From assembly GCA_024305405.1 (NCBI GenBank), contig JAKNDB010000064.1:248001-312000 (forward strand): a DNA stretch of 64,000 nucleotides, written 5' to 3'. This document shows, in pieces, positions 1 through 64,000 of the stretch. The first letter of the stretch is position 1. Each line of letters starts with the position of its first letter. Source of the DNA: Dirofilaria immitis. Lineage: Eukaryota; Nematoda; Chromadorea; Rhabditida; Onchocercidae. The notes under the pieces are model-generated. The model was not told the DNA's origin, ran no database searches, and saw nothing but the letters and a program-made list of their open reading frames with translations. A program made the position numbers and the translations under genes.

Positions 1-3000
1 AGCTTGACTTGTGGAAAGAGAGTGAAAGTCTAAGCAGAGCGATTTTTCAAATTTAGAATTTTTTGATTCATTGCTGATGAAAAATGCGAATGAATGAATG
101 AGAATGACATGCAAAGGAAGATGGGAATATCTTTTTCTTTTCAAGATTTGAAAATTTATTAAAATGCCATTTTTGTGTATTTATTCATTGTTAATTATCT
201 GATTTAGAAAATATTGATACAGTTTGCCATCGTTTATTTTTTTGCATTGAAATGAATTGCTGTTTCTGCTTTTATTTATCGAAAATTAAACAGTAGTGAA
301 AAGATATCTATCAAATCGGTAGTGTTTTTTTTTCTCGAGATATCGATGATATATTGATTTTTATGCCAATTCTTCTAATTCATTTCATCATGCTGATTCT
401 CAATTTATCCATTTGCATTAATAACAGATAGATTTCTTTCATTGTATTGCAAGTTTTGTTCGTTGTTCGATATCATTATAAATTTGTCTTTTCTATGAAT
501 TCATCTTTTGCTCCTTTTATTTCTGTCTTATTTTAGTTTTTTTAATTTATTGGATAATACATTACATAAGGCAAATCTACTTTTATCAATAATTAATCCT
601 ATTTTATCATTAAAATTTCTTTTTCTTTTCTTTATAGGATGACTTTTGAAATGATTAAAGGTTAATAATGTTAGTTTGCATACAATAAGATAAGATAGTT
701 GAATTATAACAATGTATTTATGATATTTTATTTGATGCTATTATTTTATAGCAAATTTCTCATCAGCATTTGTAATCATTTATTAATTCGTTTTTATGCA
801 CCGGAAGTGTTGCTTCGGAAATGTTGCTTCAAATTTTTTCAAAGTTATTTAAAAAAGTTGGATGATAACATAAACAAGTCATTTAATATTATTTACTAAT
901 TCCCAACCGGTTTTATTTGGTTGCTGTTCTGCCTATATTATATTATGTTTGTAATTTTCCCTCTTGATAATCAGTGATAATGACTTATACTTTTGCATGC
1001 TTGACATTTTTAATTCATTAATAGATGGAAGTGTTGAATGTAAAGAGTGTAGAGATATCATGAAGATACCTATTGTTTTCTTTTTTTTTTCCTTTTAATG
1101 CAATTTTTTTAATTACGAAATTCGCAATCATTTTGATAACATTTTGTGAATTACATTTGCTCTTTTAAAAATTAAATAGCACATTTCTTTTTTGCCTTTT
1201 TCAAAATGAATAGTTTTCATTAGTGCAAAAGTATTGATCGATTAGGCTGTTTATTGAAGTTGAATAGACAAAAAACTTTTTGTAATTATGATCGTCTTAA
1301 AATCAGCGAATAAACATTATTGTGATAATAGCTAAAATTAATTTATCAATTTTTGCTTTATTTTGTTTTGTTTATTATGGTGCCGGAGAATCTTGAAATG
1401 ACCAGAAAGTTATTCGAGAATTCCTTGTTGATGTGACTTTTATGATGTATCAGTATGATTAATAGTAGTCAATAAAAAAATTGCCCCTAATTTTTTAATG
1501 TCAATAAACATTCAAAAATAAGGTCGAATGACATTGAAGCATCAATGATCAGATATTTTTTCCTTCTGAATCCCGTGAAATTTTGGACAGTATATTAACC
1601 ATTTCAATATAGTAGGAATAGTAATATATTGCTTGAAAGTTAGATGAAGTGTAAAATACTTTTTAATCAGGTGCGATACAATCTTTGTCCTCTTTTTAAA
1701 ATTGTAATGAGCCATCGATTAGTACAATACTTTATCAATTAACGGAGAAAAGGTAGAAAGGCGGTGATAAGATGAGGTTGACAAATGTCTCATTCTCGAC
1801 AATGTTCACATTTCTGATTGAAATTAGATGATAAATTGTAATACCGTAAGAATGACAAATGAGGTCGAGACTGATAGAATCCTTCTTTCACTTCCTCCTT
1901 CTATATCATCCCCAAATTGTATTTTTGCTTTTGTTGAATGTAAAATGTTGAGAGATTTTTATGAATACATTCTGTTTTTTTTTTTTTTTTAAACTTAAAA
2001 GTACATTGCCAGTTGTTCGGACTTATCAATCCTATCATTGCTCCTTTAAATATCTATTCGATGAAAACATCTATTAAAGCTTTTTCAATATTTCTTCTTT
2101 TCTCGACTCTCGAGCTTTTTTTTCTTTTTATCCGTATACTTTACAACTGCTTCTTTTCATTTTTATTTATAGAAGGATATTATAAGGAACAGAGAGAGAG
2201 GGAAGGAGAAAGAGAGAGAGGGAGAGGAGAAAGGGAGAAGGAGATAGAGTAGAGGGAGAAGGAAGAGAAGAAAGCAATATGTTTCATCTATTGATTAATG
2301 CATTGCTTTCGAACGATGATAGTTCAGGTGTTTTGCAATCTTTTTTTTTTTGCACTATATTGCAACTTTCTCTGCTCCTTCTCTATTATATCTACTCTCT
2401 TATCTCCCATACAATGTTTGCTTCACATGATATCATATGTTATTCGAATAAATGATTACTTTTTTATCTCGCATACTATCGTCTCTTCATATCAATACTT
2501 TCCTCTTTTATCTTTTTTCTTCCCAATTTTTTAGCTAAAGAGAAAATTGATCTCTTTTCTATTACACTCACTCGAGAATTGTTAATATTCTATTGCTGTT
2601 ATCATGATAGATTACTTGGTGATTTGTGTATGTACACACTCGAGCATATGTATCACCTATATAAAGGCATAAATGTATGTTGTGTATGTATGTATATATA
2701 TTGTGTATATATACGTATGTATGTTCATGTATACATACGTATGTATGCGTGAATCAATTATACGTCACGTCATTTGCAAAAACTGCTTGGAATAGGTAGG
2801 GAGGGATGAAAAGTTGAAAAGTTTTAGAAAGCTTTGCATTACTCAATTTTTGTTGAGTATGAGCATTTTATTAAGCTAGCCTTCTTTTTCTCTCTCTTCC
2901 TCTTCTTCTTCTTCTTCCTCCTCCTCCTCCTCCTCCTCCTCTTTCTGCTTTAAATTTCTTTTTAAAAAGTTTTCAGTTTTTTAGCTGAAATTATATATAT

Positions 3001-3869
3001 ACATATAGAAAGAGATGTATAGATCCATATATAATTGATAATGTTTATCTATCAATGAGATTCTTCAAATATCAATTTAATTGATATTTGAAGAATCAAC
3101 AAAAATTGGAGATTGAAGAAATTACTCATTAAGATTTATTTTGATGTAGATGTTGACGAGAAAGGATCGATATTCATCATGATATAAGAGTTGAGAATTT
3201 TCTTTTAATTTTTTGCTTCCTTATTTCATCTATTCTTATTTTGATATTTGATATTTATTATTCATTTTTATTTCTATACTTATTTCATTAATTTCATTTA
3301 TTATTAAGAAAGATTCATTTCTCATTCCTACATTTCTCATCCCTACATTTCTTTGCATCTGCTTTTCTCATTCTCTTTTAATTGAATTGAAATGTGTTTC
3401 TCCTTAGCAACCATTTGTATTATTATTATTATTGTTTTTAAGTAATACTTCACTTCTATTTTGTTTAGTTATTTATTATTCTCTCTTTATTCATTTCTGA
3501 TATGATTAATATTATCAGAAAAAATAGCTGAAATAATCAATTCATTTCTAGTATAATCAATATTATGTTTTTGTTATTGCAATTTTTGCTTATTTTTATT
3601 AATAATTGATTTGCATTTGCTTGTTTAGACTATCATTTCTATCTTTCCATATTCAAACTTGACGAATATTTATGTTTACTTTTAGATTTAATTAATAGTA
3701 TCCTTTGACCTTTCCTAGCTTTCTCTCTAATGTTTAATTTTGGGAAACTAAGATAATTAATTGATGTAGTGAGCATTTCAGGTGAAATACCTCCAACTTT
3801 CTCATCTAATAAATAAACAGACAAATTGTTTCTCTTCTATTCTATTTGTTCTATGGTTGTTGAATGCAG
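1..3869. other. AT-rich non-coding region with simple repeats
   Basis: No gene is recognised here. Short open frames are AT-rich and lack codon structure or plausible splice partners. Visible items are a purine-rich GA tract (about 2191-2270), a TATG/TA-type microsatellite (about 2671-2750), a CTT/CTC polypyrimidine tract (about 2886-2942) and one near-perfect palindrome listed separately. Confidence 0.6.
3059..3097. repeat. Perfect palindrome, 18-bp arms, 3-nt loop
   Basis: GATTCTTCAAATATCAAT is followed by TTA and then the exact reverse complement of the first 18 bases. It lies in non-coding AT-rich DNA. It is one of several such short-loop palindromes in the window. Confidence 0.9.
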
Positions 3870-4019
3870 TCGAACTTCTTCGCTACATACTACGCCATTA
3901 GCAGTAGTGGCATTACTAGCACTTCAAAACATTTTATTGATGAGAGCAACAGTAGTGCGACTAATGCAATCATTGGTACTAGTGCAGTTGGTTCACATAC
4001 TACAGCAACAGTGGTTGAA
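3870..4019 (+). CDS. Candidate isolated exon, Ser/Thr-rich
   Basis: An island with a more coding-like base composition is bounded by an acceptor (GAATGCAG) and a donor (GTGAGC). It is exactly 150 nt, open, and phase 0 at both ends, giving 50 residues rich in Ser, Thr and Ala (starting SNFFATYYAISSSGITST). No start codon or partner exon was found nearby. Its phase would allow splicing to the aldolase exon at 6778, where AAA precedes the ATG, giving an alternative N-terminus; that is only a phase match. I do not recognise a domain. It could equally be a chance open stretch. Confidence 0.3.
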
Positions 4020-6777
4020 GTGAGCTGAAATTTTATTTTAAAATCATCACAATGATATCATTTAAGTGCATAAGATAAGAGGAATGTTTCCGGTGTTAAA
4101 TTTTTTCTTTTTGTACTATAAGATCATTCTCGACTAGAATCTACGATAAGTTATGTGGCAACTTTAGTTTGGTTAGAAAGTAGATGTTGATATGATATCG
4201 ATCGTTTTGTATTTTTTTCTCCCGATTAGTCATTAATGGTATTAATCATTCGGTATATATTCAAAAATTTCATGTAATTTCGATATGATAAATATCAAAC
4301 TTCAGATGTGCTTAAATGGCAACATTAGTTTGATCAAATTTTATTTGTATAATGATATTTAACTATTTGATAGTTAATTTTTGATTTGATTACTGTAAAA
4401 TAACGGGAGATTAGAAAAGAAACCCAGGAGCATAAAATTTTTATAACTTTTCTCGTGCAATCGTTAATCGTTTTATAAACCGATTTTTATATAACTTTAG
4501 AAACATTTCTTTTGAATAGCAATCTATTTCAATTCTGTACAGAAAACTACTGTATCATCAAATATTACTATCCATTTTTGCTGCGATCGTATCGCAAATA
4601 TTGCAAATACAAACAAACATAAAGCAATAAAAAGAATAAATGAAGATGCCCATCCCATATTATTGATTATCACACCTGTGAGATATTATGGAAATTTCTC
4701 TCTTGTGAGTTGTCCATATATAAAAGTTGACTTTTCAATTGTTTAAAAACTAAGACTTCTTGTTTTTGGGATGATAATTTTGACTCAAACCGTCTATTTA
4801 TTAGATATGTTGATTTGCTTGGCTAGAATTTTGAATTGTTCCAGAAAACTTTAATATAATTTTGAACTTTCTTTTGGATCATGAGATCGTTATTTGCAAA
4901 AGCAGTAGATTCTTTGACAGATGTTAAGGAAATGATATATATGTCGTCTATTATTATCTTAAATCGTTAATAGTGCAATTACATTGATTTGTTTTCAGTC
5001 ATTTGTAGTTTTACACTTATGTTACGGTAACATAAATGGAGATAGATATTCGTAATTTTTAGCATTCTTTCTCTCTTTGATCGCTTAAGGTTACACCTTA
5101 ATCTACCTGCTAAGGATTTAACGGAAAGGAAAAAAAAAGGCAAGAAATGAAGTGATTAGACTTGTTATTTATTGATTTCTTATCATTCTCCGATTATTCA
5201 GCATATTATTTCTTTATCATGCTCCCTTGATTGTTCATCATCTGTATCATGAAAAACAAAAACCTTGTTCTTCTTTGATGTGGGAAAGCGAATTGATGTT
5301 TCACAGACAATTATTTTTGGAAACATTTATTGGATCGGAAGTTGCTAATATTAACAACAGGAAGAAATTATTCTACCACTTATGAATTGAATGTTAAGGG
5401 TTTTTTTCAGACGGTTCTTCCGTGATAAGGGAAAGATTTCGTTTCTACAAGCTTTTTTCAGCCATTTAAATAATAAAAAAAAATTAACAAATCAAAAGCA
5501 ATTACAGTGGTATCTAGTAAATATTATGTTTTAAGCAGCGGTATCTGCAAAAGTCATTTTATGATCAGAAAGAACAAAAATACTTATAAATTAAAATCAA
5601 AGAAGTCGACGAGATTATTTAAACTGTAAGTGATTAGTCACCATCGAAAAAAATCTCGACCTCCAGACCAACCATTTACCACTAGAATCTTACTGAGCAA
5701 TAGCCAACAAACCCTTAGATTAGTAACACACTATCAATATAGGCACATCTTGGAGCAGATTATAGACAAAGAGTAATCATCTGAGATATATGAGATAAGA
5801 GATAAAGAAATAAGACTATATAAATATACGTAGGATATATCATGCCATATAGAAAAGGGTGAAATCGATCGGGGAAAAAGAGAATCCATCTTTCTCACAT
5901 TTAGCTGCCATTTGTTAATAATACATTGTGAGGAAGCAAATAGTATATAATGACGATGAGAAATGTTTGTAAGCGATGACAATCGATAATGTTCTGATAA
6001 AAGTTTTTCAATTTAACATCAACTAAACATTATGAAAAGTAACTTCTTAAATCTAAGTATCAATTATGAATCATACATTTCTGTTGACATCGGTAGCAGC
6101 AAGATGTCCTCTTGTATTTCAGTTTCTTTTCTTTTCTTGTTTATATTTCTTTTTGTTTTGCGTTCATACTGCTTCATATTTAATTACATTCTTCACTTAG
6201 CTTTTGCTTTCTTATATTAATTTCATTTTGGCTTTCTTTCACTTTATTCATTGCTTTTTTCTTTCTTCTCTCTTTTTATTATGCTTTCATTTTTTTTTTT
6301 CGTTTTGTTTATTTTTTTCTTTACTTCTCTAAAGATGATCTTGCATTAGTTTCGCTTTTTTTTTTGCATTTATGCTCAACGTTTATTAGAATGTTTTGCT
6401 TTTAGAAGAAAATTTTTATATGAAAAAGAAGTTTATTAAGCGATTTGATTCTAATATTTGCTTGCAGTAAAGAGATTTTTGTTTTGTCAACGTTCATGAC
6501 GAATTTCGTTATATTTGTTTTGAAATTTTCAATATTTTTATTTTTTCTTTCTTTATCATTACTGATAATATAATTGGGATCATCATTCATATAATTTCCT
6601 GCTAATTTCATTACTTGAACTTATCTTTTTTTTTTTTTTCATTTATGCATTATATACTATCTGTTATTGTGATTGTGTTTTCTTGCAAACTTTTGCTTGA
6701 AATTATTTCGTGTATGATTGTAATGTGTTTTTACTTAAAAATATATGGATAGTAGTAATTGGTAATTGTTATTACAG
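4020..6777. other. AT-rich region upstream of aldolase
   Basis: No coding exon, RNA gene or long repeat is supported. It holds T-rich tracts, especially 6210-6660. It ends in an acceptor (TTATTACAG) three bases before the aldolase ATG, so at least the last part is either an outron removed by trans-splicing or an intron. Confidence 0.5.
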
Positions 6778-6780
6778 AAA

Positions 6781-9392
6781 ATGACCTCTTACTCACAGTT
6801 TCTGACAGAAGCGCAAAAGATGAATTACGACAAATTGCCAATCAAATTGTAGCGCCAGGCAAAGGTATCCTTGCTGCGGATGAAAGCGTTGGTATGTAAA
6901 ATTTACTTTCTTTTTCCTTTTCAAAATCAATGTTGTTGTTTTTACTTTTAGAAGAGATTGGATGAAAGCTAGAATAGGTTATGTATGTATTAAAGGTAAA
7001 AGATGAAAGAGAGATTTTATTCTGAGTTTAGTACTATATTTTAGGAAGTATGGACAAAAAACTGAAACCAATTGGACTTGAAAATGTTGAAGAGAATCGA
7101 CGCTTATACCGTCAGGTCTATTTTTCGATTAATTTCGTAAAGATTAATAGCACCTGATTGTGATGTTTTCATTAGTTTCACGTGAAGCATGAAATATTTG
7201 TTTTTCTTGATCATAGTACTACGATATCTGCTCCTAAGAGAATTATGCTTGCAAAATTTTTCAGCTTCTGTTCACAGCTGGTGATGAAATGAGTAAATAC
7301 ATTTCTGGTGTTATTATGTTTCATGAGTCATTCTATCATAAGGCAGATGATGGTACACCATTTGTTCAAATTTTACAAAAGAAGGGTATTCTTCCAGGCA
7401 TTAAAGTAAGTTAACTTTAGTATGAATATATTGAAAATTTTAAGAATATAAGCGCTCTATGTAAATTTTCGCGTTCTCTTATTGAGAGTGGTATCACAAG
7501 CTTGTTTTGAGAAGATAGTGCTCGACAATATGGGACGTAAGTTTTGATATCGACTTGTGTCGGATGTGATATCTACATTGTCTTTATATGTCAGTAATAT
7601 TGAAAATATTGAGAAAGAATTAAGTGATCTTAGCGATCTATTAACTAATTTTTATTTAGGTTGATAAAGGCGTTGTTCCAATGGCAGGCACTGTGGGTGA
7701 AGGTACTACACAAGGCTTGGATGATTTGAATAGTCGATGCGCTCAATATAAGAAGGTCGTTTTCTAGAGTTTATAAAACTTCTTTAATTACTTATAGAAC
7801 TATGTGATTCATTTTCATACATTCAGTCTCCTGTTTATTATACTCTCTTTTTAAATAAAGATGAATAAGGGTTTGTAGAATATAGTAATGAATTTTAAAT
7901 TTAAGAAAATTAATTAAATTGTTTCAGGATGGTGCACAGTTCGCTAAATGGCGTTGCGTGCATAAAATTGGTGCAACAACACCTAGCCATATGGCTCTGG
8001 TTGAAATTGCTGAAGTAGGCATTTTTCGTCGTCTAAATTTTTTTCTTCAATTTTCGTTTTTCTGATGCTAATAATAAATATTCAAATCGCATAAGAAAAA
8101 AATAAGTAATGTTTTTGCAGTCACATGTTAAGCGATTATATTGTAAGTGTTTCATGCCTAACTTCTTTTTCTGCAATTATGCAGCTTTGAAATTCTGCAC
8201 CGAATTTATTTTGTTCTGTTTTTCAATTTTGCTTTTACAGGTATTGGCTCGTTATGCTTCAATTTGCCAACAACATGGTTTGGTACCAATTGTAGAGCCC
8301 GAAACATTGCCTGATGGTGAGCATGATGTTCATCGTTGCCAGAAGGTTACGGAACTTGTTCTATCATATACGTATAAGGCACTGATTGACCATCATGTTT
8401 ACTTGGAGGGAACATTACTGAAACCGAATATGTGTATGCCGGGTAAGTTATTCAGAATTGTTTATTATAACTAAAGGAGAAGATAATATGATTACTGGGT
8501 GTAGCAATAAAAATACTTTTGTAAAATTTGCTTTTGAAATTATACTAATGACCTGATCAGAATTACATTTCAGGAATGTATTAATGACCTGATCAGAATT
8601 ACATTTCAGGAATGCAATTCAAGGGGCAATGTTCACATGAGGAGATTGCACGAGCCACTGTTACTGCTCTTCAACGCACGGTTCCAGTGGCTGTACCGGG
8701 TATCGTCTTCCTTTCTGGTGGTCAATCTGAGGAAGATGCAACACTTAATTTGAACGCTATCAATCAGTTTTCGGTAATTTCTACTCTGTCGAATGATTTT
8801 TTTTAGATGGCATATGAATGAAAGCTAAACGATACTGCAAATAGTTAAAAGAGAAAAAGTTTTGTATATAAAAGCGGTTTGTTACGTCTCGAAGAAAAAG
8901 GTGCGGTTAATTTAATGTCGAAGAAAGGAGATATTTTTAATGGACAGTTATATTATCATTTAGATATATTATTTGAATCTCGAAATTATTTGTCACAGAT
9001 ATATGATCATAATTAAGTTTTACGAAAAATTTGTAGAATTAGTAGAAATGCCAAAAAAGAAATGATTAATAAAAGAGAAAAGCTGAATTTTGCTTTTTTG
9101 AAGTATAGATGAAACAATTTTTATTTTAATTAGTTTTTGTTTTCTTTTTTTTTTAATTTCCTGCTTCATTTCAGGGTAAAAACCATGGGCTTTGACATTC
9201 AGCTATGGTCGAGCATTGCAAGCATCAGCTCTTGCAGCTTGGGGTGGTAAACCGGAGAATATTCAAGCTGCCAAAGAAGCATTCTTGAAGCGTGCAGAAG
9301 CGAATTCGCTTGCACAATTGGGTAAATATACCGGAGGCGCAGGTTCCGGTGCAGCAGGAGAGAATCTCTACATTGCTAATCATGCATACTAA
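6781..9392 (+). CDS. aldo: Fructose-bisphosphate aldolase, class I
   Basis: Glycolytic enzyme that cleaves fructose 1,6-bisphosphate into DHAP and glyceraldehyde 3-phosphate in the cytosol. Exons: 6781-6891, 7045-7115, 7265-7405, 7660-7755, 7928-8014, 8241-8442, 8610-8773, 9175-9392. The model gives 363 residues, the usual family length. Visible motifs are ILAADES (substrate-binding Asp), FAKWR (catalytic Lys/Arg), PIVEPE (catalytic Glu), [10 protein letters not shown] (Schiff-base Lys) and the C-terminal HAY with the functional Tyr. The start is the first ATG, three bases after a TTATTACAG acceptor, typical of an SL-trans-spliced nematode gene. Two exons each lack one A in an A run (6815-6818 and 9178-9182), so the raw frame breaks; with one base restored in each, all phases close. 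AATAAA lies at 9722-9727. The family call is secure; the frameshifts look like consensus errors. Confidence 0.97.
8546..8617 (+). repeat. 36-bp tandem duplication containing a 3' splice site
   Basis: Two nearly identical copies (8546-8581 and 8582-8617) each carry ATTACATTTCAG|GAATG at the end of the sixth aldolase intron. Only the second acceptor (exon from 8610) gives the conserved continuation after MPG. The first would read GGA ATG TAT TAA and terminate at once. Confidence 0.9.
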
Positions 9393-10857
9393 ATAGTCCA
9401 CAGTCCACAGGTCCACAGTCCACAGTTACTAATCATTGCTTCCTGTATTAAATATTGAAAAATGAAAAGAAAAATTATTATTTCGATCTCTACTGATAAT
9501 TCATGAATTCTTATAGTTCCCAATCATGCTATCATTTTTGATTCAGAAATTAATTCTTAGTTTATTTTCATCAGAGCGTGTAAGTAGAGATTGTCAAAGT
9601 TAGATTTCGTATTATATTTTTAAACATGTATTTTCTACTAATTCTGGTAAATTCGTATGATTAATAATTATACTATATTATCTTTCGTGTTTTTTCGTTT
9701 GTCCAATCAATATATACAATGAATAAATAACTTACGTAGTTATTAATCTATTTTAAATTAAAAATTCAACCAAATTCCTTATTGAAGCACAACAGATCAG
9801 ATCAGAATGTGGGAATGAAATTACTACATGGTAGATATTGATAAAAAGAAGAAAATTTTTCCGCTCCATCAATACAGTTTACACATTATTATCTAATTAA
9901 ATAGTTTAAAGAAAATCAAAGAAGCATCCTAAATTATACTAGTCACATCTAAAATATTAACACATTTCTTTCCCATTATCCAATAGTTACTTGAACAAAT
10001 AAATTAACTAATATCTAAGATATAAGCAAAATGAATAGAATTCGATAATAAACAGATAACAGTAAAAAAAAAAATTCCATTGAATGAATTTGGATTGGAT
10101 AGTCTTTTATGTACTGATATTTCCCGAATACATCGTCTATGAATAATTAAAACTTTACAGTATGATGAATATTCTAAAACGGATCATCAATAGAGAAAGC
10201 ATGAATTGAAAAAGCTATGGAAATTTTTCCCAAAATATGGCATTTGGGAACGAGGAAAGTTTTCGAATCTTCGATAAATCTTAAAATCAAAAACTATCAA
10301 CGAAGTATTTGCTGAATCAATCGTAAAGTCGGATTGATAAAATTTAGAATTAAAAATTTTATCAATCGCTACTGTTGTTTGCCTATTATGAAATGATAGA
10401 TGATAGAAAGTATCGAAAAGAATTATTGTTCAAATGGATGGATGCCAATTAAATTTATCAAAAAATTATACGTTATTTTTCAGATGGATAACTTCGTTGA
10501 AATTTTCCAACTAACTAATAACATTATCACCGTCGGGAGGCCATTTAAGTAATTTTTTTTTCCTGCATGATAATGAAAATTTTATATGATTGATTATTTG
10601 TTTATTTTTTTTCATAACTAATGAATCTAAAACTTTGCTTATATTAATGAGTATGATTTTTTAAAGGATGAAATTGATTAATATAAGTTTGAAAAATATG
10701 TAATGTTAAATTATTGAAGCAATTATCATTCTGTGATATTATCCCATTTTATCTCAAATTTATTATCTTATTCTTTCATTAATTATTGCAATTATTTTGT
10801 TAAGATATTTTGATCAATTTAAAGTAAAATATTTCAAATCTTTTTCAATAATTGATA
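9393..10857. other. Aldolase 3' UTR and AT-rich spacer
   Basis: Immediately after the stop is a short run of GTCCACA-type repeats (about 9397-9427). A polyadenylation hexamer is at 9722-9727. The rest is AT-rich, with no supported gene. Confidence 0.6.
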
Positions 10858-11048
10858 ATGATATGATTAAAATATAATATAATTAAAATATGATATGATT
10901 AAAATATAATGCAATTAAAATATGATATAATTAAAATATAATATGATTAAAATATGATATGATTAAAATATGATATGATTAAAATATGATATGATTAAAA
11001 TATAATATAATTAAAATATGATATGATTAAAATATGATATGATTAAAA
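10858..11048. repeat. AT-rich tandem repeat, unit about 15-16 bp
   Basis: Repeated AAAATATGATATGATT-like units with small variants (ATAATATAATT, ATGATATAATT). No coding content. Confidence 0.85.
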
Positions 11049-11220
11049 TAACTGTAAAAATAACATAAATATATGATTATAATTACTTTGAATAATTCGA
11101 TTTCATTTTAAAGATAAAATAAAAATTACTGAAATTAAAATTCCTTTTGTACTTCTCTTCCTTCACTATTATAATTCATTCTAATTTACCTTCAGAAAAT
11201 AGAAGAATCCTTCTGAACAA

Positions 11221-11388
11221 TTCTATTTATTGCATGTATAACTGTTTGCATGCACTATACAGTTCTATTTATTGCATGTATAACTGTTTGCATGCACTAT
11301 ACAATTCTATTTATTGCATGTATAACTGTTTGCATGCACCATACAGTTCTATTTATTGCATGTATAACTGTTTGCATGCATGTGTAAC
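11221..11388. repeat. 42-bp minisatellite, 4 copies
   Basis: Units begin TTCTATTTATTGCATGTATA at 11221, 11263, 11305 and 11347, each 42 bp apart and nearly identical. TGCATGCA-rich partial copies run on to about 11470. Because 42 is a multiple of 3, the array makes an artificial open frame with a 14-residue repeat. I do not regard that as a gene. Confidence 0.9.
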
Positions 11389-12988
11389 TGTTTGCATGCA
11401 GTATATAAATGCACTGCATGCAATATATAAATGTATAGAATTCAATTAAAGTTATGCAAACTGCATGCAGTATATAAATTCAGCATATATTGTCGGAAAC
11501 TATGCTATAATGCATAATCATAGAATTAATAAAATACAACCAATGCAGGTCCTTTGATATTCACTTAATTTAATTATAGCTAAATCGCTCTTCGTCCCTA
11601 ATTGAGTGTTTAGTCTTTGGCCATTTTTTATCTTTACCAGCCAAGATTTCCTAGTCTTTGCCGTATTGATCTCGATATTGTTCATAAATAATTCCTCTTC
11701 TGTTTATCAATCAAATATATTATCATAATCTTGAAATCTAACTTATCTTACAAATATATGACATGAACAATTTAGACGATTAATAATCAATTATTATCAT
11801 TCAAATAATTAATATTATAGCAATTGCATAGTGAGGTAAAATTGCTCTGGTATTGATTATTTATTTAATAAAACAATGAGTAATTATTAGTCTCTTAAAA
11901 GGTAATAAATGATATTACATCATTACAACTGATAAAACATAACCATAAACTGATAAGAAAGGAAATAAGGTAAGTAATGTAACAATAAATGTATGCATAT
12001 ATATTCATTAAACAAATTGGATAATGATGTCATTTTCTTTCAGATTCCAAAAAGCAATAGATGATATGATAACTGTTATCATATAAGCATTTAATTAATC
12101 TTAGATGAGAAAAAGAAATCATTTCAATTTCTTTTTCTCTCAGTGAAAAAAACGAATAAAAATAGATAATTTTTATTTAACTTTTTTGATAAGTTATTTT
12201 ATTCTATTAGATAGATATCATCAGATATGATACAATTATGATATGATATCTTAGATAAAAAAATATTTTTGTATTAAAAAGATACTTAAATAATTTTATT
12301 CTATATTAATTAATTGAGTAATTATTGATAATTTGAAAAATAATTAAATATTTTTCTATACCGAATCGTAATTTTACACTAATTAAATCATAATTATAAC
12401 TATTATTAAAACTTTTTTATTAAATTAAGATTATCTCTAATGTTTCTAATCTTCTTTTATTTAATTTATCATATTAAAAACAATGATAAGTTGCAATTAC
12501 AATTATCAAATTGTTCATCTAAAAGCATTTAATTACAATATTTTAATCATAATTGCATTAATTCTTATAATTTTCTCCATTATCTTAATATTAATATAAG
12601 CCATATCTGTGATAAATAATTTTGCAATAGTCGAAGAGGATATTTTAAAAGTAACTTTTCGAACTTATCATTTACTTTATTTTATCATTAAAATATTCCT
12701 TATCATTGTTATCGTAATCTCGTAGTGTTTTATGGTTTAAGTATGTTTTTTTGGATGAGCAATTTAATAATTGTAATTGCAAATTGTAATTTTATTTTTT
12801 AATTTGTATAAAATAAAAAAGAATTATAAATTACTTTTTTCTTTTTCAATTTTTATTTATTCCAATTGCATTTGGAATAAAATCAAAATTTGTCCCATTT
12901 TTATCATTCGTTTTCAAATTTTCCATTGAAAGTTATTTACTTCCTTCGTTTGTTAAATTTTATTCTTAGAATATATTTGATGTCGTAA

Positions 12989-13579
12989 ATAGATAGTAAA
13001 TGATATTTACAATAAAATCATTTATAATTAATTTAATCTAAACCATGATTTTGCTTATTTAATCGTGATTATAAATTAGAATATTAACTAACCTATTAAA
13101 TGCTTGATCTATTTATTATCTTTCATAGATAGTAAATGATATTTACAATAAAATCATTTATAATTAATTTAATCTAAACCATGATTTTGCTTATTTAATC
13201 GTGATTATAAATTAGAATATTAACTAACCTATTAAATGCTTGATCTATTTATTATCTTTCATAGATAGTAAATGATATTTACAATAAAATCATTTATAAT
13301 TAATTTAATCTAAACCATGATTTTGCTTATTTAATCGTGATTATAAATTAGAATATTAACTAACCTATTAAATGCTTGATCTATTTATTATCTTTCATAG
13401 ATAGTAAATGATATTTACAATAAAATCATTTATAATTAATTTAATCTAAACCATGATTTTGCTTATTTAATCGTGATTATAAATTAGAATATTAACTAAC
13501 CTATTAAATGCTTGATCTATTTATTATCTTTCATAGATAGTAAATGATATTTACAATAAAATCATTTATAATTAATTTA
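12989..13579. repeat. 136-bp satellite-like tandem array, 4.3 copies
   Basis: ATAGATAGTAAATGATATTT recurs at 12989, 13125, 13261, 13397 and 13533, exactly 136 bp apart. The copies look essentially identical across the full unit, and the last is partial. The near identity implies recent amplification or homogenisation. No coding content. Confidence 0.95.
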
Positions 13580-16579
13580 GTTTAAATCATGAATTTTCTT
13601 TTTTAAATCATAAATTGCTTTTAATTATGATTTTTTTGCTTTGACATAGTATAATGATTAATTATTTTTTGCAAAATTTCATTTCTATTTCTCTAATAAT
13701 AAATAATTATTCTGTGTTTTTATTTTATTATTATTATCATTCTATATGACTTATCATTTATTAATAAATAATATGAATGAAATTGAGTAAATAAATTATT
13801 ATCATTTTTGATATCATAATCATATTATCATTTTCATCACTTCTTATCATTCAATAAATTAATATTCAATGAAAAAATTGTAATTCTCAATCTCAATTTA
13901 ATTTGGAATTTTAGTTTGAAAATGTGATAGTTTTTAAATTCAATTGAAATAAGTACTATTACTGATTGTATAATTTATCAATATGCAAATGATTAATAAA
14001 TGATAAATTGATTAAGAGATTTGTTAATGCTTCAAATGAATTTCCTAATAAAATTATTTATTCAAATAAAATTTTAATAATAATCATTTTCAATCACTCT
14101 TATATACTTCTTATCTAATTATTCCAAATAATAAATTTACATATTTATAAATAAATCTTTTAAATATTTCACCTAATACTAAATGTATTATTCCCACTGA
14201 ATAAAACCTTTGCTAATTATTGATTAGGTTATTGATGATCAAATCATTTATGATATATCACGAATTTTGATCGAGATTTTCTCTTATCATAGCAAAATTC
14301 TTCTATCACTTATGATGGATGCTTTTAACTTATATACATATCGCTAATTCTTATTCAATAAATGTTAAAAAAAAGCAAGATCGAGAAAATATTTCATTTT
14401 TTTTTAAATCATAAATAAGTCTTTTTATATTTGAACTAATCTATTTAGCATGATAGGATATAAATTCTATCTTAAAATATTCAAATAAAATAATTCATTT
14501 TTAAATTGATTAATCTTCTTCCATCAGTCGTTATCAATAGTTTATCAGTAGTCTATCAAAAAAAAAAATTCTTTTAAGCTATATGGAATAAAATATAAAA
14601 TTAAGGAAATAATTGTAAATATAATTTTTTTATAAATATAATAAAATAGTTTATTATCTTCTCTGATAATTTAACTCTGATAAGCTTTTTCTTATTTAAA
14701 TTATTTAATTAAAATTTCTTTCCGATACATACTTATTTAAATTTTATCTTTCATTTATTCAAATTTTAAACAAATTTGAATAAATAATAAAAATGCATAA
14801 ATTAATATAACATTGATAAAATTGCAAATTAAAAATGATTAAATCATAAAATAATTGCCATAAATAATGTTCGAATGATTATCCAAAATTTTAATCCAAA
14901 AAATTTTAGGATAAAAACAAATTTAATTTGTTAAATTTTCTATTATCAAAATCAATCATTGAGATAGTATGAATGAAATATTTATATAAATGATAGAAAT
15001 ATTTCAATTTTAATGATTTTTTTACAGCGATATACTTCTTAAAACGATAATGGATTCATCGTATAGAAATATTCTAAGTTTCGTTTTTTCGTTCCTTCTG
15101 AAGGATCGATATTTTGGCTGTGAAAGTAATTTTATTGCTAGCTCTTTTAATGCTTTTTCTGGAATAATTTCATTTTTTCTCGATTTTTTTCCTTACTAAA
15201 ATGTCTTCATCAGGCGGAAATATAACGTATACTTTTGTGAATTTTATGCTTAGTAGATTCTGAAGGGTTTGAGACAAAGTTTGATAGAGCATAATTTCAA
15301 GAAATGGTGTATTGTTTAATTTCGAGAGTATGTTTAATCGATTTTACTGATTTTTACATTGACACATTTCTTAATGGAGAATGGATTCATCTTATGGACA
15401 TAAAATATGAGGATACTTCATTAATGGAAAAATATGGGAATGAATTAGATTAATATGCATGTAATGCGATGCAATTTATTCTCGAGGAAAAGGACAGACA
15501 AGTCATGTGAATGCAATACTTTGATTCTCGAATTTTTTTGCAAAGAAAAAAATGAAAAGAACTATTAATTTTACGCATAAATATTACATTGCTTTGATAT
15601 GAAATATTTTTGAATCAATAAGATATGATAATTTGATAAGATCGAATTTTTTTCTTCTTAGAAAAACTAGATTGGAATACGTTACGTGAGTGAAATGCGT
15701 GAGTAAAATTCCTTAATTTTGGAATAGTGATATTAATATTATATTTGAAAAGATACGGTAATGTGATAAATGTATTGATAATGAATTATCATTTATCAAT
15801 AGCTTAACTCATTAATGTTTAACTAATTCGAGAATGGTTTCTTTGTACCATTAATCAATTAAGATACCAGTGAACGTTTCTGATTTCTGATCATCTATTT
15901 CTGTTCGTTGTTAACGACATCTCGATGTCATTAGTCAATTAAAACTTATCAATTTTAATTTGAAATTTCATTTTTTTTTTTGCAATCTTTACAAAAGATA
16001 AAGTTATCATTTGTTTATCACAACGGATGTTGAGACTTTCCAGCATTTTCGAAAATTTATAGTAAAATTAGCAATGCTAATAGGACGAGAAATGATAATG
16101 ATAAGTTTTAGAAAATGATTTAATTAAATTACAACCTATTAATGATATATGTATTTTCGAATTTTGCAATTTAAAATAAAATCATATAAAATCAAAATTC
16201 TTATCATGATAATAAATTTAACCTTAATTTCCGATTGCTACATTTATACGTTGATAATGCTGATATCGGATATCAATAAAATAAATGAAATTAATCATAT
16301 CATTTCCATTAGATATCATTTGATACTTGTAAAATTAAATTACATAAATTTTCAATTTTATTTCATTTCAAATAATTAAATAAAATTACATATAATTTTA
16401 TTTAATCGTTTTTTTTTTTAATTGGAATTTTATTATTTAATTTGACATTAAATTAAATTTCCTCCCATAACAATTATCACAATGAAATATCACAAACAAT
16501 TAACAAATATTCTAACTTCAACTTTATTTATTTAAACATTAAAATTAAAACAAGAAGAAAAAAAGAGATAAAGAGAATA

Positions 16580-16610
<31 letters not shown>

Positions 16611-18127
16611 GAGGAAAGGTATAAAAATTATTGTTTGAATTGAGAATAAGTTTGTTTATAAAATATTTCACGAAAGTATTTTTAATGATGATAAAAGTAG
16701 GCAAAATCTTGTCTTCCCTCCTTCATCAAATATTTCTCTCGAGCAGAGATATTTTTCGAACTTTTTAAAACTTTTTCTAAGACAACAAGAGTCATAACCT
16801 GGTCTATCCTATCTGATAAATAAATAATATTGCAAATAGCTAAATCTCCTAGAGATGAAATATTTGAATGCTTTTTTTGTTACATTTATTTTGATTGGAA
16901 AATTAATTAATAGCTAATTGGACAGGTAAAAATAATAAAGTAAACAATTATTGATTTGCATCATTTTTATTTTATTAATTCTTGAAAAAATTATTGTAAC
17001 AAAAGTAATATATATAAATTGATTAAACAATTTGGCATTATATTAAGCATAATTATTTGAAATTAATTAATTTGAATTTGAAAGAAGGAAGGTTATCGAT
17101 TTCCAATTAAATTATTATTTTTATCGAATTAAATAAATTTGATTATTTTTGAGCATATTTCAGCAAATAACTGATATGTTCGATTATTCTGCATAATACG
17201 GGATTTATCTATACTGATAAATTTATATAGCCAAAACATAAGTTATCGAACAGAATTGATAATATTTATGCTTGAACAAAGATTGATAACAATTGATGAT
17301 ACTACGAAGCATTTAATAATAATAAATTTATTTCGTCTGATCTATTTTATTATTTATTAGCTAATAGATCGATGATTTTTTTAAATTATTTCATTCAGCT
17401 AACACATAACTAAAATTAAAATTTAAAAATCGATCATTTCTCGAATATCGAGAATAAATTCATTTTATGACGAATCGTTCAGATCATTCATAAAAAAAAG
17501 AGAAAATGGATTTAAATTAAAATTAAAATTTGAAATATCTAAGAGAAGTAAAAGTGTGCAAGCGATTTTAAGCAGAAGTTAGAAGGAAGTGATATATTTT
17601 ATCATTGGTTACTTTTACATAATCAAATATTATCATTTCTAAAATTACTATGCAACTATTATGCAAATATATAATCAAAAAATCATTCATTCATTCTTAT
17701 TTTAATTTCAAATTTCTTTTATCATTTCAATTTTAACATTTCTACGTTTTTTTCCTTATCTTTCAACCTTTTTCGTTTAATTCAATTTTCTAATAGAATA
17801 TTCGATACCTATTTTGCAGAATTGGAAATGAAATTAAATTATTAAAAATAATTACAATTATATATATTTGATTTAATATATATAATTGTATCGAATATCA
17901 AGAAAACAGAAACATATTCGATGATATATTTCATTTTATTTATTTATATATTTGTTGATGAGACATACAATAGTTTACTTATCATTGGAATTGCTATAGG
18001 AATAGTTTGATGATAAGAAATAAAACTTATCTGTTTCTTCTTTTTCTTCCGTCTTAATTAATTATCAAATTTAAAAATGAATATTTCTTCGATAAGTACT
18101 TTCAATGAATGATTATATCTTCAATCA
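13580..18127. other. Gene-free AT-rich DNA
   Basis: Very AT-rich, with many ATTTA/TTAAT-type words. The only distinct item is a GA microsatellite at about 16581-16620. No exon with matching splice signals and no RNA gene was seen. Confidence 0.55.
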
Positions 18128-18243
18128 TTACATCCAGTGATTATATCCAGTGATTACATCCAATGATTTTACATCCAATGATTACATCTAATGGTTACAT
18201 TTAATGATTACTTCCAATGATTACATCCAAATGATTACATCTG
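18128..18243. repeat. Degenerate tandem repeat, unit about 16 bp
   Basis: ACATCCAATGATT and close variants repeated about seven times. Confidence 0.8.
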
Positions 18244-18674
18244 TAATTTTATCAATCAATTTGAAAGTATTTCGTTTAACTTTGCTAAATGTACTTAATT
18301 CATATTTTTTTTAAACAGCCTTATAATAACATCCCTGAATATTTTCATAATATGCTTATCCCTTTAATTTTGAGCATTTTTAATCAATTGATTCTGAAAG
18401 GTATACTTTACATATTGTTCTCGAATAATTCAACATTACTGCCATTTTTTTGATTTAAATTATTTCTAAATTAATCGATTTTTGGCGATGCTTTTATTTT
18501 TTTTTAAAAATGAATCTTTAAAAATTAATATCATAATATGGTCGATTAATTTTAAAAGATTCTTACTTTCGTAATTTTGAACATTTTTAAATTATTTATT
18601 AATTTTGAAAATATCTTTTTAATAAAAGTATTTATTTGCTTCTTTTTTGTTTACTATAAATCTTTTGAATAAAA

Positions 18675-18718
18675 TTTATCACATATATATATATATATAC
18701 ATATATATATGTGATAAA
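18675..18718. repeat. Palindromic TA microsatellite
   Basis: TTTATCACATATATAT at the left edge is mirrored by ATATATATGTGATAAA at the right edge, around an interrupted (TA)n core. It could form a cruciform. Confidence 0.8.
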
Positions 18719-18888
18719 ATTTGTATAAAAATTCTGTGATAATAATTATTCCTTCCTTTTTCCTTTATTTTTTCAATTTCTAATCAATTTAATATGTAAC
18801 ATTTTTTTATTAATTATACAATAAAATAAATGACGAATAATATTTGAACTAAAATAATTTAATTTTTATAATAGACGAAAATTTTTCT

Positions 18889-19140
18889 TTGATTCGATAA
18901 ATGTATATCATCAAAGAATTGATTCGATAAATGTGTATCATCAAAAAATTGATTCGATAAATGTATATCATCAAAGAATTGATTCGATAAATGTATATCA
19001 TCAAAGAATTGATTCGATAAATGTATATCATCAAAGAATTGATTCGATAAATGTGTATCATCAAAAAATTGATTCGATAAATGTATATCATCAAAAAATT
19101 GATTCGAGAAATGTATATTATCAAAAAATTGATTAGAGAA
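18889..19140. repeat. 30-bp minisatellite, about 8 copies
   Basis: Unit GATTCGATAAATGTATATCA plus TCAAAGAATT, repeated every 30 bp with few changes. The period is a multiple of 3, so frames are open on both strands (for example repeated YRINSLMIYI on the minus strand). These frames follow from the period and are not evidence of a gene. Confidence 0.92.
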
Positions 19141-19620
19141 ATGTATATAATCATATATTTCCTTATTTTGAATTATTTGCATGGTACTTGCATGGTACAC
19201 ACCTGTGATTTGCTTTCTCAATTCTACTAATGTAAACATAAATAAACAATAAATATTTATTGTTTACTTTACATTGAAATAATAAAATGTGATAAATAGT
19301 GATAAAATGGCATAGATTTTCTCATATTATAGTACGATTTAATAATAATAATATATGAATTAAGTTAAAGCATCGATATTAATCCATTTTCAATAAAGAA
19401 TTTAATTAGATCTACTACTTGTCATGCTATTAAAATTCGAGAATTTATTATTTAATTTGGCATTTTCAATCAATCCTATCTTATTGACTAATTTATATTG
19501 ATTTAAAAATTTAATAGCCATATCAAAATTAAAATTTAATCCCTGTTTAATTGATGCAAAAAAATTATCATTTTCCAATTCAATATTTTCCTGATATGAT
19601 CAAATTATACATTTCCATTT

Positions 19621-19806
19621 AACATCTCTATGATACAATCATTATCTTCAAATCATTTAACATCTCTATGATACAATCGTTATCTTCAAATCATTTAACA
19701 TCTCTATGATACAATCATTATCTTCAAATCATTTAACATCTCTATGATACAATCATTATCTTCAAATCATTTAACATCTCTATGATACAATCGTTATCTT
19801 CAAATT
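19621..19806. repeat. 38-bp minisatellite, 5 copies
   Basis: AACATCTCTATGATACAATC starts at 19621 and 19659 and then every 38 bp, alternating only at one position (ATTATCTTC versus GTTATCTTC). Confidence 0.92.
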
Positions 19807-21056
19807 ATCTTCAAATTTTTTTTTTTTAATTGATAATTTCTTTTAGATCAATTTTTGGTAAGGAATATTTGAAAAATGATTTGTTTATTTTTTTTTTTTA
19901 TATTTTTCATTCCTTAATTCAACTTAACTTAGAATCTTTAAATTAAACAATGGTCTTATTGTATTGTATTGTGTTATTGTTGTTGTTTACAAAGCTGTTG
20001 TTTACAGCAACAACAACAACAATTACTACTATTTTAAACTTTTATTATGCGACAACTGCTATATGTTTCTTAGGCGGCCAACTAAAAGTTTACGTTTTAA
20101 AATTTAAATTTAAAAGTTGCAAAAAATACAGCAAACTTTTCTATCCATAAAATAAACTTATTCTCATTTGAAATATAATTATATCAAACAAAATCAATGA
20201 TAAATGGCAATAATTAAGATAATTCTTTTAATTAATAAATAATTTGTTAGTAATTTTATCAATTTGATTATTGATAATTTCTTATAGGATGTAAGAATTC
20301 TTTTGAAAATTTATTCCTTCGTTTCATCAAATAATAATTGCTATAGATGAATGAAATTATATCATTTATCATCGTTATCTTTCGTTTAATTTTGTTTACA
20401 TCATAAAAGCCAAGTATACAATTTACTAAAGTAAACAACAACAGAGAAGATAAGAAAAATAAATTTATATAATTAATCATACATAGTTATTTTACAAATT
20501 TTTATTCCATTTTGTAACGCTTCATTCTTTATCGTTTCTGCATAATATATCTAATTTCGACTACGTGTATCTCATTACACGTACGTGTAACAAAATATAC
20601 GTAACTTATGCATATGTTTATCTCACGTGGAATTGGATAAAATAAAAGAAGGCGGAAAAATTGCATAATTATTTTTGTTTATTCTCATATTACCTTTTCA
20701 AATATTTCTTTCTTTTTTTACATAATATATATAAGTTTTGATTAGATGTGTATATTTTATTATACGTATACATACGTCTTCAATATACGTTAGTTATACG
20801 TACGTTCACGTAAAATGGCATATAAGATATAAGTAATATTTTAGATAAACAAAAAAAAAAGAGAAGAAAATTGATGATAGAATGGGAAAGATGAAAAATT
20901 GGCAAAATTATGAAAAATTTAAAAACCTTTTTTTTTCCTAAAACTAATTAATTTCATTTAAATTTTTATTTTATACCTTTTATAAAATTAAACAAAAAAA
21001 AAGTTGATGATGTAATGTTATTTGTTGATATTATTGCCAATATAATATAATAGCAT

Positions 21057-21087
21057 GTCGAGAATACGAATAATTCGTATTCTCGAC
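21057..21087. repeat. Perfect palindrome, 14-bp arms, 3-nt loop
   Basis: GTCGAGAATACGAA, then TAA, then the exact reverse complement. Confidence 0.9.
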
Positions 21088-21305
21088 TTTTCGTATTGTC
21101 TACTAATTTCTCTTTTTTTTTCTTTTCTTATTCTTTCTACCTCATTCTCTTGCTACTAATTCAATATCGACATTTACATTTCAAAATAAAAAAATAAATA
21201 AATGAAGGAACACCTTTGGATGGAATGAAAGATTTTTGAGAGAAGAAGAAAGAATCGAGAAAGTGAGAGCAAAATTTCTCGAGAAAAAATGAATAGTGAC
21301 ATTTG

Positions 21306-21307
<2 letters not shown>

Positions 21308-21343
<36 letters not shown>

Positions 21344-21350
21344 ATATATA
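21308..21350. repeat. (CT)n(TA)n microsatellite
   Basis: A run of CT dinucleotides passes directly into a run of TA dinucleotides. Confidence 0.9.
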
Positions 21351-22835
21351 TTTTGTTCGTTTTATGTGCGGCAAGTTATTGGAATTGAAAGGCTCAAAAA
21401 TGATTAATCGGTTGGAACAAAATAATCAGAAGTTGAAGAGAGAGAAAAAAGAACGGAGCAGGTGAATATCAATTATCGATTTCCGCTTCCTCAATAAAAA
21501 TGAGGAAAAAGATTTGAAATGGATGCTATTTGGAGAAATCTTAAGATCTCGATATCTCGATAAATATTGCTTGCTTTAATTGCTTAAACTATGTGTGCGT
21601 TATTGAGGAAGGAAGTAGGATTTGGTTTTTGATGAAAAGGATAGTTAGTTAATCATGATTCAATTCGGCAGATGTTACTAAGAGGTCAAAATATAAGAGA
21701 GAAAGAGAGAGAGAGAGAGAAAGAGAAAGAGAAAGAAAGAGCAAGAAGAATATGTCAAGAAACTCTCATAAGGATTCTCGAATTTCAATTAGTAATTTTA
21801 ATTTTGAATTTTTCCATAATAAAGTTCTGTGTTTACGTTTATCTAAACTGTTATAGTCTTTTGATAAAAGATTGCATTTGAAATTTCATAAATATTTATT
21901 CACTTTATGTTTCATCTTCAATGAATTTTCTCTTTTCAAAAAAAAAAAATTATCATTCTTATGAAAGGTCATTCGCAGGTCATTCATTCATAGTAATATT
22001 TCTTTTCTCTAAATAATTTTTGGCATAAAATTATTAAGAGAAATATCTGTTTCATACTTTTGCACTAAACAGATGGCTTAAAAAAAATGAATAAAAACTT
22101 AGGCTAAATTAAAGTTTTATTTGAAGCATATAGTTGAATGAATATTTTGAAAGAAGTATAATTGAGTTCTTTTATGATATTTTTAAATTTAATTTTACTA
22201 AAGAAAGATTTTACTGGATCATTGATCGTTGTAATCATTGATTGAGAAGATTTTCTTTTTTTTTTTTTTTTCTTTAATAAAATAGAAATTTCATATAAAA
22301 TTAAATTGTTTCATTTTAATTAGCTATTTGATTAATAATTAATTTTATGCATAGATTATATATCTCGAGATTGTCAAAATCTTTTTTTTTGCTTATCTCA
22401 ATTCTTACAAAATTTGCATTACGATATCTCGAGAAATGGATCAGTTGTTATGCTTTAAAATATTATACACTTCTCTTTTTAACCCTTGATAAATTTTATT
22501 TTTTTCATAAATTCTTATCAATTATAGAAATGGATTGATTATCAAATATAACTTTTATGTATATAAGTATTATCTTTCCTTCTTTCTTTTTTTCTTTCTT
22601 TTTCATTTTTACTTCGTTTTTTTTATTCAATCATAAAGTTAATGGCACATTTCCAAAATGTTATCACTTTTTCTTTCTTTTTTTTTCTTTTACGATCATT
22701 TCATTTCAACAAAACTTTTTCTTTATTTTTTCCTAATTTCCTTTATTTTTCTGTAAATTGTTTTTGCATAAAAACTTGCCTAAATTTTAATTATGTAAGT
22801 TTGATTCTGTCTCGAATCGATACTAATAACACTAA

Positions 22836-22867
22836 TGATGATGATGATGATGATGATAATGATGATA

Positions 22868-22901
<34 letters not shown>

Positions 22902-22927
22902 CGATGATGATGCAGATAGTGATGATT
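22836..22927. repeat. (GAT)n microsatellite
   Basis: About 30 GAT/GAC-type triplets. They read as poly-Asp in one frame, but there is no supporting gene context. Confidence 0.9.
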
Positions 22928-23460
22928 AATATGATTGTTTAAAAACTGGTCCAAATATTTTAAACTGTATGGCTGTGTTTTTTTGATTTCAATCTTTTAA
23001 TCATTCAAAAAAAAAATTGAGAAACTTTTCCTTCCACTCACCCGTTTGATATAAAGCTAATTTCTTTTTTTTTTTTGCTTTTTATCATACCAATGGATTC
23101 TAAAACAAAATTTTAATAGTTTTAAAATTTTTCAATTTTAAAACTATTGAATTCAAAAATTTAATTTACGCTAATGTTGATATGATAACTATACTTATGA
23201 AACTGATAACATATCAATAGGTTATTTAGAATGGAATTAAAAAATTTGAATGTTATCAATGTTATGCACTTAAATTCTTCCGATATAATAATAATAATAA
23301 TATGCAAATTTAATGGTAAAGCTAAAAATTCAACGTTTCTAAATGTTTTCTCGCAATTCAGAATATTTGTAAACGTTAAATTTTAGAAATGAATAATATT
23401 ATTAGAATAGGCTTTTCAATTTATTTCAATGAATTTTATCTTTCTATTTAATATTAACTT

Positions 23461-24172
23461 TTCGAACTTTTCATTCCTATCTCCAACTTTTTGAACTTTG
23501 CATTCATATCTCCAACTTTTTGAACCTTCCATTCGTTTCACCAACTTTTTGAACCTTCCATTCGTATCTCCAACTTTTTGAACTTTTCATTCGTATCTCC
23601 GACTTTTTGAACTTTGCATTCGTATCACCAACTTTTTGAACTTTGCATTCGTATCACCAACTTTTTGAACTTTGCATTCATATCTCCAACTTTTTGAACC
23701 TTCCATTCGTTTCACCAACTTTTTGAACCTTCCATTCGTATCTCCAACTTTTTGAACTTTGCATTCATATCTCAACTTTTGAACCTTCCATTCGTATCTC
23801 CAACTTTTTGAACTTTTCATTCGTATCTCCAACTTTTTGAACTCTTGCCATTCGTATTCATATCTCAACTTTTTGAACCTTCCATTCGTATCTCCAACTT
23901 TTGAACTTTCATTCGTATCTCCAACTTTTTGAACTTTGCATTCGTATCACCAACTTTTTGAACTTTGCATTCATATCTCCAACTTTTTGAACCTTCCATT
24001 CGTTTCACCAACTTTTTGAACCTTCCATTCGTATCTCCAACTTTTTGAACTTTTCATTCGTATCTCCAACTTTTTGAACTTTGCATTCGTATCACCAACT
24101 TTTTGAACTTTGCATTCGTATCACCAATTTTTAGAATCTTTCATTCGTATCACCAACTTTTTGTAATATCTT
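23461..24172. repeat. 29-bp minisatellite, about 24 copies
   Basis: Unit AACTTTTTGAACTTTGCATT plus CGTATCACC. Spacing is 29 bp in the clearest part (23641, 23670). Units alternate among a few variant types (TTTGCATTC, TTCCATTCG, TTTTCATTC; TATCTCC or TTTCACC). This is the largest minisatellite in the window. Confidence 0.93.
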
Positions 24173-24907
24173 CAGTTTTTTGAATTTTACTTCCATACTT
24201 TCATATCTGACATTTATTCTTTAATTTTAATTTTTTTTCTGTATAAGTAAAACGAAAAGTTCTATTCTCGAGCAATACTTGAGTTCTATTTCTAATGATC
24301 TATTGTTAATACTTTACGTATAATTATACGTGATATACATATACGTATATTATGTAAATATAATAAATAAAAGTAGGAAAAGCAAAAATGACATTAATAA
24401 TTGAAAAAGTTTTATTAAAATGCTTTAAAATATTTGATGTATTTATTAATGTTTGTCCTATTTTGTTATTATTCTTCTCACAAATTATATATTTAATTTA
24501 AATTTAAATTTAATTTTTTCCTATTTTTATGTTTTCCATTTCTTATTAATTATTTAATTTAATTACTTATTAATTATTTATTTTTATTTAATCAAATAGC
24601 ATAGAATAATGGAAATATTGATGAAATGTTATAAAATTACAGCATGGATTATATTATTATAGATTGAAAAATCGATGAGAAGTAGGAGAGAGAAAGGACG
24701 AATAAATATGGATGAGTATGATAAATTAGGAGAAATGAGAAATAGAAGATAGAAAAGAGAGCGGAAAATATAGAGATGAATGAGAAAAGATCAGTTTAAA
24801 TGTAAATTTCATCCCATTTTAATACTCTTAAACTTTTATTCAAGTATTCATAGATTTGATAAAGTAATCCTTGAATATTGCTATTGCCATCACTGGCAAT
24901 AATATTA

Positions 24908-25206
24908 GTTGTAGTTGTAGTAGTAGTAGTAGTAGTAGTAGTTGTTGTTGTTGTTGTTATTATTGTTGTTATTGTTGTTGTTATTGTTGTTATTGTTGTT
25001 GTCGTAATTGCTGTTGTCGTAATTGCTGTTGTTGTAATTGCCGTTGTTGTAATTGCTGTTGTTGTAATTTTTGTTTTTGTTATTATTGTTGTTGTTATTA
25101 TTGCTGTTGACATTATCGTTATTATTGTTATCGTTGTTATTGTTGTCGTCGCAATTGTTGTTGTCGTTATTGTTGTTGTTGTTATTGTTGTTATTATTGT
25201 TATTGT
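24908..25206. repeat. Interrupted (GTT/GTA/GTC)n trinucleotide array
   Basis: About 300 bp of GTN triplets with occasional interruptions. It gives low-complexity open frames on both strands (poly-Val, poly-Thr). Not considered a gene. Confidence 0.9.
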
Positions 25207-25450
25207 AAATGAATTAAATTTCCAACAGAATTTCTTTTTCCTAAATGAAACTTTTTACTTATCATTTCGTATTTCGAAAATTTGAGTATTAAATGATGTA
25301 TGTTTTTTTTTTTTTTTTCATGATACTTTTCCTCTCAAGAGATGGATGAGATTGAGATCGGAATAGTCGAGAATGAATTGATTTTCTTTCTCATCCATCT
25401 CTATATTTTCCGCTCTCGAATTTCGATTTACTTTCATTGAATTAACAAAT

Positions 25451-25492
25451 TGTGAAACGAATGAGTGAAACTTTTCACTCATTCGTTTCACA
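25451..25492. repeat. Perfect palindrome, 20-bp arms, 2-nt loop
   Basis: TGTGAAACGAATGAGTGAAA is followed by CT and then its exact reverse complement. It is the longest-armed palindrome with a minimal loop in the window. Confidence 0.92.
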
Positions 25493-25836
25493 TTTCGAAA
25501 GGAATATTTTAAAAGAAAGGTTGGAAAAAGTTCATTTTGATATCTTTTGACAGAGACATTTGGTAGTGAAGTAGCCAATTTTTGTGAAATTTTCCTATTA
25601 CTTCCTGAAATGATTCTCAAGAATGCTTTGTGAAGGAAGGGAAGCGCTTTTGTTCAAATTCCTTTTTCTTTTCCTTTTTTTTTCTTTCTTTTCTCGAGAA
25701 AATGAAGAAAGGCAAAGTAAAAACAGATAATGACGGCTCCTCTGTGATGGATACGCCGATCGACCTTTCACTTTTCCATTCCTCTAATTGCAATCACTTA
25801 GAAGAGATGTGATGTATGCTTTTATATTTATTAACA

Positions 25837-25857
25837 TACATACATATACATACATGA

Positions 25858-25896
<39 letters not shown>

Positions 25897-25915
25897 TACA
25901 CACTCACATCCATAT
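25837..25915. repeat. (CA)n / CATA microsatellite
   Basis: Mixed CATA and CA dinucleotide repeats. Confidence 0.85.
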
Positions 25916-27420
25916 GACAACATGCACACACATACATAGATAGATTCATTCAATCCTTTCTTGTCTGGATTGTTCCTTTTTCTGTTCGATGATCTTTTGA
26001 TGACTTCTTTCCAAGTCGAAGTTTTCGCCCTTTTTCTCCATTAGTAATCATTTTGATTTCTTTCTTATCTGTTTTAACTACAACTCTAAACTGATAAACT
26101 GGGGAAAACTGATAAACTGATAAACTTTGACCACTTATACACAACTGTACGTCTTTTTCGTACAATAGGTAATGAAGGATCTCTTGACCTGTTGACCTAT
26201 TCAAGTTTTTAGTTTTCCCTTTACTGAAAAAATCTTTCAAATAAAATGTCAAAATGTAAGAGAATAATAAAGGAAGGAATTTACAAAAACAAACCTGTAT
26301 TTGAGAGAAATAGGAAGAAGTAAAAGAGAAGGGCAAAGGGCATTTGATGATAAGATGATAGTTAATAAATGATTTGAAATGATAATGAAAATTATGACAT
26401 ATGTTACTTATTTCATCTTTTTTCTTCAACGCCCTATTATAATATCATAAGCGTGATATGTATATGTATTACATTGATGAATCATTTTTATACGTGATAC
26501 TGAATTTGCACGTGATGCTGAATTTACACGTGATACTGAATTTACACGTGATACTGATATCATATTTGATCATATCACATATATTAAAGCAAAATAGAAA
26601 TATTTTGCTATTTTGATGTTAGTTTAATTTTTAGATTAATTAATATAAAAATGCAATTTCATAATTACATTGAAATGATTGAATATATCGAAAAATAACT
26701 AAAACTTTTATAAACGTTTTTTCTTTAATTAAAAAATATTTAATAAAAAAAAAAAAAAAAAAAAGCAAATTTCTTTAAAATCTCACACATTTCATTTTTA
26801 GAAGAAAATTAAAAACGATTTCATGATTGATTGATCGATCAGTCATGCACAAAACTCCGAACATATCACAATTTTTTTTTGCCGAATTTTTATTGGAAAT
26901 TTCCATTGAAAAATATTTTCTCAATAAATATAGAAATAATTCTTTGTTAGAGTATGTGATTACCATTATCATTTTATTATCTGTTACCGATAATTTGATT
27001 ATAGCGATGTCCTAGTTTTCGATAATATTAAATGATAGCGATCGCGGCAATAGTTTCATTGATAATAGATAAAGAAACAAAGTGATCATAACATGATAAT
27101 ATTTGAAATGACTATGATAGTTAATAGTGATATTGATGATAATGATAATCAGACAATATAAGAGCAAATAATAATAATGATAATGTTAACTGTGCTAAAC
27201 GAGTGATTACGACAATGAACAAAAGAAGAATATATATATAGATACAGAAAATGGCAGTAATGAAATAAATGATAACATTATCAGAGTTAGGAAATGAGAA
27301 AAGATCTGTACGTGTATAGATAGAGATGAGGATTGTCGAGAATAGTCGAGAGTGAAGCACTGTCATCACTATCATCATCATCATCATCATTAACGATAGC
27401 GGTAAGGAAGGATATCAGAT

Positions 27421-27684
27421 ATAGAAGAAGAAGAAGAAGAAGAAGCAGAAGAAGAAGAGGAAGCTTATGGTAGCGTCAGAATCCACTGCATGGGAATATT
27501 GGTAGGAAGGAAGGAAGGGTTTGATTTGATTTGATTTGATTCGATTCGATTCGATTCGATCGATCAGTCGATTCATTTCCTATCATCCCTTTACATCATG
27601 TATATCCATCCATCCATCCATCCTCCATCCATCCATCCATCCATCCATCCATCCATCCATCCATCCATCCATCCATCCATCCAT

Positions 27685-27720
<36 letters not shown>

Positions 27721-27727
27721 CCGTCTT
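27421..27727. repeat. Cluster of microsatellites (GAA, GATTC, CATC)
   Basis: GAA repeats (about 27424-27460), TTTGATTTGAT/TCGAT repeats (about 27520-27562) and a long, nearly pure (CATC)n tract (about 27605-27725). The CATC tract reads as an artificial HPSI repeat. Confidence 0.9.
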
Positions 27728-27900
27728 CATATTTATTTCTCTTCTATCTACCATTTTATCACATATATCATATCAATCATCACTTTTCTTATTCCTCTTC
27801 GGTCACAGCTACGTCTATTTCACGTCTATTCTCCTATCCTATCCTGCTTCTACCCTATTCTATCATACCCTGCTTCAACTTACCCGCCTTATCGATATAT

Positions 27901-28033
27901 TCAATATAATCAATCATTATTTATATATCATTATTATCATATCAATATAATCAATCATTATTTATATATCATTATTATCATATCAATATAATCAATCATT
28001 ATTTATATATCATTATTATCATATCAATATATG
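27901..28033. repeat. 41-bp minisatellite, 3.2 copies
   Basis: TCAATATAATCAATCATTAT begins at 27901, 27942 and 27983, with a partial copy from 28024. Confidence 0.92.
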
Positions 28034-31000
28034 AATAAATTGTTCATTCCTTCTTTTACATTCTCTAAATTCCCATTTAAATGAGCATAATTTATCATTC
28101 TCTTCTTTTATTCAACGAATTGAAAATAAAAAGACGGAAATTTGTTATATAAAATGATTTATTGATTGGCATAATGAAGCAAATAAATGGACAGATAAGA
28201 TTGTTATCGATCATTTAAAACGACAAAAGAGAAAGAGAGAGAGAGACAGAGATACAGGGAGGGAGAGAGAGAGGGAGAGAGAGAATCGGAGAGCATTCTT
28301 TCTTTTTGGAAGACTTTAAATAATTTTGAATGTTTTAACTAAAAATGCAAAAAAAAAATCGATAATTGATTTACTTGATATTACCATAATAATAAACAAT
28401 GAATACTTCTCATTTTGCTCTTTGGGATATCTCGGAGGATATATTTCGACTTATGAGAGTTAACATTATTTTCGTTCTCTCACTCTCTCTCTCTCTCTCT
28501 CACTTAAGATAAATCAATCAATCAATGATTTATTTATTTGTAAATAAATTTGTGGAAGTAAAATCTCTGCAAAGTTTTAGTACTATTTAAAAAAATTTAT
28601 CGATATATAGGAAGACTATTTTTTATTGTATATGTATATATCTTTCTCTCGGGTACTTTTCCCGGGAGGAAAGAGAGAGAGAGACAGAGACAGAAAGAAG
28701 AGAAAGAGGAAGAAATGAGATGAGAAGGGTAAATGATTTCTTTGCTTCTCATTCAAATCATTTGTACTCTTCATGATATATGTTTATGCATTATAGATGA
28801 AAAAGAATGTTGAATTGGGAGAGGTACCAGAGAAGGAATGAAATTAGAAAAGTGAAGGGGAAGAAGTGAAATGAAATGTCTGGATAGAAAGTGAGAAGAG
28901 ATGAGAAGCGCAAATATCCTTTGGACCGCCAACAGCGCCTTAATATAGACGGATGGAAAATGCGTGGAAAAGAGAAGAGACGGAGAGAAGAAAAGGAAGA
29001 GCGAAGACGTAGGAAAGGGTGGAGATCTTTCAATTCAAATGGCAAAAACCTATTAGTTTCAATAACAGAAATCAAAATTTGTCCATCACAACCTCATTTA
29101 GTATTCCTCGGGGGCGGGTAAGCGGGATATTGGAGGAGCTACTCACTATCATCATCCTTTTGCACTCTCTTTTTATTGTTACTAGTGTTATTGTTATTGT
29201 TGTTGTTGTTGTTGTTGTTGTTGAAATAGTTTTATACTTTCATATGTGTATGCTTATATGCCCTTTATTATTATATTATTCATCCTAGTCATTTCATCGT
29301 TGATCATTTTATAACTAACATTACACTTATCATTTTTATCACTAATACTTAATCATCATAAATGATAGTGATAATGATATTGAAGGGTTGCCACCTTACT
29401 TATATTATCATATAAAAGGTCATACAAGCGATAATTGCATTGAGAGGGGCTATGTCATGCAATAATTATTTCTCTCTTGACCTCTTTCTCTCTTTCTTTT
29501 CCTTCCTTCTCTCCCACCACTTTGATAAAGTTCATCCTATTTCTCTATAATCGTCCTTTTGCATTCTATCGTACCATTATCACTAGTTTTTCTCTGTTTC
29601 TCTTCCTAATTTCTTATCATACGTTTTACCAACTTCTTGCACCGTTAACTTTTTATCATATCCTTTCTTTATTTCTTATCATCATCATCATCATCATCAT
29701 CATCATTATCAATTTCTTATATCCAGATTCACTGTTTTTTATTTGCTTAATCTTTTCTCAGAGATAATTCGAAGTATTGGACATTTAGGCTAGTGTAAAT
29801 ATTTCGATATCAGCTTTCATATTGTTGTTGATTATTATCGCTATTATTATTATTATTAGTTGTTGATATGATTATGTTCATTTGATGAGGTCAATAATCA
29901 GACAATTATTTATATCTAACTTATTACCGTTAATATCAAATATCAAAAATGTATACCGAATAATTTGATAATTTGAATTTGTCTAATTCATTATGGCATT
30001 ATATCGGAGGAGTATGATGATAATGATATATGATAGAATGTTGAAAAATTGGGTTCATTCCTGTCTGACATTTTGTTTATCAGATTTAGGAAGAGCGGGG
30101 GAGGGAGGGAAATAGAAGAGAGCATTGCGCGGGGTAAAATTCCAGTGATTGTGAAAGACAGGTATGAGAAGATATCGATACATCGATAGATCGATAGATC
30201 GATAGATAGATGGAAGAGATTTGATGGAATTTAGAGAATGCGAATTGTATATTTTCGATCAAAAACGAAATTTCATTACTTTTTTTTTCTTCTTTGCTGC
30301 TGAAATTTCATCTTTTTCTTTTAGTTATTTATTTTTTTTTTTAATCAAATTAGGAAATAATTCATTTGATAACATTTAATCATTTATCAGCACGATAAAT
30401 GAATTATTTATATTCTTTAGATTTATTTCTTTTACATATCATGATATCTTTTTTGGCCTTAGGCTTTCTTGGCATAATTTGATATGACTAGATGATTTAT
30501 AAATCATCTAGTCATATTTCTCCATTACTGAAATGTTATCAAGATGTCGAAAGTTTGGAGAAATGATAGCCGAAATTAAGTCTCAATATACATTTGGGCA
30601 ATTAAACTAATAGAAGAAATGGATTTGAACATTCTGATTATTTTTGCAGAGCTTTCTTAAGATTAAATTTCATAAATTTATTCCGTATAATTCAGAATAT
30701 TCCTAAAAATATATTTATTTTAGGATTATCTTAACATATTCATTTCTATACCAAATATCCTAGAATAGATAAGAAAAGAAAAAAATTCCCTTATAATATA
30801 TTATTAAGTATAAATATAAAAGAAATGATATTTAATAAAGATATATAAAATAAATAAATGTAATAATATATGCTATACATATGATTGTACAATATCATGC
30901 GGGAAAAAAAAAGGAAAAAGAAAAATCTCTCTCATTTAACTGTTATATTATAATCTCAATATGATATTAGTTAAAAAGGAAAAGATAAAGCTGATAAAGA

Positions 31001-32756
31001 ATGATAATGAAAGGGAAGTAATAATTATGATAATAATAGGCTTATAAATCAGAAGAACATCATTTTCATGCTATTGTAATTTGTTCGCATTCCTCAAATT
31101 GTTTAACATCACCATTTGCAAAATGTCCGTTGTATATTACATTAGAAGAAGGGAAGAAAAGGAAGAAAGGAAATAGGTAGTAGATGATGATGATAGGATG
31201 ATATATCATTATCATCACATGGATGATGGATGACATTTTATCATCCGTCATAGTTTATCAATGTTAAGAATAGTATGATCGCTGTGCAAATGACTATTGT
31301 TATCGAATCATTATTACATGATTACTGCGTAAGAAGGATATCGTTATTACTACAATAATATTATTTGCTTATCTATTAAAGACATATTTTTTTTTATAAC
31401 TACTACTATGACTCTTTTTTTTTCTTTAAATTTTTTTTTGGCTACAATCAAAAAAGGCCATAGCCAATATAGCTTTTTAAATATATCTTGGCTTTTAATA
31501 ATCTGTAAAAGATAAAAAAATACTTAAATTTGAGATTATAATGAGAAGTTATTGATTCGTTTGAATTATCAATATTATGCGAATAGTTGGCTTTTAAATG
31601 GACAACAAAATGATTGAATCGAAAAAGACCGATCGATCGATCGATCTTATGTGAGCATTGAATCAGATTCCGTTAATTTTCTATAGTTTACAAAAAAAAA
31701 AAAAAAAAAAAGAAAATAATAAGAAGACGATGGAATGATTGAATTTGAAGAATCCGGTCTTTTGAATTATTGACGTCATCTCGATAACAATGAATCATAT
31801 TTTCGCAGCATTCTGTCATCATAATTTCATGTCTAATCAATCTACGAGATAGATATCAGATATCAATTGTATTTTAATTAATGAATTAGGTTAATTTTAA
31901 TAAAATCTCATCTAATACTTTCTGCAAGAGATGAGAAGGGGAGAGGAGAGAAACAGAGCAATCCAATGAATTGTTCATTTATCAGATTTTTTTTTTTTTT
32001 TAAATTTAATCCTTCTTGCATTTCCTATCATAACAGTTTCGTCAAACAGATAACATTTAATATAAATTGGGAGATGTAAATTATAATTGTAATCAATATT
32101 TCCTTTTAGGATTCATAGTTTTACGAATGATATCATTAGCAGATAATCGATAGAATCATAATTATGATTACTTTTATCATTCATTATCACTATTTCTATT
32201 ATCATTATTCGTATAATATATGTGTATGTTTTTTTGCATATATTAAATTTTCTTAAGAATTTTTTAGCATGCATATTGCAGCTGCATATTTTTGAATAAT
32301 ACTATAAAATATAGAAGCATGGATGGAAGAAGAGAAAACAAAATGATATCTATTTCCTTTAGGTTTCCCTTATATTCATTTATCATAGTTATCATCAATT
32401 TGTTTGATTACTTATGATTGAGCTTTTTATCTCATCTGATCATTGATCATCATCTATCTGATCGAGACTTTCCGTATACAATAATATACATGAAAGTTAT
32501 AATTATTAAATTAATTCTATTGTCGAATTTCATTGTTATCAATATGTAATGAAGGGAAAGAAATGGAATAATCTCACTAATAATTCACACTGTTAATATC
32601 ATATCACCATACTGATTATCATTCTCGACAGGGGATTGCGAGGGCGAGGGACAGGGGGATCTTCATTTTGAAACTTCATGAATTATTCTATTCCCCAATC
32701 TCATTACAAACCTCCACCACCTCTCATTCATCTTACATTCACTTCCTCCCCATTCA
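28034..32756. other. Gene-free repeat-rich spacer
   Basis: Contains GA/CT tracts (about 28210-28285, 28480-28500, 28670-28710), GTT and CAT microsatellites (about 29190-29222 and 29681-29706) and A or T runs. A slightly less AT-rich patch at 28890-29140 has open frames but no motif, plausible splice pair or recognisable product. Confidence 0.5.
30482..30517. repeat. Perfect 36-bp palindrome without loop
   Basis: ATATGACTAGATGATTTA is directly followed by its exact reverse complement. Confidence 0.93.
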
Positions 32757-33245
32757 TCTTAACATTCATCTCTCCCTATTCATATCACATTCACCACCCA
32801 CTCATCTCACACTCACCACCCACTAATATCACATTCACACCCACTCATCTCACACTCACCACCCACTCATCTCACACTCACCACCCACTCATATCACATT
32901 TACCACCCACTCGTATCACATTCACACCCACTCATCTCACACTCACCACCCACTCATCTCACACTCACCACCCATTCATCTCACACTCACCACCCACTCA
33001 TCTCAAACTCGCCACCCACTCATATCACATTCACCTTACATCCGTCACACCATTTATCTTGTACTACACACCCACTCATATCACATTCACCTACATCCAC
33101 CACCCCATTCATCTTTATACCACACACCCACTCATATCACATTTACCACCCACTCATCTCACACTCACCACCCACTCGTATCACATTCACCTTACATCTA
33201 TCACACCATTCATGTTATACCACACACCCACTCATTTCATACCTA
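32757..33245. repeat. Minisatellite based on a 22-bp CCCACTCATCTCACACTCAC unit
   Basis: CCCACTCATCTCACACTCAC plus CA repeats every 22 bp (for example 32840, 32862), mixed with variants (CATATCACATTC, CACCATTCATC). It gives one long open frame, but its residues simply follow the repeat, so it is not a gene. Confidence 0.9.
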
Positions 33246-33344
33246 TCATCCACTCATCAATAACAAATATAACATCGTTCCATTCTTTTTAATCTCTCTT
33301 TCAATAGGAGATGAATGTATTTAGAAAAGACAAAGACAAAACAA

Positions 33345-34140
33345 AACAAACACATACAGACACACATACATATACATACATGCATACATGCATATATACA
33401 TACACATACATACATATACATACATACATATATACACACATACATACATGCACACACATATGTATACGTATATTTGCGCATAGAGTGATTTTATTTACAT
33501 TGCTTAATGTCCACCCATGAAGGGAAGAAAAAAGGAAGAGAAGAAGGAAAGAAGGAAGAAAAGAAGGAAAGGAAGAAAGAAGGAGAAAAAAGGAACGTTG
33601 GTAGATGCCACATGTGCATACATACATATTCGTTCATTCCATTGTTCCTTTCTCTATTCTTCGTCTTCTCTATCTCTTTCTCCTTCATCTTTTTTCAATG
33701 TTAACAGCTTGTCTGTTTGTTTGTTTTTTCGTTTAACTTTTTCAACACTAATTTTGTTGATCCTTCCTGATGATTTCACATCCTTCCCGATGATTTCCTT
33801 CATTTGCTGTTATATTTTTTTAACAGGAAGAAGAGAGAGAAAACGAAAAGAGAGAGAAAAGAGAGAGGGAGAAAAGGGGAAGAGAAATAGAGAATGTGTT
33901 TCGTAATACTTTTGGCATGCAGAAAAGTACTTTTTGGTCTGTACGGCATCAACCGGCCTTTTATTATTATTTCTTGTTTCATCCGGAAAGGATCTTACAC
34001 CTTTCTCTCTTTTATCACCATCATCCCTCTCTGTCTCTCTCTCTCTTCCTCTCTCCCTCTCTCTTCCTTCCTCTCTCCCTATTTCTCCTCTCTTCCTCTC
34101 TTCCTCTCTCTCCCTTCTTTGTCTTTCTCTTTCTGTCGAG
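33345..34140. repeat. Microsatellite and polypurine/polypyrimidine block
   Basis: (CATA)n with CA (about 33345-33465), a GAAG-rich tract (about 33520-33590), a GA tract (about 33825-33890) and a CT-rich tract (about 34020-34140). All long open frames here are low-complexity artefacts. Confidence 0.85.
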
Positions 34141-34564
34141 TATATCTTTTCTTCTGGATGATACTCTTGAAGAATTAATTGGCAAAATCTTTCCTTTATT
34201 GATATGATAATAAAATATCATTTATTTTCTCTTAATAATATTATTAAATAAATCGATAGTTGCTTATTAAATAGAGAGTTCATTTCAAGAATCTCGATAT
34301 ATTTGATACTACCTTCCTTCTGATAATATTATTTCAATAATATCATTTATTAGTATTATTTGTTATTGATATCTTAATAAAAAAAACAATTTGCTACTGA
34401 TAATTTTTGATATGTTCATTTCACTGTCTAACAAAGTTTAATCTTTTAGTATAACAGAAAAGCTTAAGGTTGCAGATTGTATAGAAGGGATTTTTGCTGA
34501 TTGATTGATTGATGATAATAGATAGCAGACATTCTTGAAAATAAATAGCAAATTACAGTATACA

Positions 34565-34595
34565 CTTCTCTCTCTCCATTTCTCTCTTTCGTTTT

Positions 34596-34629
<34 letters not shown>

Positions 34630-36244
34630 TGGTGATAATATATATCCATGATTCATTATTGTAATTTTCATCTACTTACTGAAGAGTAGTTAGAAGACTA
34701 AGAATGAATTCAGATGCTTTACTTCTGCTAGGAAATATTGTGAAGTAAGGTAATTTCTGTTTGATATTAAGGAAGATAGTGAGAACTTTTATCATCTCGT
34801 AAAAGATAAATATATAATCGGAATACCGGATTACTGTTACAATTCGTAGAGTATTTTATTATTTTTCCAGTAATGTGATATCATTGATAGTATCACTCAT
34901 GTAGATGTAAAAATGAAGAGAAAAATCGATAGTATGATAAAGTTATCCCTCTAATTAACATCAATTTCTTCATTATATTTCATTCTTATTAACATTACAT
35001 ATAATGTATAGCGTAAATGAAACTATGCATCGAAATTTCTTTTTTCTTACAGAATGATTCGCACTTCATTATCATTATCAGATATGCAATTAATTTAGCT
35101 TATATAATCGAGAGGCATTAAAGAGAGTAAATTGATTTCGTTATCAATCAGATTAAATTGAAGTCATTTGCAATAGTTTAAATAATTGTTGTAATTCAGT
35201 TTTAAACAGTAATTAATAATACGGTTCTGATGATAATAATAATAATGATAATGATAATAATGATAATAAATAATGATACTGTTTAGAATACACTGAAGTT
35301 GATATCATTTTCAGCAGAGGGTTTCTTCTCTTTTCTCTTCCTTTCTTTCCTTTTCTCCCCCTCTCTTTCTTTTCTCTCTTTGTTTAGCAACGAGAAGTAC
35401 TATTTTGAGTGGGAGAGAGAGAGAAAGAGGATGAGGGAACTTTTTCGAACGGTAAGAGTTTTGCTTTAAGCTTATTTTAAAGAAACAATGTTGCTCAGAG
35501 GGTAAGAGAAACGAGAGGCAGGAGAGGAAGTGGTAAAGGAACAGAGATAACGGTTAATGGGACAGGACATCGTGTAAACATTTATTCCCATTGAGTTATT
35601 TTAGAAAAGATTGATTGATTGATTGATTGATCGATTGACTAATTAGTTTCGATTAAGAAAATGACGATATTGGCGGGAGTGGAAAGATAATCAATGGTTC
35701 AAATAATTGAAAAGGTCAACTGTATTGTTTATAGCTTGCAATTTGGCATAAAGTGTATATGATATTTGAGAAATATTTTTAGTTTTTATCATTTTTTCTT
35801 TTTATTAATCTTATCAGAAAAGTTTGCTTAACTTTCATATATGATTAATAAAAATAGTTTAACTTATGCATTAATAGGAAATTTTTCTTTTTTCAAAGAT
35901 TCATGTTAATAGATAATAATATAAAATTAAGTATGGTTATTTAGAAGATGAAAAATACTATTCTTTTAATTATTTATTAATTTTGGCATTTATCTCATAT
36001 AAGAAAAAAAGTCGTCATAATATGATATCATATAAATGTATACTACTACTAATCTTTAATGATATTTCAGTCTGTGCATACAGCATCCTGGGCAAATTAA
36101 TAACAGATACGACAATAACAACAACAAAAGTAGTAGTAGTAGCATAAGCAGCAACGATAACAATAACGAATAGCATTTGGAGCAAATCGACTCTAAAAAG
36201 TATCGTACATCTCTTGCGGATGCTTACTCGCACAAATATAATAC
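34565..36244. other. Gene-free spacer with a CT tract
   Basis: (CT)n at about 34565-34629 and a GA/CT-rich part at about 35330-35430. Otherwise AT-rich, with no supported gene. Confidence 0.5.
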
Positions 36245-36283
36245 TTTAAGTACTACTACTACTACTATTATTATTACTATTAT

Positions 36284-36377
<94 letters not shown>

Positions 36378-36455
36378 GCTACTAACACTACTACTACTAA
36401 TACTAGTACTTTACTATCACTATTACGACTACTACTACTCTACTACTACTACTAC
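36245..36455. repeat. (ACT)n microsatellite
   Basis: Roughly 60 ACT/ATT triplets, ending about 100 bp before the proposed start codon of the RNA-binding protein gene. It may lie in that gene's promoter or 5' UTR, or be removed as outron. Confidence 0.93.
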
Positions 36456-36555
36456 TGCCACTAGTACCATATATTCATTTTAATATAGCAGTAACAGCAG
36501 TAATAGTATTAATAGTAATAATACAGTTTTCAACAGTAATCTTCGTATCTCCAAT

Positions 36556-39500
36556 ATGGGGTAAGTAAATTTTTGAAATTTAATTTTAATATTTTGATAT
36601 TTTTTTTGCAAAATTTCGTCAAAGAAAAATAGTTTATTGATAAAATTTTAAGTTAACTGATTTAAGATGTCTGAGATGTATTTAAATGTTTTGCAAAATC
36701 AGTGGATTTGGAAAAATCCTGCTTTTAGTTCGCATAAAAATGTCTTTTTCAATAAATTTTGTAAATTTTTTTTCCGAGTCGATAGCCATAAGAATTTTTC
36801 ATCATATATCTATTTCCTACCATAATCATTGAGTTTATCTCCTTTTATTGCCTTGTTGTTTCTTGAATCATTCGAGATTTTGTGGATTTTAGGTCGGCAG
36901 GGATATCGTCAGCTATACTTGGACACACGCCTTCTCCATACCGGTCGAATGCTCATATGAATGCATATACGGGACAAAATTTCACTCGACCTCAACATTT
37001 TCATGGATCTTTTGTAAATTTGTCTCCAATAACCTTTTTGGACTTTTTTGTTTATTGGGGCTTAGCTTCTTGTTCTAAAAAACTCATAACCACAACCAAG
37101 CGACTGTTTGCTGTATTCTTTGGACGACTTTAATCTTCTTTGGTCCACGTCTGTTGTTAAGATTTCCTGCAGTGGTTGCTTCAAAATGAAACGCTGAAGA
37201 CAGCTGGTTCATCGTTACAACATCTTGGTTGTATGAATTAATTAAGTTTAAGGAAAAACATTGGAAAATACGTGAAAAAATGACTTTTAATTCGGTCCAT
37301 TCGAAGGCGAAAAAATGACAAGTTCCATTTAAAAAGATTTCTCCCGGCTGTGATGTTTTAAAATTGTTAGAAAAATATGAAGATTTATAGTATTGTTTAT
37401 TATAGCAACAAAATATGTGCAATGGGTATGGAAGCACAAATGACGGAACGCAATCGCGTAGTGGTTTGAGGAGTTCGGGTATAAGTACTCGTAGGAACAG
37501 TACAGGTTCACCGGTTCCATCATTGAGCTTGGTTAGTTAAGCAAGTATTTGATGTGAGAGGCAAATTTTGTTTTTGATTGGATTTGATACGTTTGATAGA
37601 AAATTTGGTAGATTTTTAAAAGAAATAATTTTTTTCAATTCTTGTCGAATCTTTTTTCTTTTTGGAATTTTCGTTATATATTTTTAGAACATCTGATGTA
37701 AAAAGAAGAAGAAAAGTTTATTAGTATTAACCAATTTATTTTAAAAGGAAGAAGTATAATTTTTAAGAATCAAAATTTATTGATTTATATGTTTATTTTG
37801 CTTTTAGACTAATGTTTACATTCGTGGACTTGACCAAACCACAACTGATGAAGATCTAAGAGATATGTGCGCGAAATTCGGGCGAATAGCATCAACAAAA
37901 GCAATTATGGTAAAATTTTATGAATAAACTCTTCAGTTGTTTGTTGTCAAAATATGCCCTGTACTTTGTATAACTTGAAATCCTGTACATTTGTCTGAGT
38001 ACCAATTATTAGATTATGTTTTTATTTACTAAAACAATGAATTAACGCTTTTAATTAGTGATAAAATTCTTTTTTCCCAAAGTTTATGTTCTTTCAAGTC
38101 ACAGATTTAAATTATTAAAATCAATAAATTACGAGAGTTTTTATTAAGGACAAAACAACTGGACAATGTAAGCGTTATGGATTTGTTGATTTCGAAGAAG
38201 CAGCTGATGCACTGCGTGCCGTTGAAGGTTTGAATCAAGAAGGAAAAGTGCGAGCACAAATGGCTAAGGTAATTAAAGATTAAGAGCGATTTGTGCCATT
38301 CTTAAATTTTTTGAGATATATAATAATTTGTATAGCAAAAATCTGAGATTTTCAGACGCGATGCGCATATTTTTGTTTAAAAATTTGCACTGAAGCTTGG
38401 TGATTAACTATCATATGGGAAGTTAGTGTTGAAAAGTTTCTATTTGCGACGCAAAATTCCTTTACCCTACTTTTCTCGGATTCTTCTTCTCTTGAGGAAG
38501 AAGTAAGAGCATTTTTAGATGAGGGAAGAGAAAAACACAAGTTCAACTTTTTCAGTTTTGTTAGAAATTAATGTAAATAAGTCACTGTTCAATGAAAAAT
38601 AGGCAAAGAGATGGATGGAGCGAGAATTAGACGAGAGAAAAGAGTAACATGTTGATGTAACATACTTCTTTTTTGTTTTTATATTTATTGTACTTGTAAT
38701 TTACAAATATTTTAAAAGTGTTTACAGCAGTCATTTCGGGAGAACTACATTTTTAACACTACCATCAAAAACGTTAACGGGCGAATTTTCATTGCAGGCG
38801 CTGAGTCCAAACAACCAAAATAGCCTCTTTCAGCAACAGGAACAAGATCCGACAAATTTGTACTTGGCAAATTTGCCACCGAATTATACGGAAAGAGATT
38901 TGCAAAAGCTGCTGGAAAGTTATGGTTCAACAATCAGTACTAGGGTATTGAAGAATGGTGATGGTTCGAGCAGATGTGTTGGGTTCGCTCGAATGGATAA
39001 TGAAGAATTATGCGCAAAAATTATCAAAGTAATTATTTGGTTACTGAGCGATTAATTCAGTTTGTTTGAAGTATTTGTGCCCAATGATTTTCTCTCCTAT
39101 TACTGCTTTGCAGGAAATGAATGGGAAAAAATAATTCCGGGTTGCAGTTTACCGTTGATGGTGAAATATGCAGATAGTAACAAGAAGACAAAAAATCGAC
39201 CTTTGCAAAGTGTTCCTGGATTGTATAGTAGTCTTACGCACCTTGAGATTACTGTATGTCTAAGTTTACTTTTTTTTTTTTACATTCAACGACATTAATG
39301 TGAAGATTGTGTGTAAAAGAATTTCTTTATGTTTTATTTAGCTTTATTCACCTTTTAGCAACCGTGTTTTGCGACACCACCTTATGACCAAAGCGGACAG
39401 TATATTCGTAGTAATCCAAATTACCAGTATCTGCTAACTCCGCCATCGCCTTATGTCTACAGTCCACATCCTCAATATCATGTTTTCTCAGGTAGGTTCG

Positions 39501-40630
39501 AGATTGAATCTTCTTACGCTATTATTGAAAAATATGACATTTGATAATATACCCGAATTATAGAATTTTATATGGAATTAACTATTATGATCCGATAAAA
39601 GATAAAGATTAACAAACAACGAAAAAGCAAGTGAACAGCACAAATTTAAATAATGATATCGCATCATTTAAATTTATGCTGTTCACTATTAACTTAAATC
39701 TGTTAGCAAATTGCAGGTTATGGAGATGCTCCGATGGGCAACCTTGCTGCTCAAATGCAGAATTTATCACTTCAAGGTGCTAATGCAATGCTACATCCAT
39801 CAGCTGAATTAGCGAACATTGGACCGGGTACGAGTATGACGGCTAATCAGGCTGCTGCTGGTACGGCAATTCCTCAGGTTGCAATGCAAGCTTATACAGT
39901 TCCACTCTATCCGTGGCCATATGGTGTCCAGGTAGTTTGTCCACCTTCGCTTAATGTTTGTTTATGAAAGAAGATCTTGAAGATCGAATTTCTGATCTTC
40001 TGATAAAACCTTAAATATTTGAACCTTTCCGACACAACGGTCAAAGTGAATCGTTAGAATGCAAAAATGTTTAAGGGAGTAAATGTTAAGAAATTCCGCG
40101 TCTAATGAGTGATTAAAACGATACATTTCATTGTATCTGTAATCGCTTAATTATTATGCAAAAATTATTTTGTTTCGAAATTTAAACATTACCTATTACC
40201 TCAGTTTTACATATTAACAATTTTAGTTGAAACCAAGCGTTGGTAAATATTTAAAATTATCAAACTTTTTTTTTATTTGAACACTAATATTACTTTGTGA
40301 GGTGGTAAATAAATTAATTACAAGTATTTTTCATAAATTTATGAAAAACTTTGTTTATAGGCAACGACAGATCCGAATATGATTGGTGCAGTGGTGACAT
40401 CTACGACACCGTTGCAAAATTTTGTTCCAGAATTAGCTGCTATGCATACAGATGCTGCAAATGTTGCTGCTGCTACTGCTGCTGCTGTCGCTGCTGCTGC
40501 TGCTGGTGGTGGTGGTGGAGTATCAGCAAATCAAGCATCCGGTCAAATTATCTACACCAGTCAGCCGCCACCACCTCCACCACCCCCACCTCCACAAGTC
40601 GCACCAGCGCCATCAATGCAACAAAATTGA
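36556..40630 (+). CDS. sup-26: RBMS / Alan shepard / SUP-26 type RNA-binding protein
   Basis: Probable single-stranded RNA-binding regulator; in C. elegans SUP-26 represses tra-2 translation. Exons: 36556-36560, 36893-37013, 37406-37531, 37808-37909, 38149-38268, 38798-39028, 39114-39253, 39359-39491, 39717-39931, 40361-40630; 487 residues. RRM1 begins [17 protein letters not shown] and has RNP1 [11 protein letters not shown]2 begins [17 protein letters not shown] and has [10 protein letters not shown] Ser-rich N-terminus precedes them. The C-terminus ends in poly-Ala, poly-Gly and poly-Pro tracts and QQN. The first exon (ATG GG) is a proposal: its phase fits and the donor GTAAGT is good, but the Ser/Asn-coding frame stays open upstream. 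Exon 7 lacks one A in the run at 39126-39131, a probable sequence error. AATAAA is at 41621-41626. The family call is firm; the 5' end is less sure. Confidence 0.9.
39631..39686. repeat. Inverted repeat inside a sup-26 intron
   Basis: GTGAACAGCACAAATTTAAA at the left edge pairs with TTTAAATTTATGCTGTTCAC at the right edge, with one mismatch, a small bulge and a loop of a few bases. It lies just upstream of the exon starting at 39717. Confidence 0.8.
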
Positions 40631-42535
40631 GAGAGGAAAGAAATGCCTTCAGGAAATTTGTTTTGCGTATCTCAGACGAACTTGTTGTAGTTATGAAGAG
40701 TGGGAGTAAAGAAAGCACGATAAGATAACGAAGAAAGAGAGAAAGAAAGATTAAGGGAATATTGCAGCCTGAAAAGTGAGTGCCTATTTTCTTTTTTTTC
40801 TTGATTTATTAAAGATTTCCTTGTTTGTTTGCTTCTCCCCAATTTTGAATGCTTATTAGCTTTTTTGTATGTTTGTTTTTACGCTTTGTAAAATGTTTAG
40901 TTGTTTTCAAAAATGAAACTGTCTTGCTACTCGTGAGACAGTTATAAATAATTGATTTTGTAAATTTTTATGGAAGGGTTATTTGCATTCGTAAATATGT
41001 AGAAGGAGAATCGCTTGTTAACACGTCACATGTAATCTTTTAAAGATGTCTTATGAATATTGTCAAACGAGTAGTATTTTTTTTTTTTTTTTGGAAACCT
41101 ATTATTTTTCATCGAGATTTGAATGTTTTAATGACTTCAAAAGAGATGGGATTTTTCTGATAATTTCTGCAACACAAAGCTTAGAGAGTGATTTAATAGT
41201 TACCTATTAATGTGTTGCTAAAGTTAAAGTTACGAGGAAAAAATGACTTTGAATTGATAATTTTTATAAAATTGTAATTTTCCATTAATTTATTTCTTCT
41301 TTTCCTTACATCCTTTCTTTCGCTTTCTTCCTGTAAATTCTGTACTTTTTGATGGTTCTTTCGTTTATCTGATGGTGATTGCTAATTGTCGGCTCTTTAT
41401 TTCTGAACTCGTTAGTTTTCAATTTGCAGTTGAAGAAATGTGAGTATAAAGAAACGTTCCAATGCAAGCGGTTGTTTTCTGTTCTTGCATCCGAGGTCGA
41501 GAATCAGCAAGTACCAATGTCATCCCATTCTTTATACGTAGTTTTTTTTAGAATAATCTTCGAAAGAGGGAGCTGATTTTAGTTATTGTTATTGGCATTA
41601 AAGTGTATTCCTTGTAAAAAAATAAAAAGTAAACAAGTTCCAAAGAATTGATTTCGCCAGCTGAAATCATTTTAGTATAAATTGGTAATATGAGCCTATA
41701 AAATTACGACAATTAGAGGAGCTAAAGCTGTAATTTGGATTCAAAAAGCATAGGAATTCAAAAATATGGATCACTCTGATGTTTTAAAATAGTAGTTTGA
41801 GTCCCATTCGTATCACAATTAGGTATAGTTAGATAGGAAGTGGATTTTGTTCAGGTAGAGTGCAATGTTGAAAATGTTTTAAATTTTGGTGTGCGTATTA
41901 TATTTGTGTCTCTCGTTATGAAATAATTTACTGAATGAGAAATTGTTTCGTTATAAATGTATTTTTGCGTAAAATGACCTATGCAACAAATGTCTTATTG
42001 TTTTATTTTGCAACATGTGGTGGTCAGTGAATATATGTGCATGCACGTGTTTTCTTTCATTGTTATTTTTGTTATTTTATTATGATGTCTCTAATTTACT
42101 TAACTTAACTTCACTGGGAAGTATGAAAATCTCGATCATCCTTGCTTACACTGATTCAAAAGTTGTATTTTGTTTATTTGCTAAGGTCCGTTCAGCAAAA
42201 ACTAAACGCATTTCTTAACTTTTATGCATTCCTAATGGCAATGGATCTTTGATAAAACTAAAATTTTGATAGTTTAAGCATTTTATGTGAGATAGTCAGT
42301 TCGAGGTTTGTAATGCAGCGACAGCTTGTTTAAAGTTTCTACACAATGGTAGTGATTTTATTTTTTTGGTTCTCTGTTAGATTGTGTCTGAAGTCGTTAA
42401 TGATCAGGACTAGTCGAGGGTATACTAAGAAATGAGATTTCGTATGGGTCTTCTAGAACAAATTACGCTGTATCAATCGGCCAATTATCGAATTTCTTCA
42501 TTGTATCCGATAATTAAATGACGAGTTTCATTAGT
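40631..42535. other. 3' UTR of the RNA-binding protein gene and spacer
   Basis: A likely long 3' UTR to about 41640, ending near AATAAA at 41621-41626. The following 900 bp hold only short open frames without motifs. Confidence 0.5.
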
Positions 42536-42739
42536 CTATGTTTCTGATCGTTTTTTGCGGAACACTATTTTCATTGCATTGATGCAACAATCTTCATAAT
42601 GTGGAACGAAGCCTTTTCCGCTTCTCTTTACTGAACACCTAATTTTTTTATCTTCTCGTAAACGAATGGTCTCAGAAAAGTAATCCTCTCGCCAATATTT
42701 CCAATGCTCAGTAAGATCTTCCGGAAGGATTTCTTTCAT
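42536..42739 (-). CDS. Small unrecognised protein, 67 residues, third gene of putative operon
   Basis: Single open frame with good codon character: start MKEILPEDLTEHWKYWRED, a charged middle, the segment GFVPHYEDCCINAM and a basic end FRKKRSET. A stop lies three codons upstream in frame, so the ATG is a natural start. An acceptor (TTATAAAACAG) lies about 30 bases before it and could take a spliced leader. It follows the small gene at 43090-44173 and LAMTOR5 on the same strand. I do not recognise the family. No signal peptide or membrane segment is seen. Confidence 0.5.
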   Translation of the reverse strand: MKEILPEDLTEHWKYWREDYFSETIRLREDKKIRCSVKRSGKGFVPHYEDCCINAMKIVFRKKRSET

Positions 42740-43089
42740 TTCATCTTATGCTAGATGATACTTTTACTGTTTTATAACGCATTGACAATTATAATTCAAT
42801 TTGGAATTTTGTGAAAACCTGAAAATTGTCAATACTAACTCTATGAATTTTTATATCGATGAGACGAGGTAGAAAGAAATACTTGAGTAGATACTGTGTA
42901 GCAAAATTCATGCTACAAAATAAGCATGATTTGCTCTGCCCTTATTGTACGCGCTAATAATGGTGGAATTATGGTGCTTATGTATCATATATTTGAGCAG
43001 ATGGCCTAATTGTGACATTGGACACATATCTGTTTCTCTCATCTATTATTTGTAAGTACCATTCCGGAATGGTAGCTGCGTTTATTGTC

Positions 43090-44173
43090 TCATTCCTGAT
43101 TCCATTGTTCTATCTCATAAATCTGCAATAACCCGCTATTTTGCCAGTAAGCCTTGTATCTGAAAAACATCCAAACATTGCTACTGGAATTATGTTGATC
43201 AAATATTATTGAATTTCACACAGCCAATTTTCTCGTTCCTTAACAAGTTATTATTTCCCCGCCTTTTCTAGTTGCTGTTCGAAGATATTATGAGATCTAT
43301 TGATATGTAAAAAGTCTACCATACTTTTGAAATGTTTTGTTGAAATGCTTTCTTTTTTCTGCAATTTGAAATAGATTACTCTTTTTTGTGTTAGATGCAA
43401 CAGTTACATTTTCCGGAATGTGCAAAGAGTTTATTTCCTTCTATTTCATATGAGATTTTTTTGTTTGGTCCGATAATGTGTCTCCTACTATTTCGTACAA
43501 TTTTTACGACATTAATGTTTTCTTCTTCCTTTCAGTTTTTTTTTCTTTTTTAAAGTTGTTGGGATACTCTGGCAAAAAGTCATGTCTTTTCCCATTGTTC
43601 TGGATGTGCATCTTGATTCTGTAAATAAAATGAAAAATTACCAATGAATTATTACATGGACGTAGAACGTATTGCTGTAATAACGTATTCAATGACTATG
43701 ATGCTTTGTTCTTTCGTAAAAACGCGTTTCATCTAATGACTCGATCGAAATACTAGTAGTAACTCGGTTAAATCTAATGGATAGCTGTTTGAAACCTGAG
43801 CTGAGTTGTAACAAAATAATAAAGCTTTCGATCGCATACAGATTTATAAATGAAAAGAGAGGAAGTTCAATTTGAGCAAACACTATTCTCAGGGAGTAGT
43901 TGCAATAGAAATATGTAAATAAATGAAATGACTTAAAGTATATGAAAATCAAAAGACGATAGACGGAATCATTCAAATCAACTGATCGAATGGGAAATAG
44001 TACGTTATATAATTACCAATAACTCTGTAAAAGAAATTTACAATGGTCAGGAAATATTTTACTAGTTCATTCTTGATTGATTTGTCGGTAATGGATCTAA
44101 GCATCCATATTTAATTGCCTACGACATCTATACTTACTTTAGGTGCCTGTGGAGATAGATCATAACTAAACAT
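43090..44173 (-). CDS. Small unrecognised protein, second gene of putative operon
   Basis: Proposed exons (5' to 3'): 44138-44173 (MFSYDLSPQAPK), 43642-43674 (QYVLRPCNNSL), 43508-43618 (NQDAHPEQWEK, then a basic stretch) and 43090-43159 (YKAYWQNSGLLQIYEIEQWN to stop). All borders are GT..AG and the phases match, except that exon 3 is two bases short. One base seems missing in the A run at 43587-43590 and one in the A-rich tract at 43535-43556. With both, the product is about 83 residues. An acceptor (TTTATAG) 57 bases before the ATG lies only 75 bases after the LAMTOR5 stop, as expected for an operon. The family is unknown. It could be a decayed gene, but the other single-A losses in the window favour sequence error. 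Confidence 0.45.
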
Positions 44174-44304
44174 TGCTCGTTCCTACACCACAGTGATCGT
44201 TTTGTGGAGCGTTGCAGAGAACTTAACAAGCTATAAATATGACTCTGAAAAAAATGTGGTTCTAGATTACAAAGATGGTCCTTTGATCCGTTCAGATTTT
44301 TGAA

Positions 44305-45480
44305 TTAATCAAAATCATGACTCGTCCTATCAACGCGGTGTACCGCTGTCGTTAAAACTCCTTCTCTTGCTATGGAGAGTGCACTGCCACCGACACCTAT
44401 AATTTTCAATAGTATAAAATTTATAGATGAAACAATCGATTTAGGTCCAATAAACAAAAATGTTCATTAAAAACTCAAATACTTCGATTTCTTATCTAAA
44501 TCAACGACATAAATAATTGACACTTTTTACTGATGAATAACGGAGGTAAGATTCACCACAAGCACAGGAATATTTTACAGTAATTATTATGCGGTCATAA
44601 AATGGGAACTTTGCTCAGAGTTATCCGTCCCAATAATTTAAATTTATCAAAAAACTCAAATAACTTTCATGATTACCAATTGTACATACCAGTTTTTTAT
44701 ATTTATTTATAATGACCAGTTTTTCTATATAATAGTATAATAATTTTCATTATAGTAAGAGAAAATAAATGAATGAAAGACCTGTAAGCTCAATGACAAT
44801 GGATGATATGGGTAAATTTGGTTCCAGATCGTTAGCAAGTTTTAATAAATCAATCACTGCATCACCTGCTGCGTTACTTAGTGTTCCACGACTACACACA
44901 TTTAAGCCTGATTCATCAACACAAAGCATTCCTTTCATTTGCTCTCTGGACATCCTAAAAGTACAGAAAACATCATGTCGTTGTGTGACAAACTTTTTAA
45001 TCTATTTTACATAAAGTTTATTGTATTATTTAGAACTTAAAAATTCCTGAACTAAAGAATCATTTCCTTGCTGAGTAAAAAGAAAAAAAAGCAGACGTAA
45101 ATTGCATATTGTCATAGATAAAACAAAAAATTTCAAGAAATGCCATTCAATTTATTCGTTAATTCGTTCGTAGAATCAATCAATAAAATCGATAAAAGCT
45201 TGGAGCTAAAAGATTTTTGATAGAAATGTCAAGTCTACTGGATTGTATATATTGTGGGATAATTTGTTACTTTTATTCAAAAAAATGCAACTTATATGCT
45301 TTTCCACGAATCTCGCTTTTAAATCCTATATTATATTAAGTCTATTATCAAGTTTAACGTGAGGGAAATATATGTATGTATATACAGACATGTGTATACA
45401 TACCTGACAAAGCAATAGTAAATGATATAACTAATCAAATCTTACATTTCATCTGCCAATTTTTCCAATTCTGATTCCAT
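44305..45480 (-). CDS. LAMTOR5: LAMTOR5 (HBXIP) homologue, Ragulator subunit
   Basis: Roadblock-like subunit of the pentameric Ragulator complex, which anchors Rag GTPases at the lysosome for amino-acid control of mTORC1. Exons: 45446-45480, 44782-44954, 44305-44396; exactly 300 nt, 99 residues (human about 91). It begins MESELEKLADEM; exon 2 has MKGMLCVDESGLNVCSRGTL, matching the conserved GVLCTDSQGLNLGCRGTLS strand-turn region; exon 3 has AREGVLTTAVHR, matching the C-terminal GITVAVHK. All phases close without correction. It is the first gene of a probable three-gene operon and is divergent from the MITD1-like gene. The identification rests on three conserved blocks in order. Confidence 0.88.
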
Positions 45481-46342
45481 TTTCCTTTATGAATCAATGA
45501 TAAAGCCTGAAATCAAAAATATGCAAGATAATGGAGAAAAATGTTGTGAAGAAAAGAGAAATGAAATAAGCATAACGCTAAGTAGTCGCCGATCAATATG
45601 AATTCACGACGTTGATTCAGCGACGTGAAAGTGCGCAAAGCAACCGCCAGTTACACAAATCAGAAACTGGCCGAGCTGTCTTTGCTGGTATTTTGGGACG
45701 CGGAACACTTGCGTGAGAGGGAGAGAAAGGTATGCTAGGAATATGTGTCTGAGAGTGAGAAGTGATGCGAAGGAGTATGGAAATAAGAGAAATAAAGAAA
45801 GAGAACGTGATAGCAATATTTATGAAATGTATATAATTATCTACGTTCTATACCATAGCTTACAGTTGGAAATTACGGATGAATGCATGCTGATAGGAGA
45901 GACAAGAGGAAGAGGAAGAAATATGTGGTTAGAGGGGCGGGATTATGCGAACTCCCGAGATCAATCTTGACAATAATAATCTTAGCGGGAATCTTTAAGC
46001 CACTAATTCTCGGATTTTCTTTGAGATGTCGCGGGGATTTCTTCGAGTGGATGTGACTTTCTTTCGTTTAAAATTTTAAAATTTCTTGAATTCTGTAAAA
46101 TTTTCTAGAGATTTATACAAATTTTTGTATTTTATCGAATTCTTAGCTTTGTTTTAATTTCAAAAATTTTTTTGCTTTTCTTCCCTTCTCTCTTCGATAC
46201 ATAAAAGCTCATATATTTAAAATGACGTTGAAATTTGATAAATTGATAAGTTTAGATAAGAATATAGGTCGAGAATGGAAGATTTTGAATAAAAGCAGAG
46301 CTTACAATTTTTTCAGCTAATAATAACAATTATAATTAAACA
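45481..46342. promoter_or_regulatory. Shared upstream region of LAMTOR5 and the MITD1-like gene
   Basis: The divergent spacer holds a patch with clearly higher GC and several CG dinucleotides at about 45590-45730, unlike the surrounding DNA. It is a reasonable place for a bidirectional promoter. Open frames cross it on both strands, but none has a start codon plus a matching splice partner. A TTTTTTCAG acceptor at about 46308-46316 marks the start of the MITD1-like mRNA. Confidence 0.4.
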
Positions 46343-48583
46343 ATGACCATGGAAACGCATTATTTGTTTCAAAATTGCAACTCTTCAAATGATAGAAATC
46401 GCGGTGGAGGATTACCTTTTGGAGAGTTTTCATGAATTATGGAAAGGATAAATTAATATCTGATGATATCAACAATGAGTCGATACGTACAACTTCCATT
46501 AATGGTTAGAATTGTTATCGCAGTAGCGTTTATTTGAATTATTTCAAGGAATATTGTAAGGGTACAATTATCATTACAGTTTAGAGGATAGAAATTTTAA
46601 TCCATAACTATTACACTAGAAAATGTAGAATTGTCTAAAATTTCAAGGAATATTGTAAGGGTACAATCATTCAGATGAATTACATGAAAAGAATAAAATT
46701 GTCTTTTTTGATGTTATGATTATTCATCTACCGAAAGATTGAATAGTAAAAGTTTTAAAACAAATTTTGAGACAGGCCTAAAATTTTATTGGTATATATT
46801 ACCCTCTTTTTGCATTTTTATTAAACATGGATTTTATAATTGTCACTATCGTAGCAATATTACTCTCATTATCTCTAGTTGTTATTTATCATTATCATTG
46901 AATGAATCTTTATTTTTAATAATCGTAAAATGTGAATGCTATTGAAATATTTGCTTTATTTACTCCTTTTTTGAGACTTCAAAGATACTGAACAAACATT
47001 TGAACGCGAATCTAATGCATCATATGAAAGTAGTGCTCAGGCAGAAAACGGTACGACGAAAAACGTCAGCCTATCGGTATACTGTTTTTCCTTGTTTAAT
47101 TCATAAATGTTATGCTCAGATTATGACATGCACATGTTACTGATCACGATTTGTTATCCGACAGATTTCTGACTTAATACTTTTTTCTTCAACAGGCAAA
47201 GAATCATATGTTTTAGCGTTTTATATTAAAATATGTTTTATTATAATCCTACATTTATAATTATTATAATCAACAATTTTTATTGTTATTCGTAAAGTTT
47301 AGCTTATGTTATTCTTGATTTTAACAGAAAGATATTATGCAGCTTAAATATCCAATAATTTTTTTTCAGGTAGTTTTAATTTGGGTGCTGTATTCGCTCA
47401 AGCTGAAGCATCCGACAACCTATTAGAACGGAAGCAGTTTAATTTAAAATTAGTGAAAGAATTTCGAATCGAAGATGGTGTTACGGGTTTTGGTTATGAT
47501 ACGATCTTCGGTGATGGTATCGATGAACAGTTAAAATCGGTTATCATTGATGAGCCATATTTGCGAAATAAATCACAGGTTTATTATTATTGAATAATGT
47601 AGAGAAGTTCTGAAGCTTTATTCAACATTTGATATATATTTTCTTCTATATTATTTTAATTTCTATTTTTCGGCAGAAGTAAAACACTTATGATTTTCTT
47701 TTACTCGAAATTTAGCCTAACTTTGTTTCATATCATGAAATAATGTTTCTGCTTGTCTTTTACAAACATTGTTATAGATATATATCTAAAGCTATAGATA
47801 TATATCTAAAAAACGTTTTTGTGCTTATGTAAAAGTAATATAAGATACTTATCTTTTAGCAACCCTTATAACGCAGTGAAGAGAATTAGATTAATATTTG
47901 GAGTATTTCATATTATAACATCCTTTGTTAAATGGTAGTTTATTAAAGTTATTGAAAAAGGGCAAATTTTTCTTATTTTAGATTACAAATTTAATCGTAT
48001 TTTGCGAGCTGTTGGTGTCAAGAGCACCGAATCTTCATGAAATTGTGCTTTGTACTCAGGCGGAACAAACTGCTTTGCATGAGTTGTGGTTACAGTTGGC
48101 ACAGTTGAGGCTTGATCTTATGTTGCGAGGCGTAGTTTTGAAAGTGAAGTGTAGCGGTACCATGCATGATCGAGAAATTAGGTCATATTTTTTTTATCAT
48201 AGGTGATGGAATGCAGTGTTAACTTTAGTATTTTGGAATTTTTCATTAACTGCAAATCTGTATGATTTGTAAAGTTATGTTAAGGTTATTTATCTTCTTC
48301 AATTGACACATCTTTTTATACCTTGTTATGATTCTTCTCTGACGAATTTTATTTTGAGTCTTGAGAAGTAGCTTCATATTACGTTCCAGAAATGACCTCT
48401 GTTGAACTGAAATCACTTTTTTTCAGATTTGACAATGGTTGGACATATCGAATTGGTCGAGGTTTGGATTATTTTCAGAAACAGCAGCCATTAACTTTAG
48501 GAATAACCGATTTCAATCTGAGGAAGTGTCAGGAGACAAATGTATGTATATTAAGAGAAATGCGACGCAAAATTGGTGCATAA
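46343..48583 (+). CDS. MITD1: MITD1-type protein (C-terminal PLD-like domain)
   Basis: In vertebrates MITD1 binds ESCRT-III tails through an N-terminal MIT domain, and membranes through this C-terminal domain, during abscission. Exons: 46343-46403, 46985-47050, 47370-47578, 47982-48181, 48427-48583; 693 nt, 230 residues, all phases closing without correction. Conserved blocks: IEDGVTGFGYDTIF, IDEPYLRNKSQI, MHDREIR, FDNGWTYRIGRGLDYFQK and the C-terminal TDFNLRKCQETNV, each with a clear MITD1 counterpart. The first ~80 residues are Asn/Ser/Glu-rich and I cannot see a MIT domain in them. The start ATG lies 26 bases after a TTTTTTCAG acceptor. Exon 1 is the least certain. AATAAA at 48687-48692 ends the gene. 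Confidence 0.85.
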
Positions 48584-50224
48584 ATTAATTAATCTAATAA
48601 CGGCTTAATAATTTGTATATGTGCTGTTAAAAGCTAAGTTATGAAAATTAGTACTAAGAATATGAGATCGAAATTTGAATTAAGCCAATAAAGAATTTAG
48701 TGGTTTTTATTCTGTATTCATCACTTTCTTGTCTTCACTACTGAAATTATTATACTAGGTCTTTTCAGAGCTTCTGTGAATATCTTGATCATTCTAGTTA
48801 TTTCTGTTGTTTTTTTCTGGTTTTCAACGAATAAAATTAGTATGCTAGTTCTTCTCCAGGAATTTCATAGTCATCCTAGTTCTAGTTATTTTCGTTTTTT
48901 TTTTTAATATAGCGATTTGATGTAAAAATGTTCTAATTTTATATATTCAGATATTGTATTCTGCCGATTTATTTTTAACTTTATAAATTGTACAACCCTT
49001 TATTATTCATGTTATCGTATTGATTGTGTAATGTTTTATATTTTTCACGTTTTGATAATATTTTAATTAAATATTTATTGTATAATGTTTGTGGATCGTT
49101 GTGAATTCGGCTGTTTTCAAGTATTTAATGTTTTATATATTTCGAGTTTTTATTTTCTTGTCTCTTTCATAGTGATTCATTGTAATGATTTGTTATTGTT
49201 TGTTGTTGTGGTGTTATAGATGCTCTTTTTATATATTCTTTATTTTCTAAAATCTTACTTAATATAAAATAATTATGTATGATAGAAATGTCCATTTTAT
49301 GAGAAATTGAAATGAACTTATGAATTGAATTGGAAGCAGTTTGAGCCTAAAATTTACGTATTGTTTAAAGTAAAAATAATATTTATTCATTATCTTAAAC
49401 TTCCTCAACTTTCTAATTTGAATTATTTGTATCTTTTAAAGATTTAATAATGCTCATGTTATATTGCTTTATGGGGATGTTTTTAATAAATCATAGAAAT
49501 TTGCAAATGAATGATGACATAATTTTGGGAGGAAAAAATTGTAACAATACTGTAATAATTTGGATGTATCAGATATTATAGCGGAAATAAAAATACGCAA
49601 CTGCTAAAATTATAATTGAATAAAGTAAAATAATGAAAAATCCTTATGCTTAGAGATGAAGTTATGGTTTTTGATAATTATTTGTTCATTGTCATCACTG
49701 TGATATATGAAACTGATACATCCTACTAATGCTGGTTTATTGCTGGGATTTATATTTTAAAAGCTTTACAGATTCTAGTTTCAATTTAGATTGTTGGTTA
49801 TTTAAAGAGAAAGGCTTTATTAAAAATCAAATATCACATTGAAATATGTTGTTTGAGATTTAAAAATCCGTTCAAATCCTTGAAATCAAATCCAATCATA
49901 CCTATATGTTATACTTACATATTAATTAAAAATTTGAGATTACTGATATATCTTTAATTTAAGCATTTTTAATAAAAATAACAAATTTTATGATGTTTTC
50001 CTTTCCTAGCTATCTTTTCTTTCCTTTTTTATCCACAAAACATTCCTCTCATATATTGAAGTTTGACTTCAAATTTTCATTTATAAATTTAAATTTCAAA
50101 AATCCACACTACTTTTTCAATTCCTTTAAAATATAGATAAGTGTAGGAATTTTAATTTCAATTAATTTTAATTTTGAAAATGCTTAGACATCAGTTGTCT
50201 GAATGTAAAACAAAATATTGTGAT
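48584..50224. other. 3' UTR and AT-rich spacer
   Basis: A polyadenylation hexamer lies about 105 bases after the MITD1-like stop. Beyond that is AT-rich DNA with T-rich tracts and no supported gene or RNA. Confidence 0.55.
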
Positions 50225-51448
50225 ATGAAGTTGAATTCAGAGCGAAACTGTAAGCTCAATATTCGATGCATTCTGCTGCTTCATCTGTTTTTGGTTATTA
50301 TTTATTTCATGTACTAATATTAAAATCATTATTAATTAATATTTAAATGATAATCAATAAGCAAATGGCTATTATTATTATTATTGTTATTTAATTTTTA
50401 GTATGAAAAATTGAAAATATAAATCTCGCAGAATTTCTGATATTAAAGAGCGAGCAGGAAGAATGATAGATAAAACGAATATGATAATTTTTGATAATTT
50501 CAAATGAATTTTAATTTTATTATCAAATTTTGATTTATTTGAGAAAGAGCAGCAAAACAACGATTACAAGAATTAGACGTCGAAAAACGTGAACCTATTT
50601 TATTACGATGTTCAGCATTACAACATGCACATTTTATTCAAATAAATTCATTGCAACGGATATCTGAAATTTGCAAAGTTTTGCATGAATTTCATAGTAC
50701 TGTAAGTTTATATATATTATATTAATATTAATATTAATTTATTTTCTTTTCTCCTATTTTTATCATTGCAATAAATACAATATCATTGATAGCTTATCAT
50801 TGTTATTTATATCATTATCATTGTCATCAATATCCTTATCTTAGGTATCACAATCAATATTTCGCTTAGTTCCATCGTTAGAGGTAGATGAATGGCCAGT
50901 AAGATATGTTTTTGCATCAGTAAGTGGTCGTTCAACATCTATTCAACTTCGCTCTTCACCAATATATACCATCCATTGGCATGTCATTTCAGCAAGCAAA
51001 AAGTAAAGGTAATAATTAATTAATGCAGATGCTCATCTCGAATTCATTAAATAGATGCCTAATCATTAAGAGATATCAGATTAGAAGTATCATCAAATAG
51101 ATATCTAATCACGTAGCGAATGATAAAAATCGTTGATAGTCAGAAATAATCATTGCAAAAATTTTTATCATTTATAAAAATTTCTTATATCATTAATAGC
51201 TGATAATTCATTCGTTTTAAATGCTATAATTATCGCTGGAATAAATATTTTCATATATTTTCGTTGAATTTATTAATTTCAATTTTTGCAAAATATTTTG
51301 AAACATTTATCAATCGTTTATCATATTATCATTTCATCTATCTATCTATCGATCTATTAAACATCATCATTTATTCTTTTTCATTCTTGCATTATTTGAA
51401 AAGATGAAAATAATAATAATAATAATGATGATAATAATAATGAATAAT

Positions 51449-51547
<99 letters not shown>

Positions 51548-52606
51548 GTGATGATGATGATGATTATATAATATATATAAGTAAATAAATAATAAAAATT
51601 TAATGATTTTTATTAGTGTAAAAATGAAGAGAATATAAAATATTGTATGTTATTTGCTCATTAAAATCAAAATTTAATGATTAGATATTTGAAATGAATT
51701 AAGAATGCATTATTAGCTATAAGCTATTCTAATCAAATATTACAAACTTATTTTATTATAATAATTAGCATAAACAAAATTCAAAACATTTCAATTTTTC
51801 TTTCTTTCTTTCTTTCTAAACAAAATTTTTTTCATTTAGATAAAACATCGAACGATAGTTCCACTATCATCTGAATTAATCCTTCAACCAATGAAAGTTG
51901 AAATAGCTGAACGATGGCATATGAACTGGGAATATGTCATATATCGTATATCACACGGTATACATTTTGCTATCATGAAAAGTATCATTGATATGAATCC
52001 TCAACAGACAGTTATTTATATACGAGCACAAAAAGTTTATCCACGTCGATTTATACGATCTATTATTGCACCTATACAGGTATGTATCATTTTTAAACTA
52101 TTTGAAATATTCGTTAAAACAATTTTCATTCGTTACAATATGCAATTATTTAGTCATTTATCACTACAGTCTAATCAGTTATCATCTATTCATCTATTAC
52201 AGAAATCACTTTTTACTAATATTTTTTTTGAAAGTATTGTGAATGATAATTTTAATATGATAACATTTATAAATTTTATTCTTTTAAAATATTAAAAAAG
52301 TATTAGAATTAGTTGCATCATTTAACAAATAATTCAAATTATTTAATTTTAAATAAATAAATTTGTTAACAAAGTTTATGAGACAATTTGTTATAGAAAA
52401 AGAAAATTATCAAAGCATCAAAACCATATCCAATTACAATGTGTACTGTTGATCGAGGTGAACCATGTCATGTCAAAAGTATTAATATTCCTGATTATCG
52501 TAAATGTACTATCAATAATTATTATCCAACGTTTGAACATATTGACAATTGTTCATCTACTTCAACTCTAATTAAATGTAATTGTTATTATGATAAATTA
52601 AAGTAA
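50225..52606 (+). CDS. Unrecognised cysteine-containing protein, possibly membrane-anchored or secreted
   Basis: Secure exons: about 50544-50701, 50845-51002, 51840-52079, 52397-52606; about 254 residues. The N-terminal part is helical and charged (QRLQELDVEKREP). The middle has WPVRYVFASVSGRST and IAERWHMNWEYVIYRISHG. The last exon has about seven Cys (ITMCTVDRGEPCH, DYRKCTINNYY, NCSSTSTLIKCNCYY), as in a disulfide-bonded extracellular module. A possible first exon at 50225 encodes a basic start and a hydrophobic run (CILLLHLFLVIIYFM) like a signal anchor, but its phase to the next exon is unproven. Exon 2 needs one more A in the run at 50998-51002 to join exon 3 without a stop. AATAAA lies at 52784-52789. 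I do not recognise the family. Confidence 0.6.
51409..51570. repeat. (AAT)n microsatellite in an intron
   Basis: A long ATAATAATA tract with GAT interruptions at both ends, inside the intron 51003-51839. Confidence 0.95.
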
Positions 52607-54096
52607 TCATCATTGATGATTTTATTTGGATTATTTCGAAATTTTAAGTTTATCGTTAACTTTGTTTCTTATTAAACTTTTATACGAGAAATAAGTTATT
52701 CTACAATACCAAATGAAAAATCAATCAATCATATTCACAATATTAATGCTATAAATATGTTAAATAAAAAGTTTTAAAAATTCAATAAAGTTATTTTAGA
52801 ATAGAATCCATTCAATAGTATAATTAATTTATGAATGTTTCACATCTAAATTAATCTATCAATAAATATTCTATATGTATAGATGTAATTTTTTAAATTC
52901 ATTTGCCACATCTTTTTAAAATTTATTCTTTCTAAATTCAAATTATAGTTGAACCTCTTTTATCAGTTCATTTTTAGGGCCTTTATAAAATATAACTGAA
53001 ATTATCTTCCTTAAGCATTGCTTAATATTTTGATTATTCTATGCCAAAATTACAAAAGTTTATCCAAAAATTATAAAAATTATTCAAGTCAAGTGATCAT
53101 CATAAATAACAGATCATCATATCGATCTAAAACAGCATTCCTTTGTTCCAAAGAAAAGTTCATAGTTCATAGTTAGCGTTGCTAATTTATTAGTAATTAT
53201 TAAATTTTCTTATGTTGATATCACTAGCATACTAAAATTGGAAAGAATTTATATTGTACGAATAGAGAAATCGCTATCTACTATCTATCTGATTTGTTTG
53301 ATCCATCTTAATGAATGATTAGTTTATTTGTTAAATATGTATGTTCAACACTTCCCGTTGATAATTATTAGTAAATATACTCGATTGATAATCATTCACT
53401 TCGTTATTTCTTGGGAAATCATTATTCATCATCAGCTATATATATATATCAATAATAGTAGATTTGAATTTCAGATGAACTCATTGAAGAATTAATAAAT
53501 TCTGATTTTCGATCAATTTAAAAGTTTCATCTTGCTTATTTATTTAAAAATACTTATATTAATGATATGATATTTTGAGGATATATCGAGCATTAACAAG
53601 ATGTTGTGAATGATAATAGCTCAATGATATCATCATATATTATTATATTAATTATTGGATAGGATTCAATTTATGATTAAATGCTGATTCCTTTTCTTTA
53701 TATGTTCGTGCAAAATGATTGAAGCCATTCTGAGAAATTCAAAAATAGAAATTAGAAAAAAAAGGAAATACAAAAATAAATTGATGTAAGATTTATTAAT
53801 ATCAGTTGCATATACAAAATATAAAAATACATATTTTTATCTTTTTTTTTGTGAAATGGCTTTCCTCTTGAAAATAACAATAGAAAGGTAAACAATAAGC
53901 TATTACTAAATCTCGATGAGTCATAAATTAGCATTAAATAAATTAATTAATGAATCATTGTATAACGGGTAAAAGGTCAAATATCATTTAAGTCCTCCTA
54001 TATTGGGAAGCCGAGAAAAAAAAGATTAATGTGCATCACATTGAAAGTGCATATTCATTATGTAGTTTTTTTCTTTGTCACTCTGGTCATTACCGA
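52607..54096. other. AT-rich spacer
   Basis: Apart from polyadenylation hexamers near 52763 and 52784, nothing is supported here. Confidence 0.55.
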
Positions 54097-54437
54097 TTAA
54101 TAACCTGTCCAATGTTGACATTCATTACGTATTAAATTTGTAATAGAGGCTACGTAAGTTGAAGGTATTTGACAGCTACTACCTGTATGGGTGTGATCGA
54201 TTGATTGGCGGCGATGAATGAGATGTCCGGTTTGTAAGACTGTCTGTCCGTTTGCTTCCAATGGTAGTAGATCAAGTTGCAAGTGAATGGTAGCATCCGC
54301 CCTTGACATTTTTTGGTAAGTCGCTGTTCCAGCAGCGACAATGTACATCGGTAAAGGCGGACTGCGATTCCGAGAGGAGTCATTTCATAAGATGACGAAG
54401 CTGATTCTCGATGGTATTGACAAATGCTGACTGTCAT
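54097..54437 (-). CDS. Unrecognised coding exon or small gene
   Basis: A less AT-rich block with strong codon character on the minus strand. The 5' part reads MTVSICQYHRESASSSYE. After one A is restored in the run at 54383-54385 it continues NDSSRNRSPPLPMYIVAAGT, then DATIHLQLDLLPLEANGQT, and ends RNECQHWTGY with TAA at 54097-54099; about 113 residues. Without the correction both halves are open in different frames. An in-frame stop just before the ATG supports a start at 54437, though an acceptor-like GTCAG after it could mean an internal exon. No family is recognised, and no membrane segment is visible. Confidence 0.5.
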
Positions 54438-55348
54438 TCATTTGATATCACAGAATCAGTACATCTGATAACACATTCAAAGCCTTCCTGAATCTCTCTT
54501 CGCTGCCTTTTGACATAATAAATTTTTCTTTTTAGAGCTCTTTTTAGAGATAACTGAAATCATCTAATATCTTGAAGATTTCATGTCGAAATTACAATCA
54601 AAAATATCATTTGCGGAATGACCTCCAAAAACTTAATAATGATTGGAACGTGCGATGCGTTATTTTCTGACGAAAGAAATCATCGAAAGAAGTTCAGAAT
54701 CTCGTAAGGAAGAATTTATTAAATAGATCAGCAATTGTCAACTTACAAAGAGATAGCACGAAACTGTAAATAATAAGATTACTCATGATTTCGATCAGAT
54801 TGTAATTCGGATTCAGATATGGAAAACAACAAGGCTACGTTAAAATTCAAATTATTATGAAAATTTGTTGATGCTTATTGACATAGAAAAATAGATGTCA
54901 TAGCGGTTGTATTGAATGAGAATCTCCAAAAATATCTAAGTAGAGTTGATAAATATTCGAAAATATTATTGGTAAATTGATCGCTAAGCTTTCTTTTTCG
55001 TCATTAGTTCAATTGAACAATTTCTCTTAGGTTCTTCTTAAGAGTTTTCTTGAGCAGTGGACCGATCATTACGATCACCTTTAAAATTGACTTCTTCCGG
55101 TTGATCTTTCTTCATATACTAGAAATTTGTTTATTGCATTTCAGATAATAACACATAATTTACAATATATTAAACATAGCGTAGAAATCAGTAGTCTGGT
55201 TTTACTAAGGTATTTCTATCATACATTCATATTTTATGAAGTCAGGTTTTTCAGAATCATTTTGAAGAAATTCAACTAAATATGTTTCAGTGATAATTCA
55301 GGTCCAAAGCATCAGTACCTGATGAACTCTCCAAACCATACAAATAAT
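54438..55348. other. Spacer between unrecognised exon and U1
   Basis: AT-rich, with no supported coding exon. The part next to U1 would hold U1 3'-end formation signals, which I cannot identify by eye. Confidence 0.45.
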
Positions 55349-55511
55349 TAGCGGGGAGCGCGAACGCAGCCCCAAACGCAAAAATTGTGCTGTTGGCTGA
55401 TCCCAGCTCGGGATAGCCACACGGGTCAACCAAACCCCAAGTGCAATGGTCAAGCCTCACCGTGGAGTTCCCGCCTTGTTGATCGCGAGATCCTCCCAGC
55501 CAGGTAAGTTT
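55349..55511 (-). ncRNA. U1: U1 spliceosomal snRNA
   Basis: RNA that recognises 5' splice sites in the spliceosome. On the minus strand the 5' end reads AAACTTACCTGG (complement at 55500-55511), the exact 5' splice-site-pairing sequence with the AAA start seen in nematodes. Then come a GC-rich stem I (GGCTGGGAGGATCTCGCGATC) region, the stem II loop ATTGCAC that binds U1A (55441-55447), an Sm site AATTTTTG (about 55377-55384) and the 3' stem-loop with GCTGCGTTCGCGC and four-C/four-G arms, ending near 55349. Length about 163 nt, against 164 in human U1. It stands out as a GC-rich island in AT-rich DNA. No open frame or splice context competes with this call. Confidence 0.95.
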
Positions 55512-56562
55512 ATGATCTTCTCCTTTCCATGGTATATCTATCTAGAGCTGCAATTATTGAGTGGCTTGCTGAATGTTATATTGCATTTGACAAATGAATG
55601 CAATATGTAGAGGGTATGGAGATAACGAGACGATGCACGCATATGCCTGTTTAAAAAAAAAAATCGCAAATGTCACTTCTTCTGTTACCCTTTACTCTCT
55701 CTGTGCCATTCCGTTGTTGAGCTGATAAGAGAAAGTCAAAGATTTATAAATTGTCGCTATGATAAAATCGCAAAATTCCAATTGCATGCATGCATGCATG
55801 TTTCGGATGGGAATCAATTAGATTAGTCAATCACCGCGATGCCCAAATCACTAATATATTACGCTAAAGCATTTTTGACTTTATGAAATCACTTTTTCAG
55901 GATCACGCCAGGTAGATGCCTATTACAGTATCCGGGTTTCTTATCCGGTCAACTCTTTTGTTAATATAATAAAAACTAGCCAAGTTCGCCATCTATTTTA
56001 TGGATAACATTCAGAGATGTACAGTTTCAGATCAGTATGAGGTTCCGAGAATGATTCGTCCTTATTTGTATCAGATATCTCAACTTGACCGAATATCTCG
56101 ATCATTTATATTATGTCGTTTTATATGATGAGATATCCCGATCATTTGATCAGGTATCCTTTTCACATTTAGAAAAAACAACCCTAGTTGATTTGTTCTA
56201 TCTGGAACCGAATTGCACAACAAATTATATCTTCAAATTTACTTGAAGCATTTATGGCTTTTAGGCCATTTTGTTGTATACATATATATATTCTCGAGGA
56301 AATAATATGCATCATATAAAACAGAAAAAACAAGCTTCTTCCCAAATTTCTAAAATATTCTTGACAAATCTTATCTATCATTCAGGATTAATTCGAATGA
56401 TTCATGGTTATGATATTTATCTGTCTAATTATCTCCTGATATTTATTACTATTTACGACGAATAAAATTTATTTGAAATTATTAGCAATACATTGAAACG
56501 ATACAGTAATATTTAAAAAATAAATTCATCCCATGTCCATTATTGATATCATTGAAAATTTA
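55512..56562. other. U1 upstream region and spacer
   Basis: U1 promoter elements (PSE) should lie within about 100 bases above 55511, but I cannot point to one with confidence. The GCATGCAT run at about 55785-55800 is a small dyad. From about 56345 the sequence resembles the 3' flank of the peptide gene at 57927-58421. Confidence 0.45.
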
Positions 56563-56981
56563 TCAATGAAATTTTGCTGGCACTGCTGTACAATCACATC
56601 CTCCTTATAACTATCACAATTTGGCTTATCATCTATCACACAATGCCAATATTTGCGACAATTTCTTTTACACAGTTGCGTCCTATAAATTTTAATAATT
56701 TATATTATCAATTTTCAGTATTATGAAATCAAAATCATAGTTGAAATTTTAAAAAAATAATCGTTTATAATTGTTACATTGAAAAGTTCAAATTTAAATT
56801 TGAAACTTATATTTTTAGTTATTTTTAAAGAGAAATTTTTATCTATGCCATGTATTTATCAAATTATTTGCATTCAAATTGATAAGATAAGAAATGATAA
56901 AACATACTGTCCATTTACTACATTCGAGATAGCAATGACAATTATGGCAATTAGCAAAAATAATTTAGTTATTTTCAACAT
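56563..56981 (-). CDS. Small secreted cysteine-rich peptide, copy A
   Basis: Exons 56908-56981 and 56563-56682, with a phase-2 intron. Exon 1 encodes a signal peptide (MLKITKLFLLIAIIVIAISN) ending VVNG. Exon 2 encodes the mature part, with six Cys spaced CX3CX5CX7CX6CXC (CKRNCRKYWHC, KPNC, then CDC). One A appears to be missing at 56605-56606: with it the frame reads GGCDC like its paralogue and stops after about 64 residues; without it the last two Cys are lost and the frame runs about 15 codons further. Role not known. The CX3C..C..C..CXC order resembles the core of ASABF-type nematode defensins but lacks their first and last Cys. It shares flanks with copy B by tandem duplication. Confidence 0.7.
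56877..56900. promoter_or_regulatory. GATA-site cluster in peptide A intron
   Basis: ATTGATAAGATAAGAAATGA followed by TAA, 8-31 bases inside the intron. Equivalent clusters occur at the same place in copies B and C. GATA factors such as ELT-2 drive intestinal genes in C. elegans; use here is inferred. Confidence 0.45.
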
Positions 56982-57316
56982 ATCGCTGTTTGAAATTGAA
57001 CCAACAATTTCAAAGCCTAAAATAAAATTTCCAGACAGATTGCAACAAAAAAAATGAACCAATTATTTGCTAAGCCAAGTAACCAACCACAAAACTTTTG
57101 CCAACAACAAAATGACTGAGAATATTCTGAAAGATCGATCATTTCATACCATCAAATAAAATTTGCATTTTATTAAAATGTAAATAAATTTTATTTCATT
57201 CCTTATAAAGAAAGGTATTAGCGAGGAGGAGAGGATATATTTATTTTCATTAAAATAAAATACAGTTGGGATAGATTTAATAATATTTAAAATATGTGTA
57301 TCAGATAGAATAGAAA

Positions 57317-57864
57317 TCAATCATCTCTATTCTATCTGATACACAACATCTTTTTGGGACTTTTTTTTCTGATAGTATTATCAGAAAAATTATGATATAA
57401 AATAAAATTACCTGTTTACTTTTAATGATATTTAAATTAAGTTTCATTCCCTAAATAATAAATAATATCATCCCATAAATGTTATTACTATTCGTAATCA
57501 TTGAGAAATGAAAATTATTCGAGAAATTCGCAGATAAAATTTACTTTTTAAATTAAAAAGTTATAAGTCATTTTTTACAAAAAATTTTTCAATAAACGAA
57601 ATTTCTTGCAAAATTAATTTTTTCAGAATTTTATTTGAATTATTAGCTCATTTGATGTGATGAAGTTTATATGAGAATTACTGCATTTTGAATATGATTT
57701 TACATCATTTCCTTGAGACAAATAGTCTTATGTATTATTATCATTTAGAGTAGTTGGAGAATAGATAGTAAACAAGTGATTTTATATCATTACTTTTTGA
57801 TAATATTATTATAGGAAAAATCCCAAAAAGATGTTGTGTATGAGATAGAATAGAGATGATTGAT
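57317..57864. mobile_element. Foldback or MITE-like element with about 100-bp inverted ends
   Basis: Left arm 57317-57422 and right arm 57768-57864 are inverted copies: ACAACATCTTTTTGGGA at 57342-57358 matches TCCCAAAAAGATGTTGT near 57819-57835. The similarity continues inward through a TGATATAAAAT block and GTTTAC. The ~345-bp interior has no open frame. The outer left end has an extra 14-bp hairpin (ATCAGATAGAATAG with CTATTCTATCTGAT). No transposase. Target-site duplications were not resolved. Confidence 0.65.
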
Positions 57865-57926
57865 CACTTCTAAAATATCCTTGATAGGCTTTATCTACTA
57901 TTTCCAACTTTTTAAATCTCTGCTAG

Positions 57927-58421
57927 CTATCTGAATATGATGTGATTGTTTGTGTTTGCAATAAGATGAAATTTATTCGAAATTATCACATAGATATCGA
58001 TTATCACTCTTTTATCGATTCTATTACAATCGTTAGCTAATATATTATTTTTTTTCGTTTTCACTGCCGAACAATCACAGCCTCCTTGATGACTATCACA
58101 ATTTGATTGCTCATTTATCACACATTGCCAAAAATTACGACAATTCCTTCTGCACAATGCCGTCCTGTAAATTTCAATAAATCATATTATCAATTAATAG
58201 TATTATTATAAAATCCAAAAGTAACAATTTGAAATTTAGAAAAATAAACAATTTTCAAGAGAAGAAAAAACAAATGTTTATTTTTATTTATTATTCTCAA
58301 ATTGAATTATTTAAATTGATAAGATAAGATAAGATAAAACATACTGTCGTCCAAAAATTACATTCGGCATAGCGATAACAATTACAATAATTAGCACAAA
58401 CAATTTCACTGTTTTCAACAT
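57927..58421 (-). CDS. Small secreted cysteine-rich peptide, copy B
   Basis: Exons 58345-58421 and 57927-58164, with a phase-2 intron at the same place as in copy A. The signal peptide is MLKTVKLFVLIIVIVIAMPN followed by VIFGR. The mature part has CRRNCRNFWQC, then C, then GGCDC, with the same six-Cys spacing. As read it continues 39 residues beyond the A-run at 58048-58055, to 104 residues. One more A in that run of eight would create an immediate TAA, giving about 65 residues and matching copy A; I think that is the true end. Promoter, intron and 3' flank are similar to copy A, so the two arose by tandem duplication. Function unknown; extracellular. Confidence 0.72.
58315..58340. promoter_or_regulatory. 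GATA-site cluster in peptide B intron
   Basis: ATTGATAAGATAAGATAAGA then TAAAAC: at least three overlapping GATAAG sites right after the exon 1 donor. Confidence 0.5.
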
Positions 58422-58934
58422 ATCGTCGTTTGATATTACGCTAACAATTTCAAAGCTAAAATAAAAATTTTGAAATGAATTATAAACAAAACAAAACAAA
58501 AAAATAACCAATCACTTCGTTGAGCGGAAACCGAACAACCAATCATAAAACTTTCATTAACATACAATAACAGAGAATGGTTTAAAAAGAAAAAAACGGC
58601 CAAACTATTTCATATCGTCTGTTAAATTTGCATTTTATTAAAATATAAATGTATAATAGCAATATGTAAATAAATTATTAAAAAATGAATTAATCATCTA
58701 TTCTTATCGATAAATATAAATTTATTCATATTGTTTAGCAAAATGTAAATTTAACAAATTGTATAAAATGATTAATCATTTAAGATATTTTTAATTATCT
58801 CATGTTGTTGGCACATTTTGCTTGATCAATTGCTTGATCTAATAAATAATTGGCCTATCTTTGATTAGGGCCTATCTTGAAATTTTATTTTATCCTCTAA
58901 ATTAGTTGTTAATGTTAATTGACGACAGAGCAAT

Positions 58935-59385
58935 ATGCTAAAAATAATCAAATTATTTCTATTAATAATTTTAATTATCATCGTTATATCTAATGTAATG
59001 GGAAAACGGTATATTTTTTTTTATCAATTCTTATCTTATCAATTTGATAAATACATAATACAAATAAACTGCTTGTTTTTTTACAACTAAAAAATTTACA
59101 TATTTTAAAAAAAATTTTAAAATTTAAAATTTTATTTTTAGCTTTTGAATGCAAAAATTAGGAATATTTGTTTTTTTTTTCAAATTTTAACTATTATTAT
59201 TATTGTATTTCAATAAATATGAATTATTTATTGAAATTTATAGAAAAGCATGGTGCAGAAATAAATGCATTATTTATTTTCGATGTTTGGAAAATGAAAA
59301 GCCATACTGTAAAAATTATACAGGAAATTGTATTTGCCCATTTTTCCCATCAAATTTTTTTCTCGTAAACGAAAGAGACCAATGA
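58935..59385 (+). CDS. Small secreted cysteine-rich peptide, copy C (inverted)
   Basis: Exons 58935-59008 and 59244-59385, on the opposite strand to copies A and B but with the same phase-2 intron. The signal peptide MLKIIKLFLLIILIIIVISN is followed by VMGKR. The mature part has CRNKCIIYFRC, KPYC, then CIC, with identical spacing CX3CX5CX7CX6CXC. It ends after a short hydrophobic and charged tail (VNERDQ); 71 residues. It has no frameshift, so it fixes the true frame of the family. Mature residues other than Cys and a few Lys/Pro/Asn have diverged, while the signal peptide is conserved. It could be an antimicrobial peptide or a host-directed effector; neither is shown. Confidence 0.75.
59021..59050. 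promoter_or_regulatory. GATA-site cluster in peptide C intron
   Basis: TTATCAATTCTTATCTTATC then AATTTGATAA. It has the same composition and position as in copies A and B, though this gene is on the other strand. Confidence 0.5.
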
Positions 59386-59872
59386 ATGCATAATATATTA
59401 ATTATTTCATGCCAATAAATATTCCTAGTGATAATGATAATTATTGATAATTATTGGTTTTCATTTCAGAATATATCAGTTTGAATAAAAATAAATATTT
59501 TGCAAAATGAGAAATTCTTTCTAATCATTTATTAGAAATATTAAATATGAAGCATTAAATAACAATAACAATAATGACAAAAAACAATTTATTTGATCAT
59601 TCTTATTTATCATTTCTTATCTTTTATTCTTTCACTTTGCTGACGATTATAATTATCGAGATTGATAGGATTAAAGATTGGCGTCTCATTTGTATATTTA
59701 TTTGACATAATCATTATCAGAATTACTGAAAAAGTTGAATAATATTTTCATACATATTCAGGAAGGAATCAGAATAAATTCTGGAATCTATATGATATGA
59801 TATATTGTAGATGATGAATTTTGAATAAAATAATTCATTCATATAAGAAATTATTCTTATCAGTTTGTGGCA
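59386..59872. other. Spacer between converging genes
   Basis: AT-rich region between the ends of peptide C and the kringle gene. It should hold both 3' UTRs. No other feature was seen. Confidence 0.5.
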
Positions 59873-62800
59873 TTATAACGAAGCATTTAAAAGAGATTTG
59901 ATAAAATAATAAAATAAGTTGAAAGATTGATTTAATAATTTCCGCATAACTTTACCGATAACAAAAGATAACAGGGCAATGCCTAACAATAATAGTGAAG
60001 CAAGCATTACATCACTTGAAACTTTACATCACCGATCCCGGTGACATTTTGTAACACATTTGTTTGTTCATTATCATTATCCTCTTCCTGAAAAAAATGT
60101 TTCAATAATTCGAAAAGATCAATCAAACAATTGATTCGTTTGATGTTTTAATAAGAGATACAGTACTATTTATCAATTTCATTAATTATTAATTATTTAT
60201 ATCCGGCAATATCAGAAAAAAAACCCCGATACCTCATCAGTAATTTTACTTCCTCCACATTTTTCTTCCATACCACAGCGATTTTCATCAATGATCGATG
60301 GCTCATGTATTGATCGATTACATGGACAATCAATAAAGCATGCTTGATATTCCACCTTATAGAGTAATCAAGAAAAAATTGGAAATAATATATAATTTAT
60401 TTAACAATTTCAAAATATCATATAATACTTATCTAATCTTAAAAATATAATTCAAATGATTTCAAATTTTATAAAAATTAATTAAGTAATTCATTTCATA
60501 TTATAATTTCATTTCATATTATAATCTAATATAACCTTTCGTCGATATTCAATTTCAATGAAACAACCAGCACCAATTGTAAATACATGATGATAGAGCG
60601 GATATTGTTGTGCCATATCAATTCGAGCCCTTTTATCAATACCACGTAGAAAATCTCCAAGAGTAAAGCATCGATTGCTAAATTAAATTTTTCATTTTTA
60701 TCTTTTATAAAATAATACCGAATTACTATTCAATATTTAATTAATTAAGAATAATGAAATTAAAAATTAAATATGTATGAAGTAATCTAATGTTGTAATA
60801 ACAGAATCTTAAGTTATCTTTGTAGAATGATAAGATAATCATTATATTGACAAAAATTCTGTTAAGCTATCTTTGTAGAATGATAAGATAATCATTATAT
60901 TGACAAAAATTCTGTTATCTTTGTAGAATGATAAGATAATCATTATATCGGCAAAAATACATGATAAATGCTACTTCTATTTATTTAACGTAATCTATTC
61001 GATTACTAACCTAACCATCAAACGACCTTTTGAATGAGCAAATACATTTTTTATCCTTGGCTTTTTATTTTTGTCATATAATATTTCATCACGAAATATT
61101 TTCAAATATATCGTATCATTCTGAATTTTAAAACAGAAATGAATTTTTTTCTTAAGAATCAAATTTTATTACTTCATATTTAAAAAAAAAAATAAAATTC
61201 TCAATGATTGCCAGAAGATCATCAATGATTGCCAGAAGATCATCAGTGATTGCCAGAAGATCATCAATGATTTCTCATTTTTTTTTAATAGAAGTAAAGG
61301 ATATGGAGATCATAGAATCATAAAATTCTGTATATTATCAATTTTTAAAACCAAACTGTTTTCATATTCTTCATCTTTTGTTGATGCAGAAGAATTTCAT
61401 ATGCGAAAAAAGGTGATATGCAATTTTCACCACGGAAATTATAGTTTCGCGGTCCATAATATGGGAAACGTCGACGTATCGGGCTTACTTGTGAAACCGG
61501 CCAACAAGGTATCTAAAAATGATCTTGAAATGTTGGATTAATTTGTTTGCTTTCCTTCCGATATATATATATATATATTTATCGTGATCTTTTCAGATAC
61601 GTAACTGCTGACATTGTTATCTTCACATGCCAAAAACATGGTCTCCAACGTGTAAAAAGTGGTCCGCCATCTCCTCGAAATGTCCGTTCACGATCCATGC
61701 GATCGGCACCGGCCTCTTTGAATAATTCAGACAACCTGCACGAGAAATTTCATTTTGAATTTTACTCAGTTTCGAAATCTATTTATATTTAAATTTAGCA
61801 ATAAAATTGACATTAGCACTTTCCATTTTCCAGAAGAATTAATCAATCATTTCTGATTTGATAAACGATAAGTTTGGAAGAACGAAATGGAAAATATTTC
61901 ATTTGATAAATTTACGCCTTTCGAAATCAATTAATATTTTCATTCTGAAACTTTATAAGTTTTAAATTGATTAACAAGATATCGCAATACTGCTATTAAT
62001 ATTAATTAAATTTCTGAAATCTTGTAGTAACCAATATCGTTGTTTCGGGAATGGTTCATCAATATCCGCATATGTCCATGGACCAGCAATTCGTGTTTGT
62101 AGTCCTGTCTGATAGCAACGTAAACGTGTTGAAATATCACGAGGATAATTTCGAATATAATCATTAAAATATGTTGGTATAAACATTGGCCTAATTTTAG
62201 AATCAATACGTATAACACTTGATACATCAATAATATCACTCAAATCTAAATTATTAATATTTAATCAATAAATAATGAAATAAAGTTTTAATTTAATGCA
62301 TATTTCATTTATTTGAATATCATTTACCTTAATTAATGAAGAAATCGAGAAATGAATTCAAATTAGAATTCATTACTCGATTCAAAATAAATATGAAACT
62401 TATAGAAATATTATCAAAATGTAAAAGATAATTTAACTAATAGGCTTATTGATAAATGGCATAAAATGATAAAACGATAATAAAGCTTAATTTATTGACG
62501 TGAAAGACGTGATGATTCAGCGGATGAATTGTATACCTTTAATCGATTCACTATTTGTTTCAATAGTTGGCGCACCATTGAACAATAATGATGATGGTAA
62601 CATATATGGAAAAACATTTTTGCAAGACAAAATTCTGGATGATTGTATGATTCACATTGCTTGAAACATGCTTCTCGTCGAATTCGAAATTCACTCTAAA
62701 GATGTAAAATAAAATTTTATGCATGAGAAGCTAAATCATTGATTGATTCATAGATTTACTAATTCAATCAATATTGATATATTATAATGGTCAGAAGATT

Positions 62801-63490
62801 AAAAACAACCTGATATACTATTTAAATATTGGATCGTATATAATTTAGGGTTAACCTTTGACCCTTTGAATTGGCTGCTTTTTTAAAATACTAAATGCTA
62901 ATTTTTCTAATAAACTTTTTTAAATGCCAACCATTACAAAACACCATGGTCCCATATGCCAATCATTCGGATTACGACAGTAATTTTCCAACGAATGCAT
63001 TCCACTTGATAATTTAGTTGGACCATATCTTATAGATGGACCAAAATGACTACTAAAATCAGTCGCTTGAAAAGTTGAATTTATTTCATCCCAACGTAAA
63101 CAACTTTTACCACTGAAAAATGCAATGATAAAAATTCATCATAAAAATATATGCCTTACCTTATTCATCATTAACTCTTAATTTATCAATTTTATTATCT
63201 ACGAAATTTAATTATATCACTATGTTGTTAACAAAAAAAAAAATTAATTTAAGAAAATTAAAACTAACGAAAATGAAACAGATTGAAATCCACGATACCA
63301 TGACATACGATCAATTGATTTTCTACAACTTATCCTATGATCAATGATATTCACATTGCATGTACTAATAAAATATTTCCCATTAATTAATTTCAAGCAA
63401 ATATTTTGTCGAAATTTAGGCCGTTTATAGCAAATTGGTGTAGTAATATCAATGTTAAACATTTGAAAGATATGTTCAGTGGTAGAATTC
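59873..63490 (-). CDS. Kringle-containing single-pass membrane protein (5' end missing or unresolved)
   Basis: Ten exons with closing phases: 63269-63490, 62932-63112, about 62509-62695, 62032-62245, 61627-61735, 61357-61512, 61011-61120, 60536-60677, 60233-60355, 59873-60087; about 552 residues visible. Exon 2 has a kringle signature (GKSCLRWDEIN, then LENYCRNPNDW and GPWCF). Further Cys pairs lie in exon 3 (REACFKQCES), exon 5-6 (WRPCFWHIPCW), exon 8 and exon 9 (ACFIDCPCNRS). The last exon has a membrane segment (MLASLLLLGIALLSFVIGKV) and about 25 cytoplasmic residues, with no kinase. One A is missing at 60016-60017. Kringles in animals occur in ROR kinases and blood proteases, but here neither a kinase nor a protease follows. 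The remaining domains are unrecognised. The start is probably upstream, perhaps beyond the window. The exon 3 donor has two equal options (low end 62509 or 62500). Confidence 0.72.
60817..60956. repeat. Tandem repeat, about 50-bp unit, 3 copies, in an intron
   Basis: TCTTTGTAGAATGATAAGAT followed by AATCATTATATTGACAAAAA at 60817, 60870 and 60918. The spacing is 53 and 48 because of a small insertion. Confidence 0.9.
61200..61271. repeat. 24-bp tandem repeat, 3 copies, in an intron
   Basis: ATCAATGATTGCCAGAAG repeated every 24 bases with one substitution. Confidence 0.9.
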
Positions 63491-64000
63491 CTACAAGAAG
63501 AAATGTTCAAAAATTGAAATAACATTGTTTATTGTATTTCAATTTATTTAATTCATACAGTATAACATTAACTTTTTGCAAACTATTCTGCCGTAAACAT
63601 GGCTTTACGTCATTTATCTGAGGTAAATGACTCTGACGTAAGTTCTATCATCGTTCAGAGAAGTTACAGTACGCAAGTAACATTGTATCATCAGTAGTAT
63701 GAAGCGTATGTAATCTTTAAATCTGATCAATTAATTCTCTTAGGAAGAAAACATAAGTTACTAGGCCTATTATTCTTTCTTCTTTAAAAGTTAACCCTTG
63801 ACCTCATATTCATTTTCAAAATTTGTCAAATTAAAAAAGTGAAAACTAAAAGTGAACATCTACAGGCAGAAGATTTTCTGATATTCTTAAAACAAAATGG
63901 TGAAATTTCAAAAAAAGAAATAAATATAGGATTATCAATAGGTTGTTATCATTAACCGTTCCAAACATCCCACGCTGCTTATCTCTAGTTTGCTTATCTT
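63491..64000. other. Unresolved region upstream of the kringle gene exons
   Basis: The minus-strand frame of the first listed exon stays open up to an ATG at about 63525, but a good acceptor (CTTCTTGTAG) separates them, so I place the exon start at 63490. No signal-peptide exon is identified before the window ends. Confidence 0.4.

Follow-up and report, generated by a model that had tools for sequence, protein, structure and literature searches.

Three short genes that encode small, apparently secreted, Cys-rich peptides lie close together in a 64,000-nucleotide stretch of the Dirofilaria immitis genome (contig JAKNDB010000064.1; hereafter, the window), which raises the question of whether they are functional, to which family they belong and what their products might do. 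The genes are homologous and have two exons each; A and B lie in tandem on the minus strand, and C is on the plus strand. Exon 1 encodes a hydrophobic leader in gene A (56908..56981, minus; 24 codons plus 2 nt), gene B (58345..58421, minus; 25 codons plus 2 nt) and gene C (58935..59008, plus). The initial annotation placed an exon 1 leader and a phase-2 intron at the same position in all three genes, and this description holds: the introns of A (56683..56907, minus; 225 bp), B (58165..58344, minus; 180 bp) and C (59009..59243, plus; 235 bp) are all GT-AG introns in phase 2, and the leaders, by inspection, show a basic start, a hydrophobic run and a G before the likely cleavage site, as in a putative signal peptide. 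Genes A and C are inverted copies with 67% DNA identity over about 0.5 kb (E 1.2e-26). A DNA search of the genome found no other copy of this inverted repeat, and nothing therefore points to a repetitive mobile element. We consider it very probable that A, B and C are genuine secreted-peptide genes.

The feature that defines the mature peptides is the cysteine framework CX3CX5CX7CX6CXC, which is in frame in gene B (58071..58154, minus) and gene C (59254..59337, plus) only. Thus, the six identically spaced cysteines initially reported for all three genes are present in B and C but not in A, where the last two fall in another frame. The exact pattern occurs five times in 264 kb; two of these occurrences, those in B and C, are open frames with exactly six Cys, and the remaining three have stops within a Cys-codon repeat. 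None of 60 first-order Markov resamples contained the exact pattern in an open frame. A profile scan of ORFs of at least 25 aa across the 264 kb gave scores that rise above noise for A, B and C alone (next score, 10.5 bits, E 0.18). With a looser Cys pattern over the same 264 kb, simple repeats dominate among the matches listed. Two nearby ORFs were set aside: a Cys-rich ORF at 52.4-52.6 kb, considered as a fourth member, belongs to a 295-aa protein conserved in filariae (P0002), and an ORF at 60.2 kb seems, judging from its position and strand, to be part of the neighbouring kringle gene.

Gene C is the only clean model of the three: exon 2 (59244..59385, plus) encodes the six-Cys mature domain followed by a stop, for a total of 71 aa, and an AATAAA signal (59414..59419, plus) lies 29 nt 3' of that stop. 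In gene A, exon 2 (56526..56682, minus) carries four Cys in frame and then departs from the frame of its paralogues, with the in-frame stop at the 56526 end and an AATAAA downstream (56468..56473, minus). The frame shifts between the fourth and fifth Cys, so that Cys 5 and 6 are lost in this assembly; position 56563, given initially as the end of the cluster, marks where that second frame terminates. In gene B, exon 2 (57927..58164, minus) encodes the six-Cys mature domain and a long tail, with 104 codons in the gene before the first stop; the frame runs through an AATAAA signal (57972..57977, minus), and because the stop lies past this consensus poly(A) signal, the 3' end of the gene is uncertain. 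The length of 64-71 residues previously assigned to the products accordingly fits C but not B.

The only homologue detected in the database is P0001, a Dirofilaria immitis record named 'Merozoite surface protein'. By inspection, its leader corresponds to exon 1 of gene B and its mature part to exon 2 of gene A read in two pieces, that is, the leader is joined to an unbroken copy of the mature domain. Such a combination would suggest leader swapping between tandem copies. The name of the record is spurious, given that the matches to EGF/MSP1 have E values of 0.57 and 1.9 and cover profile positions 39-63 only; it may have been prompted by a fortuitous similarity to part of MSP1 (E 0.57).

The broken frame of A and the frame of B that stays open beyond the poly(A) signal are the features expected of a decaying family in which gene A has become a pseudogene, the 3' end of gene B is being lost and, at most, gene C still works. 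Against this stand the unbroken A mature domain in P0001, the retention of the cysteines while other sites change, and signal-exon dN/dS values that are all below 1 (A-B, 0.56; A-C, 0.07; B-C, 0.22), and we regard decay as very unlikely. The P0001 record indicates that the break in gene A reflects either a polymorphism or a mistake in the assembly. The exons of the neighbouring gene show no frame break along a 254-residue query, which argues against generally poor base quality in this region, so that a real polymorphism in gene A is possible.

No homologue was found in ten related species, for which copies of the neighbouring gene are present in the same database; the database holds predicted proteins only, and gene finders easily miss two-exon peptides in other species. 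As judged from these sequence searches, the family appears so far in Dirofilaria immitis only. Within its own genome, a protein search with C retrieved B at E 0.116 and did not list A, and a search with exon 1 listed C and A and not B. Given that such searches barely see the known copies, distant members could exist elsewhere in the genome. The suggestion that the family is perhaps undescribed is borne out to the extent that a description was found nowhere and the searches made yielded no match to a known family.

Which known family comes closest? ABFs, or mollusc-nematode defensins (MNDs), contain eight Cys that form four disulfides. Like the cluster peptides, the members of this family (PF16839) are small and secreted and combine CX3C with CXC; unlike them, nematode ABFs have eight Cys, so that the B and C cores, with six, fall outside the ABF/MND definition, and the ABF profile does not match. 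Specifically, PF16839 gave no match to the cluster proteins at E <= 10, and across the genome of D. immitis, the only genome searched, its best hit (15.1 bits, cut-off 27) is on another contig (C63). The CSH motif of the CS-alpha-beta superfamily, CX3C followed by a C-terminal CXC, is present in B, C and P0001. The gamma-core GXC is absent from its usual place at C6 of the array: in the alignment, SN, PN or PY precede Cys 4, and G-x-C appears only at Cys 5. The predicted structure of B (pLDDT 67.1) contains one good helix (residues 2-17, spanning Cys 1-3), and that of C is useless (pLDDT 45.5); neither model, at this low to middling confidence, contains beta strands. Foldseek returned no matches between the B model and solved structures, and the C sequence had no PDB match. 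Taken together, the negative PF16839 search, the missing gamma-core at C6 and the lack of predicted strands and PDB matches leave membership in the ABF family unsupported.

Other families fared no better, and no cluster protein matched a Pfam profile above the cut-off. Traditional insect defensins (PF01097) differ in that the cluster peptides have no mature Cys before CX3C (C2 of the array), and the best genome hit of this profile is 17.1 bits (cut-off 20.4) on contig C4. ShK (PF01549) has 50 genome matches at E <= 0.01, none of them on the contig of the cluster; Lepto_8Cys (NCBIfam) reaches 18.4 bits (cut-off 34) in one of the three proteins; and the Pfam families Fer4_5, CRA and SHP give sub-cut-off hits to gene C that lie mostly over the leader and vanish with the mature part alone. 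The peptides could have their own fold and a reproductive, signalling or structural gut-lumen function unrelated to defensins, as neither fold nor family was matched and the single helix of the B model, which spans Cys 1-3, does not resemble CS-alpha-beta. However, the CX3C and terminal CXC motifs and the net positive charge of C and P0001 (mature peptides at pH 7, +4.7 and +3.9, respectively; the 36-residue mature peptide of B is weakly charged, at +0.8) suit a defensive peptide, and we consider this alternative improbable. In the broader sense, the genes probably represent a nematode family of small, secreted, Cys-rich peptides.

The nearest parallel is ASABF-6Cys-alpha of Ascaris suum. According to the available text of its description, the six Cys of this peptide are C3-C6, C8 and C9 of the ten-Cys CS-alpha-beta array, equivalent to an ABF without the first and last Cys (PMC5116183). 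By inspection, the Cys order of the cluster peptides is the same, although order alone does not show homology. The characterization of the family as ASABF minus the first and last Cys thus stands for the Cys order (PMC5116183, available text) but not for membership in the ABF family. ASABF-6Cys-alpha has one putative ortholog, in Parascaris univalens, and its likeness to the cluster peptides concerns the order of the Cys; PF16839 was run on the cluster peptides, which it does not match. Ascaris, like the filariae, belongs to clade III nematodes, in which, in the available text of a 2023 phylum survey, CS-alpha-beta genes are reported only from Ascaridoidea and Oxyuroidea, supporting confinement of ASABF-6Cys-alpha to Ascaridida (PMC10506718); Dirofilaria is not named in the main text of that survey (PMC10506718). 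The atypical defensin-like peptides of Zymoseptoria, in which, as far as the available text goes, gene structure is kept while the Cys framework and modelled fold have changed (PMC5234102), provide a precedent only, with no sequence relation to the cluster peptides claimed.

The conserved signal and diverged mature part noted initially are found when C is compared with A and B (signal pN, 0.14-0.18; mature non-Cys pN, 0.48-0.49), but A and B compared with each other show no such contrast. At mature non-Cys sites, the point estimate of dN/dS for C against A and B is about 1.2; when the Cys codons are counted along with the rest of the mature part, dN/dS falls in the range 0.32-0.65, and positive selection is not indicated. 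The conserved leader, the fast-changing mature residues and the point estimate are compatible with the main rival interpretation, a host-directed effector whose targets would be channels, proteases or immune cells of the host and not microbes, and so is the failure to find the family in the ten other species, as might be expected of a host-specific factor. Nevertheless, a conserved leader with a fast-changing mature part is usual in immune peptides, no toxin or inhibitor family was matched above the cut-off, and an intronic element, described next, suggests the intestine over a secretory gland; such an effector seems unlikely.

This element, the 17-nt tandem GATA sequence TCTTATCTTATCAATTT (coding strand), is common to the introns of A (56876..56892, minus), B (58313..58329, minus) and C (59029..59045, plus), has no further copy in 264 kb and shows stronger conservation than any other block in the locus. 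The conservation peak is modestly significant (648 of 20000 permutations for the intron, 74 of 5000 for the whole locus), and GATA clusters as such are common (34 in 264 kb). The element contains CTTATCAR, which, in the available text of an Ascaris study, ranks first in significance among the motifs of genes overexpressed in the intestine and is matched to ELT-2 (PMC3916258). The cluster peptides, then, are perhaps expressed in the gut.

The reading that we favour, tentatively and at a little short of an even chance, is that these are secreted, disulfide-rich D. immitis peptides that are driven by GATA in the intestine and act in a defensin-like manner. An ELT-2-type GATA factor would drive the genes in the intestine; exon 1 would supply the signal peptide, and exon 2 a short mature peptide with a likely helical CX3C segment and a C-terminal CXC. 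The CX3C pair would be bonded to the CXC pair to give a cystine-stabilised helix of the kind found in CS-alpha-beta peptides, with the middle two Cys joined to one another. Secreted to the gut lumen or body fluid, the peptide would bind microbial membranes. Among these steps, certainty is lowest for the defensin-like function, which is conceivable yet somewhat doubtful. As a long shot, filariae, reported to lack CS-alpha-beta peptides, might have retained or re-evolved a six-Cys defensin with rewired disulfides, the central two Cys being bonded to each other; made in the heartworm gut under control of the GATA element, it would limit microbes or Wolbachia load, with leader swapping adding diversity. 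A Cys-rich family that is invisible to profiles, and is misnamed in the sole public record found, implies that CS-alpha-beta surveys could undercount fast-evolving peptides. For the heartworm, the cluster offers a small, testable peptide set, with one clean gene (C), for the study of gut defence, Wolbachia control and species-specific diagnosis.

Between a U1 spliceosomal RNA gene (55351-55511, minus strand, 121 bits) and a gene with a kringle-like exon (about 59900-63500, minus strand; PF00051 score of 32.1 bits on one exon ORF, slightly below the cut-off of 34.3) lie three homologous two-exon genes. Two of them, A (56526-56981) and B (57927-58421), are minus-strand tandem copies, and gene C (58935-59385, plus strand) adjoins B. 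As the initial annotation had it, all three share a phase-2 intron at the same place; these GT-AG introns, of 225, 180 and 235 bp in A, B and C, respectively, follow a leader exon made up of 24-25 codons and two further bases, and the Cys domain is encoded by exon 2. The homology reaches outside the coding sequence: A and C form an inverted match with 67% DNA identity over ~0.5 kb (E 1.2e-26), and the introns are 69-74% identical in pairwise comparison, against shuffled means of 53-55%. Exon 2 of C has diverged more, with 59% identity to A and 61% to B, the latter close to the top of 30 shuffles (60%).

Several other features of the locus were recorded. The kringle-like-exon gene, which by eye has a possible C-terminal membrane segment, stands tail to tail with gene C. 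An inverted repeat between A and B (57316-57364/57816-57864) has 49 nt arms that are 96% complementary and 451 nt apart, and a genome search reported no further copy. About 35 nt 5' of the ATG in A (56982-57030) and B (58422-58470), we noticed by eye a splice-acceptor-like run ending in TTTTAG, possibly a trans-splice or 5'UTR intron acceptor.

The three genes are real, but their initial description, with the spacing CX3CX5CX7CX6CXC in each, was over-tidy: one is clean, one has an uncertain end and one is broken in the window's assembly. Gene C is complete, with 71 codons and a stop, and AATAAA 29 nt downstream. The 104-codon ORF of gene B runs past an AATAAA at 57972-57977, so that its 3' end is uncertain. 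In gene A, the frame terminates without Cys 5 and 6, which are in a different frame from Cys 1-4; the spacing is thus in frame in B and C. Across 264 kb, the pattern occurs five times, in an open frame with exactly six Cys only in B and C; the remaining three occurrences are inside a Cys-codon repeat, with stops. Because the pattern is absent from all 60 first-order Markov resamples, against two open-frame occurrences, it is not due to chance.

A protein database search with gene B yielded a sole match (1/1 candidates), a 65 aa D. immitis 'Merozoite surface protein' (P0001), which was again the sole match of a profile built from B, C and P0001 (1/14 candidates, E ≤ 10). By inspection, P0001 combines a leader identical to gene B exon 1 with a mature part in which the two pieces of exon 2 of gene A are joined without a break, so intact copies of the A domain exist. 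The frame break in gene A is either an assembly error or a polymorphism; the exons of a neighbour gene (50500-52606) keep their frame across the 254-residue query, and therefore base quality around the locus is not generally poor. P0001 itself could be a gene model in which two exons were passed over, a genuinely chimeric transcript or a deletion allele. One D. immitis genome paper applied BRAKER3 with RNA-seq (PMC12562366), and our guess is that P0001 derives from that annotation. The name of P0001 may reflect a fortuitous resemblance to a piece of MSP1: a PDB search with the B/C/P0001 profile retrieved two MSP1 chains (E 0.57 and 1.9), the former being the match in question.

The family searches otherwise returned little. 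At E ≤ 10, neither B nor P0001 had a Pfam match; with C, the full-length sequence gave sub-threshold matches only, and the mature part none. NCBIfam gave a single sub-threshold match among the three proteins, to P0001, and a PDB sequence search with gene C gave none. Profile searches for the nematode ASABF-type antibacterial peptides (ABFs; PF16839) and insect defensins (PF01097), with the whole D. immitis genome, 86.7 Mb in 65 contigs, as their sole target, found nothing over the cut-off and nothing at the cluster. ShK had 50 genome matches at E ≤ 0.01, none on the contig of the cluster. AlphaFold models were computed with three sequences: that of B contains a helix (residues 2-17, including Cys 1-3) and no strands (pLDDT 67.1), and, as the only Foldseek query, had no match in the PDB library, whereas that of C was unusable (pLDDT 45.5).

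The neighbour gene served as a control query against the same protein database (E ≤ 0.001). It had 12 matches, the best being a D. immitis protein (P0002; 99% identity over the entire 254-residue query), followed by Onchocerca volvulus, Loa loa, Wuchereria bancrofti, Acanthocheilonema viteae and Brugia malayi, and further by Elaeophora elaphi, Thelazia callipaeda, Cercopithifilaria johnstoni, Brugia timori and Gongylonema pulchrum. The window is accordingly D. immitis DNA, and the database contains proteins from ten relatives, of which eight are filarioid; in it, peptides of the A/B/C type had no match outside heartworm, a result limited by the fact that small two-exon genes are commonly left unannotated. 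The neighbour gene is conserved in filariae and has a Cys-rich end; its D. immitis record, P0002, is 295 aa long, carries the name 'UPF0045 protein' and has no Pfam family over the cut-off. No description of the peptides was found among the titles and abstract starts listed in searches of an open-licence library. A, B and C represent a family of probably secreted peptides, found so far only in heartworm and with no earlier description found.

The conserved leader and diverged mature part that had been proposed hold for C against A or B, where nonsynonymous difference rises from 0.14-0.18 in the signal to 0.48-0.49 at mature non-Cys sites (contrast above zero in 5000/5000 bootstrap draws for C-A and C-B each), but not for A against B (0.22 and 0.20); in all these counts and in dN/dS, gene A is represented by the piece before the frame shift. 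Point dN/dS estimates for A-C, B-C and A-B are 1.23, 1.17 and 0.47 at mature non-Cys sites, 0.57, 0.65 and 0.32 with Cys codons included, and 0.07, 0.22 and 0.56 in the signal. Drawn from 20-33 codons and with high dS, these values are no proof of positive selection.

In the three-way locus alignment, the top 20-column conserved block is noncoding (17/20 columns). This block is the tandem GATA element TCTTATCTTATCAATTT, located 15, 15 and 20 nt into the introns of A, B and C (56876-56892, minus; 58313-58329, minus; 59029-59045, plus), with no copy elsewhere in 264 kb on either strand. Clusters of at least three WGATAR in a span of 30 nt are not uncommon there, numbering 34 as compared with 0-3 per resample in 20 Markov resamples, but the arrangement in TCTTATCTTATCAATTT is uncommon. 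Its conservation alone is modest evidence, given that permutation of intron columns equals the peak in 648/20000 draws and of the whole locus in 74/5000. The element includes CTTATCAA, which fits CTTATCAR (60 occurrences in 264 kb by itself), the top-significance motif of Ascaris intestine-overexpressed genes, matched to ELT-2, and TCTTATC, a C. elegans intestine-enriched motif (PMC3916258); ELT-2 both activates and represses C. elegans defence genes (PMC10411582). On the strength of these motif fits, intestinal expression of A, B and C is predicted.

In the Cys framework, the peptides are defensin-like, which makes them candidate defensins. Relative to the ten-Cys CS-alpha-beta reference array, the positions occupied in ABFs are C2-C6 and C8-C10, and those in ASABF-6Cys-alpha of Ascaris are C3-C6, C8 and C9 alone, without the first and last ABF Cys and with a suggested disulfide rearrangement (PMC5116183). 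As given in that source, its Cys order is the same as the heartworm CX3C-C-C-CXC; the original notion of an ASABF minus the first and last Cys thus stands for the order, but membership is not borne out by PF16839. Against membership, profile searches with the heartworm peptides gave no match, the expected Cys lacks a GXC and no strands are predicted, and Cys order by itself is insufficient for membership. Plausibly, CX3C-CXC bonds hold a helix in these peptides. Resemblance in working and family membership are separate questions, the former being plausible and the latter unsupported so far. A 2023 survey, the main text of which does not name Dirofilaria, so that D. immitis was perhaps outside its genomes, restricts clade III CS-alpha-beta genes to Ascaridoidea and Oxyuroidea, and it favours confinement of the six-Cys form to Ascaridida (PMC10506718). 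If the heartworm peptides were indeed of the ASABF-6Cys type, they would contradict this picture, as presented there, for the filariae.
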